NCBI GenBank assembly: GCA_013285915.1
Contig: JABDGS010000006.1
Coordinates: 1 to 64,000 of the forward strand
Source: Bacteroidota bacterium
GTDB lineage: Bacteria; Bacteroidota; Bacteroidia; Chitinophagales; Chitinophagaceae
Length of the DNA: 64,000 bases
Reading direction: 5' to 3'
The notes under the pieces are model-generated. The model had not been told where the DNA came from. It was given only the letters and a program-made list of their open reading frames with translations, and searched no databases. A program made the translations under genes and the position numbers. Below are positions 1 through 64,000 of this stretch, piece by piece. Position 1 is the stretch's first letter, and the number at the start of each line of letters is the position of its first letter.

Positions 1-2
1 AT

Positions 3-2696
3 GACGGCACAATTTGGGTGGGCAGCGACGAAGGATTGCAATCATTTAACGGCCGGGTTTTTAAAACATACACATTGCCGCCAACCATGCAGGCAAGGCC
101 AATAGTAGATATCTGCGGCGCTGGCGGCGATAGTATCTTTTTGCTTGATAACAGGGGGCAGGTAATGGTTCAATCTAAAGGCCTGTTACATGTTGCGGAT
201 ATATGTGGCAATCCGTTGGCAACAACAATGGTTGCCGGCAAAAATAATACACTGTTTGCAGCCGTGCTCAACCGGGGCATTTACCAGTTTGTTAATAACA
301 AATGGCAACTTGTTATTGATGCAAAAGAATTGGGCGAAAATATTTATGTAAGAAGGCTTTTTTGGGGGAGGGACGATGACTTGTGGGTGCTTGCAAAAAA
401 CAGGTTGTACAGGTACGCAAAAAATAAACTTACAAGGGTATTTTTTGGTGACGGCGACAGGTCCGAATTTATTTCAATTTGCAATGATGTAAAAGGGTGC
501 ACATGGGTAGGTGCAAATAAAGGTGCGTATATAGTTGGTGCAAATAACAGCCTTGAATACGTAGGTGCTAATGCGGGGCTTTCTAATGTTTCGATTAATC
601 ACATATTCAACGACCGGGAGGGGAACCTTTGGTTTGCCTCTGATGGGGAAGGTATTTTCAGGCTTAGTAATATACCCTTTTATATTCTTAATAAGGCATC
701 CGGCCTTAGCGGTGATGTTATTATGGGTTTGTCTTTCAGGGACGGCAGCGCTTGGGCCGCTTCTACAGATGGCGGTTTAATGAAGATAGAAAGCGGCAGG
801 GTTATAAAAATTAATATACCCTCACCACGCCCCGAGGCGCAAAAAATAAATGCACTTTTTACTGATTCACAAAATAATTTATGGGCTGGTACATTAGGTG
901 GTGGTTTATGGAAGTCTGTTAACGGTAGTTCATTCTCACCGGTACAAATGGATAACTCAATAATCTCACGTTACATTACCAGCGTTTTTGAAGATAGTGA
1001 TCACGCTATATGGGTAACAACACCTGGTGGTGTTTTTTATTCTGATAAAGGGCAAATGCAGAAATTAAAGGGCTTTGACGATGCTTGTTTTAGTGTATTT
1101 GGCTTAGATAGCGGCATACATTTAATTGGCGCAACTACCGGGTTATGGAAGGTTGCCAAAAATGAACAACCACGCAAAATTGAACTGCCCGGTTTTAGAA
1201 GTATTTCGGCAAGCTGTTTTGCCAAATTTGGCAAATACATATTGATGGGTACAGGTGACAGGGGTATTATATTCTGGAACGCAAAAACAAATGCCACATA
1301 CCAGTGTTCTATAGAAACTGGCCTTGCGTCTGATTTTATTTATAGCCTCCTTGTTGATTCTTCAGGCGTTATATACTCGGGTACCGGGCATGGCGTAAGC
1401 AAAATAATATTTGATGAAAAAAATAAAATATTTGCTGTAAAAAATTATTCGTTTGCAAATTTGGTCTACGGGCCTGAGTGCAATTTAAATGCCGTTAAAA
1501 AAAATGCGGATGGCAGTATATGGTTTGGTACAAATAAAGGCATTTTAGTATATAACCCCAACGATGCTGAAATTGTTAATGAAGCACCGCTAATTTATTT
1601 AAACAGTGTTAAATTATTTTCAAAAAACATTCCTCAAAATATCAGCAGTGATACGGTTTTAGCATGGAATGCTATCCCGCGTGATCTCAGCCTTTCCTAT
1701 ACCCAAAATCATCTCACGTTCGAGTTTTCAGGCACCTATCTTACAAATCCTGCAGGACTTAAATACCAGTATAAACTCGAAGGGAATGACACCAGCTATT
1801 CAGAATTTGTGTCGGTGCCTAAAGTAATTTATTCAAATCTCGCCCCTGGTAAATACCGCTTTAAAGCCATCGCAATGGCAGACAATGGCAAGCGCTCATC
1901 AAACATTATTGATTTCCCGTTTGAAATAACAGCACCTTTTTTTCAAAAAACATGGTTTAAGGTTTTACTTGTTTTGTTGTTTATTGGTACAGGCTTTTTA
2001 GTACAGTACTTGCGCACGTTAATTAAGGCCAGGCGCGCAGGATTGATGCGTAAACTAAGGCTGGAAGAACAGAAAAAAATACAGGAAAGAACATCGGAAG
2101 ACCTGCATGACGACCTTGGAAATAAAATAAGCCGCATTACCGTGCTGGCAGACGTGCTGGCAAATAAAATGGAGAAAGATGACGAAGAAAAAAAGAAACT
2201 TGTAAGGCAAATAAAAGAAAACGCGCAGGCGCTGTATTTGGGCACAAAAGATATTATTTGGTCTTTGGCGCCGGGTAATGATAACTTGTATGACGTGCTT
2301 GACCGCTGCCGTGCCTTTGGTACCAACCTTTTTGAAGGTACTGATATTGAGTTTAAAATGGAAGGACAGGATGAGAGGTTTAAAAACATTAATGTGCCGG
2401 TAATAATAAACCGCAACATGGTAATGTTGATAAAAGAGGCTTTGAATAATGTACTGAAACATTCCCTGGCTACTGAAGCAGTTATAAAAGTGGGCCTTTA
2501 TGAAGACTATAGCCTGTTGACTGTTATAGCTGATAACGGCAGGGGCATTGATGCGGGACAATATATTCAGGGTAACGGGTTAACAAACATCAGAAGGAGG
2601 GTTGAAAGAATAGGGGGAGAGTTTACCATTGGGACTAATATGCCGCATGGCACTATTATTACGATATCATTTAAAATCCCCCCGAACGAGGGATAA
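3..2696 (+). CDS. Propeller-type two-component sensor histidine kinase (5' truncated by window edge)
   Basis: The frame is open from position 3 and the first residues (DGTIWVGSDEG) already form a propeller blade, so the real start lies upstream of the window. A series of Reg_prop-like blades with W-V-G or W-F-G-T patterns runs to about nt 1560, followed by a Y_Y_Y-type Ig-like domain (about 1690-1940), one membrane helix (about 1950-2010), a HisKA_3 helix with the phospho-acceptor His in LHDDLGNKISR (His codon 2106-2108), and a HATPase domain with N-box KEALNN and G-boxes DNGRGI and GNGLTNI. Proteins of this type sense extracytoplasmic ligands, often glycans, and phosphorylate a NarL-like regulator; such a regulator follows 65 nt downstream. 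There is no fused receiver or AraC domain, unlike the long hybrid kinases of Bacteroides. The ligand cannot be read from the sequence. Confidence 0.93.
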   Translation, partial: DGTIWVGSDEGLQSFNGRVFKTYTLPPTMQARPIVDICGAGGDSIFLLDNRGQVMVQSKGLLHVADICGNPLATTMVAGKNNTLFAAVLNRGIYQFVNNKWQLVIDAKELGENIYVRRLFWGRDDDLWVLAKNRLYRYAKNKLTRVFFGDGDRSEFISICNDVKGCTWVGANKGAYIVGANNSLEYVGANAGLSNVSINHIFNDREGNLWFASDGEGIFRLSNIPFYILNKASGLSGDVIMGLSFRDGSAWAASTDGGLMKIESGRVIKINIPSPRPEAQKINALFTDSQNNLWAGTLGGGLWKSVNGSSFSPVQMDNSIISRYITSVFEDSDHAIWVTTPGGVFYSDKGQMQKLKGFDDACFSVFGLDSGIHLIGATTGLWKVAKNEQPRKIELPGFRSISASCFAKFGKYILMGTGDRGIIFWNAKTNATYQCSIETGLASDFIYSLLVDSSGVIYSGTGHGVSKIIFDEKNKIFAVKNYSFANLVYGPECNLNAVKKNADGSIWFGTNKGILVYNPNDAEIVNEAPLIYLNSVKLFSKNIPQNISSDTVLAWNAIPRDLSLSYTQNHLTFEFSGTYLTNPAGLKYQYKLEGNDTSYSEFVSVPKVIYSNLAPGKYRFKAIAMADNGKRSSNIIDFPFEITAPFFQKTWFKVLLVLLFIGTGFLVQYLRTLIKARRAGLMRKLRLEEQKKIQERTSEDLHDDLGNKISRITVLADVLANKMEKDDEEKKKLVRQIKENAQALYLGTKDIIWSLAPGNDNLYDVLDRCRAFGTNLFEGTDIEFKMEGQDERFKNINVPVIINRNMVMLIKEALNNVLKHSLATEAVIKVGLYEDYSLLTVIADNGRGIDAGQYIQGNGLTNIRRRVERIGGEFTIGTNMPHGTIITISFKIPPNEG
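2676..2694. repeat. CCCC/GGG palindrome overlapping the kinase stop codon
   Basis: ATCCC (2676-2680) pairs with GGGAT (2690-2694) around a 9-nt centre. It encodes the last residues of the kinase and part of its stop codon. The flanks (AAT before, AAAATA after) resemble the copy at 10742-10760. It is the weakest of four related palindromes in the first 11 kb. Confidence 0.5.
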
Positions 2697-2761
2697 AATA
2701 GTTTACCAATAAACTAAAATTTGTAATGAGCAAAAGAAAATTTTTATATGAAAATGCGGAT

Positions 2762-3382
2762 ATGAGTATACGAATTGTTTTAATTGAGGATGATACTACC
2801 ATACGCGAAGGTATTGCCTACCTGATTAACTCCGCCCAAGGCTATTCAATAGTAGGGCAGTACAGTTCATTTGACGATGCACGCAGCCACCTGGTTAAAG
2901 ACAACCCCGACGTTGTACTGCTGGATATAGAATTGCCCGGCATTAACGGGTTAGCCGCCATACCACTTATTAAAAAGCTGTTGCCGCAGGTTTACGTTAT
3001 AATGCTTACAGTTTACGATAATGAGCAAACCATCTTTAAAGCATTAAGTAACGGGGCATCAGGTTACCTGACAAAAAATACCGACTCTTCAAAAATAATG
3101 GAAGCCATAAAAGAGGTGATGGAAGGCGGCGGCCCCATGAGTGCAGGTATAGCCAGGCTTGTTATAAAATCATTCCAAAAGAATATTAATACGCCCCTTT
3201 CAAAAAGAGAAACTGAGGTGCTTGAAGGTATATCCGAAGGTAAAAGCCGCAGCAAAATTGCAAAGGAACTTTTTGTTGATCTTGAAACAGTAAAAACCCA
3301 CATTAAAAACATTTACAACAAGCTAAATGTAAACTCTAAAGAGGAAGCTCTTAAGGTTGCGCGGGAAACTAAACTTATATAA
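2762..3382 (+). CDS. NarL/LuxR-family response regulator
   Basis: A 206-residue response regulator, the probable partner of the kinase 65 nt upstream. The receiver has the acidic pair EDD near the N-terminus, phospho-acceptor Asp55 in LLDIELPG, the conserved Thr in IMLTVYDN and Lys in GYLTKN. The C-terminal LuxR-type helix-turn-helix is complete (SKRETEVLEGISEGKSRSKI, then a recognition helix with VKTHIKNIYNKL). An upstream ATG at 2726 would add 12 residues (MSKRKFLYENAD). I chose 2762 because receivers of this family normally begin a few residues before the first strand (MSIRIVLIEDD). The exported peptidase gene 91 nt downstream could be a target, but nothing in the sequence proves it. Confidence 0.93.
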   Translation: MSIRIVLIEDDTTIREGIAYLINSAQGYSIVGQYSSFDDARSHLVKDNPDVVLLDIELPGINGLAAIPLIKKLLPQVYVIMLTVYDNEQTIFKALSNGASGYLTKNTDSSKIMEAIKEVMEGGGPMSAGIARLVIKSFQKNINTPLSKRETEVLEGISEGKSRSKIAKELFVDLETVKTHIKNIYNKLNVNSKEEALKVARETKLI

Positions 3383-3473
3383 CGCTGCTATTGCTTGCAG
3401 CTGTTTATACACTTAAATTTTATTACCTCAATAATTTATGGGTTCTTAATTATAAACTTCTAACTAAATTCTT

Positions 3474-5690
3474 ATGAAGTGCATAGCTATTGTTTTTTTA
3501 ATACTGGTAAGTTTTGCTGGCTCTTATGCCCAGCCATTTAATAAAGCCGCCGATAATGATATAGTTGACAGGTTAAATACACCAGCGGGCCAGTTAAATA
3601 TCAGCCGGTTAAAATGGCTTCCCGGCTCGCACGATTTTTGGCTTGGCGAACAGGATGGTATTTACCTGTGCAGTGCAGATGATCTTAATAATAAAAAACT
3701 GGTGTTAACAACTGCCCAAATAAAAGATGCTGGCCTTACAACCGGTATTGAAAATATTGTTTGGAATAACGAGCGTAGTAAAATACTTATTTACACCAAC
3801 TCATCAAGGGTATGGCGTGTAAACTCAAAGGGTGATTATTGGTATTTTGATATTGCAACAGGCAAAGGCAGGCAAATAGGCAAGGGCTTGCCAGCCTCGT
3901 CACTGCAGTTTGCTAAATTTTCCGCAAACAGTAACAATGTTGCTTATGTAAGCAAGCATAACCTGTACGCGGAACAATTAGAATCAGCAAAAATCACCCA
4001 ATTAACAACAGATGGGGCAGACCGGGTAATTAATGGCACATTCGATTGGGCCTATGAGGAGGAATTGAGCGTAAGGGATGGGTTTAGCTGGGCGCCGCAA
4101 GGCGACAACATAGCATTTTGGCATGTAGATGCAACAACGATAAAAAACCACCTGCTTATTGATAATACAGATTCGTTGTACCCATTTATTAAACCTGTTG
4201 AATACCCCAAAGCGGGCGAAAGGCCGTCTTCCGTAAAAATTGGCGTGGTAAATATTTCTTCCGGTAAAACTACCTGGATGCAGATACCCGGCGAGCCCGA
4301 TAACAACTATATACCGAGAATGACATGGGCTGACAACACTGAAGTGATGGCCATTCAGCTGAACAGGCTGCAGAACGAATCGTCATTTTATTTATGCGAT
4401 GCCGCTACCGGTACCGCAAAGAAAATTTATGGTGAAAAAATTGCAAATGGTTGGATAGAGCAATTTAACATGCTGGATTGGGACGCACCATGGTGGGTTT
4501 GGGTGGATGATTTTAAATATTTTATTCGTACTAACGAGATAGATGGCTGGCTGCATATTTACCGGGTATCGCACGATGGCAAAGATGTTCAGTTATTAAC
4601 TAAAGGAAATTTTGATGCAAACTTTGTTGCATACGACCGAATTACGGGCGATGTTTATTTTGATGCAACACCGTACGACGCCACGCAAAACTATTTATAT
4701 AAAGTAAATATTAATAACCCCGATACAGTTAGGGTTACCCCCCAGGTGTTTGATGGAACAAATAATTATCGCTTTTCACCCGATGCAAAATACGCTTTGC
4801 ACATAAACGCCAATATTAACCGCAATTACAATTTCAGGTTGGTGCACCTGCCTGAACATGTAAAGGTTTACCCGGCAACAGATGATAAATTTACTGCACC
4901 CAACCTTGGCTTTAAAATGGAGAAATTTAAAGTTAGAACAGTTGATGGTGTAGAAATGGACGGCATTTTGGCGAAGCCCAATGATTTTGACCCTGCTAAA
5001 AAGTACCCGGTATTCTTTTTTGTGTATGGCGAACCGGCCAGTGCAGTTGCCAATGACCTGCCGGGCTTTAACGGCTATATCTCGCAGCTTATACCGCGGG
5101 GGTATATTGGTATTGCTATGGACAACCGCGGCACACCCTTAATGAAAGGCAGCGCATGGCGTATGGCTGTTTATAAAAAACTGGGTATTGTAAACAGCAG
5201 GGACCAGGCGATGGCGGCACTTGAAGTATTTAAATGGCCTTTTATTGATACAAGCCGTGTGGCTGTGCACGGATGGAGTGGGGGAGGCGCGATGACACTT
5301 AACTTAATGTTTCGCTACCCTGAAATTTACAAAACAGGTGTAGCAGTGTCTGCCGTTACCGACCAGCATTTTTATGATAATATTTACACGGAACGTTATA
5401 TGGGCGTGCCCCAGGATGATGAAGAGGCTTATACGCAATGTTCTCCTATAAATTTCGCAAAAAACCTGCAGGGGCACTTGCTGTATATCCACGGTACGGG
5501 CGATGATAACGTACACTACAAAAACGCTGAAAACCTTATTAATGAACTGGTACGGCAGGGCAAAACATTTAACCTGATGATTTACCCCAACCGCACCCAT
5601 GGCATTTATGAGGGCAAAGGCACAAGCGAACACGTGAGTAAAACTTTTATAAAATTTATTGAAGAATACTGCCCGCCGGGCGCCAGGTAA
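3474..5690 (+). CDS. Exported dipeptidyl peptidase IV-type serine peptidase (S9B)
   Basis: 738 residues with a signal peptide ending SYAQ. The N-terminal half is the DPP-IV beta-propeller and holds the double-glutamate motif (WAYEEELSVRDG) that binds the free N-terminus of the substrate. The C-terminal alpha/beta-hydrolase domain carries the triad: Ser602 in GWSGGG, Asp677 in GTGDDNVHY and His709 in NRTHG. The family removes X-Pro or X-Ala dipeptides from peptides, here presumably in the periplasm or at the cell surface. The nucleophile elbow reads GWSGGG where the mammalian enzyme has GWSYGG. It is the first of four exported peptidases in a row on this strand. Confidence 0.95.
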   Translation: MKCIAIVFLILVSFAGSYAQPFNKAADNDIVDRLNTPAGQLNISRLKWLPGSHDFWLGEQDGIYLCSADDLNNKKLVLTTAQIKDAGLTTGIENIVWNNERSKILIYTNSSRVWRVNSKGDYWYFDIATGKGRQIGKGLPASSLQFAKFSANSNNVAYVSKHNLYAEQLESAKITQLTTDGADRVINGTFDWAYEEELSVRDGFSWAPQGDNIAFWHVDATTIKNHLLIDNTDSLYPFIKPVEYPKAGERPSSVKIGVVNISSGKTTWMQIPGEPDNNYIPRMTWADNTEVMAIQLNRLQNESSFYLCDAATGTAKKIYGEKIANGWIEQFNMLDWDAPWWVWVDDFKYFIRTNEIDGWLHIYRVSHDGKDVQLLTKGNFDANFVAYDRITGDVYFDATPYDATQNYLYKVNINNPDTVRVTPQVFDGTNNYRFSPDAKYALHINANINRNYNFRLVHLPEHVKVYPATDDKFTAPNLGFKMEKFKVRTVDGVEMDGILAKPNDFDPAKKYPVFFFVYGEPASAVANDLPGFNGYISQLIPRGYIGIAMDNRGTPLMKGSAWRMAVYKKLGIVNSRDQAMAALEVFKWPFIDTSRVAVHGWSGGGAMTLNLMFRYPEIYKTGVAVSAVTDQHFYDNIYTERYMGVPQDDEEAYTQCSPINFAKNLQGHLLYIHGTGDDNVHYKNAENLINELVRQGKTFNLMIYPNRTHGIYEGKGTSEHVSKTFIKFIEEYCPPGAR

Positions 5691-5787
5691 GCCGCAACCG
5701 CTCATCCTTATCCTAAATTTTTATTAAATGGTTATGTATATTGTGTAAATAATCTATTTTGTGGGTTCGAAAAAAACATTCATTTAT

Positions 5788-7893
5788 ATGTTAGGTAAAA
5801 GAGGGTTGCCCATTTTTTTGGGATGTGTAGTTGCATTTTTGTTGGTAAGGCACTTCGCTTATGGAAGGGCTGTAACTGAAGACAGGTATAATAAAATGCT
5901 GCACAGTACAGGGCTTATATTAGAGAAGGCGCATTATAGCCCAAAAAAAATTGACGATAATTTTTCAGCAGCAATATTTGATGGCTTTATCGCGAAATTA
6001 GATCCCGATAAAAACATCTTCCTCACTACAGATATTCAAAGCCTGCAAAAGTATAAAACCACTATTGATGATGAAATATTGGGGGATACGGTTGCATTTT
6101 TTTACGATGCTATAAAGATATTTAAGCAACGTTTGAGCGACTTAAAGAACAGCTTTGCAACTATAACCGCCAGCCCATTTACATACACTACCGATGAAAC
6201 GCTTGTTGTTAACGACAAAGACGAGCGGTTTGCGACAACAGCTGCGGAGCAAAGTGATTTGTGGAGAAAGAAAATAAAATACCTCGCCCTTCAAAAGTAT
6301 AACGACTTACTTGAGCAACGTGAAAAAGATACCTCCGTACAAAAGGCGTCAGACACCGCCCTTGAAAATAAAGCCCGGCAGTTTGCTGCCAGAATAGTAA
6401 ATAAGTTTGCGGACAGGCAGTTGGGCAAATCATCCCTCGACGACTACTTCAGCGAGTTTTTAAATACCATTACGAACGAAATGGATCCACACTCAAGCTT
6501 TTTTATGCCTGTGGAAAAAAGGGAGTGGAACGAGGAGATTACCGGTAAATTTTATGGCATAGGCGCATTTATTGGCGAAGAGAACGGGTATGTTAAAATA
6601 TCATCAGTATCGCAGGGCGGCCCGGCCTGGAAAACAGGCGGCGTAAACGGGGGAGACCTTATTTTAAAAATAGCACAAGGTAATAGTGAGCCTGTTGATG
6701 TAATTGGTTACGGGAGCACTGATGCTATAAAACTTATACGTGGCGATAAGGGCACCACTGTAAAACTGACCCTTAAAAAAGCTGATGGCTCTATTAAAAC
6801 AGTGTCTATTGTAAGAGAAGAATTAAAGCTTGATGAAACTTTTGCAAAGAGCAATGTGATAATGAAAAATGGTAAAAAAATAGGGTATATATACCTGCCC
6901 AAGTTTTATACCGATTACGATGGTAATGATGGTGCAAGCTGCTCAAAAGATGTAGCAAAGGAAATTATGAAATTGCAGGCTGAAAACATTGAAGGGCTGA
7001 TTATTGACCTTAGGGATAATGGCGGCGGCAGTTTGTACGAAGTAGTGCAAATGGTTGGGCTATTTGTTCCCCAGGGCCCCGTGGTGCAGGTAAAAGGCAG
7101 GCAAGGGCCCCCCGGTGTGCTTACTGATAAAAATGAAGGAGTTTTATATACCGGCCCGCTGGAAGTTATGGTAAACGAATTCAGTGCTTCTGCATCAGAA
7201 ATTTTTACTGCGGCAATACAGGATTATAAACGTGGTATTATTACAGGCAGCTCATCAACCTATGGCAAAGGCAGTGTTCAAAGGCCAATTGCAATAAGCC
7301 AGGTTTTAAATACAAATGAAGACCTTGGTACTGTGCATTTAACTATTCAAAAATATTACCGCATTAACGGCAGTTCAACACAACTAAAAGGTGTAACGCC
7401 CGATATTATATTACCCGGATATTATGAGTTTTATGATTTGATGGAGAGAAATAATAAAACTGCTTTACCCTGGGACGAATTGTCAAAAACAACCTATGCG
7501 CTAAGCAGTTCATCAGCATACCTGGCACCAGTAATAAGCGAATACCGCAGAAGTAAAGACAGCCTTACAGTATTTGAGCACATAAGGGAAAATACACAGT
7601 GGCTTGCAACAGAAAATAAAAAAGCAGTTAGCCTGAACCTTGACAAATACAGGCAGCATTTAAAAGAAGTAAAGGCCCAGGTACAGGCCACACAGGCATT
7701 GCTTAAACTTGGCAAGCAGCTTGATATCGATAATACCGATGTTGATAAAACTGCATTTAAAGGCAACCCCGACAAACTGGAGCGAAATAAGTTTTGGATA
7801 AATAACCTTAAGCAGGATGTTTATCTTGGCGAAGCCCTGAATATAGTTTATGAAATGGCTGGCAACGACAAATCATTAGCTGCCAAAAATTAG
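5788..7893 (+). CDS. prc: Carboxy-terminal processing protease, Prc/Tsp type (S41)
   Basis: About 701 residues, close to the length of the E. coli Prc protease. After an N-terminal membrane or signal segment (LPIFLGCVVAFLLV) come the helical Tsp N-domain, a PDZ domain (about nt 6540-6790, YGIGAFIGEENG onward) and the S41 catalytic core. By alignment with Prc, Ser468 (middle Ser of SASAS), Asp479 (QDYKRG) and Lys494 (YGKGSVQ) are the catalytic residues. A C-terminal helical extension follows. Prc-like enzymes degrade periplasmic proteins from their C-termini. A GTG at 5761 would add nine residues, but it falls on the G of a -7-like TATTTTG (5755-5761), so the ATG is preferred. Confidence 0.93.
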   Translation: MLGKRGLPIFLGCVVAFLLVRHFAYGRAVTEDRYNKMLHSTGLILEKAHYSPKKIDDNFSAAIFDGFIAKLDPDKNIFLTTDIQSLQKYKTTIDDEILGDTVAFFYDAIKIFKQRLSDLKNSFATITASPFTYTTDETLVVNDKDERFATTAAEQSDLWRKKIKYLALQKYNDLLEQREKDTSVQKASDTALENKARQFAARIVNKFADRQLGKSSLDDYFSEFLNTITNEMDPHSSFFMPVEKREWNEEITGKFYGIGAFIGEENGYVKISSVSQGGPAWKTGGVNGGDLILKIAQGNSEPVDVIGYGSTDAIKLIRGDKGTTVKLTLKKADGSIKTVSIVREELKLDETFAKSNVIMKNGKKIGYIYLPKFYTDYDGNDGASCSKDVAKEIMKLQAENIEGLIIDLRDNGGGSLYEVVQMVGLFVPQGPVVQVKGRQGPPGVLTDKNEGVLYTGPLEVMVNEFSASASEIFTAAIQDYKRGIITGSSSTYGKGSVQRPIAISQVLNTNEDLGTVHLTIQKYYRINGSSTQLKGVTPDIILPGYYEFYDLMERNNKTALPWDELSKTTYALSSSSAYLAPVISEYRRSKDSLTVFEHIRENTQWLATENKKAVSLNLDKYRQHLKEVKAQVQATQALLKLGKQLDIDNTDVDKTAFKGNPDKLERNKFWINNLKQDVYLGEALNIVYEMAGNDKSLAAKN

Positions 7894-7927
7894 CACTTGA
7901 TAAAAATATTTTCGTCTGCTCATAGAT

Positions 7928-7950
7928 AATCCCCCATGTGGGGGATTTTT
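7928..7950 (+). terminator. Intrinsic terminator after prc (CCCCC/GGGGG hairpin)
   Basis: AATCCCCC (7928-7935), a 4-nt loop ATGT, then GGGGGATT (7940-7947) running into T residues up to 7950. The 8-bp GC-rich stem and T-tract make a plausible terminator for the protease gene that stops at 7893. It is also the best-paired member of the palindrome family at 2676, 8090 and 10742. Confidence 0.75.
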
Positions 7951-7986
7951 AATTTTAGCAATGCGGTAATGGTTTTATGTACAACA

Positions 7987-8009
7987 ACGCCCGCTGTATT
8001 TCTGGGCGT
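7987..8009. repeat. Small hairpin in the spacer before the TonB-type receptor
   Basis: ACGCCC (7987-7992) and GGGCGT (8004-8009) form a 6-bp stem with an 11-nt loop. There is no T-tract, so it is not a terminator. Function unknown. Confidence 0.3.
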
Positions 8010-8089
8010 AATAAACACATAATGCGGAGAGGGTACGATAACATTTACAGTATTGATGGCTGATTAACAAAGTATAACCGCTCATCCAT

Positions 8090-8108
8090 ATCCCCCTAAT
8101 AGGGGGAT
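8090..8108. repeat. CCCCC/GGGGG palindrome upstream of the barrel receptor
   Basis: ATCCCCCT (8090-8097) and AGGGGGAT (8101-8108) form a perfect 8-bp stem with a 3-nt loop. No T-tract follows, so termination is unlikely. It lies 22 nt before a -7-like promoter element and 45 nt before the start codon, where it could affect initiation or form the 5' boundary of the transcription unit. Confidence 0.6.
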
Positions 8109-8129
8109 GAATTCCAAGATAGCCGCGGG

Positions 8130-8137
8130 TAGTTTTG
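8130..8137 (+). promoter_or_regulatory. Possible Bacteroidota -7 element for the barrel receptor gene
   Basis: TAGTTTTG matches TAnnTTTG and ends 15 nt before the ATG at 8153. A -33 TTTG at the right distance is not apparent, so this is a one-element match. Confidence 0.35.
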
Positions 8138-8152
8138 TTTCAAATTGTAATT

Positions 8153-10594
8153 ATGAGGCTCAAAGTTTTTATTATTTTTCTCACACACATATTTATTGTT
8201 AGCATAGCCTGCGGCCAGCAAAATATAACCAGGGGGAAAATAGCGGTAAAAATTCGTGATGAAAAAAATGTTGCTTTACAGGGGGTTACCGTCAATCTTT
8301 TATTAACAAAGGACTCATCTATCGCTAAAATCGCTATTACTGAGCCGGATGGTACGGCTTATTTTGAAGGGGTAAGGATGGGTAATTATTTTATGGTAAT
8401 AACACACACGTCTTATAAAAAATATACTTCTGGAAGTATTATACTTGATGAGAAAAATCTGTCGATAAATGTTCCTGATGTAGTACTCACCGCCCAGGTT
8501 GGCCAGTTACAGGATGTAACAGTGCAGGCGCAAAAACCATTTATTGAAAAGCAGCTTGATAAAACGGTAGTAAATGTAGAGAACAGCATCGTAAGCTCTG
8601 GCAGCACGGCTATGGATGTACTGGAACGGTCACCGGGTGTTGTTATTGATAAAGATGATAACATCAGCTTAAAAGGTAAACAGGGTGTAATAGTAATGAT
8701 AAATGGCAAACCGTCTGGTATAGCAGGCGCCGACCTTGGAAACTACCTGCGCGCCATGCCATCAAGTGCGATATCAAAAATTGAAATAATTACAAACCCA
8801 TCCGCAAAATATGATGCGGAAGGCAGCGCTGGTATTATCAATATTATTTTGAAAAAAGACCAGCGCATGGGTACAAACGGCACCATAACAGCAAATTATG
8901 GGCAGGGTACCTACCCCAAAACAGGGGCAGGCTTTAGCTTTAATAACCGTAATAAGAACATAAACATTTTCGGCAACTACAATTACAGCTACCGCGAAAA
9001 TTATAATCACCTTGATCTGTACCGTCAGTTTTTAACTGACGGTAGTGTAACCGGTGCATACGACCAAACAAACTACCTGCATTTTATTTTTAACACAAAT
9101 ACTTACAGGGCTGGTATTGACTATACCTTAGATAAAAAAACAACTATCGGTTTTGTGGTAAATGGTATTGAAAATAAATTTACCAACCATGAAAGCTCAC
9201 ATACCATTGTTTTAGATGGTGGCCAAACGAAGCAATCGTATAACGACAACAAGGGTAATTTAGTTGACACACTGCACAATTTTGCTGTAAACGTTAATTT
9301 CAAACACAGTTTTGATTCAACGGGCAAAGAACTAACTGTTGACCTGGATTATGCGGGTTATAATAATACTGATGGCCAGCGCTTTGTAACCAATTTTTAT
9401 ACCCTGGAAGGGGTGCAGAATGCACCGCAAAATATTTTAACAGGCATAGTAGCGGGCAACCTTACTATAAAATCAGTTAAGGCTGATTATGTTAACCCCT
9501 TAAAAAACAAGGCTAAAATTGAAGCAGGCTTTAAAAGCAGTGAGGTTACGGCAGACAACGACATAAAATATTACGATGCAAGCAGTGGTACGCCCATTTA
9601 CGACCCTACCCAAAGCAACCATTTTATTTATAAAGAAAACATAAATGCAGGCTATATAAATTTTAATAAGGAGTATAAAAAATTAACCATGCAGCTTGGT
9701 CTGAGGGCTGAGCAAACGAATGCCTCAGGCAACCAGGTAACCACAGGGCAAAAATTTGATACAAGCTATATTAAGATATTTCCCAGTGCTTTCTTTAATT
9801 ATACGGCATCAGATGATAATAGCTTTGGTTTAAGCATAAGCCGCAGGTTGGATAGACCAAGTTATAAGCAGTTAAATCCTTTCAGGCTATATATAAATAA
9901 TAGCACTTATGCCGAGGGTAACCCATATCTTCAACCCCAATTTACATATGCTGTTGAATTAAGCCACACCTATAAACAGCAAATTACTACAACCCTTTCA
10001 TATAGTGTTACCAGCAACCAAATGGTTACAGTGTTAATACCAAGCCCAACCCAGGATAAAATAACAATTCAAACAGATAAAAATCTTACCCAGTACCAAT
10101 ATTATGGCATGGAGGTTTCAGCTCCTGTTAAAATAGCAAAATGGTGGAACACTGTTAACGATGTAACTGCATATTATGGCTTGTACAAAGGCGATCTTGC
10201 AAATACCACTCTGCATAATGGTAACGTAACTTTTAGTATTAATACTACCAACACCTTTACAATGGGCAGCGGGTTTACCGGCGAGCTAACCGGCTTTTAT
10301 AAATACCGGGAAATTTATGGCTACCTGGATGTAAAGCCTTCAATGCTTTTATCGGCCGGTATACAAAAAACCATAATGAAGAAAAAAGCAAATATTAAAT
10401 TTAATGTGGGCGATATTTTTCATGCGGCAATAAGCGCCACCAATACTTTCAGGGATTATAAGGAAACGTTCTCTGTGTGGCGTGATTCAAGGGTTGCCAC
10501 CCTCTCTTTCACCTATCATTTTGGCAATAACAAAGTTGCTGCTGCCAGGAAGCTAAGTGGTGGCGCTGAGGATGAAAAGAAAAGGGCGAACTGA
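8153..10594 (+). CDS. Outer-membrane TonB-dependent receptor-like beta-barrel protein
   Basis: About 813 residues. A signal peptide ending ACGQQ is followed by a carboxypeptidase-regulatory-like beta-sandwich (about residues 25-115, KIAVKIRDEKNVALQGVTV), a plug domain (TAMDVLERSPGVVIDKDDNI ... ISKIEIITNPSAKYDAEGSA) and a C-terminal barrel of the outer membrane protein beta-barrel family (Pfam OMP_b-brl_3 type). Such proteins import or bind substrates at the outer membrane; no SusD-like partner is present. It sits between exported peptidases, so a peptide substrate is possible but unproven. A TTG start at 8135 lies inside the -7-like element and was rejected in favour of the ATG. Confidence 0.88.
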   Translation: MRLKVFIIFLTHIFIVSIACGQQNITRGKIAVKIRDEKNVALQGVTVNLLLTKDSSIAKIAITEPDGTAYFEGVRMGNYFMVITHTSYKKYTSGSIILDEKNLSINVPDVVLTAQVGQLQDVTVQAQKPFIEKQLDKTVVNVENSIVSSGSTAMDVLERSPGVVIDKDDNISLKGKQGVIVMINGKPSGIAGADLGNYLRAMPSSAISKIEIITNPSAKYDAEGSAGIINIILKKDQRMGTNGTITANYGQGTYPKTGAGFSFNNRNKNINIFGNYNYSYRENYNHLDLYRQFLTDGSVTGAYDQTNYLHFIFNTNTYRAGIDYTLDKKTTIGFVVNGIENKFTNHESSHTIVLDGGQTKQSYNDNKGNLVDTLHNFAVNVNFKHSFDSTGKELTVDLDYAGYNNTDGQRFVTNFYTLEGVQNAPQNILTGIVAGNLTIKSVKADYVNPLKNKAKIEAGFKSSEVTADNDIKYYDASSGTPIYDPTQSNHFIYKENINAGYINFNKEYKKLTMQLGLRAEQTNASGNQVTTGQKFDTSYIKIFPSAFFNYTASDDNSFGLSISRRLDRPSYKQLNPFRLYINNSTYAEGNPYLQPQFTYAVELSHTYKQQITTTLSYSVTSNQMVTVLIPSPTQDKITIQTDKNLTQYQYYGMEVSAPVKIAKWWNTVNDVTAYYGLYKGDLANTTLHNGNVTFSINTTNTFTMGSGFTGELTGFYKYREIYGYLDVKPSMLLSAGIQKTIMKKKANIKFNVGDIFHAAISATNTFRDYKETFSVWRDSRVATLSFTYHFGNNKVAAARKLSGGAEDEKKRAN

Positions 10595-10741
10595 GAGATA
10601 AAAAGCGGAAACTTGAAAATTTTGATTGTAAAATACAAAACAGGCGTGAATAATGCCCGAAAAATGAAATATGCCCCCCGGTTGCAAAAACTCAAATCGT
10701 ATAAGTTAAGACCTGAATAGTCATTTTACCATTCATCCCAA

Positions 10742-10760
10742 ATCCCCCGATAAGGGGGAT
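10742..10760. repeat. CCCCC/GGGGG palindrome upstream of the M61 peptidase
   Basis: ATCCCCC (10742-10748), a 5-nt loop GATAA, then GGGGGAT (10754-10760): a perfect 7-bp stem. It lies 50 nt before the peptidase ATG, the same relative position as the copy at 8090. No T-tract follows. Confidence 0.6.
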
Positions 10761-10810
10761 AATATACAGTTTTATTGAAGATAAATTCGTTGCCTAACAA
10801 ACTAACATTT

Positions 10811-12670
10811 ATGCGGAAACGTCTGTTAATTTCAATATTTTCATTACTTACCCTTAACTCATTCTCCCAAAAAAACAGCTATAGTTTTACAATTGACCTG
10901 GTTAATGTAAAAGATGATAAAGTACAGGTGCAAATGGCTGCACCAGCAATTAAGCAGGATGAAATAATATACTATATACCTAAAATTGTGCCCGGCACCT
11001 ATTCAATAGACGATTTTGGCCGTTTTATTGAAGATTTTGCAGCTTTTGATAAAAAAGGAAACCCTCTGCCTGTTGAAAAAATAAACCTAAACGGCTGGAA
11101 AATAAAAAATGCCAAATCTTTAAACACAGTCAGCTATAAAGTGAACGACACTTTTGACGACAGGGACAGTACCAGTAAAAAAGTATTTGAACCAACAGGC
11201 AGCAATATACAAGCTGACACAGATTTTGTAATTAACACACATTGTTTCATAGGTTATTTTGATGGTATGAAACAGGTGCCGTACAAATTAACCATTAACC
11301 ATAGCCCTGAATTATATGGCTCAACGGCTATGGAGGATGCTAACAAAAGTACCACGGTTGATGAATTTTCAACCAACACATATAATACATTGGTTGATAA
11401 CCCCCTTATGTATTGCAGGCCCGATACTGCATCAATTATGGTTAAGGATAGTAAAGTACTTATAAGCGTTTACTCACCCAATAAAAAAGTATCGGCCTTA
11501 TTTCTTGCAGATAACTTTAATAAACTCCTGCAGGCGACTGCCAAATATCTTGGGGGCTCTTTACCCGTTAAAAAGTATGCATTTATACTTTACCTGGATG
11601 ACAAGGTGGGGGTATCAGGCTCCAATGGAGCGCTGGAGCATTCATATTCATCAGTATATTATATGCAGGAGGGCGACCCCAAGGCACTGGCACAGAATTT
11701 TACCGACGTGGCTGCACATGAGTTTCTTCATATTATCACACCACTGAGTATTCATTCTGAAGAAATACAATATTTTGATTTTAACGCACCCAAAATGTCG
11801 AAACATCTTTGGTTGTACGAAGGTTCAACAGAATATAATGCCCATATTTCGCAGGAAAGATATGGATTAATAAGCAGGGAGGATCTTCTAAATGTGCTTA
11901 CCCAAAAAGTTACATTATCCCGCCAGTTCTTTAACGATACGGTGCCTTTTACAGTAATGAGTGCAAATGTGCTTGATAAATATGCTGACCAATTTATAAA
12001 TGTCTATCAAAAAGGTGCTTTAATTTCTGCTTGTCTTGATATTAAACTGCGGCAGCTTTCAGCCGGAAAATATGGCCTGATAAACTTGATTTTCGATTTG
12101 TCAAAAAAATATGGTAAAGACAAGCCTTTTAAAGATGATGAATTATTTGATGTTATTGGGCAGCTTACCTACCCTGAAATAAAACAGTTTTTGCTGACGT
12201 ATGTATCAGGCAATACGCCATTGCCCCTGGAAGAAATATTTGCACTTGCAGGCATCGACTTTAAAGCATCGGTGTTAACGGGCGACAGCACGTTTACCTT
12301 TGGCTCAGTCCGGTTTTTGCCAAATAAAGTAAATGGGCGGCCGGTTGTAATTGATGTATCTGCACTGAATGACTTTGGCCATCAAATGGGCTATCGGGTT
12401 AATGATACAATTATGAGTATAAACGGTGTTGAAGTTAAGCCGTTTTCGTTACAGGGTAGAATTAATGCTTTATTTAAAACCGCAAAAGTTGGCGACATTT
12501 TATCAATCGGGGTACATCGTAAAAATGACGCAGGCAAGGATGAAGATATTACACTAAGCGCACCTATGGTGCGGGTACCTGCAAAAAAATTAAACCAGTT
12601 TATTATTATGCCAAACCCTACCAGCGAACAATTGGTAGTGCGCAACAGCTGGCTTGATGCGAATAATTAA
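10811..12670 (+). CDS. Exported M61-family metallopeptidase with PDZ domain
   Basis: About 619 residues. A signal peptide (MRKRLLISIFSLLTLNSFSQ) precedes the M61 N-terminal beta domain. The catalytic domain has the zinc motif HEFLH (residues 303-307), with the third ligand probably the Glu in LWLYEGSTEY. A C-terminal PDZ-like domain (about residues 525-590, NDFGHQMGYRVNDTIMSING) is followed by the family-typical tail PTSEQLVVRNSWL. M61 peptidases are glycyl or acidic-residue aminopeptidase-like enzymes. A TTG at 10775 would add twelve residues before the signal peptide and was rejected. The next gene starts 23 nt downstream, so the two are probably co-transcribed. Confidence 0.92.
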   Translation: MRKRLLISIFSLLTLNSFSQKNSYSFTIDLVNVKDDKVQVQMAAPAIKQDEIIYYIPKIVPGTYSIDDFGRFIEDFAAFDKKGNPLPVEKINLNGWKIKNAKSLNTVSYKVNDTFDDRDSTSKKVFEPTGSNIQADTDFVINTHCFIGYFDGMKQVPYKLTINHSPELYGSTAMEDANKSTTVDEFSTNTYNTLVDNPLMYCRPDTASIMVKDSKVLISVYSPNKKVSALFLADNFNKLLQATAKYLGGSLPVKKYAFILYLDDKVGVSGSNGALEHSYSSVYYMQEGDPKALAQNFTDVAAHEFLHIITPLSIHSEEIQYFDFNAPKMSKHLWLYEGSTEYNAHISQERYGLISREDLLNVLTQKVTLSRQFFNDTVPFTVMSANVLDKYADQFINVYQKGALISACLDIKLRQLSAGKYGLINLIFDLSKKYGKDKPFKDDELFDVIGQLTYPEIKQFLLTYVSGNTPLPLEEIFALAGIDFKASVLTGDSTFTFGSVRFLPNKVNGRPVVIDVSALNDFGHQMGYRVNDTIMSINGVEVKPFSLQGRINALFKTAKVGDILSIGVHRKNDAGKDEDITLSAPMVRVPAKKLNQFIIMPNPTSEQLVVRNSWLDANN

Positions 12671-12693
12671 ACAATACCCGGAAAAAACAAAAA

Positions 12694-15255
12694 ATGAGAA
12701 AACTTGTATTTGCATTGGTTGCTGTTCTTAGTATCAATTGCATTAAGGCACAGGAGAAAAAACAGCAGCCGGCAAACGCAGCAGATACTGCGAAAAAAAT
12801 TGCTGCAAAACCAACGGAACAAAAAACAGGCCTCAAGCCGTATAGCGAAGTAATTACGGACAAGGCCATAACCCATAAGGGTTTTTTTACGGTACATAAA
12901 ATTGAGGATAAATATTATTTTGAAATTCCTGATTCGCTTATAGACAGGGAGTGGATGGCGAATGTGAGAATTGCGAAAACTGCAAACGGTATTGGCTATG
13001 GCGGCGAACAACAAAATAATCAAACCCTTCGTTGGGAAAAAGGGCCTGATAATAAATTGTTTTTGCGTGTCGTTTCTTACTTTAATGTTGCTACCGATGA
13101 TAACCCCATAAGCAAAGCCGTTAAATCATCGAACACAGAGGCAATAGCAGGCGCGTTTGATATTAAAGCTTTCTCAAAAGATTCAGCCGGTGTTGTTATT
13201 GATGTAACAGATTTTCTTAAAAGCGAAAGCCCGGCGTTAACACTGCAACCAGGGTTTAAAAGGGCTTTTGGGCTTGCTGCATTGTTGCCTGACAGGAGTT
13301 TTATTAACTATATTAAAACGTTCCCGTACAACACGGAAGTTAGGGCAACAAAAACGTACATGACCGCACCTGTTAATAACCCAAACCTTAATATTACTGA
13401 TGCTGATAATGTTGGTATGGTTACGCTCGAAATAAACACAAGCCTCGTTATGCTGCCTAAAGTGCCGATGAAGAGAAGGTTTGCTGACAGCAGGGTTGGG
13501 TATTTTTCAAGTGAGTATACAAACTATGGGCTGGATGCCCAGAGAAGTGAAAAAGAAACTTTTATAAGAAAATGGAGGCTTGAACCAAAGACTGAAGATA
13601 TTGAGAAAATGAAACGCGGGGAACTGGTTGAACCCACCAAGCAAATTGTTTATTATATTGACCCTGCCACGCCCGTTAAATGGCGTAAATACTTAAAACT
13701 GGGTATTGAGGACTGGAATAAAGCTTTTGAACAGGCTGGCTTCAAAAATGCCATTGTTGCAAAAGACTTTCCCGAGAACGATAGCACACTTAGCCCCGAA
13801 GACATTCGCGTTAGCATGATACATTATTTCGCCTCTGACATACCCAATGCATATGGGCCGCAAACTTTTGATCCCCGCAGCGGTGAAGTTCTACAAAGTC
13901 ATATTGGATGGTACCATAATGTTATGAAGACATTGCGCGACTGGTATTTAATCCAGGCCGCCAATATTGACCCCCGGGCGCGCAAGGTGAAATTTGATGA
14001 CGAATTGATGGGCGATCTTATCCGGGTTGTTTCATCCCATGAAGTAGGACACACATTGGGCCTGCTGCACAATTTTGGTGCATCATCAACGGTGCCGGTG
14101 GAGAATTTGAGAAACAAGGCATGGGTTGAAGCACACGGGCATACGCCATCTATTATGGACTATGCACGGTTTAACTATGTTGCGCAACCCGAAGATAATA
14201 TCGAAAAGGCGGGCATTTACCCAAGAATAGGTGATTATGATTTGTGGGCCATAAAATATGGCTATACTCCTGTTTTTGATAAAGATGAATACCAGGAAAA
14301 AGAAATTGTAAATGGTTGGATAAAGGAGAGTCTTAAAAATAAAAGCCTTTTATTTCTTGAACAGCGGCCACCGTATAGTCCTAACTACCCCGATCCGCGG
14401 GCGCAAAATGAAGACCTTGGCGATAATGCAATGAAGGCGGGCGAATATGGTATTAAAAACCTAAAGAGAATTTTGCCTAACCTGCCCAAATGGCTTGAAG
14501 AGGATGGTAAAGATTTTGGCCAGGTTGATGAAGTATATGGCGAAGTACGCGGCCAGTATGTAAGGTATGTAAACCATGTACTCGCCAACATAGGTGGTAT
14601 ATATGCTACACCAAGAACTGCAGACCAGGATGGGGGAGAAGTATTTGTTCCTGTGCCTAAGGCAACACAACTTGAGGCGATGGCTTTTCTTAAGAGAAAT
14701 GTTTTTACGACACCCGCCTGGCTTGTAGATTTTAAGATGCAGAAGCTTTTTAACCAGGACCAGGTGGTTGATGAAATAAGGGCAATGCAGGACGGGTTGA
14801 TGAGTAATTTTTTACATACACCGCGTATGGCAAGGGTTATTGACAACGCTGCCATGCAGGGTGACAGCACTTACACACTTGAGGCTTTTGTAAACGACCT
14901 GCGTAAAAATATCTGGAGCGAGCTGTATACAAAAACAACTCCGGATTGGTACAAGCGTAATTTTCAAAAAATATTTGTTGAAAAAATAGGAAGCATAATA
15001 GCCAACCCGGCTACAGTAAATTTTCCTCCCGGGTTGAGGGTGGATAACCCGCGTAGATTTTTCAGTGAGTACATTGGCTCGCAAATGGATATTGCAAAAT
15101 CTGATGTACTGTCAATTTTAAAAGGTGCGCTGCGCACACTTAGAACTGATATAAAAGATGCATTGCCACTGGTAAAAGATAATATGACAAAATACCATTA
15201 TGAGGATATTCTGGAGCGTATAGATAAAATTTTTGATACTAAAAAGCAAAACTAA
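12694..15255 (+). CDS. Exported zinc-dependent metalloprotease (DUF5117/DUF4953 family)
   Basis: 853 residues with a signal peptide ending IKAQE. The metzincin-like motif HEVGHTLGLLH occupies residues 449-459, supplying three His ligands and the catalytic Glu. The long N-terminal region (SYFNVATDDNP, RKYLKLGIEDWNKAFEQAGF) and the C-terminal region fit the large Bacteroidota zinc-dependent metalloprotease family that carries DUF5118, DUF5117 and DUF4953. The substrate is unknown. It lies 23 nt after the M61 gene on the same strand and is the fourth exported peptidase in this cluster. Confidence 0.92.
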   Translation: MRKLVFALVAVLSINCIKAQEKKQQPANAADTAKKIAAKPTEQKTGLKPYSEVITDKAITHKGFFTVHKIEDKYYFEIPDSLIDREWMANVRIAKTANGIGYGGEQQNNQTLRWEKGPDNKLFLRVVSYFNVATDDNPISKAVKSSNTEAIAGAFDIKAFSKDSAGVVIDVTDFLKSESPALTLQPGFKRAFGLAALLPDRSFINYIKTFPYNTEVRATKTYMTAPVNNPNLNITDADNVGMVTLEINTSLVMLPKVPMKRRFADSRVGYFSSEYTNYGLDAQRSEKETFIRKWRLEPKTEDIEKMKRGELVEPTKQIVYYIDPATPVKWRKYLKLGIEDWNKAFEQAGFKNAIVAKDFPENDSTLSPEDIRVSMIHYFASDIPNAYGPQTFDPRSGEVLQSHIGWYHNVMKTLRDWYLIQAANIDPRARKVKFDDELMGDLIRVVSSHEVGHTLGLLHNFGASSTVPVENLRNKAWVEAHGHTPSIMDYARFNYVAQPEDNIEKAGIYPRIGDYDLWAIKYGYTPVFDKDEYQEKEIVNGWIKESLKNKSLLFLEQRPPYSPNYPDPRAQNEDLGDNAMKAGEYGIKNLKRILPNLPKWLEEDGKDFGQVDEVYGEVRGQYVRYVNHVLANIGGIYATPRTADQDGGEVFVPVPKATQLEAMAFLKRNVFTTPAWLVDFKMQKLFNQDQVVDEIRAMQDGLMSNFLHTPRMARVIDNAAMQGDSTYTLEAFVNDLRKNIWSELYTKTTPDWYKRNFQKIFVEKIGSIIANPATVNFPPGLRVDNPRRFFSEYIGSQMDIAKSDVLSILKGALRTLRTDIKDALPLVKDNMTKYHYEDILERIDKIFDTKKQN

Positions 15256-15279
15256 CAGCACAGGTTTTGCAGTAATTAA

Positions 15280-15386
15280 GCCGGAAGGGTTCAACATTAC
15301 TAAGCGTGGTATTTTTCTGCATGTGCATGTAGATAAGTATTGTTAAGGGAGCGTTTAGTAAAAGAACCTTTCCGGCATAATTTTTT
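15280..15386 (+). terminator. Long-loop hairpin with T-tract after the zincin gene
   Basis: GCCGGAAGGGTTC (15280-15292) can pair with GAACCTTTCCGGC (15364-15376), 13 pairs including one G-U, followed by ATAA and six T (15381-15386). The 71-nt loop is unusual for an intrinsic terminator. Either this is a terminator with an expanded loop or the loop is a structured RNA; the sequence alone does not decide. Confidence 0.45.
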
Positions 15387-15925
15387 GAGGTTTGCCAACC
15401 TGTTAGCAGCGAGATTGCTTTCATAATTATTCTAATTGGTACAATTGAGCGCTATCTATGCCATAGCAATTTTCCGTTCTGTAGTTTAACACAATCTCAA
15501 GGTTTGCATTTAAGTAAATAAAACCGCTTAACGTCTTCGTATTATTTACCCTCAAAAGCAGCCAGTTTGTTAAACCACAGCCGCCATCAACCAGAACAAC
15601 AGATTTAAAACCCCCTGCAAAACTTAAGAATAATTTCGTGAAGAAGGCAAAAAAACTCGGCTTGCATACAAATTCCTGCAGTTCGCATACAAATAATATT
15701 TGCAATACAAAGCAATTTGCTATTTTTATACGGTTAATTTAGGTTATCAATTTAGTGTTTAAGTAAAACTAGCTGCTCGATTGCTGTATTTTCGGTTGGG
15801 TTGGTAGCAAAAATCAGGTTGGCTTCAATTGGTGTCACTGACAATTCAGCAGCAAACCCTTGCGGAGCACCGTTTTAAAGTCCTTTTATCCTCCAGGTTC
15901 ATTTTAAACTTTTTAAAATAAGCAT
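15387..15925. other. 539-nt spacer without a convincing gene
   Basis: AT-rich sequence between the hairpin above and the small PID-CTERM-like gene. Short minus-strand frames (for example 15427-15705) show no signal, domain or family pattern. A promoter for the downstream gene must lie near its right end, but no clear TTTG/TAnnTTTG pair is visible. Confidence 0.4.
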
Positions 15926-16165
15926 ATGTACGTAAATACCACAACTAAAAAAGCACTGTTTATTGCAGGTTTATTGCTTACAATTCCCTTTTTGCACGCG
16001 GTAGCAGGATCGCCGTCCGGCCCCGGAGGCGATGTTGGTGCCCCGATTGATGGCGGGATTAGCCTGCTTGTGGCTGCAGGCATTGGTTATGGAGCAAAAA
16101 AGGTGCGGGATGCTAGGAAAGCTAAGAAATCTGACGACAATAAGGACGATGCGGCCGGGATATAA
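15926..16165 (+). CDS. Small PID-CTERM-like sorting-domain protein
   Basis: 79 residues: an N-terminal signal or membrane segment (KALFIAGLLLTIPFLHAVAG), a Gly/Pro-rich linker (SPSGPGGDVG), then APIDGGISLLVAAGIGYGAK, a Pro-Ile-Asp motif plus short hydrophobic helix, and a charged tail rich in Arg, Lys and Asp. This tripartite end matches the PID-CTERM type of putative protein-sorting signal known from Bacteroidota small proteins. Almost nothing else is present, so the product is essentially signal, linker and sorting helix. No exosortase-like gene is in the window. The function is unknown. Confidence 0.75.
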   Translation: MYVNTTTKKALFIAGLLLTIPFLHAVAGSPSGPGGDVGAPIDGGISLLVAAGIGYGAKKVRDARKAKKSDDNKDDAAGI

Positions 16166-16245
16166 AAAAGCAAACTCGCTGAAATTTGCAACTTATAACC
16201 TTCGTTGATACGTGGGATAAATCATGCCTGCATAGTTGTGCGCAG

Positions 16246-16261
16246 GGTTGCTTTCGCAACC
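16246..16261. repeat. Short hairpin upstream of the tRNA promoter
   Basis: GGTTGC (16246-16251), loop TTTC, GCAACC (16256-16261). It may help end transcription from the small gene upstream, but there is no T-tract. Confidence 0.3.
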
Positions 16262-16285
16262 GGAGATAGATAGTTGTATTCAGAT

Positions 16286-16316
16286 TTTGAAATTAAGGCA
16301 AACCTGATTACTTTTG
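16286..16316 (+). promoter_or_regulatory. Promoter of tRNA-Pro
   Basis: TTTG (16286-16289), a 19-nt spacer, then TACTTTTG (16309-16316): an exact fit to the Bacteroidota housekeeping pattern. The tRNA begins 35 nt further on, leaving a short 5' leader for removal by RNase P. Confidence 0.75.
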
Positions 16317-16351
16317 CCGCCCTGAAATGATGCCCATTTTTGGATTGTGTT

Positions 16352-16425
16352 CGGGAAGTGGCGCAGCCCGGTAGCGCACTTGTATGGGGTGCAAGGGGTC
16401 GCAAGTTCGAATCTTGTCTTCCCGA
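16352..16425 (+). tRNA. tRNA-Pro (anticodon GGG)
   Basis: The cloverleaf folds completely. Acceptor arms CGGGAAG (16352-16358) and CTTCCCG (16418-16424) pair in full. The D-arm contains GCGC and GCGC. The anticodon stem CTTGT/GCAAG holds loop ATGGGGT with anticodon GGG at 16386-16388, which reads CCC and CCU. The T-arm is GCAAG-TTCGAAT-CTTGT. The discriminator base A is 16425. CCA is not encoded. The arms resemble E. coli tRNA-Pro (GGCGCAGCC, GGTAGCGCACTT). Confidence 0.96.
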
Positions 16426-16443
16426 CTAATAGAATTTAAATAA

Positions 16444-16485
16444 ACTAAAAAGCCTGTAAATACGCATATTTACAGGCTTTTTAGT
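16444..16485 (+). terminator. Intrinsic terminator of tRNA-Pro
   Basis: A perfect 19-bp inverted repeat (16444-16462 and 16467-16485) with loop CGCA. The core is AAGCCTGTAAATA / TATTTACAGGCTT, with A-rich sequence on the left and TTTTT on the right, so it could work in both directions. Confidence 0.9.
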
Positions 16486-16599
16486 TTTGTATGGATCGTT
16501 TTCGCTCACCCAATAACATGGCAACAGTCATCACGATAATTCAATTTTTACATCAACAAGACACCTTTTCCTAAAAACCCTGCTACCTTACAGCCCAAG

Positions 16600-16697
16600 C
16601 CTGCTTTTATTGATTTCGTTATCGCTTTGGTAACAATTAGCTTTCAAACTATCAGGGCGGCTATTGCTAAACCGGTAAAAGCCTGAGAACTGAATAA
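16600..16697 (+). pseudogene. Remnant of an FtsX/MacB-type permease C-terminus
   Basis: In frame from 16600 the translation includes VIALVTISFQTIRAAIAKPV, which matches the C-terminal end of the three intact permeases at 34-41.6 kb (for example ALITVSFQAIKAALSNPI). After VKA the frame stops at TGA 16684. Restoring one lost T there gives KALRTE followed by TAA at 16695-16697, the same ending as the intact genes (KALRSE). It therefore looks like a gene end decayed by a one-base deletion, with the rest of the gene gone. No similarity to the upstream part of a permease is visible in the sequence before it. Confidence 0.75.
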
Positions 16698-16809
16698 TTT
16701 AATAACAGTTTTCCATATGCAAAACTGGCGTTGCTGAAATTAATTGAAGATTAATAAGTAAGTGGTGAGTTCGCCCATCAAAATAAATTTCCCCGGAATG
16801 TACGATTGT
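16698..16809. other. Spacer with a small hairpin between the remnant and the DoxX-like gene
   Basis: CAGTTTT (16706-16712) and AAAACTG (16721-16727) form a 7-bp hairpin with an 8-nt loop. On the minus strand it lies downstream of the DoxX-like gene and could act as a weak terminator. The stretch 16486-16599, before the remnant, shows no gene. Confidence 0.35.
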
Positions 16810-17199
16810 TTATACAAAAGCCTTCATAGTAAACATACCGTTATAATATTTGCGGTATGCATAGCCTAAAAGCAGGTTGGGTACAATTAGTGTAACACCC
16901 ATTAGCCAACCGGATGGTACTAACACAGTATGAAACAATAACACATTTAAGCTGATCGGGAAAACCACGACTGCCCAAAATGGCGCATACAGGTTTGCCA
17001 TTAAACATGCACCACCCACTATTTGTATAACCTTAAGCATAGGGTAAAAGTACCCCGTGCCTTTAAGCCCGGCAATAAAGGCCCCTGCGTTACCGGTATG
17101 CAAAGGCTGATAAGGTATAAAATGCAAAAAGTAATCCAGGCCAAATACTAAGTAAATAAACCCAAGCAATATTCTTGATATTAATGCGGCAATTCTCAT
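16810..17199 (-). CDS. DoxX-like integral membrane protein
   Basis: 129 residues with four predicted membrane segments: ISRILLGFIYLVFGLDYFL, MLKVIQIVGGACLMANLYAP, FWAVVVFPISLNVLLFHTVL and a last one around VTLIVPNLLLGYAY. The N-terminal RILLGFIYLVFGLDYF pattern and overall layout fit the DoxX/DoxD-like family. Members are linked in some bacteria to redox or stress functions; no partner gene here refines this. It is transcribed away from the amylase gene. Confidence 0.7.
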   Translation of the reverse strand: MRIAALISRILLGFIYLVFGLDYFLHFIPYQPLHTGNAGAFIAGLKGTGYFYPMLKVIQIVGGACLMANLYAPFWAVVVFPISLNVLLFHTVLVPSGWLMGVTLIVPNLLLGYAYRKYYNGMFTMKAFV

Positions 17200-17365
17200 A
17201 ATAAGCTAAAGTAAATATGAATTTATTTAAAACTGGATAATTGGTATTAGATTTTAAAATATCAGGACATATTAAGTTAAAACAGCGCAATAAACTTCTT
17301 CTCCATTCACCTTTCCGGCCTTGCCTATTAAAATAATTATCGGCCACAACCATTCGCGCCAATAT

Positions 17366-17419
17366 ATGTTGTATAAATAATGCAAATAATTTTTGCAATG
17401 TGTAAAAAATACACAACAT
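17366..17419. promoter_or_regulatory. Nested palindromes upstream of the amylase gene
   Basis: Three inverted repeats are nested: ATGTTGT (17366-17372) with ACAACAT (17413-17419); GCAAA-N5-TTTGC (17382-17396); and TGTGTA (17399-17404) with TACACA (17410-17415). They lie 49-102 nt before the amylase ATG, between it and the divergent DoxX-like gene, which suits operators for carbohydrate control. Confidence 0.4.
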
Positions 17420-17467
17420 TTGTATTTCTGCTGTTAAAGCCAATTATTTAAACCAAAAAGCTCGCCG

Positions 17468-20400
17468 ATGAAAAGGATTTTTACACTTATCACACTGCTA
17501 TTTATTGCCGTTATTGCCAAAGCACAATTATTATCATGGACTCCTGTTTTTATACAGGAAAGCTCAACGCCTGTAACTATTACCATAGATGCCAATTATG
17601 GCAATAAGGGCCTGTTGAATTATACGCCAACAACCGATGTGTATGTGCATATTGGCGCAATAACCACGAAAAGTGCCAACAGCAGCGACTGGAAATACGT
17701 GCCATTTACCTGGGCCACTACACCGGCTGCCGCGAATGCGGCTTATTTAGGGGGCAACAAATGGAGCTATACTATAACTGGTGGCTTACGAACTTTTTTT
17801 GGTATGTCAGATCCTACAGAGCATATCCTAAAAATAGCTATTCTGTTCAGGAACGGTAACGGTAACAGCGTTGAACGTAATGCAGATGGCAGCGATATGT
17901 ATATACCTGTTTACGATAATGGGTTATATGCACGTGTTGATCAACCATATCGCCAGCCATTGTATAACCCTGCACCAGAACCTATTACCAAGGGTGTGGG
18001 CGATAATATTGATATTACTGCTAAGTCAAGCCAGGCAGGATCACTAAAAATATATTTTAACGGCACCCAAGTTGCAAATTCCGCCAGCACTTCAGCCACT
18101 GCAAGCCCAACCATTGTTGCACCCGGTAACCAGCAAATAATAGCTGTTACAAATAATGGGTCAACCAATGCCAGCGATACGCTGAATTTCATTGTTTCTT
18201 CACCAACAACTATTGCTGATTTACCACCAGGTGCTAAAGACGGCATTAATTACGAAAGCGGCGACACATCTGCCATACTTGTACTATATGCGCCAGGCAA
18301 GCAAAACATTTATGTAATTGGCGACTTTAATAACTGGACGCCGGCAGTGGCCTACCAAATGAATGAAACCAGCGACAATAACCGGTTCTGGATTAGATTG
18401 AAAGGGTTAACGCCGGGTGTTGAATACGCTTACCAATACTTTATTGATGGCAAAATAAAAGTAGCAGATTATAATACTGAAAAGGTTTTAGACCCAGATA
18501 ATGATAAGTTTATTTCATCCACTACCTATCCTAACCTAAAAGCTTATCCAACGGGTAAAACAACAGGAATAGTGAGCGTGCTGCAAACAGCAAAACCCGC
18601 GTACAGTTGGCAGGTTACCAATTTTACAAGGCCTGACAAACGTAACCTTTTGATATACGAATTGCTGGTAAGGGATTTTACTGCCGCAGGTAACTACCAA
18701 ACGCTGAAAGACACCCTAAGTTATTTAAAGCGTTTAGGCGTAAATGCGATAGAACTTATGCCGGTAAATGAATTTGAAGGCAACAACAGTTGGGGTTATA
18801 ATCCTAATTTTTATTTTGCGCCGGATAAGGCTTATGGCACTGAAACTGCCTTAAAACAATTTATTGATGCATGCCACCAACAAGGTTTTGCTGTAATTAT
18901 GGATATGGTATTAAACCATTCATTCGGGTCGTCACCTATGGTGCAAATGTATTTTGATGGCGCCAACAATATACCAGCGGCAGATAACCCTTGGTTTGCA
19001 CAACATTACACGCATGCATTTGATGTTGGTTACCAGTTTAACAATGCCAGCCAGGCTACTGCCGATTTTCGTGACCGCGTGATAGCGCATTGGCTTAACA
19101 ATTACCATATAGACGGTTACCGTTTTGACCTTGCGAAAGGTTTTACGCCTACAAATACCTGCGATGCCACGGGCAATAATTGTAATACTACTACCGTGGG
19201 CAATTACGACCAGGCGCGTGTAAATATTTGGGATACCCTTTATAAACACCAGCAGGCAGTATCACCCGGCAGCTATACAATACTGGAGATGTTTGCTGAT
19301 AACAGCGAAGAGCAGGTTGAAACTAATACGGGTATGATGGTTTGGGATAATATGAACGGCACCTTAAACCAGGTTACTATGGGCTATACTGATAACTCAG
19401 ATTTTAGCTACGGGATTTACAATGCAAGGGGTTTAACGAATGCGTATGCAGTAGGCTACCAGGAAAGCCATGATGAAGAAAGGCTAATGTATAAGAACGA
19501 GCAGTATGGTAACAGCAATGGTAGTTACAATGTTAAAGACACGGCTACCGGCTTGCTGCGAAATGCTATGGCCACAGCATTTTGGGCGATGATACCCGGG
19601 CCAAAAATGATTTGGCAGTTTGGCGAGTTGGGATATGATTATAGCATAAATACCTGCGCAGATGGTACAACCATAAACAATAACTGCCGCCTTGATAACA
19701 AACCAATAAAATGGAACTATTATAATGATACGAGACGCAGGGCATTATATAATGTTTATGCCGCCTTGTTAAGGCTGCGTAACCAACCTGCCTACCTGTC
19801 AACTTTTGTAACAGGTAACGTAAATTACAATGTTGGGTCGGGCACTACACTTAAGTGGCTTAACGTTGTTGGAGGCAATCTTAAATTGGTAGTAATGGGT
19901 AATATTGGGGTAACACCGCAAACGGCTAATGTAACCTTCCCGAATACCGGCACATGGTATAGTTATCTCACAGATTCGTCAACAGTTATTACAAATGCAA
20001 CAACCAGTGTTACGTTAAAACCAGGAGAATTTTATGTATTTACCAGTATTGACCTGCACACGCTTGCATTGCCTGTAAAATGGTTAGACTTCACGGCGCA
20101 AAAAGGCAGCAATAACAATATTTTATTAAACTGGAATGTAAGCGAACAGGTAAATAACGATCATTTTGATGTTGAGAGAAGCATCAACGCTGTCAACTAC
20201 AACGTAATAGGCACTGTGGCGGCAGGCAAAGCTTATAACGGTGTTGAAAAATACTCGTTTACAGATGTTGCGCCGTATGATGGAATGAATTATTACAGAA
20301 TTAAACAGGTTGATAAAGACGGCAACTTTGAACGCTCAAAAGTGGCCGCGGTAAGTATTAATGGCTCACACTTGTTGTGGCAGGTGTATCCAAACCCGGT

Positions 20401-20617
20401 CGGCAGCAGCACAGCACTATTTGCTAACACCAATTTTGCAAAACTGCAAATGATTATGACAGATGCCTCCGGCAGGGTGGTATACAAAGGTGAACAATCG
20501 GCGGTAACAACCGGGCAACGTATCAATATACCCGTACAAAACCTTGCTAAAGGCGTATATCTTTTAAAAGTAAGTTCAGATAAGGAAAGTCATACGGAGA
20601 AGATAGTAGTACAGTAG
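17468..20617 (+). CDS. Secreted GH13 alpha-amylase-family enzyme with type IX secretion sorting domain
   Basis: 1049 residues. After a signal peptide (ending AKAQ) come N-terminal beta domains, then an Ig-like/CBM48-type module (NIYVIGDFNNWTPAVAYQMN) and the GH13 barrel. The four conserved regions are present: DMVLNHSFG; GYRFDLAKGF with nucleophile Asp554; LEMFADN with acid/base Glu607; and ESHDEERL with Asp669. The C-terminal 80 or so residues (VYPNPVGSSTALF ... KGVYLLKVSSDKESHTEKIV) are a typical type A T9SS sorting domain, so the enzyme is probably secreted or surface-anchored. The role is hydrolysis or transglycosylation of alpha-glucans; exact specificity is not readable. No sus-like neighbours are present. 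Confidence 0.95.
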   Translation: MKRIFTLITLLFIAVIAKAQLLSWTPVFIQESSTPVTITIDANYGNKGLLNYTPTTDVYVHIGAITTKSANSSDWKYVPFTWATTPAAANAAYLGGNKWSYTITGGLRTFFGMSDPTEHILKIAILFRNGNGNSVERNADGSDMYIPVYDNGLYARVDQPYRQPLYNPAPEPITKGVGDNIDITAKSSQAGSLKIYFNGTQVANSASTSATASPTIVAPGNQQIIAVTNNGSTNASDTLNFIVSSPTTIADLPPGAKDGINYESGDTSAILVLYAPGKQNIYVIGDFNNWTPAVAYQMNETSDNNRFWIRLKGLTPGVEYAYQYFIDGKIKVADYNTEKVLDPDNDKFISSTTYPNLKAYPTGKTTGIVSVLQTAKPAYSWQVTNFTRPDKRNLLIYELLVRDFTAAGNYQTLKDTLSYLKRLGVNAIELMPVNEFEGNNSWGYNPNFYFAPDKAYGTETALKQFIDACHQQGFAVIMDMVLNHSFGSSPMVQMYFDGANNIPAADNPWFAQHYTHAFDVGYQFNNASQATADFRDRVIAHWLNNYHIDGYRFDLAKGFTPTNTCDATGNNCNTTTVGNYDQARVNIWDTLYKHQQAVSPGSYTILEMFADNSEEQVETNTGMMVWDNMNGTLNQVTMGYTDNSDFSYGIYNARGLTNAYAVGYQESHDEERLMYKNEQYGNSNGSYNVKDTATGLLRNAMATAFWAMIPGPKMIWQFGELGYDYSINTCADGTTINNNCRLDNKPIKWNYYNDTRRRALYNVYAALLRLRNQPAYLSTFVTGNVNYNVGSGTTLKWLNVVGGNLKLVVMGNIGVTPQTANVTFPNTGTWYSYLTDSSTVITNATTSVTLKPGEFYVFTSIDLHTLALPVKWLDFTAQKGSNNNILLNWNVSEQVNNDHFDVERSINAVNYNVIGTVAAGKAYNGVEKYSFTDVAPYDGMNYYRIKQVDKDGNFERSKVAAVSINGSHLLWQVYPNPVGSSTALFANTNFAKLQMIMTDASGRVVYKGEQSAVTTGQRINIPVQNLAKGVYLLKVSSDKESHTEKIVVQ

Positions 20618-20650
20618 GGAATATGCAGCAATGCATATTGTGAGGAAGAT

Positions 20651-20757
20651 ATTGAATAATCAGTGCTCAATACCCATTGCGCAGACAAAGACGATACATA
20701 AATAAAATTGTATCCATTCCTTGTTTAGGCAACGAATATTGAGCATTGAATTTTTTG
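20651..20757. repeat. Inverted phrase-like repeat between convergent genes
   Basis: TCAGTGCTCAATA on the left (within 20651-20673) is complementary at 12 of 13 bases to TATTGAGCATTGA on the right (within 20733-20757), which runs into six T. The same words (ATTGAG, CATTGAA) recur in the 60549-60654 element. It may end transcription of the amylase gene. The rest of 20618-20997 holds the terminator at 20778 and no gene. Confidence 0.5.
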
Positions 20758-20777
20758 CATCAATCTGCCGCTTTAAT

Positions 20778-20813
20778 AAAAAAGAAACCATCACACCCCC
20801 GTATGATGGTTTC
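20778..20813 (-). terminator. Intrinsic terminator for the minus-strand hypothetical gene
   Basis: GAAACCATCA (20784-20793) and TGATGGTTTC (20804-20813) form a perfect 10-bp stem with a 10-nt loop. Read on the minus strand, it is followed at once by six T (20783-20778). It lies 185 nt after the stop of the gene at 20998. In the plus direction the T-tract is poor. Confidence 0.75.
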
Positions 20814-20997
20814 ATATTTAATGCAAAGGGAAGAAGTGTAAAATTATTTCAACACCTCTTATCCAGGCATCAGTACCTAAAAACTAATGACTGCTAAAAA
20901 AATACTTTTTTGTGCAATGTTTTTCATCCATTTAGCGAATGGCCGTAAATAGACCGTAACAGGCTGAAACAACTTTGTAGTTGGTGGAAATAATTTT

Positions 20998-21540
20998 TTA
21001 AAAACTGAACCCCAGGCTAACATAGGGGTAAGGGATAAATACCCCACTGCCGGCAATAAAGTTAAGGCCAGCCCTGAAGTTTAAACCACTGGTCACTGGT
21101 TGGCTTCTGTAACCCAGGGTTAATGTTGCAAGCAGCCTGCTTTTGTTGTCGGGCGATACATCATCAAAGGTCAGTACATTCGCGTTAACAAATGTTACAC
21201 CTGCTCCTGATTCAAAATAGTGCCCGTGGGCGCCTGACAGGTTGTTTATTGAAAATGGGATCGCAACGAAACTTTGTCCATCTACTGCAAGAGCACCTAC
21301 GCCTGCGCTAAAGCCCATGCCCGTAAGCTTTTTCTGAAACCGGCTGTCGTAGTTAATGCTGTATATTAGGGCGCGGCCATAAAGCTCTCCGTAAACCGCC
21401 TGCGGCGGCCTGTCTGTAACGACAGTACCCTGACCATTTTGCCCCGGATGGTATTTTTTACTTAGGTGTATAGTATCCTGGCAGGTTGCATTATAATACG
21501 TAAGAAGCGTGATAATAAAAAGGTTGAAGGTTTTATTCAT
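20998..21540 (-). CDS. Exported conserved hypothetical, probable outer-membrane protein
   Basis: 180 residues with a signal peptide (MNKTFNLFIITLLTYYNATC, then Q). The mature part has alternating patterns typical of small beta-barrels (LLATLTLGYRSQPVTSGLNF, FIPYPYVSLGFSF) and ends in Phe, as barrel proteins usually do. The Cys next to the cleavage region could also mark a lipoprotein, but the lipobox is poor. The function is not recognised. It lies 59 nt downstream of murB on the same strand. Confidence 0.75.
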   Translation of the reverse strand: MNKTFNLFIITLLTYYNATCQDTIHLSKKYHPGQNGQGTVVTDRPPQAVYGELYGRALIYSINYDSRFQKKLTGMGFSAGVGALAVDGQSFVAIPFSINNLSGAHGHYFESGAGVTFVNANVLTFDDVSPDNKSRLLATLTLGYRSQPVTSGLNFRAGLNFIAGSGVFIPYPYVSLGFSF

Positions 21541-21599
21541 GGGTGGTTTTACCCATTGACCATTGAATCGCCGCTATTGTTGCAACTGTAACAAAAAAG

Positions 21600-22622
21600 C
21601 TATATAATATTTACTTCCCGCTCAAGTGTAATGCCAAATGTATTTTGTACGCTTTCAATTATTTTCCCCGAAAGCTTGTATATGTCTTCGCCACCCGCGT
21701 TAGCGTAATTAACCAACACGAGCGCCTGTTTTGCGTGCACGCCTGCGTCGCCTTCGCGGTAGCCTTTCCACCCGCATTGTTCAATAAGCCAGCCTGCAGC
21801 CACTTTTATGTTGTATTCATTAACAGGGTAACCGGGCAGCCCAGCATACTTCTCCTTCAAAATATTAAATTGCTCAATGCTTATTTGGGGGTTTTTAAAA
21901 AAACTGCCTGCGTTGCCAATTTGCGCAGGATCTGGTAATTTGGATGAACGTATATTAATAACGGCTTGCGATATTGCCTGTATACTAAGTTCTTTTACGC
22001 CCATACCCTGCAATTCCTGCTCAATTGCTCCATAAGAAGTGTTGAATAATGGCTGCTTATTTAAGCGATAAGTCACATTTAATATAACAAAGCGACCCTT
22101 ATGTCTTCTTTTAAAAACACTTTCCCGGTAACCAAATTCGCAGTCATTTAAACTAAAAGTTACTACTTTCTTATCTTCCAGATCATAGGCCTCCAGGCTT
22201 TCGAATACATCTTTAATTTCCACGCCATAAGCACCTATATTTTGCATGGGGCTTGCGCCAACACAGCCGGGTATAAGGCTTAGGTTTTCAAGTCCTGCAT
22301 AATTATGCGCAATACAATGCAAAACAAGCTGGTGCCAGTTTTCACCTGCGCTTACTTTTACGTAATAATGCAGGGCATCCTCTTTGATGATCTCAATACC
22401 TTTCAATTCATTCTTTAATACAAGGCCGCTGAAATTATTGATGAATAAAATATTACTGCCGCCTCCAAGGATAAGCAAGCGCGAACTGTCAACTGTAAAC
22501 CTGGAAAAAGCGTGGAGGGTTTCTAATTCATCAGTTGATGAAAACGCGGCAAACTGTTTAGCCGCAACATCAATATGAAATGTGTTATATGGTCGAAGGG
22601 AAATGTTTTCCTGTACCTGCAT
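21600..22622 (-). CDS. murB: UDP-N-acetylmuramate dehydrogenase
   Basis: 340 residues, the length of type I (E. coli-like) MurB. It reduces UDP-GlcNAc-enolpyruvate to UDP-MurNAc with NADPH and FAD in the cytoplasm. Visible signs are the family start LRPYNTFHID, the FAD-binding PCMH motif ILGGGSNILF, LIPGCVGASPMQNIGAYGVE, the type I tyrosine loop YRESVFK, and GNAGSFFKNP with the catalytic Ser. The upstream ATG at 22637 (MLFCV) would add five residues; MQVQENISLRPYNT is the more typical start. Confidence 0.97.
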   Translation of the reverse strand: MQVQENISLRPYNTFHIDVAAKQFAAFSSTDELETLHAFSRFTVDSSRLLILGGGSNILFINNFSGLVLKNELKGIEIIKEDALHYYVKVSAGENWHQLVLHCIAHNYAGLENLSLIPGCVGASPMQNIGAYGVEIKDVFESLEAYDLEDKKVVTFSLNDCEFGYRESVFKRRHKGRFVILNVTYRLNKQPLFNTSYGAIEQELQGMGVKELSIQAISQAVINIRSSKLPDPAQIGNAGSFFKNPQISIEQFNILKEKYAGLPGYPVNEYNIKVAAGWLIEQCGWKGYREGDAGVHAKQALVLVNYANAGGEDIYKLSGKIIESVQNTFGITLEREVNII

Positions 22623-22696
22623 AACACAAAATAACAAAATAAATGCCGTTGTTGGTATTGAAGGGGCGATGCACAGTTAATACAATGCTATTGTTA

Positions 22697-23374
22697 TCAC
22701 TCACCCAGGTATGGGTCTTTTATTTTTTTTGATGAATAACTAATATGTGAGAATGTAACGCTGCAACTTTTGCCTGTTGGCGATTGAGCAAGAAAGCCCA
22801 GGCTAAGCGGCCCCTTTGCATTAAACTGCAGGTGGCGTATTAAGAACCATTTTTGCCCATCAGTTGAATAATACAGTGTAATTACATTATCTGCTTTGGC
22901 CATTTTATAATATACCATATTGCCGGTTATCGCTGCAGAATTACAATCGTCAGAGATATCATTTGTAACAACACTAACTACCCGGTGCTGGCCGGTATAA
23001 TCTTTTTCAAAACAAAACTTGATCCAGTTAAGATTATTTGCTTTTAGCACAATAGCGCCACCATCCCATTTATTGGTGAAGCTATGCTGTATGCAGGCGG
23101 TTATAACAAAATTACCAGACGGTGTAAACAATAGTTTAGGAGCATTATCTGTGTTGTAAGTAACATTCGGATCGCGAAACATATCTGTCTTTTCACCCGC
23201 AGTTATTGTGAACGAATTGTTGGTTTGTGTAAAACTCAACGGCTTATTTTCCCAGTTTAATGCACTGGGTATGGCGGAAAGATTTACAGCTTTTACCGGT
23301 TGCGCGTACAGGTTGCCGCATGCTATAAAAGCAAACAGCACCCACAAGAGGAAAGAGCATGCGATGATTTTCAT
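22697..23374 (-). CDS. Exported DUF1349 (concanavalin-like) protein
   Basis: 225 residues with a signal peptide (ending NLYAQ). The rest fits DUF1349, a concanavalin-like beta-sandwich: LNWENKPLSFTQTNNSFTIT, TDMFRDPN, FTNKWDGGAIVLKANNLNWI, YYSTDGQKWFLIRHLQF and LGFLAQSPTGKSCSVTFSHI are all family-typical. Members may bind or process carbohydrates; no catalytic residues are established. It lies 74 nt upstream of murB on the minus strand, possibly in the same transcript. Confidence 0.85.
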   Translation of the reverse strand: MKIIACSFLLWVLFAFIACGNLYAQPVKAVNLSAIPSALNWENKPLSFTQTNNSFTITAGEKTDMFRDPNVTYNTDNAPKLLFTPSGNFVITACIQHSFTNKWDGGAIVLKANNLNWIKFCFEKDYTGQHRVVSVVTNDISDDCNSAAITGNMVYYKMAKADNVITLYYSTDGQKWFLIRHLQFNAKGPLSLGFLAQSPTGKSCSVTFSHISYSSKKIKDPYLGE

Positions 23375-23420
23375 GTGGCAATTATTAGTGCGGTAGTAAT
23401 CAGTTAAAGTTAGTGAATAT

Positions 23421-24689
23421 CTACATTAAAATGCCTGCAATTGTTGCCGATAAATAAGACGCCAATGTTCCGCAAAACAGGGCTTTAAGGCCAAGCCGGG
23501 CGAGGTCGGTTTTTCGCTCAGGCGCAATTTCACCTATGCCGCCAATAAGCATACCCACACTGCTGAAGTTGGCGAACCCGCAAATGGCGATGGAGGTTAT
23601 CAACATGCCTTTACCAGGTGCAATGTCAACACTTTTGTTGGTAAGGTTATTGAATGCGATAAACTCATTAATACTTAATTTCTCCCCTAACAAAGTTGCT
23701 GAGCCGGCAATATCGTGCTGTGGCACACCCATAGCCCACGCGAAAGGGTAAAATATTTTCCCGAATATCCATGTTAAAGATAGTTGGAAGGGCAAATGAA
23801 AAAGGATCCCTATTTTTTGCAATACATAGTCGAGGCACGCAATAATCGCAATAAAGCCGATTAGCATGGCAATCACGTTCAGGGCTATTTTAAAACCATC
23901 ACCTGCACCATGTGCAATGGCGTCAATAACATTTTTATAGGTATTGGTAACCGGTAACTTTACACGACCCATTGTTTGACTTTCCTCCGTTTCAGGGAAT
24001 ACAATTTTACTTATAACCAGCGCACCCGGGGCCGCCATAAGACTGGCTGCGATAAGTGTAGGCGCAAGGTTTAAACCAGCGCGCTCGCCCATACCTGCAT
24101 ATACTATCAGTATGCCGCCTGATATACAGGCAAGACTGCCAGTCATGCTGCTTAGCAATTCGCTCATGGTCATGCCCGGCAGGTAGGGCCGTATCATTAC
24201 CTGCGCTTCAACCTGCCCAACAAAAGTGCTTGCTATATTACTTAGTGCCTCAGCGCCACTAACACGCATTATATAATTCATTCCTTTTGCAAGAAACGAC
24301 ACCACCTTTTGAATGATGCCGAAATAATAAAATAACGCAACCAACGCACAAACCAGCGTAAGTATGCCTATAATATTAAATGCAAATACAAAACCGCCAT
24401 TTGCATAGTTCATAAAACTGCCGCTGCCACTTACCGGCTCAACAACAACCCCGCTGTAAACGAATGAGACACCCTGCCTTGCAAAGCTTTCCAATTTGCC
24501 AATACCGCGGCCGAGCCATGCAAAAAACTGCTCCACAGGCTGCACTTTAAAAACAAGTACCGCAATTACCACCTGTATTATAATGCCTGTAATAACCAGC
24601 CTGAAATTGATGCGTTTTTTATTGTTAGAAAATAGATAGGCCAGCCCGAGGATAAGCGCAATACCTATTAAGCCCTGGAACCTTTGCAT
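23421..24689 (-). CDS. Concentrative nucleoside transporter (CNT/NupC family)
   Basis: 422 residues, the usual length of bacterial CNT permeases. The N-terminal domain (GIALILGLAYLFSNNKKRIN) is followed by GFVFAFNIIGILTLVCALVA, the gate region FVGQVEAQVMIRPYL and MTGSLACISGGILIVYAGMG, and the core segments (GVPQHDIAGSATLLGEKLSI, CGFANFSSVGMLIGGIGEIA). CNT proteins import nucleosides with sodium or protons across the inner membrane. The DUF5020/Tsx-like outer-membrane protein at 27243 might be a matching outer-membrane entry route. Confidence 0.95.
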   Translation of the reverse strand: MQRFQGLIGIALILGLAYLFSNNKKRINFRLVITGIIIQVVIAVLVFKVQPVEQFFAWLGRGIGKLESFARQGVSFVYSGVVVEPVSGSGSFMNYANGGFVFAFNIIGILTLVCALVALFYYFGIIQKVVSFLAKGMNYIMRVSGAEALSNIASTFVGQVEAQVMIRPYLPGMTMSELLSSMTGSLACISGGILIVYAGMGERAGLNLAPTLIAASLMAAPGALVISKIVFPETEESQTMGRVKLPVTNTYKNVIDAIAHGAGDGFKIALNVIAMLIGFIAIIACLDYVLQKIGILFHLPFQLSLTWIFGKIFYPFAWAMGVPQHDIAGSATLLGEKLSINEFIAFNNLTNKSVDIAPGKGMLITSIAICGFANFSSVGMLIGGIGEIAPERKTDLARLGLKALFCGTLASYLSATIAGILM

Positions 24690-24893
24690 AGCAGTTAATA
24701 ATGTGTGTAGTAATTAATTTGATTGAAGATAGGGCATTTGGACGATTAGAACAGGACGCTAAGGCTAAAAAAGATTTTCTATTTTCCAGCAGATGGTAAC
24801 AGCAACAAATGCTCTGCAATTGCTATACGAATGCCAACATTGCTGAATGGAAAATAATATCCTGCTAATCTTGATCATCCTTAAAATCAGCGT

Positions 24894-25742
24894 TCAATTC
24901 CCTAATAATTCTGAAGGAATTACTTTTATTGCCTGTACCCTTATGTTTTTGTAAAACACTTCTGCACCCTCGCTTTGTATTTGCAATTTACCTTTTGTTA
25001 ATGGAGACGCTTTACCATTACTCCATTGCTGCGAGCGACATAAGATCATCATCACCTTGCCATTTACAACATGTACGCTGGTATCGCCGTGGCAATAAAG
25101 GTCAAGCGTGTTCCATGAGCCGTCTGCATTTTCTGCGTCACCCTGTTTTATACAACGCCGCCCAACAGTTGTTTTATCCCTGAAGGTTAAAAGCGGCGCT
25201 CCCGGGGTATAAACATATTGGCTGTCGTTTAACCTTTTAGCCGGTATTTCTTCAAAGCCGCCGGCAACGCCCCAATAATCTCCAACATTACCCTGCTCAA
25301 TCTGAAATTCCTGGCTGCGCATCCAGTTGCCAAAATCGGCGCCGTCAGGTCCAACACAGTGGTATAGCAGGCCGCTATCTTTTGGCTTGCCTTTCTTTGG
25401 TCCCCAGGTATTTTTCCCCCATTTGAACATTAGCTGAACGTGGTAGTTTTCATAAACCTCTTTACTTGTAATGGCCCCAAAGCCTTCACCGGAAATACGT
25501 ATTACTTTCTCACCATTATCATCCACCACGCTGAATACATGGTTTGGATCTTTATTTAATCCCAAAGCAGGTGTCTGTTTGCCTGACGCATCATACCCGG
25601 GGCCAAGGTAGGTATCCCATCCCTTAAGGTCTTTACCATTAAACAAACTTTTCCACTTACCATCTTTATTGACGCCTTTATTAAAAGCCAAAAGCATAAA
25701 TACCGGCAATACAATAAAAATGAGGATTGATTTGCGTACCAT
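24894..25742 (-). CDS. Exported DUF1080 (3-keto-disaccharide hydrolase-like) protein
   Basis: 282 residues, with an N-terminal membrane/signal segment (ILIFIVLPVFMLLAF) and then the DUF1080 opening WKSLFNGKDLKGWDTYLG. Other family signs are YENYHVQLMFKWG, DSGLLYHC and RSQEFQIEQGNVGDYWGVAG. The domain is a concanavalin-like jelly roll found in Bacteroidota and Planctomycetes; some members hydrolyse 3-keto-glycosides. No oxidoreductase partner is present here. A second ATG three codons upstream (25751) is possible. Confidence 0.88.
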   Translation of the reverse strand: MVRKSILIFIVLPVFMLLAFNKGVNKDGKWKSLFNGKDLKGWDTYLGPGYDASGKQTPALGLNKDPNHVFSVVDDNGEKVIRISGEGFGAITSKEVYENYHVQLMFKWGKNTWGPKKGKPKDSGLLYHCVGPDGADFGNWMRSQEFQIEQGNVGDYWGVAGGFEEIPAKRLNDSQYVYTPGAPLLTFRDKTTVGRRCIKQGDAENADGSWNTLDLYCHGDTSVHVVNGKVMMILCRSQQWSNGKASPLTKGKLQIQSEGAEVFYKNIRVQAIKVIPSELLGN

Positions 25743-25889
25743 GATCGTCAATTTTATGAAAGATAGAACAGATTCTTCAACATGGGGCAGCTATATGAAT
25801 TACAATGTATACTCATAAAATTATGAGCAGTTAACCGCAAACAAAGCAGGCGGCATGGTTTGTCACCTGTAACAATCGTTATTAACGAA

Positions 25890-27062
25890 CTATTTGCAGT
25901 TTTCGCCGGTTAATCGGAAGAAGGTAAAGCGTGCCGGCATATTATCTGCGCTGTCTACAAAACCCTTTAAGGCAAAAATGCCAATATATTTAGGGTGCAT
26001 ATCAAACTCGCGGCTTACAATTTCTTTAAAGGCAGTTGTTTCAGCAACGCCATCTGCATAAAGCATGCGAAAAAGATTGCCGTGCTTTTCAATACGCAGT
26101 GCCGAGTGGTTTAAGCTGTTTAATACAACGGGCGTTTTTGCGGCGCTGTCTAAATTGAATAATATTGAGTGTGCAATTTCTTCAGGTTTGGTAAAATCGC
26201 TGCCTAAAGAAGTTATCGCCTGTATTATAACCTGCTTTGATATGGGCAACCCACCTGCATAGTCATTGTAAGCAACAGATAATCGCATGGTCTTGCCTGT
26301 AAAGGCGGTATCTTCCATTAATAATATACCTGCCTGTTGCCAGTTTTGATGGGGGATAAATTTTTCAAGATGCACTTCCGCAGTAAAACAATCGCCGGGT
26401 ATTTCTCTTACCAAAAGATTTTTTATACCCTGTTTGTGTATAGTATCGGGCCAGTTATCGCCTTTCAACGTAAATAATGTAAGCATGTTGACATTTTCGC
26501 TGCGCCTGTTCCAATAAACCTCATCACCCGTAGTAATAACCCACCCTTTTGCAGCCAATGAATCGCTGCTTACGTTTGCAAAATTATCAGTAAAAGTAAC
26601 GGGTTGCCTGTCGTGCACCATCAGCCAAATACTTACCAGCAAAACAGCAACAACAATAGCAAAAACAAATGGTGTCTTTGAGGCGACTTTTTTCGCTGGC
26701 TTTTCTGGCTTTGCGTCGGTTCTTACGAGCCTGTCTTTAAAGGCGAACCAATAGGGATAATGGCTCTCACTGGTCTTTCTTTTTATCTCGTCAGTATACG
26801 GCGCATCAGCCACATACCGGGCCAGAGTATCAAGGGTTGCTACTGATGGATTTTCCTGCTTGCCGGGGGCCTCATTCAGCACATAAGCAGAATAATTTTT
26901 TATGCTTTTAAAGCCGATTATCAGCCCTGTTTTATCAATAATAGTATTGCAAAAAAGCTTGCTTTCTGTTTCGGTAAGCACATTTTCAAGGGGATGGCCA
27001 AAGCATTTTTGGCTGGCATCTTTAAATAGCTGTACAAAGGCTTGATTATCTAAGTCGTTCAT
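25890..27062 (-). CDS. Transmembrane protein: cytoplasmic N-domain plus extracytoplasmic concanavalin-like domain
   Basis: 390 residues without a cleavable signal. Residues 1 to about 127 are soluble and contain TLDTLARYVADAP and IIGFKSIKNYSAYVL, a helical pattern that recurs at the N-terminus of other Bacteroidota membrane proteins and is of unknown role. One membrane helix follows (FVFAIVVAVLLVSIWLMV). The outer part (FTDNFANVSSDSL, GWVITTGDEVYWN, WQQAGILLMEDTAF, MRLSVAYNDYAGG) resembles a DUF1349/LamG-like jelly roll. The layout is that of a one-component sensor, but neither DNA binding nor ligand binding is shown. It starts 171 nt from the divergent DUF5020 gene. Confidence 0.7.
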   Translation of the reverse strand: MNDLDNQAFVQLFKDASQKCFGHPLENVLTETESKLFCNTIIDKTGLIIGFKSIKNYSAYVLNEAPGKQENPSVATLDTLARYVADAPYTDEIKRKTSESHYPYWFAFKDRLVRTDAKPEKPAKKVASKTPFVFAIVVAVLLVSIWLMVHDRQPVTFTDNFANVSSDSLAAKGWVITTGDEVYWNRRSENVNMLTLFTLKGDNWPDTIHKQGIKNLLVREIPGDCFTAEVHLEKFIPHQNWQQAGILLMEDTAFTGKTMRLSVAYNDYAGGLPISKQVIIQAITSLGSDFTKPEEIAHSILFNLDSAAKTPVVLNSLNHSALRIEKHGNLFRMLYADGVAETTAFKEIVSREFDMHPKYIGIFALKGFVDSADNMPARFTFFRLTGENCK

Positions 27063-27242
27063 AATAAAAACCTTATATAGTGCTTAATTGCTAAAATATA
27101 GAATTACGTATCATTTCTGTAACAATTCCGCAGCTTGTAGAACGCTTAACGCACATTTACCCCGTTAGCAAAAATGGTTGCCCTAATAGAACGTATTGTT
27201 TTCAAAATTATTAGCTACCTGTATTACTAAAATGTGAAAAAT

Positions 27243-27980
27243 ATGAAAAATTTCGTAGTTGCGGTTTTATACTTTGTTTCAATGGGTGTAAACGCCCAAA
27301 GCGTGCAGTTGCATTACGATATGCGCCATTGGGTTGACCCAAAAGCAAACTCAAAGAATTTTCCAACAGTTTATGTGGAGTATTTTAAAAACCAGGACTC
27401 CGGTACAGCCTTTATTAAACCAGGCAGCTTTCTTTTTAAAATGGAGGCGGATATGCTGGGGGAGAAGGGCAATATTGGCAAAGCATATATGCAGGTGGCG
27501 CAAACCTTGCGCCTGTGGAAACCGCCTGTATTTTTACATTTGTCGTATAGCGGGGGCTTGGGCTTAACCGAGCCAAAACAATACAGCTATTACATAACCA
27601 ACACTTTCCAGGTCGGGGCGTCGTACACTTTTCAGTGGCACGGGGCCTGGCTTAGCACCGTGCTTGATTATAAATATGTGCCTTATGCAAAACCAACAAA
27701 TGATCTTATTTATACGCTATACTGGTGGCGTGGTTTTTTTAATTACAAACTGGAACTATCCGGGGACTTTTCAATATGGACAGAAAATAAAAACCATGGG
27801 GATGATCTTACAAAAGATATGTATGGCAAGCGATTCTCATTTTTTGCCGAGCCGCAGGCCTGGTATAACATAAGTAAAAAATTTGCTACAGGCACAAAGC
27901 TCAATATGTATTACCATGTTAATACTGCTGACAATATTTTACAGGCGTATCCAACAGTGGCGGTGAAATATAAGTTGTAA
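27243..27980 (+). CDS. DUF5020 outer-membrane protein (Tsx-like)
   Basis: 245 residues with a signal peptide ending GVNAQ. The mature part is family-typical: VQLHYDMRHWVDPKANSKNF, TVYVEYFKNQD, GSFLFKMEADMLGEKGNIGK, AYMQVAQTLRLW, LKLNMYYHVN-like strands and a barrel end (VAVKYKL). DUF5020 barrels resemble the nucleoside channel Tsx. The ATG at 27243 is used; a GTG at 27234 would add three residues. The gene ends 3 nt from the convergent ABM gene. Confidence 0.85.
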   Translation: MKNFVVAVLYFVSMGVNAQSVQLHYDMRHWVDPKANSKNFPTVYVEYFKNQDSGTAFIKPGSFLFKMEADMLGEKGNIGKAYMQVAQTLRLWKPPVFLHLSYSGGLGLTEPKQYSYYITNTFQVGASYTFQWHGAWLSTVLDYKYVPYAKPTNDLIYTLYWWRGFFNYKLELSGDFSIWTENKNHGDDLTKDMYGKRFSFFAEPQAWYNISKKFATGTKLNMYYHVNTADNILQAYPTVAVKYKL

Positions 27981-27983
27981 CAA

Positions 27984-28295
27984 TTATGGTTTGTATTCAA
28001 GGACGACGCTATAATGTGAAACATGAGGATCGTAGCTAACCATCATATTTTGAACAGTTGGCGGCACAACTGCAATTTCAGCCTGCTCTCCCGCGAATTG
28101 TTTTATAGCATCCAATGACTGCCAAACTGTAACGATTAGAAATTCTACGCCCTCACCTGTTTCCCTGCTAAGAATGGATGACCTTACAAAACCCTGGATA
28201 GTGGCAAGATGTGGAAAGGTCTCCAGTGTGAGGTGCTTAATATAGTTGTCGGCTTCTTTAAAATGAGCGATCCCTTTCCAATGGCGTTCAATCAT
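27984..28295 (-). CDS. Antibiotic biosynthesis monooxygenase (ABM)-fold protein
   Basis: 103 residues, the size of a single ABM ferredoxin-like barrel. Family signs are MIERHWKGIAHFKEADNYIK, PGFV-like IQGFVRSSILSR and EFLIVTVWQSLDAIKQFAG. Members act as small monooxygenases or haem-degrading enzymes, and many have unknown substrates. A 13-nt palindrome lies 30 nt upstream. The gene is tail-to-tail with the DUF5020 gene. Confidence 0.8.
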   Translation of the reverse strand: MIERHWKGIAHFKEADNYIKHLTLETFPHLATIQGFVRSSILSRETGEGVEFLIVTVWQSLDAIKQFAGEQAEIAVVPPTVQNMMVSYDPHVSHYSVVLEYKP

Positions 28296-28324
28296 AAAAT
28301 GTTATTATCTTTTTGGAGTGAGAT

Positions 28325-28337
28325 AGTACACTGTACT
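28325..28337. promoter_or_regulatory. Palindrome upstream of the ABM gene
   Basis: AGTACA (28325-28330), central C, TGTACT (28332-28337): perfect 6-bp arms about 30 nt before the ABM start codon. The position fits a repressor operator. No regulator gene is adjacent. Confidence 0.4.
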
Positions 28338-28414
28338 CAGGAGACTTTATTTTCCGCATTTCTGTTTTACGTCTGTCGTCTCACGAATACCCCGCCAAAA
28401 TTTGTAGATTGATT

Positions 28415-29038
28415 CTACGCCCCTACGTGCAGCAGGTACTTATCCTTAAATGATTCTTCTTTAAAAAGCGTTTCGATATTTACAATGTTCGGCCGAAGGC
28501 CGCTTTCAAAAATTTCCTGGGCAAGGTCACCGCCCTTTAAACAAATTAACCCATTTTTCAAATCATGTTCCTGGCCTTTCTGTATTAAAGGCTTGCCCCA
28601 TTTCCACAGATCCTTCAAAGGCGCTACCGCGCGCGACACAACAAATTGAAATTTACGGTTTTTAATTTCTTCAGCCCGTATGTGCTGTGTAGTTACGTTT
28701 TGCAAGCCAATACCTTCGGCCACATGCTCCACCACTTTAAGTTTTTTGCCAATGCTGTCAACCAGGTGAAACTTAACCTGCGGAAAAAATATTGCCAACG
28801 GTATACCCGGAAATCCTCCGCCGGTGCCGATATCAATAATCTCTACTCCGGGCTTAAATTCAATAACGGCAGCTATGGCCAGGCTGTGCAGTACATGCTT
28901 TTCATAAAGACCTTCTATATCCTTACGGCTGATAACATTTATTTTGCTGTTCCAATCATTGTATAATTCATATAAAGCAGCAAACTGCTTTAACTGTGCA
29001 TCTGTAAAATTTGCAAAATATTTTGTTATCAGTTCCAT
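28415..29038 (-). CDS. rsmG: 16S rRNA (guanine-N7) methyltransferase RsmG
   Basis: 207 residues, normal for RsmG (GidB), which methylates N7 of a guanine in the 530 loop of 16S rRNA using SAM. Family motifs are LYNDWNSKINVISRKD, the SAM-binding IDIGTGGGFPGIPLAI, FHLVDSIGKKLKVV, and VVSRAVAPL. The ATG at 29038 (MELITKYFANFT) fits the family start and overlaps the upstream glycosyltransferase stop by 10 nt; an ATG at 29059 would enlarge the overlap. The overlap implies translational coupling. Confidence 0.97.
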   Translation of the reverse strand: MELITKYFANFTDAQLKQFAALYELYNDWNSKINVISRKDIEGLYEKHVLHSLAIAAVIEFKPGVEIIDIGTGGGFPGIPLAIFFPQVKFHLVDSIGKKLKVVEHVAEGIGLQNVTTQHIRAEEIKNRKFQFVVSRAVAPLKDLWKWGKPLIQKGQEHDLKNGLICLKGGDLAQEIFESGLRPNIVNIETLFKEESFKDKYLLHVGA

Positions 29039-30144
29039 GTTTTGGCTGGCTTTCTCCATAGTGCTGGTACAAATAGCAGGTAATAAATAAACATCCAGAT
29101 ATCAAATAAAATAAACATTGGCCAAAGATCTGCCTCATTTAATTTTTTCATGCTTCTGTGCCACATAAATCCCTGCACCAAAAACTTTAAGGCAAGAATA
29201 CAAAGAGGTATCCACCAGCTATAAAATATTATTGCAGGCACAAGCATAACGTACACACCTAAATGCGTAAGCGAGTATAAGCCCAATAAAAATTTATGCT
29301 TGGGCTTATAGTATTTGGCGGTGGTGTAATGCCGGTATTTTTGGCTAAGCCAGCTGTTCCATTTTGTTTCCGGCTCGCTCATGGTATGGGCATCTTTATC
29401 AATTACAATGCCCGTATTATCTTTTTTGGCCACCATATTAATAAAAAGATCATCATCACCACTTGGTATATTATTGATGGCTGAAAAACCTTTGTTGCGA
29501 AAGAACAGATCTTTTTTATAGCTCAAATTTCTGCCAACACCCATATAAGGGGCACCTGCCAAAGCATAAGATAGATACTGCAGGGCGCTGTGAAAGGTTT
29601 CAAAACGGATTATCTTATTCAAAAGCCCAGGCCTTTTATAATAAGCGCCATAACCAAGCACAATATCAATACCATTATGAAAACCATCCTGCATTTTTTG
29701 CAACCAAAACTCACTCGCAGGTACGCAATCGGCGTCGGTAAGCAATACAACCTCATATTTCGCAGTTTTTATCCCCATTGATAAAGGGAATTTTTTGCCG
29801 GGGATAAGCTTGGCCTCTTGTGTTAAATGCAGATGGTTGAGCTCTTTGAACGACTTGCGAAACTCGTCAAGCAAAAATTTGCTGTCATCTTTGGAGTTGT
29901 CATTTACAACAATCACTTCATGGGTGGTCCTGTACTCCTGCACCAGTATTCCGGGCAGGTTTTTAACCAGGTTATGGGCCTCGTCCCTTGCACAAACAAT
30001 AATAGTAACCGGGTATTCCTGCGTGGCTGCTTTTACCGGTGGTTTATAAAATGCCAGCCTCCTGAAGAAATACAGGTAATAAAATATCTGTATTGCAACT
30101 GGCAGGGCAAATAGTATAAGCCAAACTAAAGCCGGTATAATCAT
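29029..30144 (-). CDS. Membrane-anchored family 2 glycosyltransferase
   Basis: 371 residues. An N-terminal helix (LVWLILFALPVAIQIFYYLY) anchors a GT2 domain with VTIIVCARDEAHNL, EVIVVNDNSKDDS, the DxD-type metal motif LTDADCVP, and NIPSGDDDLFINM as the acceptor-side acidic motif. C-terminal helices (LTHLGVYVMLVPAIIF and later ones) follow. The product is probably an inner-membrane transferase acting on a lipid or polysaccharide precursor; donor and acceptor are unknown. The upstream ATG at 30171 lies before a -7-like element, so the ATG at 30144 is used. Confidence 0.9.
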   Translation of the reverse strand: MIIPALVWLILFALPVAIQIFYYLYFFRRLAFYKPPVKAATQEYPVTIIVCARDEAHNLVKNLPGILVQEYRTTHEVIVVNDNSKDDSKFLLDEFRKSFKELNHLHLTQEAKLIPGKKFPLSMGIKTAKYEVVLLTDADCVPASEFWLQKMQDGFHNGIDIVLGYGAYYKRPGLLNKIIRFETFHSALQYLSYALAGAPYMGVGRNLSYKKDLFFRNKGFSAINNIPSGDDDLFINMVAKKDNTGIVIDKDAHTMSEPETKWNSWLSQKYRHYTTAKYYKPKHKFLLGLYSLTHLGVYVMLVPAIIFYSWWIPLCILALKFLVQGFMWHRSMKKLNEADLWPMFILFDIWMFIYYLLFVPALWRKPAKTWN

Positions 30145-30148
30145 CGCG

Positions 30149-30156
30149 CAAAAATA
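30149..30156 (-). promoter_or_regulatory. -7 element directly before the glycosyltransferase start
   Basis: On the minus strand TATTTTTG fits TAnnTTTG and ends 4 nt before the ATG at 30144. Transcription would start at or within the start codon, which suggests a leaderless message. Confidence 0.45.
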
Positions 30157-30270
30157 GGGCTTGGCAGGCAATTTAGTTGATTTACAAGCATGTTTGCAGG
30201 CCAGTTGTGTTTAATACGTTAATAAGTTTCGCTAAAACAAACGCATTACTGTGCGTAATATTTACTTTTA

Positions 30271-31803
30271 TTGAATATTATTTTTTTGAACAGAGAACCG
30301 AACATACAAAACAACCTGCATAAAACATATAACAAGCTTTACTTTGGCTTGTTGCTGGCGGGTGTATATATAATTGCCCCTTTTTTACTTGCCGCTATGC
30401 ATAACCAGCCTGCGGCGGACGATTATTTTACGGCGGTAAGGGATGCCGGCACAGGTTTTATACCTGTGTTACAGGATAGTTACCTGCATTGGTCGGGCCG
30501 GTATTTTGCCCTTGTAATTGCCCGTATAAATCCACTGGTATTTCATTCTTTTACTGCTTACAAATTATATGCGGTAATACTGCTTTTGTTGTTTGCGGCA
30601 AGCTTGTTCGTGTTGTTGAGGCAACTGCTGAATAGATACTTAACTTTAAAGCAACTTGCTGCCTTAACTGTATTAATAGCATTTGTATATTTTGCTGCCA
30701 TGCCTTCGGTGTCAGAGGGTTTTTATTGGTTTTCCGGCGCCTGGGTGTACCAGGGAGCTAACGTTTTATGCATGTTTTTTGTTACCATTCTGCTGAAACT
30801 TTTGCGGACTACAACTAAATTGTCGCGATTGTTTTATGCAACTATTGCAACTATAATGGCCGTTTGTATTGTTGGCTGTAATGAAATATCGCTTATTATT
30901 ATTTGTTGTTGCCTTACTGTTTTTACAATTCAAAACTATTTAAGGCGTTGCGTAGCTTTTCGATATTTTTTAGCGATTGCAATAATAACCTTTATTGCAG
31001 CCGCCATCTCTGCTTTTGCGCCTGGTAACTTTGAAAGGCTAAACCACCAGCAGGAATATTCTGTATCGTGGATATGGACTTTTTCCGGCGGCTTATCAAT
31101 TACAGGTGTTTATACATTGCAATGGCTGGTGCAAATTTTTATTGCCAGCCTTTTATATATACCGCTTTGGGGAAATACAATAGCGCAAAAAATGGCAGCC
31201 AATAATGTTTGGATAAATGTTAAGGTTAAATGGGTGGTTGTATTTTTTGTAGCAACATTTGCGTTTGTGCAACTGTTTACCGTTTGGGCTGCGGGCGGCA
31301 GCAATGCAGGCAGAATTGAAAATGTAATTTACCTGTTCTTCCTGCTGGGATATTTTTTTATCCTGCAAGTAATTTTAGTACAGCGTGCTAAAAAAAATGA
31401 AGAAAGCGCAAACAGCACATCGCCATTATTATTAAAAATAGCTGTTATTCTTTTTTTTATTAATGTGCTTGATATCAACAATAATATTTCTGCCGCATGG
31501 ATCGATGTATTATCAGGCAAAGAAAAAAAATATGACACTGAATTAACAGAACGTGCTGTTACGGCGAAGCAATGCCTGAAAGATACCTGCCTGGTGACAC
31601 CTTTATCCGCTTTGCCCAAAACAATATTTTTTGAAGATATCAAATGCACATCTGATTCAGTTGACTTATGGGTTAATAAAGCGTACTCCGCATACTTTGG
31701 CAAAGGCTATATTGTTACAAGTGCTCCCTTACCGCCTGAGCAATCAAACATGGAGACATTAAAGAACTTGGGCAGGGAAATAAGGGAAAATATGTTTAAA
31801 TAA
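30271..31803 (+). CDS. DUF6056-like polytopic membrane protein
   Basis: Up to 510 residues with about ten membrane helices (LYFGLLLAGVYIIAPFLLAA, LYAVILLLLFAASLFVLL, LAALTVLIAFVYFAAMPSVS and others). The early loop NQPAADDYFTAVRDAG and HWSGRYFAL fit the DUF6056 family, which looks like a lipid-linked-sugar glycosyltransferase fold with an acidic pair after the first helix. There is no ATG before residue 43; TTG codons at 30271 and 30286 are the only reasonable starts, so the exact start is uncertain. tgt follows after 23 nt. Confidence 0.75.
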   Translation: MNIIFLNREPNIQNNLHKTYNKLYFGLLLAGVYIIAPFLLAAMHNQPAADDYFTAVRDAGTGFIPVLQDSYLHWSGRYFALVIARINPLVFHSFTAYKLYAVILLLLFAASLFVLLRQLLNRYLTLKQLAALTVLIAFVYFAAMPSVSEGFYWFSGAWVYQGANVLCMFFVTILLKLLRTTTKLSRLFYATIATIMAVCIVGCNEISLIIICCCLTVFTIQNYLRRCVAFRYFLAIAIITFIAAAISAFAPGNFERLNHQQEYSVSWIWTFSGGLSITGVYTLQWLVQIFIASLLYIPLWGNTIAQKMAANNVWINVKVKWVVVFFVATFAFVQLFTVWAAGGSNAGRIENVIYLFFLLGYFFILQVILVQRAKKNEESANSTSPLLLKIAVILFFINVLDINNNISAAWIDVLSGKEKKYDTELTERAVTAKQCLKDTCLVTPLSALPKTIFFEDIKCTSDSVDLWVNKAYSAYFGKGYIVTSAPLPPEQSNMETLKNLGREIRENMFK

Positions 31804-31811
31804 CCATTTAT

Positions 31812-31819
31812 TACCTTCG
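31812..31819 (+). promoter_or_regulatory. Possible -7 element for tgt
   Basis: TACCTTCG differs from TAnnTTTG at one base and ends 7 nt before the tgt ATG. If used, the leader would be only a few nucleotides. It lies just after the upstream stop codon, so tgt may have its own promoter. Confidence 0.3.
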
Positions 31820-31826
31820 CAGCCTT

Positions 31827-32966
31827 ATGGCTGAATTACATTTTGATTTACAGCATACAAGCAATTATAGTAAAGCACGGGCAGGAAAAATTACAACCGA
31901 CCACGGTGAAATATTAACACCCATATTTATGCCCGTGGGTACTGTTGGCAGTGTAAAGGCCGTTACACAGCAACAGCTTAAAAGTGAGATACAGGCGCAA
32001 ATAATATTGGGTAATACTTACCATTTATACTTAAGGCCAGGTACGCCTGTATTAGAAGCGGCCGGTGGCCTGCACAAGTTTAATCACTGGGATAAGCCAA
32101 CATTGACTGATAGTGGTGGCTACCAGGTTTTTTCCTTGGCGGCAAACAGGAAGATAAAACCAGAAGGAGTGGAGTTTCAGTCGCACATTGATGGCAGCAG
32201 GCATTTGTTTACGCCTGAGAATGTAATGGATATTCAGCGCAGCATAGGGGCAGATATAATTATGGCGTTTGATGAGTGCCCGCCTTACCCCGCTGACTAT
32301 AGTTATGTGCAAAAGAGCATGCTCCTGACACATAGCTGGCTTGACAGGTGTTTTACACGGTTTAATAAAACGGAAGGTAAGTATGGGTACAATCAAAACC
32401 TTTTCCCCATTGTGCAGGGCGGCACATTTAACGACCTGCGGATTGCATCATGCGAATATATATCTTCAAAAAATGCAGTTGGTAACGCTATTGGAGGGCT
32501 AAGTGTAGGCGAACCAGAAGAAATGATGTATGAATTGACCTCTCTTTGTTGTGAGCATTTGCCAATAGACAAGCCACGATACCTGATGGGCGTTGGTACC
32601 CCATGGAATATATTAGAAGCAATTTCATTGGGAATAGATATGTTTGACTGTGTTATGCCAACGCGTAATGGGCGCAACGGTATGCTGTTTACCACCAAAG
32701 GCGTAATTAATATTAAAAACAAAAAATGGGCGACTGATTTTTCACCCATAGATGACGGGCTACCCACTGATTCAAGCAATTATTATACAAAAGCTTACCT
32801 GCGCCACCTTTTTGTTGCCGACGAAATTCTTGGCCTGCAAATAGCCAGCATACAAAACCTCGCATTTTATCTTTGGCTTGTTGGTGAAGCGCGTACACGC
32901 ATTTTAGCGGGCAATTTTGAAGGCTGGAAAAATGAAATGGTTGAAGTGTTGAAGCAACGGCTATAA
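31827..32966 (+). CDS. tgt: Queuine/preQ1 tRNA-guanine transglycosylase
   Basis: 379 residues, normal for bacterial Tgt, which exchanges G34 for preQ1 in GUN-anticodon tRNAs. Motifs: PIFMPVGTVGSVKAV, ILGNTYHLYLRPG, LTDSGGYQVFSLA with the catalytic region, AFDECPPYPADY, FPIVQGG, GGLSVGEPEEMM and FDCVMPTRNGRNG. The C-terminal part lacks the CxCxxC zinc ligands of the E. coli enzyme: the equivalent stretch reads DGLPTDSSNYYTKAYLRHL. I believe related Bacteroidota enzymes share this, so it is probably a lineage trait rather than damage. Confidence 0.97.
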   Translation: MAELHFDLQHTSNYSKARAGKITTDHGEILTPIFMPVGTVGSVKAVTQQQLKSEIQAQIILGNTYHLYLRPGTPVLEAAGGLHKFNHWDKPTLTDSGGYQVFSLAANRKIKPEGVEFQSHIDGSRHLFTPENVMDIQRSIGADIIMAFDECPPYPADYSYVQKSMLLTHSWLDRCFTRFNKTEGKYGYNQNLFPIVQGGTFNDLRIASCEYISSKNAVGNAIGGLSVGEPEEMMYELTSLCCEHLPIDKPRYLMGVGTPWNILEAISLGIDMFDCVMPTRNGRNGMLFTTKGVINIKNKKWATDFSPIDDGLPTDSSNYYTKAYLRHLFVADEILGLQIASIQNLAFYLWLVGEARTRILAGNFEGWKNEMVEVLKQRL

Positions 32967-33014
32967 AAGTAAATGGCGTTTATAAAAGTGGGTTCATTTT
33001 ATTATTTTATGTAG

Positions 33015-33043
33015 TTGACTACGTATATTTATACGTAAATTTA
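33015..33043 (+). promoter_or_regulatory. Promoter with embedded 18-bp palindrome for the GNAT-MarR operon
   Basis: TTG (33015-33017), an 18-nt spacer and TAAATTTA (33036-33043) resemble a Bacteroidota promoter ending 4 nt before the ATG at 33048. The spacer holds TACGTATA-TT-TATACGTA (33020-33037), a perfect palindrome with 8-bp arms, which is the size and position expected for a MarR operator. Autoregulation by the second gene of the operon is a natural inference. Confidence 0.65.
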
Positions 33044-33047
33044 ACTT

Positions 33048-33542
33048 ATGCCGGAAATTATTATAAAGCCCTTAGCAAATGAACATTGCAGGCAGGTAAT
33101 AAATCTTGTATTACCAATACAACAAATTGAGTTTGGTGCACCTGTTACTCTTGAAGGTCAGCCAGACCTGCTTGACCTGGAATTAAATTACTATAAAACT
33201 GGCGGTGCATTTTGGGGTGCTTTAAATAATGACGAGCTTGTTGGTACAATAGCGCTTATTTCAACCGGGCACAATGCCGGAGTAATACGGAAAATGTTTG
33301 TAAAAAAAGAATATAGGGGTAAAGAACATGGCATAGGTCAGCGGCTGCTTAACGGGTTATTCAGTTATTGCAGCGAAAAACATATCAGCCATCTTTATCT
33401 TGGTACCATTGACACTTTTATAGCGGCAAGGCGATTTTATGAAAAGAATGGTTTTATGATCATTGAAAAAGCTGACCTGCCGCATTTTTTCCCATTCATG
33501 CCCGCAGACAACTTATTTTATCACTTAAACTTAAATGCATAA
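33048..33542 (+). CDS. GNAT-family N-acetyltransferase
   Basis: 164 residues with the GNAT core: GALNNDELVGTIALI as the beta-strand before motif A, IRKMFVKKEYRGKEHGIGQR with the acetyl-CoA-binding (R/Q)xxGxG/A-like loop, and ARRFYEKNGF in motif B. The acceptor substrate is unknown. It lies 11 nt before a MarR-family gene, and both sit behind a palindromic operator-like promoter, so expression is probably induced by a ligand of the repressor. Confidence 0.9.
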   Translation: MPEIIIKPLANEHCRQVINLVLPIQQIEFGAPVTLEGQPDLLDLELNYYKTGGAFWGALNNDELVGTIALISTGHNAGVIRKMFVKKEYRGKEHGIGQRLLNGLFSYCSEKHISHLYLGTIDTFIAARRFYEKNGFMIIEKADLPHFFPFMPADNLFYHLNLNA

Positions 33543-33553
33543 TATTTTTAATA

Positions 33554-34039
33554 ATGAATGCAATTGAACAAGCAGGCATTTTAGCTATTTCAACAAGGCT
33601 ACTGCGGTTAAGCGAGCAATTACGGCGCGATGGGTTGCTGATCTATAAAGAGCATGGTATTGAGTTTGAGCCAAAATGGTTTCCTGTAATTTATACGCTG
33701 CATATTAAACCGCTGTTAAGTGTTGTGGAAATTGCAAACGAAATAGGTTATTCGCACCCATCCACAATAAGCCTGTTAAAGGAGATGGAAAAACAGAAAC
33801 TTGTTCAATCAAAAAAAGATAAAACAGACGAACGCAAAAGGCTGCTGCAGTTAACGGCGAAAGGCAGGCTACTTGTAGAACAAATGAAACCGGTTTGGGC
33901 AATAATGGTGGATGCAATAACCGAATTGATAAGTACACAAAATAACCTGATGCAGGCAATTATTGAGGTGGAAGGGCAAGTACAGCAGCAAGGTTTTTTT
34001 CAGCGGGCGCTGGCAATATCAAAGAAACAAGATAGGTAA
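33554..34039 (+). CDS. MarR-family transcriptional regulator
   Basis: 161 residues. The winged helix-turn-helix is seen in LSVVEIANEIGYSHPSTISL (recognition region), LLKEMEKQKLVQSKKDKTDE and the wing DERKRLLQLTAKGR. The flanking helices would form the dimer interface. It is the second gene of an operon with the GNAT gene. The palindrome at 33020-33037 is the likely binding site. The ligand is unknown. Confidence 0.92.
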   Translation: MNAIEQAGILAISTRLLRLSEQLRRDGLLIYKEHGIEFEPKWFPVIYTLHIKPLLSVVEIANEIGYSHPSTISLLKEMEKQKLVQSKKDKTDERKRLLQLTAKGRLLVEQMKPVWAIMVDAITELISTQNNLMQAIIEVEGQVQQQGFFQRALAISKKQDR

Positions 34040-34210
34040 CGAAGTTTGACAAATTATAACATGGGGTTCTCAATACAATACAAATCATAACTATTAGATA
34101 TCGTTCCACCAATTATTATGTTAGTGATTTAAAAAAATAATTGAATGTTCTTGTAACCTATCCAGCTGCTTCAAGTACTAAGTAATAGCAACTCATTACC
34201 TGCTATAGCT

Positions 34211-36616
34211 ATGCTTAAAAATTATATCAAAACCGCCTGGCGCAGCCTGCTTAAAGATAAGCAGGGCACATTGCTGAATTTATTAGGCCTCTCAACGGGG
34301 CTGGCATGCACCCTGCTTATTTATTTATGGGTAAGTGATGAGCTTAACGTTGATAAGTTTAATAGCAACGACAGCGGCCTGTACACGGTGTTTAAAAATA
34401 CGCCTAATGCCGATGGCTCCATCTTTACCTCACCTATAACGCAGGGGCTTCTGGCAAAAAGCATGGCGGAAGATTTACCCGAAGTGCAGCATGCTGTTTC
34501 TGTATTTACACGCAGTACTAAGGGGATTATTTCAGTTGGGGAAAAGCATATTAAAGCCATGCCGCAATACGCCGGCAAAGATTTTTTCAACGTATTTTCT
34601 TACAAGCTGTTGCGTGGCAGCCACCAGGATGCACTGGCAAGCAACAACGGTATGCTGATATCGGATAAACTGGCTTTGAGCCTCTTTAATACTACGGATG
34701 TTGTGGGCAAAGCAGTTGAATGGAATAACGCCAATGAGTTTAACGGCCCTTACGCCATAACAGGCATTTTTGAAGCACCGCCTGCCAATGCCACTAACCA
34801 GTTTGATATCTTATTTCCTTATCAATTATTTGCGGATAAAAAAGCCGGCACAATGGGCGATATAACCAATTGGGGCAGCAATATGGCCCATACTTATATT
34901 GCTTTAAAGCAAGGCGTTGATGCGGCGCAATTTGCTAACAAGGTGAAAGGTTATACACAAACTAAAATAAAACGGCTATACCCTGGCAATGCCGATATGG
35001 TAAAATATGAAGGCAGCCTTTTTTTGCAAAAATATTCTGACGGCTACCTGCACAACCATTTTAGCAATGGGTTGCCCGAAGGCGGAAGGATAGAATATGT
35101 AAAGCTGTTTTCCGCTGTGGCCTTGTTTATACTGGTTATTGCATGCATCAATTTTATGAACCTTTCTACTGCCAGGGCATCCAGGCGAATGAAGGAAGTT
35201 GGGATAAGAAAAGTAATTGGTGCAAAACGCAGCGCGCTGGCGCTGCAGTATCTTGGCGAATCTGTTTTAATGGCGTTTATTGCGCTGGCCATTGCTTTAT
35301 TGTTAGTGGTCTTGCTGCTGCCTGCCTTTAGAGAGATAACAGGCAAAAGTCTAAACATACAAATAAGCATCGGCCTCGTGCTAAGCGTATTGGGCATAAC
35401 GGTTGTTACAGGGCTTTTGGCGGGCAGCTACCCTGCGTTGTATTTATCGGGCTTTAAACCCGTATCGGTGTTAAAAGGCAAGCTTACTGCTTCGCTTAGC
35501 GAGGGGCTGGTGCGCAAAGGGCTGGTGGTTTTTCAGTTTGTAATATCGGTAACCTTAATATTAGGTGTATTGGTGGTGCATAAGCAAATGAACCTTGTGC
35601 AAACCAAAAACCTTGGCTATACAAGGGACAACATTATACATTTTACTGCCGAAGGCAACGTAAAACAAAGCATGCAGGCATTTGTAAACGAGGTTAAAAC
35701 CTTGCCCGGCGTAGTTGCTGCCAGTAGCATGGATGGCAACATGACGGGCAGTTATAGCCAGGGCGGTGGCGGTATTGGCTGGCCGGGCAAAGGGCCAAAC
35801 GACGGTGTTGACTTTGAAGGGCTTGATTTGGGCGATGGCATGATGGAAATGCTGAGCTTGCAATTAAAAGAGGGCAGGAGCTTCTCATCAAAATTTGCTG
35901 ATAGCGGCTCTGTGATATTTAATGAAACGGCCATTGCTGCCATGCATCTTAAAAACCCTGTTGGGCAAGTAGTAACATTATGGGGCAAGCCGATGCAGAT
36001 TATTGGCGTGGTAAAAGATTTTCAGTTTGAATCAATGTATCAAAAAACCGGGCCATTCTTTTTAAGAACCGGCAACCATAACAGCGATGTGTATATAAAA
36101 ATAAAAGCGGGCTCTGAAAGAGAAACGCTTACAAAGCTTTCTGCATTTTGCAAGCAGTTTAATACAGGCCTTCCATTTGAATATAAATTTTTGGATGATG
36201 ATTATGCGGCATTGTATGCATCTGAACAACGGGTGGCTTTGCTGTCCCAATATTTTGCGGGGCTTGCTGTTATTATTTCCTGCTTAGGTTTGTTTGGGTT
36301 GGTTGCATATACTGCCCAAAAAAGGCAAAAAGAAATTGGCATACGCAAAGTAATTGGGGCCACGGTGCCCAATGTGGTGCTGCTACTCTCAAAAGATTTT
36401 TTACAATTGGTATTGCTTGCGACATTTATTGCTTTTCCATTATCATGGTGGGCGATGCATAGCTGGCTGCAAAGCTTTGCATACCGTGTAAATATTGGCA
36501 TTGGCGTGTTTGTACTAACGGGTGTAGCGATAGCGTGTATAACACTGGTTACGATAAGCTTCCAGGCAGTGAAGGCGGCGATGATGAACCCGGCTAAAAG
36601 TATTAATACCGTTTAG
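34211..36616 (+). CDS. MacB/FtsX-type ABC transporter permease, copy 1
   Basis: 801 residues in the duplicated layout common in Bacteroidota: an N-terminal helix (LLNLLGLSTGLACTLLIYLW), a periplasmic MacB-type core domain, an FtsX domain (ALFILVIACINFMNLSTARA, then EVGIRKVIGAKRSAL), a second periplasmic domain and a second FtsX domain (VIISCLGLFGLVAYTAQKRQ, EIGIRKVIGA). The family couples ATP hydrolysis by a separate subunit to work in the periplasm (export, lipoprotein or peptide handling). No ATPase gene is nearby. It heads a tandem of three paralogues on one strand. Confidence 0.93.
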   Translation: MLKNYIKTAWRSLLKDKQGTLLNLLGLSTGLACTLLIYLWVSDELNVDKFNSNDSGLYTVFKNTPNADGSIFTSPITQGLLAKSMAEDLPEVQHAVSVFTRSTKGIISVGEKHIKAMPQYAGKDFFNVFSYKLLRGSHQDALASNNGMLISDKLALSLFNTTDVVGKAVEWNNANEFNGPYAITGIFEAPPANATNQFDILFPYQLFADKKAGTMGDITNWGSNMAHTYIALKQGVDAAQFANKVKGYTQTKIKRLYPGNADMVKYEGSLFLQKYSDGYLHNHFSNGLPEGGRIEYVKLFSAVALFILVIACINFMNLSTARASRRMKEVGIRKVIGAKRSALALQYLGESVLMAFIALAIALLLVVLLLPAFREITGKSLNIQISIGLVLSVLGITVVTGLLAGSYPALYLSGFKPVSVLKGKLTASLSEGLVRKGLVVFQFVISVTLILGVLVVHKQMNLVQTKNLGYTRDNIIHFTAEGNVKQSMQAFVNEVKTLPGVVAASSMDGNMTGSYSQGGGGIGWPGKGPNDGVDFEGLDLGDGMMEMLSLQLKEGRSFSSKFADSGSVIFNETAIAAMHLKNPVGQVVTLWGKPMQIIGVVKDFQFESMYQKTGPFFLRTGNHNSDVYIKIKAGSERETLTKLSAFCKQFNTGLPFEYKFLDDDYAALYASEQRVALLSQYFAGLAVIISCLGLFGLVAYTAQKRQKEIGIRKVIGATVPNVVLLLSKDFLQLVLLATFIAFPLSWWAMHSWLQSFAYRVNIGIGVFVLTGVAIACITLVTISFQAVKAAMMNPAKSINTV

Positions 36617-36686
36617 GTGTGTTTAAACTGCTGTTTAGCTAAATAAATATTTTCCAGGTTTCTGTGTAACCAAAACTCATTTGTTC

Positions 36687-36722
36687 AGTATTGTAAGGAA
36701 TATTAATCTCCTTAACAATACT
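36687..36722 (+). promoter_or_regulatory. Hairpin directly upstream of permease copy 2
   Basis: AGTATTGTAAGGA (36687-36699) pairs with TCCTTAACAATACT (36709-36722), with a one-base bulge, ending 2 nt before the ATG. In RNA it would bury the ribosome-binding region and could block translation; in DNA it could be an operator. The other two permease genes do not have it. Confidence 0.5.
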
Positions 36723-36724
36723 AT

Positions 36725-39100
36725 ATGCTTAAAAATTATTTCAAAACTACGTTTCGCAGCCTTTGGAAGAATAAGGCCTACAGCTTCTTAAATATCTCGG
36801 GACTGGCTATTGGCATTGCTTGTGCGGCTTTTATATTGTTGTGGGTTGAAGATGAAGTGGGATATAACCACAATTTTGCCAGGCATAATTACCTGTATCA
36901 TGTAATGCAGAATGAAAAAAATGATGGCGGCGTATTTACCAATGGCTCTACGCCCGGTCCGCTGGCGGCGGCGCTAAAGGCGGAGATCCCTGGCATTGCA
37001 AACAGCGGCCGCCTTAGCTGGGCGATGGATGAGCTTGCAGTAGTTGGAGAAAAGAAGATAAAAACAAACGGCATGTACGCTGACCCAAGCGTGCTGGCGA
37101 TGTATGCCATGCCTTTTAAATATGGCAATGCTGCAACTGCACTTAAAGGGCTGCAAAATGTGGTGATAAGCGAAAGCATGAGCAAGAAGTTTTTTGGCGA
37201 TGAAAACCCTGTTGGCAAAACGCTTAAGATGGATGCGAAAGGCGCTTACAGCGTTGATGGCTTGTATACCATAACCGGCGTGTTTGCCGATTTACCAGCG
37301 AATTGCTATTACCATTTTGAATGGCTCTCGCCTTATGAAACCTGGGAAACAGCCAACCCCTGGCTGAAGCCATGGAGCAATAACCTCAGCGAAACAATTG
37401 TAGAGCTGAGCCCCGGCGCTGATATTGCAGCCGTAAGTAAACAGCTAAACAACTTTTTAACCACACATGTGCAGGGCGATAAAAACCGTTGTATTCTATT
37501 TGGCATGAACGATTGGCACTTGCGCGCCAATTTTGAGAACGGCGTGCAGGCAGGCGGCAACATAAAATATGTACGTCTGTTCTCTATTATAGCCGGCATT
37601 ATATTGCTTATAGCCTGCATAAATTTTATGAACCTTGCTACTGCCCGCAGCGAGCAGCGCGCGAAAGAAGTGGGTGTGCTTAAAGTAATGGGTGCGGGTA
37701 AAAGCCGGCTGATAAGCAAATTCATCAGTGAGGCTGTAATAATGGCGTTGCTTGCAGTATTACTGGCTGTGGGCTTGTTGAACGTACTTATGCCAGCATA
37801 TAACGGCCTTGTGCAAAAAGAGTTGCATGTTAATTTGTTCAACCCTCTGCACTTTGGCAGCTTGGTTGGGGTGGCGTTGTTGTGCGGGCTTATTGCGGGC
37901 AGCTACCCTGCGTTTTATCTTTCATCATTCAACCCCGTGCATGTACTAAAAGGTATACGCGTTAAAGGCAACGGCGGTGTTGATTTTGTGCGCAAGGCAC
38001 TTGTTATAACACAGTTCACTACATCGGTAATACTTATTATAAGCACTGTTATTATTTACCAGCAGGTACAGTATATTAAAAACCGCGACCTTGGCTACAA
38101 TAAAAACGGGCTTGTGTATATTAACCTGCAGGGTGATATGGGTAAGCATTTTGCGGCATTAAAACAACAGATGATTGCCAGCGGATATGTTGAAAACGCA
38201 GCCACCAGCCTGCACGATGCACTGCATGTGTATAGTTATGGCAGCGATTATATGTGGCAAGGTAAAAGCCCTAATTTAAAGGTACCTGTACATAGTAATG
38301 TTGTTAGCCCCGAATATGTGCAAACTATGCACCTGCAGGTAATTGAAGGCAGGGATTTTTACCAGGATGGTTCAGATACTGTAGGGAACATTGTTGTTAA
38401 CCAAAGCATGATAAAGCTGATGGGCAAGGCTGGCAAACTTGGCAGCATTATTAATACGAATGATTACAAGCTTAAAATTACAGGAATTATAAAAGATTTT
38501 GTTTACAACGATGTGTATGGCACAGGTGCACCATTGATATTGTTCCCCGGCAGGTATGCTGCAACGGTAATGGCCGTTCGTTTTAAGGCCAATGCAAATA
38601 TCCAGGATGCGCTGGCCAAAACAGATGAGATATTGAAAGGAAGCCGCGGCGGCTACCCGTTTGAATACCAATTTGCTGATGAGGGATTCAACTTACTGTT
38701 TAGCACCGAAACACTTATCGGCAAGCTGGCTACCGTATTCGCAGTGCTTGCAATTTTCATATCTTGCCTCGGCTTGTTTGGGCTGGCTGCATATACTGCT
38801 GAGCGCCGTACTAAAGAGATTGGCATACGCAAGGTATTAGGCGCTTCAATAACAGGGTTGGCAAGCTTGCTTAGTAAAGAATTTGTACAATTGGTTACTA
38901 TATCTTGCCTTATTGCTTTTCCTATTGCGTGGTGGGCCATGCATAGCTGGCTGCAGGGTTATGAATACCGCACAAGTATCAATTGGTGGGTATTTGTTGC
39001 TGCGGGTATAAGCGCCCTTGCAATTGCATTAATAACAGTAAGTTTCCAGGCAATAAAAGCGGCGCTGTCCAATCCTATAAAGGCATTGAGGAGCGAGTGA
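36725..39100 (+). CDS. MacB/FtsX-type ABC transporter permease, copy 2
   Basis: 791 residues with the same layout as copy 1: MLKNYFKTTFRSLWKNKAYS at the N-terminus, first FtsX domain with IILLIACINFMNLATARSEQ and EVGVLKVMGAGKSRL, second with FISCLGLFGLAAYTAERRTK and EIGIRKVLGA, ending LSNPIKALRSE. It is more like copy 3 than copy 1 at both ends. It starts 108 nt after copy 1, behind a hairpin that covers the leader. The periplasmic domains differ, suggesting distinct partners. Confidence 0.93.
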   Translation: MLKNYFKTTFRSLWKNKAYSFLNISGLAIGIACAAFILLWVEDEVGYNHNFARHNYLYHVMQNEKNDGGVFTNGSTPGPLAAALKAEIPGIANSGRLSWAMDELAVVGEKKIKTNGMYADPSVLAMYAMPFKYGNAATALKGLQNVVISESMSKKFFGDENPVGKTLKMDAKGAYSVDGLYTITGVFADLPANCYYHFEWLSPYETWETANPWLKPWSNNLSETIVELSPGADIAAVSKQLNNFLTTHVQGDKNRCILFGMNDWHLRANFENGVQAGGNIKYVRLFSIIAGIILLIACINFMNLATARSEQRAKEVGVLKVMGAGKSRLISKFISEAVIMALLAVLLAVGLLNVLMPAYNGLVQKELHVNLFNPLHFGSLVGVALLCGLIAGSYPAFYLSSFNPVHVLKGIRVKGNGGVDFVRKALVITQFTTSVILIISTVIIYQQVQYIKNRDLGYNKNGLVYINLQGDMGKHFAALKQQMIASGYVENAATSLHDALHVYSYGSDYMWQGKSPNLKVPVHSNVVSPEYVQTMHLQVIEGRDFYQDGSDTVGNIVVNQSMIKLMGKAGKLGSIINTNDYKLKITGIIKDFVYNDVYGTGAPLILFPGRYAATVMAVRFKANANIQDALAKTDEILKGSRGGYPFEYQFADEGFNLLFSTETLIGKLATVFAVLAIFISCLGLFGLAAYTAERRTKEIGIRKVLGASITGLASLLSKEFVQLVTISCLIAFPIAWWAMHSWLQGYEYRTSINWWVFVAAGISALAIALITVSFQAIKAALSNPIKALRSE

Positions 39101-39105
39101 GTAGG

Positions 39106-39133
39106 TGAATCGTGAAACGTCAATCGTGAAAGA
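39106..39133. repeat. Phrase-like direct repeat between permease copies 2 and 3
   Basis: GAATCGTGAAA and CAATCGTGAAA occur in tandem with four nucleotides between them. This is one of several spacer stretches in the window built from varied copies of a short word. Confidence 0.4.
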
Positions 39134-39194
39134 TGAAGAAGATAGAAATTGAAATGGCTACAAACTGCAGTATTAACTGTTAAACTTTTCAGAT

Positions 39195-41585
39195 ATGCTT
39201 ACAAACTTCTTTAAATCCACATTTCGCAGTTTGTGGAAAAACAAAACATATAGCTTCCTCAATATTTTTGGGCTGGCCGTAGGTATTGCCTGCGCCGGCC
39301 TTATTTTTTTGTGGGTTGAAGATGAAGTAACTTTTGATAATACCCAAATAAAAAAAGACAGACTTTACGCTTTGCGTATAAACGCCAGCTATGCAGGCAA
39401 TGCTTTTACCAATGCTTCTACACCACGGCTGATGGCAGATGCTATAAAGGCCGAAGTACCTGGTATTGCAAATGCCTGCCGTACATCTGATCAAAATCAA
39501 AAAGCACTTTTTAGTTTTGATAATAAATTTGTTTATGCCGAAGGCACATTTGCAGATGCTTCTCTGTTCACCATGTTTACGCTGCCGTTTGCGCAAGGCA
39601 GTGCACAAAGCGCTTTTAAACAACTGTACTCAATTGTTATTACTGAAAAAGCTGCAAAGAAATTTTTTGGGGACGATAAAAATGTAATAGGGAAAACAGT
39701 TAAGATGAACAACAAAGATAACCTTGTTGTTTCAGGCGTATTAAAAGATTTACCAGGAAATTTTTCTTTACAGTTTGAGTGGGTAGCGCCTATGCAAATA
39801 GCATTTATAAATAAGCAATATTTGGGTGAATGGAATTCTTATGGGCCTTTAACATACGTTGAATTAAATGCTTCCGCAAATCTTAACACTGTAAATAGCC
39901 AGTTATATAATTACATACATCACAAAGATGGCTCACAAACAACGCATGCCTTTTTGTTTCCCATGAGCAACTGGCGCCTGTATGACGAGTTTGCTAATGG
40001 CAAGCAAACAGGTGGCGGCAGAATAGAGCAGGTGCGTATGCTGGCAATTATTGCCTGGATAATATTGTTTATTGCCTGTATAAATTTTATGAACCTTTCC
40101 ACTGCCCGCAATGAAAAATATTCAAAAGAGGTGGGTGTAAGAAAAGTATTAGGCAGCAGCAGAAAAAGGCTTGTATCACGCTTTATGGGCGAAGCATTAT
40201 GTATGGCTGGCATGGCTACAGTTACGGCTGTACTTATCATATTTATTTTATTGCCGGCGTTTAACATGCTTATGCAAAAGCAATTGTTATTAAACCCGGG
40301 CAGCCCGGTACATATAGCTGCTTTATTTGCAGTTGCACTTATTTGTGGGTTGATAGCAGGAAGTTATCCATCCCTGTACTTATCATCATTCAACCCTATT
40401 ATTGTTTTAAAAGGGCTTAAGGTTAAGGCTGGCAGTGCCGCATTTATACGCAAAGGGCTGGTGGTGTTGCAGTTTACTGTATCTGTTGTGTTTATCATCA
40501 GTAGCATCATTATTTACTTGCAAATTCAGCATGTTAGAAACAGGAAGCTGGGCTTTAATAAAGACAGCCTTATTGAAGTTGATATGCAGACTGATTTTGC
40601 CAATATTTTCCCGTCTGTAAAACAGCATCTTTTAAGCACAGGTGTTGTTGAAAATGCCGCGGCGAGCAACCATGCCATGATATATGACGGCGATACAGAT
40701 GACAGGTTTACCTGGCAGGGCAAACCGGCTAACAGTGATGTTAGCGTTGCGTTCAGGAGTGTAAGCCCCGAGTTTGTATCTACCTACGGTTTGCATATTA
40801 TCGCGGGTAAAGATTTTAACGAAGCAGCGGGCGTTGAAAATGCAGGTAACGTTATTATAAACCAATCGCTGGCTAAAATAATTGGTAAAGGAGACGTTGT
40901 TGGCAAGATAATACAATCACCACGCGGCCAGGAAAATGGGGAGAGTGAAAACTTAACCATTGTGGGTGTTGTTGATGACTATATGTATGGTAACATGTAC
41001 GAGCGACCCGGCCCTGTTATGCTTTTTTGCAAACCGCCCAGGTGGGGTAACCTTATGTACGTACGTATAAAGCCGCAAGCTGCCCCAGAAGATGCTTTGG
41101 CAAAAATTGAAGCTGTGTTAAAAAAAGATAACCCTGCCTATCCTTTTCAATATAAGTTTATTGATGACCAGTTTAATGACTTGTTTAATTACGAAATACT
41201 GATGAGCAAAGTATCTGGTATATTTGCAGGGCTGGCCATTATAATCTCATGCCTCGGCCTGTTTGGCCTTGCTGCTTATACAGCCGAACGCCGCCTAAAA
41301 GAAATAGGGATACGCAAAGTGCTGGGGGCTAGCGTTACAGGCATTACAACGTTGTTATCAAGAGACTTTTTGCTGCTGGTAGGCATTTCATGCCTTATTT
41401 CGTTTCCTGTTGCGGACTGGATAATGCATAACTGGCTACAGACTTACGAGTACCGCATAGGGCTTAGCTGGTGGATATTTGCTATTGCCGGATTATCGGC
41501 CGCTTTGATAGCATTAATTACCATTAGCGTTCAAACCATTAAGGCGGCGCTGGCAAACCCGGTAACAAGTTTACGAAGCGAATAA
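39195..41585 (+). CDS. MacB/FtsX-type ABC transporter permease, copy 3
   Basis: 796 residues: MLTNFFKSTFRSLWKNKTYS at the N-terminus, periplasmic core, FtsX domain (ILFIACINFMNLSTARNEKY, EVGVRKVLGSSRKRL), second periplasmic domain and second FtsX domain (IISCLGLFGLAAYTAERRLK, EIGIRKVLGASVTGI), ending LANPVTSLRSE. It is the last intact member of the tandem; the decayed C-terminus of another permease lies 116 nt after its stop. As for the others, the ATPase must be encoded elsewhere. Confidence 0.93.
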   Translation: MLTNFFKSTFRSLWKNKTYSFLNIFGLAVGIACAGLIFLWVEDEVTFDNTQIKKDRLYALRINASYAGNAFTNASTPRLMADAIKAEVPGIANACRTSDQNQKALFSFDNKFVYAEGTFADASLFTMFTLPFAQGSAQSAFKQLYSIVITEKAAKKFFGDDKNVIGKTVKMNNKDNLVVSGVLKDLPGNFSLQFEWVAPMQIAFINKQYLGEWNSYGPLTYVELNASANLNTVNSQLYNYIHHKDGSQTTHAFLFPMSNWRLYDEFANGKQTGGGRIEQVRMLAIIAWIILFIACINFMNLSTARNEKYSKEVGVRKVLGSSRKRLVSRFMGEALCMAGMATVTAVLIIFILLPAFNMLMQKQLLLNPGSPVHIAALFAVALICGLIAGSYPSLYLSSFNPIIVLKGLKVKAGSAAFIRKGLVVLQFTVSVVFIISSIIIYLQIQHVRNRKLGFNKDSLIEVDMQTDFANIFPSVKQHLLSTGVVENAAASNHAMIYDGDTDDRFTWQGKPANSDVSVAFRSVSPEFVSTYGLHIIAGKDFNEAAGVENAGNVIINQSLAKIIGKGDVVGKIIQSPRGQENGESENLTIVGVVDDYMYGNMYERPGPVMLFCKPPRWGNLMYVRIKPQAAPEDALAKIEAVLKKDNPAYPFQYKFIDDQFNDLFNYEILMSKVSGIFAGLAIIISCLGLFGLAAYTAERRLKEIGIRKVLGASVTGITTLLSRDFLLLVGISCLISFPVADWIMHNWLQTYEYRIGLSWWIFAIAGLSAALIALITISVQTIKAALANPVTSLRSE

Positions 41586-41701
41586 GTGGGCATTGAAAAC
41601 TAAAAAGTAAAGTAAAAAGTGAGTAAAAATACCACAATAAATAAGCCATCTAAATTCAAGAATTCTTTATAGCATGCGATACAACGTGTAAATTATAATT
41701 A

Positions 41702-41749
41702 TTCAAAGTTGCTATTGCCAACCCTGTTAAAAGTTTAAGAAGTGAATAA
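41702..41749 (+). pseudogene. C-terminal remnant of a fourth FtsX-type permease
   Basis: The frame from 41702 reads FKVAIANPVKSLRSE and stop, nearly the ending of permease copy 3 (IKAALANPVTSLRSE), but the DNA differs too much for a recent copy. Upstream sequence back to the copy 3 stop shows no further permease similarity. It is best explained as the scar of a deleted tandem copy. Confidence 0.75.
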
Positions 41750-41781
41750 GTTATATAAGATCAAACCGGTTTTATGCTCGA

Positions 41782-43128
41782 TTAAAAGGTAAGTACAATG
41801 CCTTCCCCGGCTTTTAGTGTTAGTATCAGTGTACTATTTTGAGCGGCTATTATTGTCTTGTTTATAATGCCGCTAATTGATAAATCATAAGCAGTAATCG
41901 TTTTTACATTACCCCATTCTTTTGGCAGTTTAAATTGTTTTGCATTATAGCCGTTCTTGCTATATGCAACAATTGCTTTATGCTTCCACAATACCGGTAA
42001 AAAAATATCATCCCCTGCCTGCCACGGCAGAGCAATATTATTTTTGCCGGTATGGTTTGTGTAATACCATGGTACGACGCGTGTACAAAATTGCTGTAGC
42101 AATCCACTTAAGTTTTCAGGGTCTTGCCTTACTTCCTGTTCGGCAGCCATCGGTGTACCGCAATATAACTGCGGCGGCAGGCTGTCAAAACTTGCGGGCT
42201 TACCAATCCAGCTTTCTTTCCTAAAACCATCTATATCAAAATGCCAGGCCATCGGTTGCAGGCCAATAAACGGATCACGCCGCAACCAGTACATAGCGCC
42301 TTCTGACGTAACGTCCATCCCTTTATTTCTCCAATACCTGAAAATTTTTCTCTGCGCTTCTATTTCATCATTAATTTTCAGGCCCAAATAAGGGCTTGAC
42401 AAAGTATCATCTTTACGTACTGGCTGTATGGAATGAAATGCATCAATGTGAATTGTGCCACCTTCTTTTAATTCAGGTACCATTGCAAGCAGATCGTCTA
42501 TTCGTTTTTGTGCCAATCCTTCTTTCCATTCCTGTGCATAACTTATTTGATATGATTGCATGCCATCAAATACTTCGCCCGGAATAGGGTTGCCATTTTT
42601 ATCTTTTAAAACAATATTCTTTTTAAAATATTCATTCCACAGCGGCGAGTTTTTAAATGCATCAATCATGTTAATATGCAGGCTTACAATGGTGTGATAT
42701 TTTTTCGCTTCTTTTATAAGCCAGTGCAGGCTTTCAAGTGGTGAAGCGTCTTGTTTTCTTTTAAGGCTATTATTCACCACCGCCCATGATGGATAGCCAG
42801 CATCGTGGCCTGTAAACTGCCAGCCTACGAGATAGACAATTTTTGGAATGCCAAGTGTTAGATTGTCCAATTTTTTTATTACCGATAGTGCGCTGTCAAA
42901 AGTTAAGTATACTTTTTTTACGTTTCCGTTCCCATCCCTTGAGCATAGAAAGAATTTCATAACCAGTGTTTGCGAATAGTTGTTCATCCATGGGCTTTCG
43001 GGCGCTATTGTTGCTTTCCAGTTGTAATAATTCCCCGAAACATCGCCACCGGTTTTCTTTTTCGCCTGTTGGGCAATACAACAAAAATTAGCGAGTAAAA
43101 GCAATAAGACTAAGCGCGGTTTTTGCAT
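41782..43128 (-). CDS. Exported glycoside hydrolase-like protein (GH101-like)
   Basis: 448 residues with a signal peptide (MQKPRLVLLLLLANFCCIAQ). The body looks like a TIM barrel: IPKIVYLVGWQFTGHDAGYP, YHTIVSLHINMIDAFKNSPL, GGTIHIDAFHSIQP with a candidate nucleophile Asp, GMDVTSEGAMYWLRRDPF with a candidate acid/base Glu, and a C-terminal beta domain. The order of these motifs recalls endo-alpha-N-acetylgalactosaminidases (GH101), but the protein is much shorter than the characterised enzymes. Family assignment is tentative, hydrolase function likely. Confidence 0.55.
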   Translation of the reverse strand: MQKPRLVLLLLLANFCCIAQQAKKKTGGDVSGNYYNWKATIAPESPWMNNYSQTLVMKFFLCSRDGNGNVKKVYLTFDSALSVIKKLDNLTLGIPKIVYLVGWQFTGHDAGYPSWAVVNNSLKRKQDASPLESLHWLIKEAKKYHTIVSLHINMIDAFKNSPLWNEYFKKNIVLKDKNGNPIPGEVFDGMQSYQISYAQEWKEGLAQKRIDDLLAMVPELKEGGTIHIDAFHSIQPVRKDDTLSSPYLGLKINDEIEAQRKIFRYWRNKGMDVTSEGAMYWLRRDPFIGLQPMAWHFDIDGFRKESWIGKPASFDSLPPQLYCGTPMAAEQEVRQDPENLSGLLQQFCTRVVPWYYTNHTGKNNIALPWQAGDDIFLPVLWKHKAIVAYSKNGYNAKQFKLPKEWGNVKTITAYDLSISGIINKTIIAAQNSTLILTLKAGEGIVLTF

Positions 43129-43220
43129 TGCCTGCTATTTTAAAGGGGTTAAATATATGCAGTTGTAATAGTACACCAAACAAGTTTTTCTGTTTACCTT
43201 TCAATTTATAACGATATGCT

Positions 43221-43994
43221 ATGTTTAAAAATAAAGTGGTTTTTATAACCGGTTCTGCCAAAGGCATGGGCCTGAAAATGGCCGAAGATTTTGCCACACA
43301 GGGCGCCAGTGTTATTATAAGTGACTTAAATGCCGCTGATATTGAAAGCGCCCAAAACAGCCTTACAGCAAAAGGGCTAAAGGTTGAAGGTGTTGTTTGC
43401 GATGTTACTAAAGAAGAACAGGTACAAAGCACCATAAACAACATTGAAATAAAATATGGGCGCCTTAATGTTTTGATAAATAATGCAGGATTGCAGTATG
43501 TATCGCCTATTGAAGAATTTCCTGTTGAGAAATTTGAATTATTGTTAAAAGTGATGGTGGTTGGGCCATTTATCGCAACCAAGCATGCGCTGCCGATAAT
43601 GAAGAGGCAAAACTCAGGCAGGATCATTAATATGGCTTCTGTTAATGGACTGATAGGTTTTGCGGGAAAAAGTGCCTATAACAGCGCCAAGCACGGTATT
43701 ATTGGATTGACCAAAGTAGCGGCGCTGGAAGTTGCCGCCTATAATATAACAGTAAACGCTATTTGCCCCGGCTATGTTGATACCAGCCTGGTACGTAACC
43801 AGTTGTCTGAAATAGCCGCAATGCGCCATATTACAGAGCAGGAAGCGCTTGATGTTATTTTACGGTTAGTGCCACAAAAACGTTTGTTAGACCCTGAAGA
43901 GATTTCAAACTATGCCATGTTTTTGGCTACGGAAATGGCCAAAGGCATAACAGGCCAGGCAGTTGTTATTGATGCAGGATATACCGCGCAATAA
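43221..43994 (+). CDS. 3-hydroxybutyrate dehydrogenase (short-chain dehydrogenase)
   Basis: 257 residues, classical SDR: cofactor loop TGSAKGMG, Asp in ISDLNAAD that favours NAD, NNAG in NNAGLQYVSPIEEFP, catalytic Ser in INMASVNG, and YNSAKHG with Tyr and Lys. The NNAGLQYVSPIEEFP segment is characteristic of D-3-hydroxybutyrate dehydrogenases, which interconvert 3-hydroxybutyrate and acetoacetate. Another SDR substrate cannot be fully excluded. The gene stands alone and converges on the glutamate dehydrogenase gene. Confidence 0.88.
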   Translation: MFKNKVVFITGSAKGMGLKMAEDFATQGASVIISDLNAADIESAQNSLTAKGLKVEGVVCDVTKEEQVQSTINNIEIKYGRLNVLINNAGLQYVSPIEEFPVEKFELLLKVMVVGPFIATKHALPIMKRQNSGRIINMASVNGLIGFAGKSAYNSAKHGIIGLTKVAALEVAAYNITVNAICPGYVDTSLVRNQLSEIAAMRHITEQEALDVILRLVPQKRLLDPEEISNYAMFLATEMAKGITGQAVVIDAGYTAQ

Positions 43995-44040
43995 AAATGT
44001 TTTAAGTACAATTGTCTTCATACAAAGGCTATGTCGGCCC

Positions 44041-44073
44041 AAAAAAAAAGCTTGCCTTTTTTAACTGGCAAGC
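44041..44073 (-). terminator. Intrinsic terminator of glutamate dehydrogenase
   Basis: Read on the minus strand: GCTTGCC (44073-44067), 10-nt loop, GGCAAGC (44056-44050), then nine T (44049-44041). It starts 29 nt after the stop of the minus-strand gene. Confidence 0.85.
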
Positions 44074-44101
44074 CGGTATAATTTAATTGTATAAAAAAGG
44101 G

Positions 44102-45520
44102 CTATGGGAATATGCCCAACTCCGCATACGATGTACCAACCTTATTGATAGCTACAACATAGGCGGCGGTGCGCATATTTGGTATACCCGGGTTCGCTTT
44201 CCATGTGTTCATTATTTCATGTGTAGCCTCAATCATGGTTTCTTCCAGCCCGCTATGCACAAGGTCGGCTTCGCTAGCACCATGTTCAATAAATTTCTTT
44301 TCACTTTCATTTACTGTACGCCCTGTAAGCTCTTCAATCTGGCCAAGAATGTGTTTGTTCATATTCTCGGTAAAGCGTTTTTCCATCCTGCCATAACGCA
44401 CGTGGCTAAGGTTTTTCAGCCACTCAAAGTATGATACCGTAACACCGCCTGCATTTAAATACATGTCAGGGATAATGAGTGTGCCTTTTTTTGCAAGAAT
44501 GTCATCAGCTTCCGGTGTTAAAGGCCCATTCGCTGCTTCACCAATAATTTTTGCTTTTACATTGCCTGCATTGTCTTTATTAATAACGTTTTCCAATGCT
44601 GCGGGTATCAATATATCGCACTCGAGTTCCAGAGCATCGCCGCTTTTTGCAAGGTTTTCGGCACCTGGGAAGTTTAGTATTGAGCCTGTTTGTTTCCTGT
44701 GCTGAAATACTTCCTCTTCATTTAAGCCATCAGCACTGTATATCGCTCCCTCATATTCAGCTATAGCTACCACTTTAGCCCCATGCTCCCTGAAAAACTT
44801 TGCTGAATGGTAACCCACGTTACCCAACCCCTGCACAACAACCCGCTTGCTGATTACCCCGGGCGTAAGGCCAAGGCGCTCCATAACATCATCCATCAGG
44901 CATACCTCACGCACGCCAAAAAACACCCCTAAACCGGTAGCTTCTTTTCTGCCACGCACACCGCCCTGGGTTACGGGTTTGCCAGTTACGCAGCCCATGC
45001 TGTCAATTTCGCCTGGCCGCATTGTTGCATAAGTATCTAATATCCAGGCCATTTCCCTTTCGCCTGTACCATAATCAGGCGCAGGAACATCGGTGCCGGG
45101 ACCAATAAAATTTTTCTTAACCAATTCCGCAGTATAGCGGCGGGTAATTTTTTGCAGTTCAAACTCACTGTAGTTGCGTGGGTTTATTTTTATACCACCT
45201 TTGCCACCGCCAAAAGGCACGTTTACTATGGCGCATTTGTACGTCATTAAAGCGGCAAGGGCCATAACCTCATCCTGGTTTACCGCATTGCTAAAACGTA
45301 TACCACCTTTACAAGGTGTTTTGTGCTGGCTGTGTTGCACGCGGTAAGCTTCAATTACCTCGATAGATCCATCATCCCTTTTAATGGGAAATCTCATTTG
45401 ATAAACAGCATTGCATGCTTTTATCTGTTCCAGCAACCCGCTTTCCCAGGTAGTGAATTTGGATGCTTTGTCAAAACTTTTGTTTACACTTTCAAAAAAA
45501 CTATAGTGTTGGTCCTGCAT
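44102..45520 (-). CDS. Glu/Leu/Phe/Val dehydrogenase, probable glutamate dehydrogenase
   Basis: 472 residues, a hexameric-type amino-acid dehydrogenase. The substrate domain has HKTPCKGGIRFS, the catalytic Lys in MTYKCAIVNVPFGGGKGGI, and DVPAPDYGTGEREMAWI. The Rossmann domain has VVVQGLGNVGYHSAKF and later IIGEAANGPLTPEAD and NAGGVTVSYFEW. It converts glutamate to 2-oxoglutarate and ammonia, or the reverse. An ATG three codons upstream (45529) is equally possible. The product is cytoplasmic and transcribed alone, with its own terminator. Confidence 0.95.
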   Translation of the reverse strand: MQDQHYSFFESVNKSFDKASKFTTWESGLLEQIKACNAVYQMRFPIKRDDGSIEVIEAYRVQHSQHKTPCKGGIRFSNAVNQDEVMALAALMTYKCAIVNVPFGGGKGGIKINPRNYSEFELQKITRRYTAELVKKNFIGPGTDVPAPDYGTGEREMAWILDTYATMRPGEIDSMGCVTGKPVTQGGVRGRKEATGLGVFFGVREVCLMDDVMERLGLTPGVISKRVVVQGLGNVGYHSAKFFREHGAKVVAIAEYEGAIYSADGLNEEEVFQHRKQTGSILNFPGAENLAKSGDALELECDILIPAALENVINKDNAGNVKAKIIGEAANGPLTPEADDILAKKGTLIIPDMYLNAGGVTVSYFEWLKNLSHVRYGRMEKRFTENMNKHILGQIEELTGRTVNESEKKFIEHGASEADLVHSGLEETMIEATHEIMNTWKANPGIPNMRTAAYVVAINKVGTSYAELGIFP

Positions 45521-45668
45521 ATATGGCAATTTTTAGGTGAATTTTAAAGCAATTGCTAATTAACGTTTGTTATTTTTAAATATATATTTTTCGTATATAT
45601 GTTTTTGTTGATTACGTTAAAATTGACGTGAGAGTTTTAAAAAACGAAAAATGGCAAATTTTCTATCG

Positions 45669-45890
45669 TTATTTATATTCTTTTTCTAATTTTTTTATTT
45701 TCCTTTCAAGGTTTAAAAGGTATATAAACAGGCCGGTTATAATTACTGCTGCAACTGCAACTACAACATATATTTTTCCGTTACTGCGCATAAAGTCGTT
45801 AGGGTCATCTGTTGGTGAATTTTGCGCCATAGCGGCAACATTAAGCAGGCAACAGGCAATTATAAAGCCGATTCTTTTTAGCTTATCCAT
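45669..45890 (-). CDS. CcmD-like small membrane protein
   Basis: 73 residues: a signal or first membrane segment (IGFIIACCLLNVAAMAQ), then SNGKIYVVVAVAAVIITGLF as a second helix, and a basic end (LERKIKKLEKEYK). Position and layout fit the CcmD-like proteins that follow ccmC in Bacteroidota. It overlaps the end of ccmC by 8 nt, so translation is probably coupled. CcmD stabilises the haem-handling complex in cytochrome c maturation. Confidence 0.75.
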   Translation of the reverse strand: MDKLKRIGFIIACCLLNVAAMAQNSPTDDPNDFMRSNGKIYVVVAVAAVIITGLFIYLLNLERKIKKLEKEYK

Positions 45891-46557
45891 GTAATTTTTT
45901 TTCTATTAAAAATTGTAGTCTAATACGCAAAGTTGTTATCCAAACGCCCAGCAGCGTCCACCCGGCAACGCCGATCCACATAAAACTTGTAACAGCCGGG
46001 GCGGAATCGTTGGGGTTTAAACCGGGATTACCCTCGGCGCCCATACCGCCTGGGTGCAGGCTCTCCGTCATTCTTGGCAATATCCATATTGTTGGGAAAA
46101 GCATGGCGTAGGCAAAAATATTATACACCGCGCTGATCTTGTGGCGTTTATCGATATCGTTTATTGAGCCGCGCAATACAAAGTATGCCAGGTATATAAG
46201 AATAGCCACTGCAGCACCGTTTTGTTTTGGGTCACCACTCCAGGGGCTGCCCCACTGGTAGTTTGCCCAAATAGCGCCTGTTATAAGCCCTAAAATACCA
46301 AATACTGTACCGGTACGGGCAAATTCAAGAGCGTAATGGTCGTAGCCGGGCTTTTGCTTGTAGAGGTATAAAAGCGCGTAAACAACAGAAACGGTAAAAA
46401 ATATCATCATGCCGAACCACATGGGTACGTGGAAAAAAGTATTGCGCACGGACTGCTGCAGGCGGCCCTCAAGCACGGGTACCTTTACCAAAAAACCTTC
46501 GGTGCAAACGGTAAGCAATAATAAATAGGCCAATATTTTCCACCAGTAATTGCGCAT
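45883..46557 (-). CDS. ccmC: Cytochrome c maturation protein CcmC/CcsA family
   Basis: 224 residues with six membrane helices and family motifs HVPMWFGMMIFFTVSVVYAL, GLITGAIWANYQWG and YNIFAYAMLFPTIWILPRM. The Trp-rich haem loop reads WGSPWSGDPKQ, a departure from the canonical WGxxWxWD. Conserved His residues flank it (HVPMW; one more in the C-terminal part). The protein presents haem on the outer face of the membrane. It is followed by ccmD (8-nt overlap) and preceded, after 254 nt, by ccmB. Confidence 0.9.
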   Translation of the reverse strand: MRNYWWKILAYLLLLTVCTEGFLVKVPVLEGRLQQSVRNTFFHVPMWFGMMIFFTVSVVYALLYLYKQKPGYDHYALEFARTGTVFGILGLITGAIWANYQWGSPWSGDPKQNGAAVAILIYLAYFVLRGSINDIDKRHKISAVYNIFAYAMLFPTIWILPRMTESLHPGGMGAEGNPGLNPNDSAPAVTSFMWIGVAGWTLLGVWITTLRIRLQFLIEKKLHG

Positions 46558-46686
46558 GATGCGTGTTTGTTTTACAGGGAGAGTATGTGCAGTGCAACCT
46601 GTATGTTCGTTTTCTGCGGGGCAAAATTAGGGGAAAGGGCGTTATGAAGAAAATTAGTTTAAAGTTTAACGTTTGGGAGGTTTGTT

Positions 46687-46806
46687 GATAGTTCATAGCT
46701 CATGGTTCATGGAGACAGCTCCTTACAATTTGGCCATGTTTATCTAATTGGAAAGACGAAATATGCTCTGGCTTTAGGCCATGACAATCAACTATGAACC
46801 ATGAAC
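46687..46806. repeat. Phrase-like inverted repeat between ccmB and ccmC
   Basis: The left part (46687-46712) is made of varied copies of GTTCATAG/GTTCATGG; the right part (46790-46806) has ACTATGAACCATGAACC, its complement. Pairing would close a loop of about 80 nt. It lies between two minus-strand ccm genes and could separate their expression. Confidence 0.5.
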
Positions 46807-46811
46807 CGCCC

Positions 46812-47474
46812 TCAGTCCTTCCACAAAAACGGGAAAAGTATAAGCGCTAATATAACAGTCAGCAGGTCAAGACCCATCAATACGAGCACCATTTGCCATA
46901 TTCCTCCCTGTATAACGGGTTCAAATGCTGTTTTGGCAATTTTACTAAGCAATAATAATTGCGGAACAATTACCGGGAAACCCATAATAGCCATTAAAGC
47001 GGCTTGCTGTTGTGCCTTGGCAGCGATTGCCGCCAGGAAGGTAAAAACCAGGGCGAGGCCTAAACCGCCAAGCATGCTAATACCAAGGAAGGCGGTAAAA
47101 TGGGTAAGAGGGTTATCTAATAACACTATAAAAACCCCAAGGCTAAGCAGGCTCATTACCAGCATCAGTATTATATTAAATACAAGCTTTGACAATATAA
47201 AATCGGTAGCACCGGCAATAGAATAAAAATACAGCATACGGCCCCGGCTATCGCCTAAAAAACTTTTTGCAACCGCGTTTACACAAACAAACAATTGTAC
47301 TATCCAAAAAAGGCTGTTCCATACCTGGCCCTCGGGCTGGCCCATTGTGAGGTATACTATAAATATGGTGCTGGCAACATATAGCAGAATACCGTAAAAG
47401 GTGTATTGCTGCCTGACCTCTAATAAAAGGTCCTTTTTTATCAGCGTGACGATATGTTTAACCGATGTTGACAT
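46812..47474 (-). CDS. ccmB: Haem exporter membrane subunit CcmB
   Basis: 220 residues with about six helices and the CcmB pattern: HIVTLIKKDLLLEVRQQY at the start, TIFIVYLTMG, LFWIVQLFVCVNAVAKSFLG, and PVIVPQLLLLSKIA near the end. CcmB works with the ATPase CcmA, which is not in the window. An ATG ten codons upstream (47504) lies before a -7-like element, so 47474 is preferred. The next gene on this strand is ccmC. Confidence 0.93.
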   Translation of the reverse strand: MSTSVKHIVTLIKKDLLLEVRQQYTFYGILLYVASTIFIVYLTMGQPEGQVWNSLFWIVQLFVCVNAVAKSFLGDSRGRMLYFYSIAGATDFILSKLVFNIILMLVMSLLSLGVFIVLLDNPLTHFTAFLGISMLGGLGLALVFTFLAAIAAKAQQQAALMAIMGFPVIVPQLLLLSKIAKTAFEPVIQGGIWQMVLVLMGLDLLTVILALILFPFLWKD

Positions 47475-47482
47475 GTTGTTTG

Positions 47483-47490
47483 CAAAAATA
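47483..47490 (-). promoter_or_regulatory. -7 element of ccmB
   Basis: On the minus strand TATTTTTG fits TAnnTTTG and ends 8 nt before the ccmB ATG, leaving a leader of only a few nucleotides. Confidence 0.45.
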
Positions 47491-47539
47491 GCAGCATCCG
47501 GCACTAATTCGCTTAACTTTATTTTTTACAAACTAAACT

Positions 47540-48349
47540 ATGCGTTTTTTATATAAAATTTTGACGGTGATCGTTCTAATGGTGACGGACACTTTTTTAG
47601 CATCGGCGCAAATAATAAATATTGATAAAATAGATACCACAGCCTATCAAAAAAAAGCAATTTGGAACGGTATTGCAGCTTCGGGTATTGAAATAGACAA
47701 AGAAAAAGCTACACTGTTTGACGGTACCAGCAACCTTGATATATCCCTGCAAAAATATAAGGAGTTGTTTATTTTATCGGCGTCGGACAGGTTTACCTAC
47801 GATGGTACTACGAGCTTTTTAAATACAGGGTATGTACATTTAAGATGGAGGCACGATTACAAATCGCAATTACATACAGAAAGCTTTGTGCAATACCAGT
47901 GGGATGAGAACCGGGGTATGATACACCGCTATTTAGGCGGCGCCAACCTGCGTTACAATTTTTGGCACAGGCAGGAGTGGGAAATGACCTTTGCTACCGG
48001 CCTTTTTTATGAGGATGAACTTTGGGATTACCGGGCTGTTGACTCTGCTAAAATACCCCCTAACCCAACCCCGCAACATTCGTATAAAATACGCAGCAAC
48101 ACTTATATGAAATGGGAGGGAAGCCCAACAAAAACCAGTAATATATCCATCATTATTTTTTACCAGGCACCTTTTACTGATTTTTTAAATCCACGTATTT
48201 CAATGAATGTAAACTTTTCAGTTGATGTAAGCAAGCATTTTGCATTGGGGTTAACATTCTCAGGACTGTACGATGCCAAACCTGTAGTGCCCATACCACA
48301 TTTCTACTATAGCCTTGCCAATACACTTACCTTTAAATTTGGCAGTTAA
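47540..48349 (+). CDS. DUF481-like outer-membrane protein
   Basis: 269 residues with a signal peptide ending ASAQ. Successive strands such as SNLDISLQKYKELFILSASD, GYVHLRWRHDYKSQLHTESF, VQYQWDENRGMIHRYLGGAN and LRYNFWHRQEWEMTFATGLF fit the DUF481 barrel (YdiY-like), and the end (LANTLTFKFGS) closes the barrel. The function of this family is unclear. The gene is divergent from ccmB and has 65 nt between the start codons. Confidence 0.85.
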   Translation: MRFLYKILTVIVLMVTDTFLASAQIINIDKIDTTAYQKKAIWNGIAASGIEIDKEKATLFDGTSNLDISLQKYKELFILSASDRFTYDGTTSFLNTGYVHLRWRHDYKSQLHTESFVQYQWDENRGMIHRYLGGANLRYNFWHRQEWEMTFATGLFYEDELWDYRAVDSAKIPPNPTPQHSYKIRSNTYMKWEGSPTKTSNISIIIFYQAPFTDFLNPRISMNVNFSVDVSKHFALGLTFSGLYDAKPVVPIPHFYYSLANTLTFKFGS

Positions 48350-48436
48350 AAGTTGCATTTTACACTTCATTAACCCATTTAACCTATGGCTAAAAAGTAT
48401 ATCATTAATCTTGTGGTGTAAAAAAGATTATGATTT

Positions 48437-49408
48437 ATGAAAGCTATTTTTAAAACATTTTTTTTGCTGGTTGTTTTTGCAGGCTTTGCAAAAACTGCAG
48501 GTGCTCAAACTGCTGCCATATTGCTTTTTGACAGTGTACAAATAATAGATTACACAGGGCCATACGAGGTTTTTGGGCCAGCCTTTAAGGTAATAACCGT
48601 TTCTGAAAAGCCGGGAATGCTGCGGACGGTTAATAATATGAAAGTGACGGCAGATTATTCCATTGATAACAGCCCAACGCCCGATATACTGGTTCTGCCC
48701 GGTGGTGCAGGAGTAAGGGCGGCAGCCAACAACCCGAGGCTAATAACATGGATACAGGAAAAAACCAAAACTGCAAAGGTTGTTATGTCGGTATGCAACG
48801 GGGCTTTCTTTTTACAAAGAGCCGGGTTATTAGATGGATTAACGGTTACCACAACAGCGTCTTTTATTGACAGCCTTCAGGCCCTTGTTCCGACAGCTAA
48901 AGTTGTTAGGGATAAAAGATTTGTTGATAATGGCAAGATTATTACAACGGCCGGGCTTACGGCCGGCATTGACGGCGCGCTGCATGTTGTAGGCAAATTG
49001 CTGGGCAGTGGCTGGGAGCCTACAGTGGCACGAATGGAAGAGTACAATTGGGATCCTACCTCAACCTATGCCGCGGCTTCACTGGCTGATAATAACGCGT
49101 GGGGTATACTGCGGCTTTTTGATTTTGAAATTGATTGCGATGCATTAACGTATGAAGGGGATAAAGATAAGTGGCATGGCGAATATAATGTTAGGGCTGG
49201 TACAAGTGCCGATAGCCTGTTTGACCGTTTGAATAAAGAAATCGTAAAAAGGCAGCATTGGGCACTGCAAAAAGAAGACAGGCAAACAACAACCAGCACA
49301 TGGCAATTTACGGGAATAGATAAAGCTAACTGGATGGGTGAACTTGTTGTAAAAGCCGGTAATACGGCCGGGCTATCAAATGTAAGATTGCGGGTGTGGC
49401 GATTGTAA
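48437..49408 (+). CDS. Exported DJ-1/PfpI-family protein
   Basis: 323 residues with a signal peptide (FLLVVFAGFAKTAGAQ). The DJ-1/PfpI domain (about residues 26-195) has AAILLFDSVQIIDYTGPYEV, LVLPGGAGV and the nucleophile Cys in SVCNGAFFL, followed by TTTAS and TAGLTAGIDGALHVV. The C-terminal 120 residues lack an AraC domain, unlike GlxA regulators, and look like a separate small domain. Export of a DJ-1 protein is unusual; members are amidases, hydratases or chaperones. The substrate is unknown. Confidence 0.88.
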   Translation: MKAIFKTFFLLVVFAGFAKTAGAQTAAILLFDSVQIIDYTGPYEVFGPAFKVITVSEKPGMLRTVNNMKVTADYSIDNSPTPDILVLPGGAGVRAAANNPRLITWIQEKTKTAKVVMSVCNGAFFLQRAGLLDGLTVTTTASFIDSLQALVPTAKVVRDKRFVDNGKIITTAGLTAGIDGALHVVGKLLGSGWEPTVARMEEYNWDPTSTYAAASLADNNAWGILRLFDFEIDCDALTYEGDKDKWHGEYNVRAGTSADSLFDRLNKEIVKRQHWALQKEDRQTTTSTWQFTGIDKANWMGELVVKAGNTAGLSNVRLRVWRL

Positions 49409-49511
49409 GGCTAACTTTAACTCTTCTCAAAAGGTTATATGTGCTGTTACTGCCTTATACATTTAATTTTGTTAAACCGGCAGTTTGAGAAACGCACCTG
49501 GAATATTGTTA

Positions 49512-49519
49512 TATCTTTG
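49512..49519 (+). promoter_or_regulatory. -7 element of the cysteine-rich small protein gene
   Basis: TATCTTTG matches TAnnTTTG exactly and ends 8 nt before the ATG at 49528. The nearest upstream TTTG is about 24 nt away, a little far for a -33. Confidence 0.45.
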
Positions 49520-49527
49520 CCTTGAGC

Positions 49528-49905
49528 ATGAAAAAAGCTGCGCTTATAGTACTAACGGCTTTGTACATGATGTCTGTTTCGGGCATTAGTGTAAACCGTT
49601 TTTATTGCTGCGGCAAACTGGAGTCTACAAGCTTTTCAGCGTTTGTATTCGGTAAATCAGCAACAAAAGATGATGGTTGTTGCAAACATCGTCAAAATGT
49701 TGTAAAAGTATCAGACAGCCATGAGGCAGGCGCGACAATGCATGTTGGCAAAGCCTGCATAACGGACGCGCATTACAGCCCTGTCAATTATAATGTTTCC
49801 TCAAGCCTCTGCAAGCTTCCTGCTCCTTCGCACAACCAAATAAATGCACCGCCCTTAATAGCGGCAATACCGCTTTATACACGGTTTTGTAACTACCGCA
49901 TCTGA
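49528..49905 (+). CDS. Exported cysteine-rich small protein (HYC_CC_PP-like)
   Basis: 125 residues: signal segment (AALIVLTALYMMSVSGISV), then NRFYCCGKLESTSF, DDGCCKH and NAPPLIAA. The order of these matches Bacteroidota HYC_CC_PP proteins (His-Tyr-Cys, Cys-Cys, Pro-Pro), although the first motif is FYCC rather than HYC. At least five Cys and two His in the mature part suit metal binding. It is 67 nt before a TonB receptor with an HMA domain, so metal handling is likely. A TTG at 49522 is not needed as start. Confidence 0.75.
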   Translation: MKKAALIVLTALYMMSVSGISVNRFYCCGKLESTSFSAFVFGKSATKDDGCCKHRQNVVKVSDSHEAGATMHVGKACITDAHYSPVNYNVSSSLCKLPAPSHNQINAPPLIAAIPLYTRFCNYRI

Positions 49906-49972
49906 TCTTACGGATGTTTACACCAAAGCATTCACATTTTAAGCAAACTATTTTTATTAGTAAGATCAGTTT

Positions 49973-52546
49973 ATGAAATATATCATTTTACTTGTTGCCA
50001 TACTGGCAAATGTGTACTGCGGATATGGGCAGGGGCACAATACAAAAGATACATCTGTTACATTAAAAGTATATGGCAATTGTATACAATGCAAACATCG
50101 TATTGAAGCAGCTTTAAAAACCAAAGCAATTGTATCTGCCGACTGGAATATTGACACAAAAATATTGTCAATCATCTACAATCCCTCTGCAACAACCCTT
50201 GATAAGATTGAACAGAGAATTGCTGATGCAGGGCATGACACAGAACACAAAAAGGCAAAAGATGCAACATATAACAGCCTGCCATCCTGCTGCCTGTACC
50301 GGCAAAATGAGGCTGATGAAAAGGCAACGCTGCTTATTGATTCAACAAAGCAAACACCTGCAAACATTGCGGCTAACATGGTGCAGGGGGTAGTGATGGA
50401 AGAAGACAGCAAGGGCAATTTTAAACCACTTGCATCAGCATCAGTATACTGGCTTGCAGACAATACCGGTGTTATGACGGATAATACCGGCACGTTTACC
50501 ATACCACAAAAATCTGCGGGCAGCAGGCTGGTTATAAGCTATACAGGCTACCAGCCTGATACAATTTCTATCGCCGATAAAAATCAATTGAAAATTATAC
50601 TCGCGTGTGGCAGGCAGCTAAAAGACGTTACGGTAACTTATACTGCAAAGCCGTATTACGCATCTTCACTTACACCAATACGAACACAAACTGTTGGTGA
50701 AAAAGAATTATTTAAAGCAGCTTGCTGTAACCTTAGCGAAAGCTTTGAAACCAACCCATCCGTTGATGTTTCATTTAACGATGCAGTTACTGGCAGCAAG
50801 CAAATTCAACTGCTTGGCCTGTCTGGTATATATACCCAGTTAACGGTTGAAAATATGCCTGGGCCCCGTGGCATTGCTACTGCAAACGGCTTAAGCTTTA
50901 TACCCGGCCCGTGGATTGAAAGCATACAGCTAACAAAAGGTACGGGATCGGTAGCCAATGGTTATGAGAGTATTGCCGGGCAAATAAATATTGAAGAGAA
51001 AAAACCGGAGACCGCAGAAAAACTTTATACCAATGTTTATGTAAACGACCAGGGCAAAACAGACCTGAATGTAAACCTTGTGCATAAAGTAAATAACCAT
51101 TGGAGCACCGCTTTGCTGGTGCATGATGATTTTCTGCAGAATAAAAACCTTGACGAAAACCGCGATGGCTTTCGCGACCTTCCGTCGGGTAACCAGTTTA
51201 CTTTACTTAACCGCTGGAAATATGATAACAATAAAGGACTGCTGGCACAGTTTGGTTTTAAGCTGCTGAAAGATAATAAAACAGGAGGGCAGTTAGATTT
51301 TAATCCATCAACAGATAAATTTACAACAAACCATTATGGCGTTGGCCTTAATACAGAACGGTACGAAGCCTTTGGCAAAATTGGCTACGTGTTTCCGCAG
51401 AAAAAATATAAAAGTATTGGCTTGCAACTTGCCGCATACACTGATAATCAAAATGATTATTTTGGATTAACAGCTTATAATGCAAAACAGCAAAACTTTT
51501 ACGGCAACCTCATTTATCAATCTATCATTGGCAATACCAATCACAAATTCAGAACAGGGCTAAGTTTTGTATATGATAACTACAACGAAACATTTAATAC
51601 GGTTAATTACAAGCGCAAAGAAATAGTGCCCGGCGCTTTTTTTGAGTATACATGGGATGCCAGTACAAAGTTTAATGTTGTGGCCGGGTTAAGGGCGGAT
51701 GACAATAACCTGTACGGCGCTTTTGTTACACCCAGGCTTAATGCACGATACCAGCCATTTAAAAACACTACTATTCGCATAAGCGGCGGCAGGGGAGAAC
51801 GCACCGCGAATATTTTTGCAGAAAACTTAGGCTGGTTTGTAAGCAGCAGAACGGTAAATATACTGTCAACAAATGCCGGTGGTGCCTACGGCCTTAAACC
51901 AGAGATAGCATGGAATGAAGGAATAAGCCTTGACCAAAAATTTATGCTGGCATCAAGGCAGGGAAATATAACGCTTGATTTCTTCCGTACCGATTTTCAA
52001 AACCAGGTTGTAGCAGATGCTGAAAAAAGTGCGCAGCAAATAAGTTTTTATAACCTGCAGGGCAGATCATATTCAAACAGCCTGCAGGCAGAAGTGAATT
52101 ATGAATTGGTAAAACACCTGGATGTTAGGTTGGCTTACCGCTTGTTTGATGTTAAAACAACATATCATGACGAGTTATTACAAAGGCCACTTGTAGCAAA
52201 GCAACGTGCATTTGCGAATATTAATTATGAAACAGCCAATAAGTGGAAGTTTGATTATACCGTGCAGCTAACAGGCCAAAAGCGGCTGCCTTATTCAGGC
52301 GATAACCCGGCAGCATACCAATGGCAAACCTATAGCCCGGCTTTTGTAACTATGAATGCGCAGGTAAGCAAATCGCTTAGCAATTGGGACGTATATATTG
52401 GCGTGGAAAACCTGAATAATTTTTATCAAAAACAGTTGTTGATAGATGCGGCCAACCCTTTCGGGCATTATTTTGATGGTTCGATAGTTTGGGGGCCAAC
52501 ATTCGGCAGAATGTGGTATGCGGGATTGAGGTTTAAAATTAAGTAG
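49973..52546 (+). CDS. TonB-dependent receptor with N-terminal HMA domain
   Basis: 857 residues. Signal peptide, then a heavy-metal-associated domain (about residues 27-95; TLKVYGNCIQCKHRIEAALK, ligands Cys37 and Cys40), a CC pair near residue 105, a carboxypeptidase-regulatory-like domain (about 130-205), a plug (CCNLSESFETNPSVDVSFND, IQLLGLSGIYTQLTVENMPG, IESIQLTKGTGSVANGYESI) and a TonB-type barrel ending WYAGLRFKIK. The HMA domain would sit in the periplasm. Metal (copper-like) uptake or sensing at the outer membrane is the inference; the metal is not shown. Confidence 0.92.
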   Translation: MKYIILLVAILANVYCGYGQGHNTKDTSVTLKVYGNCIQCKHRIEAALKTKAIVSADWNIDTKILSIIYNPSATTLDKIEQRIADAGHDTEHKKAKDATYNSLPSCCLYRQNEADEKATLLIDSTKQTPANIAANMVQGVVMEEDSKGNFKPLASASVYWLADNTGVMTDNTGTFTIPQKSAGSRLVISYTGYQPDTISIADKNQLKIILACGRQLKDVTVTYTAKPYYASSLTPIRTQTVGEKELFKAACCNLSESFETNPSVDVSFNDAVTGSKQIQLLGLSGIYTQLTVENMPGPRGIATANGLSFIPGPWIESIQLTKGTGSVANGYESIAGQINIEEKKPETAEKLYTNVYVNDQGKTDLNVNLVHKVNNHWSTALLVHDDFLQNKNLDENRDGFRDLPSGNQFTLLNRWKYDNNKGLLAQFGFKLLKDNKTGGQLDFNPSTDKFTTNHYGVGLNTERYEAFGKIGYVFPQKKYKSIGLQLAAYTDNQNDYFGLTAYNAKQQNFYGNLIYQSIIGNTNHKFRTGLSFVYDNYNETFNTVNYKRKEIVPGAFFEYTWDASTKFNVVAGLRADDNNLYGAFVTPRLNARYQPFKNTTIRISGGRGERTANIFAENLGWFVSSRTVNILSTNAGGAYGLKPEIAWNEGISLDQKFMLASRQGNITLDFFRTDFQNQVVADAEKSAQQISFYNLQGRSYSNSLQAEVNYELVKHLDVRLAYRLFDVKTTYHDELLQRPLVAKQRAFANINYETANKWKFDYTVQLTGQKRLPYSGDNPAAYQWQTYSPAFVTMNAQVSKSLSNWDVYIGVENLNNFYQKQLLIDAANPFGHYFDGSIVWGPTFGRMWYAGLRFKIK

Positions 52547-52691
52547 AGATATTTTAAGCAAGCGGTAACAACATTGTGCAGGCATGTTAATATGTGAAGA
52601 CCGGTGGCAGCAGTGCCACCTGTAACATTTGCTTAACCTTGCCTGCACAATTATTTAATATGCAACATGGGTACAGGCTTTTAGGCGTGAT

Positions 52692-52699
52692 TAACTTTG
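52692..52699 (+). promoter_or_regulatory. -7 element of the DUF2062 gene
   Basis: TAACTTTG is an exact TAnnTTTG and ends 11 nt before the ATG at 52711. It is the reason for preferring this start over in-frame starts at 52594 (GTG) and 52660 (ATG). Confidence 0.4.
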
Positions 52700-52710
52700 C
52701 AGCGCAATGT

Positions 52711-53190
52711 ATGTTAACCGTGGCCATACCGGTAAAGCTTAAACACCTGCTGCATATTTTTACCAGCAGTGCATCATCTCCGCATAAACTGGCAATGGGT
52801 ATAACCCTTGGGGTTTTATTTGGCTTGTTCCCGTTCATCATTCTCCCCACTATATTTGTTGTTATTGCGGCATTACGGTTAAAGCTTAGTATGAGCATAA
52901 TGATGGTATTTAATTATGCAGTGTTGCCGCTGCAAATAATACTGTTTGTGCCTTATACGCGCACAGGCCATTATTTATTCGGGGGCAATGCCACGGTCAT
53001 TTCTTTTGCCGCAATGCGGCATGCGTTCAGCACAGGATTTTTTACTGCACTGCGAAGCTTATTTGGTGTGGCGCTGCTTGCAACAGGCGGGTGGTTTGTA
53101 ACCGGCATACCGGCAGGCCTGCTGTTATATGCAATAGTTTATTTTATTGCAAAGCATTTGTATAAAAGGCAGATTAAGAAAAGCAGTTAA
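52711..53190 (+). CDS. DUF2062 membrane protein
   Basis: About 159 residues. The core SSPHKLAMGITLGVLFGLFP, then helices LPTIFVVIAALRLKLSMSIM and a C-terminal pair (VALLATGGWFVTGIPAGLLL), fit DUF2062, a three- to four-helix membrane family of unknown function, sometimes fused to glycosyltransferases. Earlier in-frame starts at 52660 and 52594 cannot be excluded. It lies 164 nt after the TonB receptor on the same strand; no functional tie is evident. Confidence 0.75.
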   Translation: MLTVAIPVKLKHLLHIFTSSASSPHKLAMGITLGVLFGLFPFIILPTIFVVIAALRLKLSMSIMMVFNYAVLPLQIILFVPYTRTGHYLFGGNATVISFAAMRHAFSTGFFTALRSLFGVALLATGGWFVTGIPAGLLLYAIVYFIAKHLYKRQIKKSS

Positions 53191-53300
53191 CCTGTAGAAG
53201 GTGCCAACGCCGTAGGTAAGGGTAATAAAATATACACTGTTATTGTAAGGCATTACTTTTGTTCACTCATATTATAACGAAAGGAAGCAGCCTTTTTACC

Positions 53301-53308
53301 TATATTTG
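53301..53308 (+). promoter_or_regulatory. -7 element upstream of the unknown membrane protein
   Basis: TATATTTG matches TAnnTTTG; the ATG at 53363 follows after 54 nt. A TTG inside this element (53306) opens the longest frame but is part of the promoter-like sequence. Confidence 0.35.
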
Positions 53309-53362
53309 GCTGTAGTGCCAAACATGCCAGGTTATTGTGATATAAAACTCTTCTTATCACTT

Positions 53363-53944
53363 ATGCACAAAATTATTTGCATCTTATTATCGACTACTTC
53401 AACAACTGCTTTTGGCCAGTATAGAATGCGGCCTTTGGATGAGTTGCTTATAACTAAGACCTTTATACATATCAGCGCGTCATTTCAATCTAATCTTCCC
53501 TTAATAATCCTGTTTCTTGTTGGTATGTCTATCGTTTTGCTGCGTGCATATTTTAAAATAAAAAAGCAAAGGGATGTTAAGCCGCCGTCAAACAGCGCAT
53601 TAAAAGGTTCACCCATTAAAATAAAAGTAAAGCTTGATGAATGCGAAGTTATTTCCCATGATGTTGTTAACGATGACGACGCAAGCTCAATACCGTCAAG
53701 AATTGATATAATTGACTCTGTTTACCCAGGAAATTATAATGAAAAAAGTGGCAGCACCGCTTCTGCGCTTTTATACCGTTATAAAAATGCAGACGGCAGT
53801 ATTAAAAAATATTATAGTGCTGTTATATATACTTCTCCGGACAGCTTGCGGTATGCCCTTTTAAAGTACACTGAGACGTTTATTTATATAAACCCAAACG
53901 ACCCGGGAGATTATTATTTTGACCTGGAGTTTTTGCAGCGTTAA
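53363..53944 (+). CDS. Unrecognised membrane-anchored protein
   Basis: About 193 residues. Signal peptide (MHKIICILLSTTSTTAFGQ), a short exported segment, a membrane helix (LPLIILFLVGMSIVLLRAYF), a basic stop-transfer (KIKKQRD) and a cytoplasmic domain of about 120 residues with beta-rich segments (IKIKVKLDECEVISHDVV, STASALLYRYKNADGSIKKY, LEFLQR). No family recognised. Its neighbours (a DUF2062 gene and a blaI-type operon 430 nt away) give no hint of its job. Confidence 0.7.
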   Translation: MHKIICILLSTTSTTAFGQYRMRPLDELLITKTFIHISASFQSNLPLIILFLVGMSIVLLRAYFKIKKQRDVKPPSNSALKGSPIKIKVKLDECEVISHDVVNDDDASSIPSRIDIIDSVYPGNYNEKSGSTASALLYRYKNADGSIKKYYSAVIYTSPDSLRYALLKYTETFIYINPNDPGDYYFDLEFLQR

Positions 53945-54339
53945 GTAAAATTTAATTCAAGATTTTAGCGGACAAAACAGCGGTTTTTATATATATGTAT
54001 AGGAAGAAGGTTTCCAGTTTCCGGTTTTCAGTATTCAGTTATCGCGGAGGAGTTTAAATATAAAAGGAAAGTTCAAGGTTGATGGCTCATTGCTCATAAC
54101 AAAGACACCGCAAACTATAGGGCAACGCTGGTATTTAAAAAATAATAATATGAGGCTTCGGCAAGCGCAATGTACAGATAATGAAGTAGTTATTGTTTTT
54201 AAAGTGGCGTGGATTGGCTATAAAATGGCTACAATTGTGCGGCATTTGGCTTTACAAATTAATTGACGGCTCACGGTTTTAAAAGCAGCGGCTTGCGAAG
54301 ATGTAAATTGTTAAAGAATTCTTAAAGGGTAAATAATAT
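53945..54339. other. Spacer with phrase-like repeats before the blaI operon
   Basis: 54009-54040 is built of varied copies of GTTTCCAG/TTTCAGTA, and 54084-54100 holds GGCTCATTGCTCATAAC. A frame of 38 codons at 54150-54266 has no supporting features. No RNA gene is apparent. Confidence 0.4.
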
Positions 54340-54369
54340 TTTGCACGTACGTTTTTAATCGTACCTTAG
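54340..54369 (+). promoter_or_regulatory. Promoter and likely operator of the blaI-M56 operon
   Basis: TTTG (54340-54343), 18-nt spacer, TACCTTAG (54362-54369), ending 4 nt before the ATG. Inside lies the inverted repeat GTACG (54347-54351), 8 nt, CGTAC (54360-54364), with ACGTACGT at its left end. The placement between -33 and -7 suits repression by the BlaI-type product of the first gene. Confidence 0.65.
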
Positions 54370-54373
54370 TGTC

Positions 54374-54769
54374 ATGAAATTGAATAAGCAGGATATTGGT
54401 AAAGATGCAGCACCTACCAAAAGTGAGCTGGAGGTTTTGCAGGTATTGTGGAAGCAAGGGCCGCAAACTGTTCGTTTTGTGCATGACGTATTAAACGGGC
54501 AAAAAGCTGAGGCCATACAATATACCTCAACCCTTAAGCTTATGCAGGTTATGACGGAAAAGGGCATGCTGCTGCGCGACGAAACCAATATGAAACATAT
54601 TTACAGGCCCGCACTTGAAGAAGATAAAACCAAAGGCGCTATGCTGGAGCGCTTTGTGGATAATATGTACGAGGGCTCGGTTAGTAATATGATGATGGCT
54701 TTATTAGGTAACGACAAAACAAGCCGTGAAGAACTGGAAAAAGTAAAAGCATTATTAAATAAATTGTAA
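54374..54769 (+). CDS. BlaI/MecI/CopY-family repressor
   Basis: 131 residues, full family length. Winged helix: TKSELEVLQVLWKQGPQTVR, then TSTLKLMQVMTEKGMLLRDE (recognition helix and wing), and a C-terminal dimerisation part (FVDNMYEGSVSNMMMALLG, SREELEKVKALLNKL). BlaI proteins are inactivated by cleavage through a BlaR1-type protease, and such a gene follows after 54 nt. Start at the ATG 4 nt after the -7 element. The likely binding site is the inverted repeat at 54347-54364. Confidence 0.95.
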   Translation: MKLNKQDIGKDAAPTKSELEVLQVLWKQGPQTVRFVHDVLNGQKAEAIQYTSTLKLMQVMTEKGMLLRDETNMKHIYRPALEEDKTKGAMLERFVDNMYEGSVSNMMMALLGNDKTSREELEKVKALLNKL

Positions 54770-54823
54770 CCTTTTAAGCAAACGCAGGTAATAATAAGTT
54801 TACCCTTACTAAAAGATTGTATT

Positions 54824-56386
54824 ATGCACCACGCCTTTTTAAATAGCATATTGGCAGGCAAAGCAGCAGAAGCGTTTTGCTGGATGCTGATACACTCCTT
54901 GTGGCAGGGGCTGCTGTTTACCATTATTACAGGTGTTGTACTTATGGTTACCAAAAAAAGTACAGCGGCATTACGGTATAATATAGTATGCGCACTTTTT
55001 ATGCTGTTTATTGCAACGTGCACGACAACTTTCATCTGGCAATTGAACAGCACTCTGGTACAAACCGACGGCCAGCAAGCAGCGGGTGCGTTACCAACGG
55101 AAAGTGTTCTGCAGGTATGGTTAAATAAGTTCAATGCCTATTTCTCAGCCAACTCCTCACTTGTTTTAATGGCCTGGATGCTTGTATTTGTTGCCAAATG
55201 TGTAAAAATGATGGCCGGTTTGGTGTACAGCCAGCGTGTGCGCCACCACAAAACACATAAGCCTGCGGAGTACTGGCAAAATAAAATAGCGGCACTTTGC
55301 AGCCAGTTACAGCTAAAGAAAACGGTGGTAATACTTGAGTCGGAAATTGTAAAGATACCGGTAGTTATAGGCCATTTAAAGCCCGTTATTTTTATACCCC
55401 TTGGCCTGTTAACCAGTTTGCCCGCAGGCGAAATTGAGGCGGTGCTGCTACACGAGTTGGCGCATATACGCCGCAACGATTACTTTATAAATATTATACA
55501 GGTAATGGCTGAAAATGTGTTCTTCTTTAACCCCGCGCTGCTATGGATGTCTTCAGTGATACGTGAAGAGCGGGAGAGTTGCTGTGATGACGTTGCGGTA
55601 GCCCAAACAAAAAGTAAAAAGCAGTTTATACAGGCACTTATAAGTTTTAAAGAGCATGCATTGCATACTAATAGCTATACCACTGCTTTTCCGGCAAAAA
55701 AGAACCAGCTTTTACAAAGGGTATCACGTATTATTAACGACCGTAATAAGACACTGAACGTGACGGAGAAAATATTTATTCTTTCAAGCTTTGTTTTGCT
55801 GGCGGGTTTATCAATAGCTGTTACAAACACTGGCTTTGCCGGAAAAATAGCTGCAGCAAAAACAAAAACAGTACAGCAACAGTTCGTGCTTTCGTTGCCC
55901 GCAGCTAAAATTGAGCTGACCTCTAAAACAACCTACAAATTGGATGATGTTAGCACTGCGGATAAGATTGCCTCCGGCACCGCACCAAGAACGCGCAAAC
56001 ATATTGTTTATGAAGAGTATAGTAAAGTGATAACCCAGGATGGCGTGAAGGTATTTGAGGAAGATTCAAAAAATAATGAAAAGGCTGCCTTGACAGAAAA
56101 ACAACAGGCTGATGCAGACAGGCTGCAAGCTGAAGAAAACCGTAAACAGGCAGAGATGGACAGGCAGCAGGCAGAGGCAGACAGGCTACAGGCGGTTAAA
56201 GACCAGGAACAGGCGAGGCTTGACAAGATACAAGCAGATAAAGACCGTCAGCAGGCCGAGCTTGACCGTCAACAAGCAGAAAACGACAGGATACAGGCTG
56301 AAAAAGAAAAAGGACAACCAGCAACAAACAATAAAATTTCTGTATCGCAAAACAACCACAACAAACATAACCCGCAGGTATTGTAA
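54824..56386 (+). CDS. M56 (BlaR1-like) membrane metalloprotease with C-terminal heptad repeats
   Basis: 520 residues. Membrane helices at the N-terminus (SLWQGLLFTIITGVVLMVTK, YNIVCALFMLFIATCTTTFI) and later (IFILSSFVLLAGLSIAVTNT) frame a cytoplasmic protease domain with HELAH at 210-214 and the ESCCDDVAV motif typical of M56. There is no penicillin-binding sensor domain. The outer part is instead about 85 residues followed by ten in-phase heptads of the form QAxxDRx (residues 428-497) and a His/Asn-rich end. Inference: it senses something other than beta-lactams, perhaps via a helix that pairs with the next gene's product, and then triggers loss of the BlaI-type repressor. Confidence 0.93.
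   Translation: MHHAFLNSILAGKAAEAFCWMLIHSLWQGLLFTIITGVVLMVTKKSTAALRYNIVCALFMLFIATCTTTFIWQLNSTLVQTDGQQAAGALPTESVLQVWLNKFNAYFSANSSLVLMAWMLVFVAKCVKMMAGLVYSQRVRHHKTHKPAEYWQNKIAALCSQLQLKKTVVILESEIVKIPVVIGHLKPVIFIPLGLLTSLPAGEIEAVLLHELAHIRRNDYFINIIQVMAENVFFFNPALLWMSSVIREERESCCDDVAVAQTKSKKQFIQALISFKEHALHTNSYTTAFPAKKNQLLQRVSRIINDRNKTLNVTEKIFILSSFVLLAGLSIAVTNTGFAGKIAAAKTKTVQQQFVLSLPAAKIELTSKTTYKLDDVSTADKIASGTAPRTRKHIVYEEYSKVITQDGVKVFEEDSKNNEKAALTEKQQADADRLQAEENRKQAEMDRQQAEADRLQAVKDQEQARLDKIQADKDRQQAELDRQQAENDRIQAEKEKGQPATNNKISVSQNNHNKHNPQVL
56105..56314 (+). repeat. Ten 21-bp coding repeats in the M56 gene
   Basis: Ten consecutive heptads starting with Gln-Ala, exactly 210 bp with no phase break. Each holds one Ala and mostly charged or polar residues (Glu, Asp, Arg, Lys, Gln). 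The DNA copies are varied, so selection on the protein, not recent expansion, keeps the period. Confidence 0.9.
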
Positions 56387-56510
56387 GGTGCGCACTTATA
56401 ATTTTTAGCGGCAGCAATTTTTATCCAACTAAAACCGGGCAATAGAAAACGATCACGATGCAGTGAAACAGGATGTTATTGCCCATAATGTAACCACAAA
56501 AACAAAAAAA

Positions 56511-57401
56511 ATGAAAACAACATTTTTAAAGCAAAGCATTGCAATATTGATAATAGCAGTGAGCGCATTATCAGCAAACGCACAAAAAAAACAAGGCGAC
56601 AAATTAGCTTATGAGTCGCGCAATACAAGCAGTACCTATATGTATTTTGATGACGACAGCACGGTAAACCCGCCGCAAACTACGGTTACTTATTGCGAAA
56701 ATCATATAAGGTACGAATTTACCTTATCCTCAGACAAGCTTACAGAATTGTACATAAATAATCATAAAATACCGGCTGATAGTTTTTATCTGTATAATGC
56801 CCTTGTAACTAAACTAAAAGAACAAATAAAAAGAGACAGGATACAAGCCGAGGAAGACCGTAAACAGGCGGCTTTAGACAGGGTACAGGCAGAAGAAGAC
56901 CGCAAACAGGCGGTGCGTGACCAGGCGCAGGCTGAGGAAGACCGCAAACAGGCAGAAAAAGACAGGCAGCAGGCTGAAGTTGAGAGGCAGGAGTCAGTAA
57001 AAGACCAGCAGCAGGCCGTTGAAGACCGTAAGCAGGCAGAGCGTGACAGGATGCAGGCAGACCAGGACAGGAAGCAGGCTGAACTTGACCGCCAGCAGGC
57101 AGTGCGTGACCAGGCACAGGCTGTTGAAGACCGCAAGCAAGCCGAGCTTGACCGCAAACAGGCCGAAGAAGACAGGAAGATAGCAGACAGCCTGGTAAGT
57201 GATATTATAGCCGAACATATTGTTGCTAATAAAGCAGGTATAAGAGAAGTTATATTAAACGAGGATGAGTTTATAGTTAACGGTAAACTGCAATCTGAGG
57301 AACTGCTTAAAAAATTCAAAGCAAAATATGTAAAGAAAGCTGGTTATAGCGTAAGGTATGGCGGCACAACTTCCAGCTATGGCATTTATATAAATAATTA
57401 G
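56511..57401 (+). CDS. Exported heptad-repeat protein, probable partner of the M56 protease
   Basis: About 296 residues. Signal peptide (ending SANAQ), an N-domain (about 24-110: YMYFDDDSTVNPPQTTVTYC, IRYEFTLSSDKLTELYIN), sixteen heptads QAxxDRx (residues 112-223) and a C-domain (ADSLVSDIIAEHIVANKAGI, LNEDEFIVNGKLQSEELLKK) that recalls the C-terminal part of proteins encoded beside other Bacteroidota M56 genes. It follows the M56 gene by 124 nt with no terminator between. The start at 56511 is chosen for its signal peptide; an ATG-less extension to 56463 was rejected. The role is unknown: structural or sensory partner in the periplasm is an inference. Confidence 0.85.
   Translation: MKTTFLKQSIAILIIAVSALSANAQKKQGDKLAYESRNTSSTYMYFDDDSTVNPPQTTVTYCENHIRYEFTLSSDKLTELYINNHKIPADSFYLYNALVTKLKEQIKRDRIQAEEDRKQAALDRVQAEEDRKQAVRDQAQAEEDRKQAEKDRQQAEVERQESVKDQQQAVEDRKQAERDRMQADQDRKQAELDRQQAVRDQAQAVEDRKQAELDRKQAEEDRKIADSLVSDIIAEHIVANKAGIREVILNEDEFIVNGKLQSEELLKKFKAKYVKKAGYSVRYGGTTSSYGIYINN
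56844..57179 (+). repeat. Sixteen 21-bp coding repeats in the heptad-repeat gene
   Basis: Exactly 336 bp of in-phase heptads, such as QAEEDRK, QAELDRQ and QAVRDQA; one unit is ESVKDQQ. Some units recur identically (QAEEDRK four times), and several are shared with the M56 gene (QAELDRQ). This points to past exchange or duplication between the two genes. Confidence 0.92.
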
Positions 57402-57422
57402 CGGCTAAGGGTGTTTGGTAAT

Positions 57423-57452
57423 AAAAGGCTTCTGCTAACTGCAGGGCCTTTT
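57423..57452 (+). terminator. Intrinsic terminator of the blaI-M56 operon
   Basis: AAAAGGC (57423-57429) pairs with GCCTTTT (57446-57452), with CTGC/GCAG continuing the stem inside, and a T-rich tail follows (ACCTTTTT). It begins 22 nt after the stop codon of the third gene. Confidence 0.8.
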
Positions 57453-57575
57453 ACCTTTTTGCAGGATGGTACATGATAGTTAACATGCTATTTGCTTTAC
57501 ATTTACACGGGATGCGCCTGCCATAATACGATTGCTTTGGTTAAAGCATGCCCTTTGCAGTAAATGCCATATAGC

Positions 57576-59009
57576 ATGTTAAACACTTTCTCACTAAAAA
57601 TAGGATTATTTGGTATTGGCTTAGATGCTTACTGGCCGCAGTTTGCAGGCCTTAAAAGCAGGCTGGAAGGGTATATTGATATAGTTGCCAAAAAATTGCA
57701 ATACCCTGGTGCTGCAATAATAAATATAGGACTGATTGATTCACCCGAAAAGGCTATGCAGGCAGGCCACCAGTTCAGACAGGCAGATGTGGATTTGATC
57801 TTTTTGTATGTAACTACTTATGCTTTATCGTCAACAGTGTTGCCGGTTGTGCAGCGCGCAAAAGTGCAGGTGATAATATTAAACCTTTCGCCTGAAGCCG
57901 CCATTGACTACGCCGCATTTAACGCAATGACTGACCGTACTGCTATGACAGGCGAATGGCTGGCATATTGCAGCGCATGCCCGGTGCCCGAAATAGCTAA
58001 CGTGTTTAACAGGGCTGGTATACAATTTCACCAGGTAATAGGCGTGTTAAACGATGATAGTGATGAATGCTGGCCTGAAATAAAAGAGTGGATTGAAGCT
58101 GCTCTTGTAAAGCATACAATGGCGCACAACCGGCTTGGTGTTATGGGCCATTATTACAGCGGCATGCTGGATATTTACAGCGATTTTACACAACAACTGG
58201 TAAATTTCGGCGGCCATATTGAAATTATTGAAGTGGATGAACTCTCGGCTATAAGACGAACCATTTCAAACGAAACAGTTCAGCAAAAAATAAAAGCTTT
58301 TCACGATCATTTTGATATTCAGCCGGATTGCCCCGAAGAAGAACTGCAACGTGCCGCTAAAACTTCTGCTGCGCTGGATGAGCTGGTAAACAAATACCAG
58401 CTTGGCTCATTAGCATATTATTATAAGGGCACCGGCGTTAATGATAATGAAGACACCGTCAGCTCGATCATTCCGGGGGCTTCACTGTTAACTGCAAAGC
58501 ATATTCCCGTTGCCGGTGAGTATGAAATAAAGAATGTGCAGGCCATGAAGATAATGGACATCTTTAATGCAGGCGGTTCGTTCACTGAATATTATGCAAT
58601 GGATTTTAAAGACGATGTTGTGTTGATGGGGCACGATGGCCCCGGGCATATTGCAATTGCAGAAGGCAAAACAAAAATGCGCCCGTTGCAGGTATACCAT
58701 GGCAAAGTAGGTAACGGTCTGTCAATAGAGATGTCAGTAAAAAATGGTCCTGTTACATTGCTTTCGGTAGTGCAGAAAAAAGATGGAACATTAATGTTGC
58801 TTTGTGCAGAAGGTGAATCTGTAAGCGGCCCAATATTGCAGATTGGCAACACAAACAGCCGGTATAAATTCAGCATAAGCGCAAGACGCTTTGTAAATGA
58901 GTGGAACGCTCATGGCCCTGCACACCATTGTGCTGTGGGCATTGGGCATATTGCCGGTAAAATAATAAAATTAGGAAACCTGTTAGGCATGCAGGTTGTG
59001 CAGATTTAA
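57576..59009 (+). CDS. L-fucose/L-arabinose isomerase-family protein
   Basis: 477 residues from this ATG (an ATG four codons upstream is possible). The N-terminus (LKIGLFGIGLDAYWPQFAGL) is the family signature. By analogy with L-arabinose isomerase, metal ligands would lie in GEYEIKN, FTEYYAMDF, MGHDGPGHI and the late HHCAVGIGH. The family interconverts aldoses and ketoses; the substrate here is not certain. A GH39-like hydrolase follows after 47 nt on the same strand, so the pair may release and isomerise a sugar. The isomerase has no signal peptide and is cytoplasmic. Confidence 0.83.
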   Translation: MLNTFSLKIGLFGIGLDAYWPQFAGLKSRLEGYIDIVAKKLQYPGAAIINIGLIDSPEKAMQAGHQFRQADVDLIFLYVTTYALSSTVLPVVQRAKVQVIILNLSPEAAIDYAAFNAMTDRTAMTGEWLAYCSACPVPEIANVFNRAGIQFHQVIGVLNDDSDECWPEIKEWIEAALVKHTMAHNRLGVMGHYYSGMLDIYSDFTQQLVNFGGHIEIIEVDELSAIRRTISNETVQQKIKAFHDHFDIQPDCPEEELQRAAKTSAALDELVNKYQLGSLAYYYKGTGVNDNEDTVSSIIPGASLLTAKHIPVAGEYEIKNVQAMKIMDIFNAGGSFTEYYAMDFKDDVVLMGHDGPGHIAIAEGKTKMRPLQVYHGKVGNGLSIEMSVKNGPVTLLSVVQKKDGTLMLLCAEGESVSGPILQIGNTNSRYKFSISARRFVNEWNAHGPAHHCAVGIGHIAGKIIKLGNLLGMQVVQI

Positions 59010-59056
59010 AATAAGATGCGGGATAGAAGCGCTAAAAACTTTAAATATATTGCTAT

Positions 59057-60514
59057 ATGAGAATGAGAAAATTTTTTGTCATTGCATTGTTCACATTAAT
59101 GTTCAATGCCGGTGTATATGCACAGGTAAAACTTGATGTACAGTGGGATAAACAGGTGATGATTTCTAAATCAACACCTACGTTACAAGTGGTGGTAAAT
59201 CCACCCTTGCGCGGGGGTACTTCCATTCACGATCAATCTTTTCAGGCGTTAAAAGATCTTGGCGCAGACTATGTTCGTTATGTTCCATGGCTGCCCTATC
59301 CAAGGCTTGGTGTAGCTGAATTAGAGCCGCCTGCAAACGGTAAGACATCGTGGGATTTTACGGTTATTGACCCAATGACCATTGATTTTTTAGAAGCCAC
59401 AAAAGGCCACAGCGTGGTACTAAATTTTAGCACTATACCGGCCTGGATGTTTAAAACGGAAAAAGAAGTTACCTACCCCGATGATCCCGGGCAGGTAACG
59501 TGGGATTATACCCAGGGCAGCGAACTTAAAGACAGTACAGGAAAACAGGTTGGCGATTATTACGCACGTTTGTATAGCTGGTACACTAAGGGTGGTTTTA
59601 CCGATGAATTTGGCAAAGTTCATTCGTCAGGTTATCATTACGATATTCCCTATTGGGAGGTTTTTAATGAGCCAGACCTTGAACACAACCCCTCGCCGGC
59701 ATATTACACTAAGGAATATGATGCAGTAGTAATAGCGATGAAAAAGGTATCACCTACTACAAAATTTGTGGGCATATCGCTGGCGTTTGAAAATAACCCG
59801 GAATGGTATGAGTATTTTTTAAATCATGCCCATCATAAGCCAGGCATTCCCCTTGATATGATCTCGTATCATTTTTACGCAACAAGTATACCGGGGCAAA
59901 CCATTAATGATATGCAATACACCTATTTTGAAAGGGCCGATAATTTTATTAACCGCGTTCGTTATATCGAAAGCATTCGCAAAAGACTCTCGCCGCAAAC
60001 AAAAACAACTATCAATGAAGTAGGCAGTATTTTGCATAATGAAGACCAGCCAATCGCTCCTGCCTACTGGAATTTATCCGGCGCAATGTATGCATACCTG
60101 TATGTTGAATTAACAAAAATTGGTATTGATGTAATAGGGGAGTCGCAACTGGTGGGTTACCCAACCCAATTTCCCAGCGTAAGCATGATTGATTGGGAAA
60201 ATGGTAAGCCCAATGCGCGCTATTGGGTATTGAAATTGATACATGATAATATTGGCACCGGCGATGCATTGGTACAAACCGGTATTAATAGTGAAGATAT
60301 AATGGCGCAGGGTTTTAAAACAAAACAAGGTAACAGGATGCTTATTGTGAACAAACGCAACCGTGAAATAAAAATAACTTTACCCGATGGGTTAAAAGGC
60401 GCGAAGATGAGTGTTGTAGATATATCAACGGGAGAGGGGCCAGCGGTACAAACAACCATTGATGGAACAGAAATAACGCTGAAACCATTTGCTGTTGCGG
60501 TGATAGCGCAATAG
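59057..60514 (+). CDS. Exported GH39-like glycoside hydrolase
   Basis: 485 residues with a signal peptide ending GVYAQ. The barrel shows clan GH-A logic: WEVFNEPDLEH with acid/base Glu205 after Asn, and INEVGS with a candidate nucleophile Glu321. The C-terminal small beta domain (NRMLIVNKRNREIKITLPDG) is normal for such enzymes. GH39 includes beta-xylosidases and alpha-L-iduronidases; assignment within clan A is tentative. It lies 47 nt after the isomerase gene, an operon by spacing. Confidence 0.8.
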   Translation: MRMRKFFVIALFTLMFNAGVYAQVKLDVQWDKQVMISKSTPTLQVVVNPPLRGGTSIHDQSFQALKDLGADYVRYVPWLPYPRLGVAELEPPANGKTSWDFTVIDPMTIDFLEATKGHSVVLNFSTIPAWMFKTEKEVTYPDDPGQVTWDYTQGSELKDSTGKQVGDYYARLYSWYTKGGFTDEFGKVHSSGYHYDIPYWEVFNEPDLEHNPSPAYYTKEYDAVVIAMKKVSPTTKFVGISLAFENNPEWYEYFLNHAHHKPGIPLDMISYHFYATSIPGQTINDMQYTYFERADNFINRVRYIESIRKRLSPQTKTTINEVGSILHNEDQPIAPAYWNLSGAMYAYLYVELTKIGIDVIGESQLVGYPTQFPSVSMIDWENGKPNARYWVLKLIHDNIGTGDALVQTGINSEDIMAQGFKTKQGNRMLIVNKRNREIKITLPDGLKGAKMSVVDISTGEGPAVQTTIDGTEITLKPFAVAVIAQ

Positions 60515-60548
60515 AATGATTGAAGTTTAGATGCTCGTAGTTACAAGT

Positions 60549-60654
60549 AAACACTCAATAATCAATGCTTAACACTCAATATTCAAATAAAAAACAATAC
60601 GATACCGCCGGGCTGTTTTTCTTTGAATATTGAGCATTGAATATTGAGTGTTTT
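60549..60654. repeat. Long phrase-like inverted repeat between convergent genes
   Basis: The left arm (60549-60587) and right arm (60622-60654) are complementary over about 30 bases with one mismatch block and a short insertion: AAACACTCAATA on the left pairs with TATTGAGTGTTT on the right, and AATATTCAAA pairs with TTTGAATATT. The loop carries CCGCCGGGC. It would form a strong two-way hairpin between the hydrolase and the YdeI-type gene. Confidence 0.75.
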
Positions 60655-60667
60655 GTATTTAAAGCGC

Positions 60668-61309
60668 TTACTGGTTTCTTGGATTTTTCCATCCCTTCAC
60701 TAATCGTTCAATAGTGCCGGTAACACGCTCGGTACGGGTTTCTTCGCGCTTGGCAGTTACAATCCATTCAACATATTCTTTTTTATTGGTGAAAGAAAGG
60801 GATTCAAAAAATAACGATGCATCCCTGCTTTTCTTCAGCGCTTTTGCAAGGTCGTCGGGCAGGTTAATGGTTTTGGTTGCAGGGTCGGCATAATTAAATA
60901 TTTCCCTTTCCCTTGGCTTGGCTTCTTTTTTTTTATCGGCATCATTTGGCAACCGCATCCCGAATACAGACCATGTATCATCAAACGAAATAAGGCTTAT
61001 CCACTGCAGGTTATGTTTCATCAGGTTGTCCCAGCCCTTGTCGCGCGTAAGGTCCGTCTGAATTTTTGATGTACCCTTTGGATAATATATCCAGCACACT
61101 ACGTCGTCTTTCAACAAGCCAAGCGCTTTATCAAGGCTTTTTTCCATTTCTGCCCTGTTCTTTACAAACCAATGAACCTGGCTGTAGTCCTTTGCCTTTG
61201 TTGCTACTTTTACGCCTGGCGCAATTTGGCTTATTTCAGCGGCAAAACCATCGGGGGCATTTACAGGTAAAATGGTAATACCATCATTTAAGCGCAGTTT
61301 TTGCGCCAT
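60668..61309 (-). CDS. YdeI/OmpD-associated family protein
   Basis: About 213 residues. The C-terminal part (INLPDDLAKALKKSRDASLF, FFESLSFTNKKEYVEWIVTA, KREETRTERVTGTIERLVKG) is the YdeI/OmdA domain. The N-terminal part (GVKVATKAKDYSQVHWFVKN, VCWIYYPKGTSKIQTDLTRD) is a DUF3052-like alpha/beta domain. Members have unclear roles, some named for bacteriocin protection. An ATG four codons upstream (61321) is possible. It is transcribed alone and converges on the hydrolase gene. Confidence 0.85.
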   Translation of the reverse strand: MAQKLRLNDGITILPVNAPDGFAAEISQIAPGVKVATKAKDYSQVHWFVKNRAEMEKSLDKALGLLKDDVVCWIYYPKGTSKIQTDLTRDKGWDNLMKHNLQWISLISFDDTWSVFGMRLPNDADKKKEAKPREREIFNYADPATKTINLPDDLAKALKKSRDASLFFESLSFTNKKEYVEWIVTAKREETRTERVTGTIERLVKGWKNPRNQ

Positions 61310-61490
61310 GCTAAGTGCCATAAAAAATTATTTGATATAAAAATACAGCTTCTAAATAAAACCGTAGTTATTGAAAATTGCTGAATTTGCCCAGGCCACA
61401 GGGCACAAAACGTGTTGTTAATTAGATGGGTATAAGCGGTTGACCTATCTTTAAAATACTTATATTCACCCAAAAGTATGCCTGCACAAT

Positions 61491-64000
61491 ATGTGCCCTT
61501 TTAAAACAAATAATATATTGCCTGCCAGCATTAAACGTTGCAGGTATTGTATTATCTTGTTCTGTTGCTTTTACACCATAACGCAGGCACAAACAAACAT
61601 CACTTTCCATCACCTTACTGTTGATAATGGTTTGCCTTCAGGGCTTGTGCATTGCATGTTCCAGGATGTAAACAATTTTATGTGGTTTGGTACTGAAGCC
61701 GGCCTTTGCAAGTTTGACGGTATTAAATGTAAAACATATCAAAGTGATGCCAACGACAGTTTTTCATTACATGGCAACCATGTATACGCTATTAATTCAG
61801 ATGGCCTTGGCCAGGTTTGTGTGCTTACTGAAAGGGGCCTGAATATTTATGATGGTGCGAACGACAATTTTAGTTTCTATGCGTTTCCGCGTGTTCCGTC
61901 ATCGTCAACCTCGCATGTTGAGTGGCAAATTATAAAATTAAACGATGGCAATATACTTGCCGTGGTGGGCGATAACCCGTACTTTATTTTTGACGATAGG
62001 CTGAAAATTTTTTTTGCAATTAACTTTGAAGACGGATTACGTTATCGCTTGCTGGACGCGGAAAGCAAAGGCCGAAGATTTTGTGTGCCATCTCCTGGCA
62101 GGCGGGGGCTGCTGTTGTGGAACTCTTCAGCAAATGGAATTGAAAGCAATACAATTGTGTTTAAGGCTGATAAAAAAAATGCCGATACTGTTTTTGTTAA
62201 TGGCTTTACATGTTTAAAGGATTCAACCTTGTGGGCGGCAACCTCAGTTGGGCTTGCATCTTACAACATTAAAGATGGTGCAAACCATGTTTACACACCA
62301 CCGGCGCAAAAAGAAATCTCATTCAGCAGCATGGTGAAGATTGGCAATATTTTTTGGCTTGGCAGTGAAAAATTTGGTTTGTGGAAGTTTGATATAATAA
62401 CAAAAACATTTATAGCCCATTATAGCCACGATGCAACCGACATAAAAAGTGTAGACGAAAATGGCCCCATAAATATTTTTTTTGCTGACCGCCAGGGCAA
62501 TATATGGTTCAGCGTATTTGCCCGGGGCCTGGATTATTTTAATGAAGGGGAACAGAAATTTGCCGCCCTGCTGGGTGATAAAGAAGCTAAGGAAAAAGGC
62601 CTTGACAATTTTGTGCGTGCGCTTGCACAGGATTCTTCAGGCAATGTATGGTGCGGTACTTACACGGGCAGCGTGTACCGTTTTAATGCACAACGGCAAA
62701 TTATAGCGCAATACAGCGGTGATAAAACCGGCAGAAAGTTTGCGTCAATTGAAAAAATACTGGTTGATAATAAAAAACGAATCTGGGTGGTTGATGACGG
62801 GTTGAATTTTTACGATACTGCAAAGCAAAACTTTGTACGGGTATTCTCCGGTAGCACACAACCTTTTGCGCACGACCTTTTTTTAGCGCATGATAACACT
62901 CTTTATTTTATTGACAATAAATATTCAATCGGAGTTTTAACTGGCAGCGGTAATAATTTTTCTTACACTACTACTAACATAAAAAATGTATTAAATAATC
63001 TCTCTGTTTTTTTTGTTGACAATAACAATAATGTTTACGTTAACGATGTTGATGGAAACATTCGTGTGTATAAGCCGCGTGGCAATTACATTTATAGCAA
63101 CCCGGTAATGCTGCCTGTACACGGATATATTAAGGCATACTATCAGCATAATAGCACGGTGTGGATAGCAACTTCATCAGGGGTTGTAAAACTTGCAGCA
63201 CCGTCATTTGCCTACAGACTGTTTACGGTAAAAAATGGGTTGCCCGAAAACACAGTTTACAGTTTACTGCCCGGCGGCAGTTCAACTTTCTGGCTAAGTA
63301 CCAACAGGGGTATAAGCAGGTTTGATACGCTGGCTGAAAAATTTACCAACTACACCACGGATGATGGTTTGCAGAGTAACGAGTTTAATACAAATGCCTA
63401 CGTATTATGCAAAACCGGTGAAATATGGTTTGGTGGTATACACGGGTTAAATGTTTTTCAACCTGCGTCGGTAAAAAAAGACACCACTTTTCCGCCAATA
63501 CAAATAACCTCTCTGAATGTTAACGATGAGCGTTATTATGGAGTTAACACCGTGGAAAACAACGCTGTTGTAAGCCTGCCGTATGCGCAACGCACGGTAT
63601 CATTCAATTTCTCGGCATTTGAATTTATGCGCCCTTCATCTGTTAGCCTGCAATACCATTTGCAGGGGTTTGATCATGACTGGATAACAACAACAAACCC
63701 AGGATTTGCCAGGTATGCAAATTTGCCAGCGGGTAAATATACCCTGCAGGTAAGGGCGGCCAACAGCAGCGGCACGTGGGGAAACAGCATTAAAACCCTG
63801 CAGGTAATTATTGCAACGCCGTATTATCAAACATGGTGGTTTATTGTACTTATTTGCGCGGCAGTTATAGGTTTATTTTATGCATGGTACTACTATCGCA
63901 TAACCCAAATTAAAAAAATGCACATGGTGCGTAACCGCATTGCGCGCGACCTGCACGATGATATAGGTTCGTCAATAAGCAGCATAAGCATAATGACGGG
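61491..64000 (+). CDS. Propeller-type two-component sensor histidine kinase (3' truncated by window edge)
   Basis: An 836-codon open frame that runs off the right edge. The ATG at 61491 is followed by a signal-like hydrophobic segment (YCIILFCCFYTITQAQ) and the family opening FHHLTVDNGLPSGLVHCMFQ with MWFGTEAGLCKFDG. Propeller blades continue to about nt 63460 (NIWFSVFARGL, VWCGTYTGSV, EIWFGGIHGLN), then a Y_Y_Y domain (about 63580-63810), a membrane helix (WWFIVLICAAVIGLFYAWYY) and the start of HisKA_3 with the phospho-acceptor in RDLHDDIGSS (His codon 63954-63956). It has the same layout as the kinase at the left edge. Frame checked through the whole stretch without a stop. Confidence 0.93.
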   Translation, partial: MCPFKTNNILPASIKRCRYCIILFCCFYTITQAQTNITFHHLTVDNGLPSGLVHCMFQDVNNFMWFGTEAGLCKFDGIKCKTYQSDANDSFSLHGNHVYAINSDGLGQVCVLTERGLNIYDGANDNFSFYAFPRVPSSSTSHVEWQIIKLNDGNILAVVGDNPYFIFDDRLKIFFAINFEDGLRYRLLDAESKGRRFCVPSPGRRGLLLWNSSANGIESNTIVFKADKKNADTVFVNGFTCLKDSTLWAATSVGLASYNIKDGANHVYTPPAQKEISFSSMVKIGNIFWLGSEKFGLWKFDIITKTFIAHYSHDATDIKSVDENGPINIFFADRQGNIWFSVFARGLDYFNEGEQKFAALLGDKEAKEKGLDNFVRALAQDSSGNVWCGTYTGSVYRFNAQRQIIAQYSGDKTGRKFASIEKILVDNKKRIWVVDDGLNFYDTAKQNFVRVFSGSTQPFAHDLFLAHDNTLYFIDNKYSIGVLTGSGNNFSYTTTNIKNVLNNLSVFFVDNNNNVYVNDVDGNIRVYKPRGNYIYSNPVMLPVHGYIKAYYQHNSTVWIATSSGVVKLAAPSFAYRLFTVKNGLPENTVYSLLPGGSSTFWLSTNRGISRFDTLAEKFTNYTTDDGLQSNEFNTNAYVLCKTGEIWFGGIHGLNVFQPASVKKDTTFPPIQITSLNVNDERYYGVNTVENNAVVSLPYAQRTVSFNFSAFEFMRPSSVSLQYHLQGFDHDWITTTNPGFARYANLPAGKYTLQVRAANSSGTWGNSIKTLQVIIATPYYQTWWFIVLICAAVIGLFYAWYYYRITQIKKMHMVRNRIARDLHDDIGSSISSISIMT

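Follow-up and report, generated by a model that had tools for sequence, protein, structure and literature searches.

What is the role of an exported, heptad-rich protein whose gene follows those of a BlaI-type repressor and a BlaR1-like protease? The question is raised by a locus on contig JABDGS010000006.1 of a Bacteroidota bacterium (assembly GCA_013285915.1), within a window of 64,000 nucleotides, that is, the whole stretch of DNA analysed. Three genes are arranged on the forward strand of this contig in the order BlaI repressor, M56 protease and apparently exported heptad protein, hereafter the partner. A preliminary description had suggested that the helices of the last two associate outside the membrane, and that the third protein could be the signal, ruler or inhibitor of the protease.

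The anatomy of the locus can be read from its sequence. The first gene (54,374–54,769, + strand) encodes a BlaI/MecI-type repressor of 131 aa with a Penicillinase_R domain (Pfam PF03965, 3.1e-24). A perfect match to the palindrome GTACG-N8-CGTAC (54,347–54,364), a probable BlaI operator, starts 27 nt before its start codon. Such a match with up to one mismatch is not rare in the window on its own, being present in 42 of 100 shuffles. Among 106 related BlaI genes, 62 carry at least 9 of the 10 operator bases within 120 nt upstream, 38 of these at exactly -27, yet a score of at least 9 is reached at only 19/45 split loci versus 35/47 cis loci (the two forms are described below). The domain, together with this recurring palindrome before its own gene as putative operator, places the first product among the BlaI/MecI repressors. 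One other exact site occurs in the 63% complete genome, approximately 104 nt before an ORF read as an oxidoreductase; a control pattern gave 8 matches per strand, so this single extra site supports nothing and we propose no regulon.

The second gene (54,824–56,386, + strand; 520 aa) encodes an M56 (BlaR1-type) membrane zinc protease (Pfam PF05569 Peptidase_M56, 3.6e-30), whose M56 domain bears a HEXXH motif (HELAH, aa 210–214) and is flanked on both sides by membrane helices. Hydropathy peaks lie near aa 25–43, 54–72, 113–131 and 317–335, with more at 167–209 within the protease part, and together with charge are compatible with BlaR1 topology. The protein matches Staphylococcus aureus BlaR1 in sequence (phmmer, 8exp, 4.4e-8) and in fold (Foldseek, 8ext, 6.7e-7). 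Pfam and NCBIfam scans revealed no class-D-like beta-lactam sensor domain at its C-end, in keeping with the preliminary description, and the BlaR1/MecR1 models of these collections gave partial matches to the M56 part only, below their cut-offs. Neither a beta-lactamase nor a resistant PBP gene was matched in the two scanned ORFs flanking the operon. Membrane helix 4 is followed by a predicted flexible tether (aa 345–410; 55,856–56,053, + strand; AlphaFold2 pLDDT below 50 for 345–411) and then by a heptad helix (aa 411–497; 56,054–56,314, + strand), apparent from the repeat listing and modelled by AlphaFold2 as an isolated helix with block pLDDT of 92–96 at aa 431–490, lower toward both ends. 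The ten tail heptads noticed earlier (aa 428–497) are borne out: their 10 QA units follow one another every 7 residues without exception (aa 428–491), and 6 of them are strict QAxxDR.

The third gene (56,511–57,401, + strand; 296 aa), which has orthologues in split relatives, is best started at ATG 56,511; the GTG at 56,463 of the ORF list gives an upstream extension. Its product has a signal-like N terminus, with a predicted signal peptide at aa 1–24 (56,511–56,582, + strand; hydrophobic aa 10–24, and A-N-A before Q25 by reading). This is followed by an N-terminal domain (NTD) modelled as a four-stranded beta sheet (aa 43–82; 56,637–56,756, + strand; AlphaFold2), a predicted continuous helix of 146 residues (aa 89–234; 56,775–57,212, + strand; block pLDDT 86–98) and a C-terminal domain (CTD) that we label 'VNG' (aa 221–296; 57,171–57,398, + strand). 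The helix carries the sixteen heptads already counted for this exported protein, of which 15 are QAxx[DEN][RKQ] (12 of them strict QAxxDR) and one is degenerate. For the idea that NTD and CTD are copies of one domain, the comparison gave only a short, weak profile match (hhalign probability 75.7, 20 columns). With the whole protein as query, no fold in the PDB stands out (Foldseek best E 0.15, VIA best Z 6.9), and we propose no new fold. Matches to the NTD and CTD models are found in the M56 tails of cis relatives, and the CTD also occurs at the C-end of two FecR anti-sigma proteins, members of another membrane signalling family.

We used the helix of the window's partner as a query against nine relative genomes with the operon. 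Comparison of coordinates places all 19 matches within an M56 tail or within a partner gene, although the query is D-type and N-type arrays elsewhere could escape it (in G421 the partner was found and the M56 tail missed). Therefore, a chance origin of the repeats is excluded. Nor is a genome-wide bias toward such repeats favoured, the D-type query having matched the operon only in these nine genomes. The window's genome contains three M56 genes, each adjoining a BlaI-like ORF by reading. The split BlaI–M56–partner system is carried by a group of soil bacteria.

The relationship between protease and partner becomes apparent from relatives. From a named set of 81 M56 rows, 3 duplicates and 4 fragments below 400 aa were dropped, leaving 74 distinct M56 proteins of full length, all identified by the core alone, and same-strand partner genes were sought up to 3.5 kb downstream. 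The cis form, in which the M56 tail contains NTD and/or CTD and no partner gene follows, accounts for 44/74; at its fullest it reads M56, NTD, linker or long helix, CTD, and L077 is a single chain of M56, NTD, a long QAxxDA helix and CTD. The split form, with a downstream partner gene and a tail free of NTD and CTD, accounts for 18/74; two proteins show some of both forms and 10 neither. Split-form tails keep heptads only, and NTD, CTD and long helix form the separate protein encoded downstream. The repeats are present in all 18 full-length named split loci, where their absence would have spoken against the earlier proposal. All 45 full-length split M56 rows sit on a single branch of 48 rows without any cis row (SH-aLRT 98, quick tree); many of these 45 loci were collected via a CTD match in a small ORF and are not informative on how frequent the split is. 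Because relatives carry the same domains fused to M56, the comparison points to the third protein as a detached sensor module.

A partner gene within the operon behind the putative operator could instead belong to an effector, that is, a structural or enzyme-associated protein of the periplasm under BlaI control and merely anchored by M56, and several relative loci have a gene for a PF00144 serine hydrolase between those of M56 and partner. However, many relatives have the partner domains joined to M56 at the very place expected of a sensor, and the CTD is fused to FecR as well. We consider the effector reading quite unlikely.

If the partner is a detached sensor, how does it find its protease? 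Heptad types of the two proteins co-vary. An N-type block in M56 and an N-type partner agree in 45/45 loci (7 yes), a set that excludes the frameshifted M56 fragments of L064, which hold N and D units beside a D-type partner only and would disagree. With few-unit loci left out (35, 42 and 39 loci used), M56 and partner agree at heptad position 6 (R/non-R) in 33/35 loci and at position 5 (D/non-D) in 41/42; by position, co-variation is strongest at 5, 6 and 1 (0.93, 0.87 and 0.79) and weakest at 7 (0.34; n = 39). Mismatches at position 6 occur in L015 and L145, and at position 5 only in the double locus L191, where they result from pooling of double-locus partners. Given M56-core distance, the partial Mantel r is 0.851 (n = 42), and 0/2000 permutations were as high. 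Among independent pairs the agreement is 3/3 for N, a mean of 4.3/5 for position 6 and 4/5 for position 5, with none opposite; sign tests on these pairs do not reach 0.05, the agreement being one-sided yet the pairs too few. Changes also occur in step: the M56-core sisters L027 and L185 have D/Q and D/R, respectively, in both proteins. Two loci depart from the pattern: in the L192 partner, R replaces Q at heptad position 1, and at L194 the QA pattern is gone from protease and partner alike.

Such agreement might arise without any protein binding, by concerted evolution or joint transfer, where neighbouring arrays exchange DNA or move together horizontally. The M56 and partner genes adjoin and are both repetitive, heptad type is largely common within clades, and in 6/49 pairs the DNA common to both genes is longer than in codon shuffles at p<0.05. 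However, the other 43/49 are not below 0.05, and L189 shares 22 identical residues with only 18 nt of identical DNA (null mean 17.2). The longest common stretch averages 16.4 nt versus 14.8 nt in the shuffles, and therefore recent copying explains little and recent gene conversion is not favoured.

Double loci bear further on this. Each of the five full-length tails that combine a D-block with an N-block is accompanied by two partner genes, a D-type and an N-type one (the D-block of L190 has 3 units only), and the second partner, 1.1 to 2.5 kb downstream of M56, matches its own block, which argues against exchange between neighbours. A sixth D+N tail, L028, is cut by a contig end; two partners are expected there, and a partner C-end, a hydrolase-like gene and a D-type partner are found. 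At L046, whose M56 is likewise cut by a contig end, the genome yields a 46-residue CTD piece only. When the helix is left out of the tree, all six complete N-type partners form one clade (100/99), whereas M56 cores with N-blocks are scattered, as expected from co-loss of block and partner. Moreover, the L185 partner groups with its neighbour L023 (100/96), and therefore Chitinophaga was not the source of its R-type. The tests made are compatible with tail and partner having been transferred jointly; overall, we regard concerted evolution or joint transfer as an unlikely origin of the match.

The shape of the helices raises another possibility. The preliminary description had held confident predictions of isolated helices to be adverse to association. 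Single chains are indeed predicted by AlphaFold2 as isolated, straight helices, which decides nothing about association. The heptads hold one small non-polar residue (Ala) each and do not form a classic coiled-coil core, large hydrophobic residues are scarce (0.11 and 0.17), and lone charged helices are possible for both M56 tail and partner. The two could thus be independent, stiff single-helix spacers across the periplasm, matched by a common physical need, and at single-partner loci NTD–CTD spacing correlates with M56 tail length (0.68). However, spacers leave unexplained why partners agree at positions 5 and 6 and why, within a single genome, D- and N-blocks are each accompanied by a partner of their own type. 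Furthermore, between the end of the NTD and the start of the CTD lie 77 to 154 residues in the 49 proteins compared (median 112). Independent spacers are, in our view, quite unlikely. The same variation makes a fixed-length ruler, one part of the earlier proposal, unlikely despite the correlation.

We therefore return to a BlaI–M56 switch with a split-off periplasmic sensor module, docked by a matched pair of helices, which we hold to be the probable arrangement. Retention of the repeats and co-variation of their types support the two helices as a pair, and a meeting place outside the inner membrane fits the topology and the signal-like N terminus; binding itself, as well as signal flow, BlaI cleavage and the direction of control, we infer. 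In the split clade, the presumed sensor module is a separate, apparently exported protein, and all that the protease keeps is a heptad helix at the end of a predicted flexible tether. The two may pair in the periplasm through their helices, like with like at positions 5, 6 and 1 of QAxxDRx, and the docked partner would be a sensor (or inhibitor) subunit that can detach. A signal from the envelope could alter the docked state and be relayed via membrane helix 4 to the cytosolic protease, which would cut BlaI and turn on the operon behind its probable operator. More tentatively, and with somewhat less than even confidence, we suggest that the heptads act as an address code: the M56 tail may serve as a scaffold on which typed blocks each recruit a sensor of the same type. 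A single switch could then take its input from one or two periplasmic sensors, which would be exchangeable, and each block would come and go in evolution along with its partner. We know of no signal sensed by BlaI–M56 pairs of Bacteroidota; at this locus the presumed sensor is a matched protein in its own right, open to deletion, exchange or purification, which makes the sensing question directly testable. If the code holds true, these loci would also offer orthogonal helix pairs of natural origin that function in the periplasm.

How does such an arrangement compare with known systems? Among the titles listed from the literature searched, which included few subscription papers, none described a system of this build, and the heptad strings gave no match; PMC12578637 was a chance word match. 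The BlaR1–BlaI and MecR1–MecI systems of S. aureus are alike in repressor and membrane M56 protease. According to PMC9834060, the outer domain of BlaR1 senses and its protease cuts BlaI directly, and a Mycobacterium tuberculosis BlaR1 homologue likewise has no equivalent sensor domain. The window's protease differs from BlaR1 and MecR1 in having no beta-lactam sensor and an outer module that is separate and presumably docked by a heptad helix. The three-component mecR1–mecI–mecR2 locus resembles the present one in placing three genes around a BlaI/MecI-type repressor, and MecR2 is described in PMC3406092 as an anti-repressor that binds MecI directly. In contrast, the third protein here has domains common to M56 tails and looks exported; its N terminus is export-signal-like and therefore a cytosolic location is not expected, so that it would not appear to be a MecR2-type anti-repressor. 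The two FecR proteins are alike in their C-terminal CTD and differ in having neither an M56 protease domain nor heptads; an unnamed domain is thus common to two signalling families, M56 and FecR. In the RseA/DegS sigma-E pathway, RseB, a periplasmic protein, sits on a membrane-bound signalling protein and controls proteolysis. The likeness to a docked partner would lie in function; that pathway uses another protease family, and we know of no heptad pairing in RseB.

The three-gene run comprises a gene for a BlaI-type repressor (54374-54769), one for a BlaR1-type M56 membrane protease (54824-56386) and one for an apparently exported third protein, here the partner (56511-57401). The preliminary description had assigned ten QAxxDRx heptads to the protease and sixteen to the third protein, and both counts were recovered: 10 QA heptads lie with exact spacing in the M56 tail, and 16 units were counted in the partner. 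The host genome assembly has 4.26 Mb in 226 contigs and is 63% complete. AlphaFold2, run with relatives' sequences as input, predicted that the membrane and protease part of M56 continues into a disordered tether (345-411), which leads to an isolated helix (411-497). BlaR1 structures match this model (Foldseek; 8ext, 6.7e-7), and hydropathy and charge predict that the tail lies on the outer side of the inner membrane. The partner was predicted (mean pLDDT 84) to have a four-stranded sheet, one helix and a beta-beta-alpha C-terminal domain; the helix is continuous over 146 residues (89-234), or ~22 nm reckoned at 0.15 nm per residue.

Scanning with only the M56 core as query gave at least 380 relatives, of which the best, 80 named loci, hold 74 full-length distinct M56 proteins. 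In 44 of the 74 the small partner domains, NTD and/or CTD, sit on the M56 tail itself, and the 3.5 kb downstream contain no partner gene (cis). Another 18 lack both domains on the tail and have a downstream partner gene (split), which in three (L025, L043, L051) is found only behind an extra gene; 2 show some of both and 10 neither. Whether the repeats persist in orthologous pairs had been posed as a check, and all 18 split proteases carry 5-17 heptads matching [QE]A..[DNQHA], while 36/44 cis proteases have at most 4. In one locus, L077, M56 is fused in a single chain to the NTD, then a long QAxxDA helix and the CTD. A quick-search tree of the M56 core (106 rows) places every one of the 45 split rows within one 48-row branch (SH-aLRT 98) that holds no cis row, the other three rows having neither arrangement and one of them being cut by a contig end. 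Because the split rows share this branch, the split must have arisen once, or nearly so, with repeat types changing later.

Across 49 protease-partner pairs the residue types at heptad positions 5 and 6 usually agree: most Mucilaginibacter have D then Q in both partners, Chitinophaga and the window have D then R, L037 and L193 have N, L057 has Q then R, L139 has H or Q then R, and L148 has A then R. Agreement is 45/45 loci for N-type, 33/35 for R/non-R at position 6 (exceptions L015 and L145) and 41/42 for D/non-D at position 5, where the exception, L191, is a double locus. Controlling for M56-core distance gave a partial Mantel correlation of 0.851, a value reached in 0/2000 permutations, although this test is lenient on trees; a stricter count of independent pairs gave one-sided agreement in numbers too small for significance. 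Co-variation peaks at positions 5, 6 and 1, which we read as the putative contact face. Simple DNA copying between tail and partner as the source of the match was disfavoured by a codon-shuffle test: the longest shared DNA averaged 16.4 nt versus 14.8 nt in shuffles, with 6/49 pairs at p < 0.05 against 2-3 expected.

In five double loci (L023, L024, L182, L190, L191) the M56 tail has a D-block then an N-block and is followed by two partner genes, of which the first is N-type and the second D-type; the L190 D-block has 3 units only, and the L023 N-type partner is broken over two frames. L028 has such a tail at a contig end, and another contig of its genome carries the C-end of one partner, which does not reveal a repeat type, followed by a hydrolase-like gene and then by a partner of D-type. 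L064 speaks against the type match: its protease is frameshifted and has both N and D units, and the matches found include no partner other than a D-type one. In a helix-free partner tree (NTD+CTD) the six complete N-type partners form one clade (100/99), while N-block M56 cores are scattered in the M56-core tree. This pattern fits several joint losses, as expected if N-block and partner were repeatedly lost together; joint transfer of both is a possible alternative. The L185 partner clusters with that of L023, away from that of L027, the M56 sister of L185.

Between M56 and a partner gene in several split operons, a serine hydrolase of the beta-lactamase family PF00144 (Pfam) occurs at L025:9710-11239, L023:10731-12152 and L194:2894-4408. 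By reading, similar genes were recognised in L043, in L051 and in genome G773, where the gene stands between two partners; L181 has a gap of the same size.

The CTD was found in 176/394 genomes of the window's family and 95/351 of the Mucilaginibacter kameinonensis family, in both small and large ORFs. Six of eight split-operon genomes also have it in a much longer ORF, which, judged by size, is a cis copy. Two FecR anti-sigma proteins (L195:4768-5856, L199:2993-4150) end in the CTD seen on M56 tails and the third protein; this domain, with 0 Pfam or NCBIfam model matches in the proteins scanned, is common to two signalling families. The window's genome also encodes a stand-alone protein (L014:1114-1896) that lacks QA heptads, has a hydrophobic segment in its N-terminal part and ends in a CTD-like region, and similarly sized ORFs with weak CTD matches occur in many family members. 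In Sediminibacterium ginsengisoli (L033:8019-10273) the NTD is on the M56 chain and the CTD on the overlapping next ORF, which is either another form of split or the result of a frameshift. Mucilaginibacter myungsuensis (L084:7231-10814) has a CTD-bearing M56 flanked on both sides by small CTD-carrying proteins. M56 genes from records named Glaciecola amylolytica (L087, grouping with Fluviicola, SH-aLRT 100) and Beijerinckiaceae (L065) lie among Bacteroidota rows, reflecting misnamed genomes, contamination or transfer.

A palindrome, GTACG-N8-CGTAC, the probable BlaI operator, starts 27 nt 5′ of the window's BlaI start. At least 9/10 of these operator bases recur upstream of 62/106 related BlaI genes, at -27 in 38 of them (start codon taken as the first ATG), and in <0.1% of 2120 shuffled upstreams; the operator is present in 19/45 split versus 35/47 cis loci. 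Because it recurs before BlaI genes, the BlaI-M56 switch is probably self-regulated.

In our view the third protein is probably a subunit of the protease, a sensor or inhibitor that has become detached and would dock on M56 by its helix; binding, BlaI cleavage, signal and direction of control are inferred. Among known relatives, neither BlaR1 (PMC9834060) nor the three-component mecR2 locus (PMC3406092) has, in the available parts of these accounts, an exported partner docked by a helix, as proposed for the window's system.
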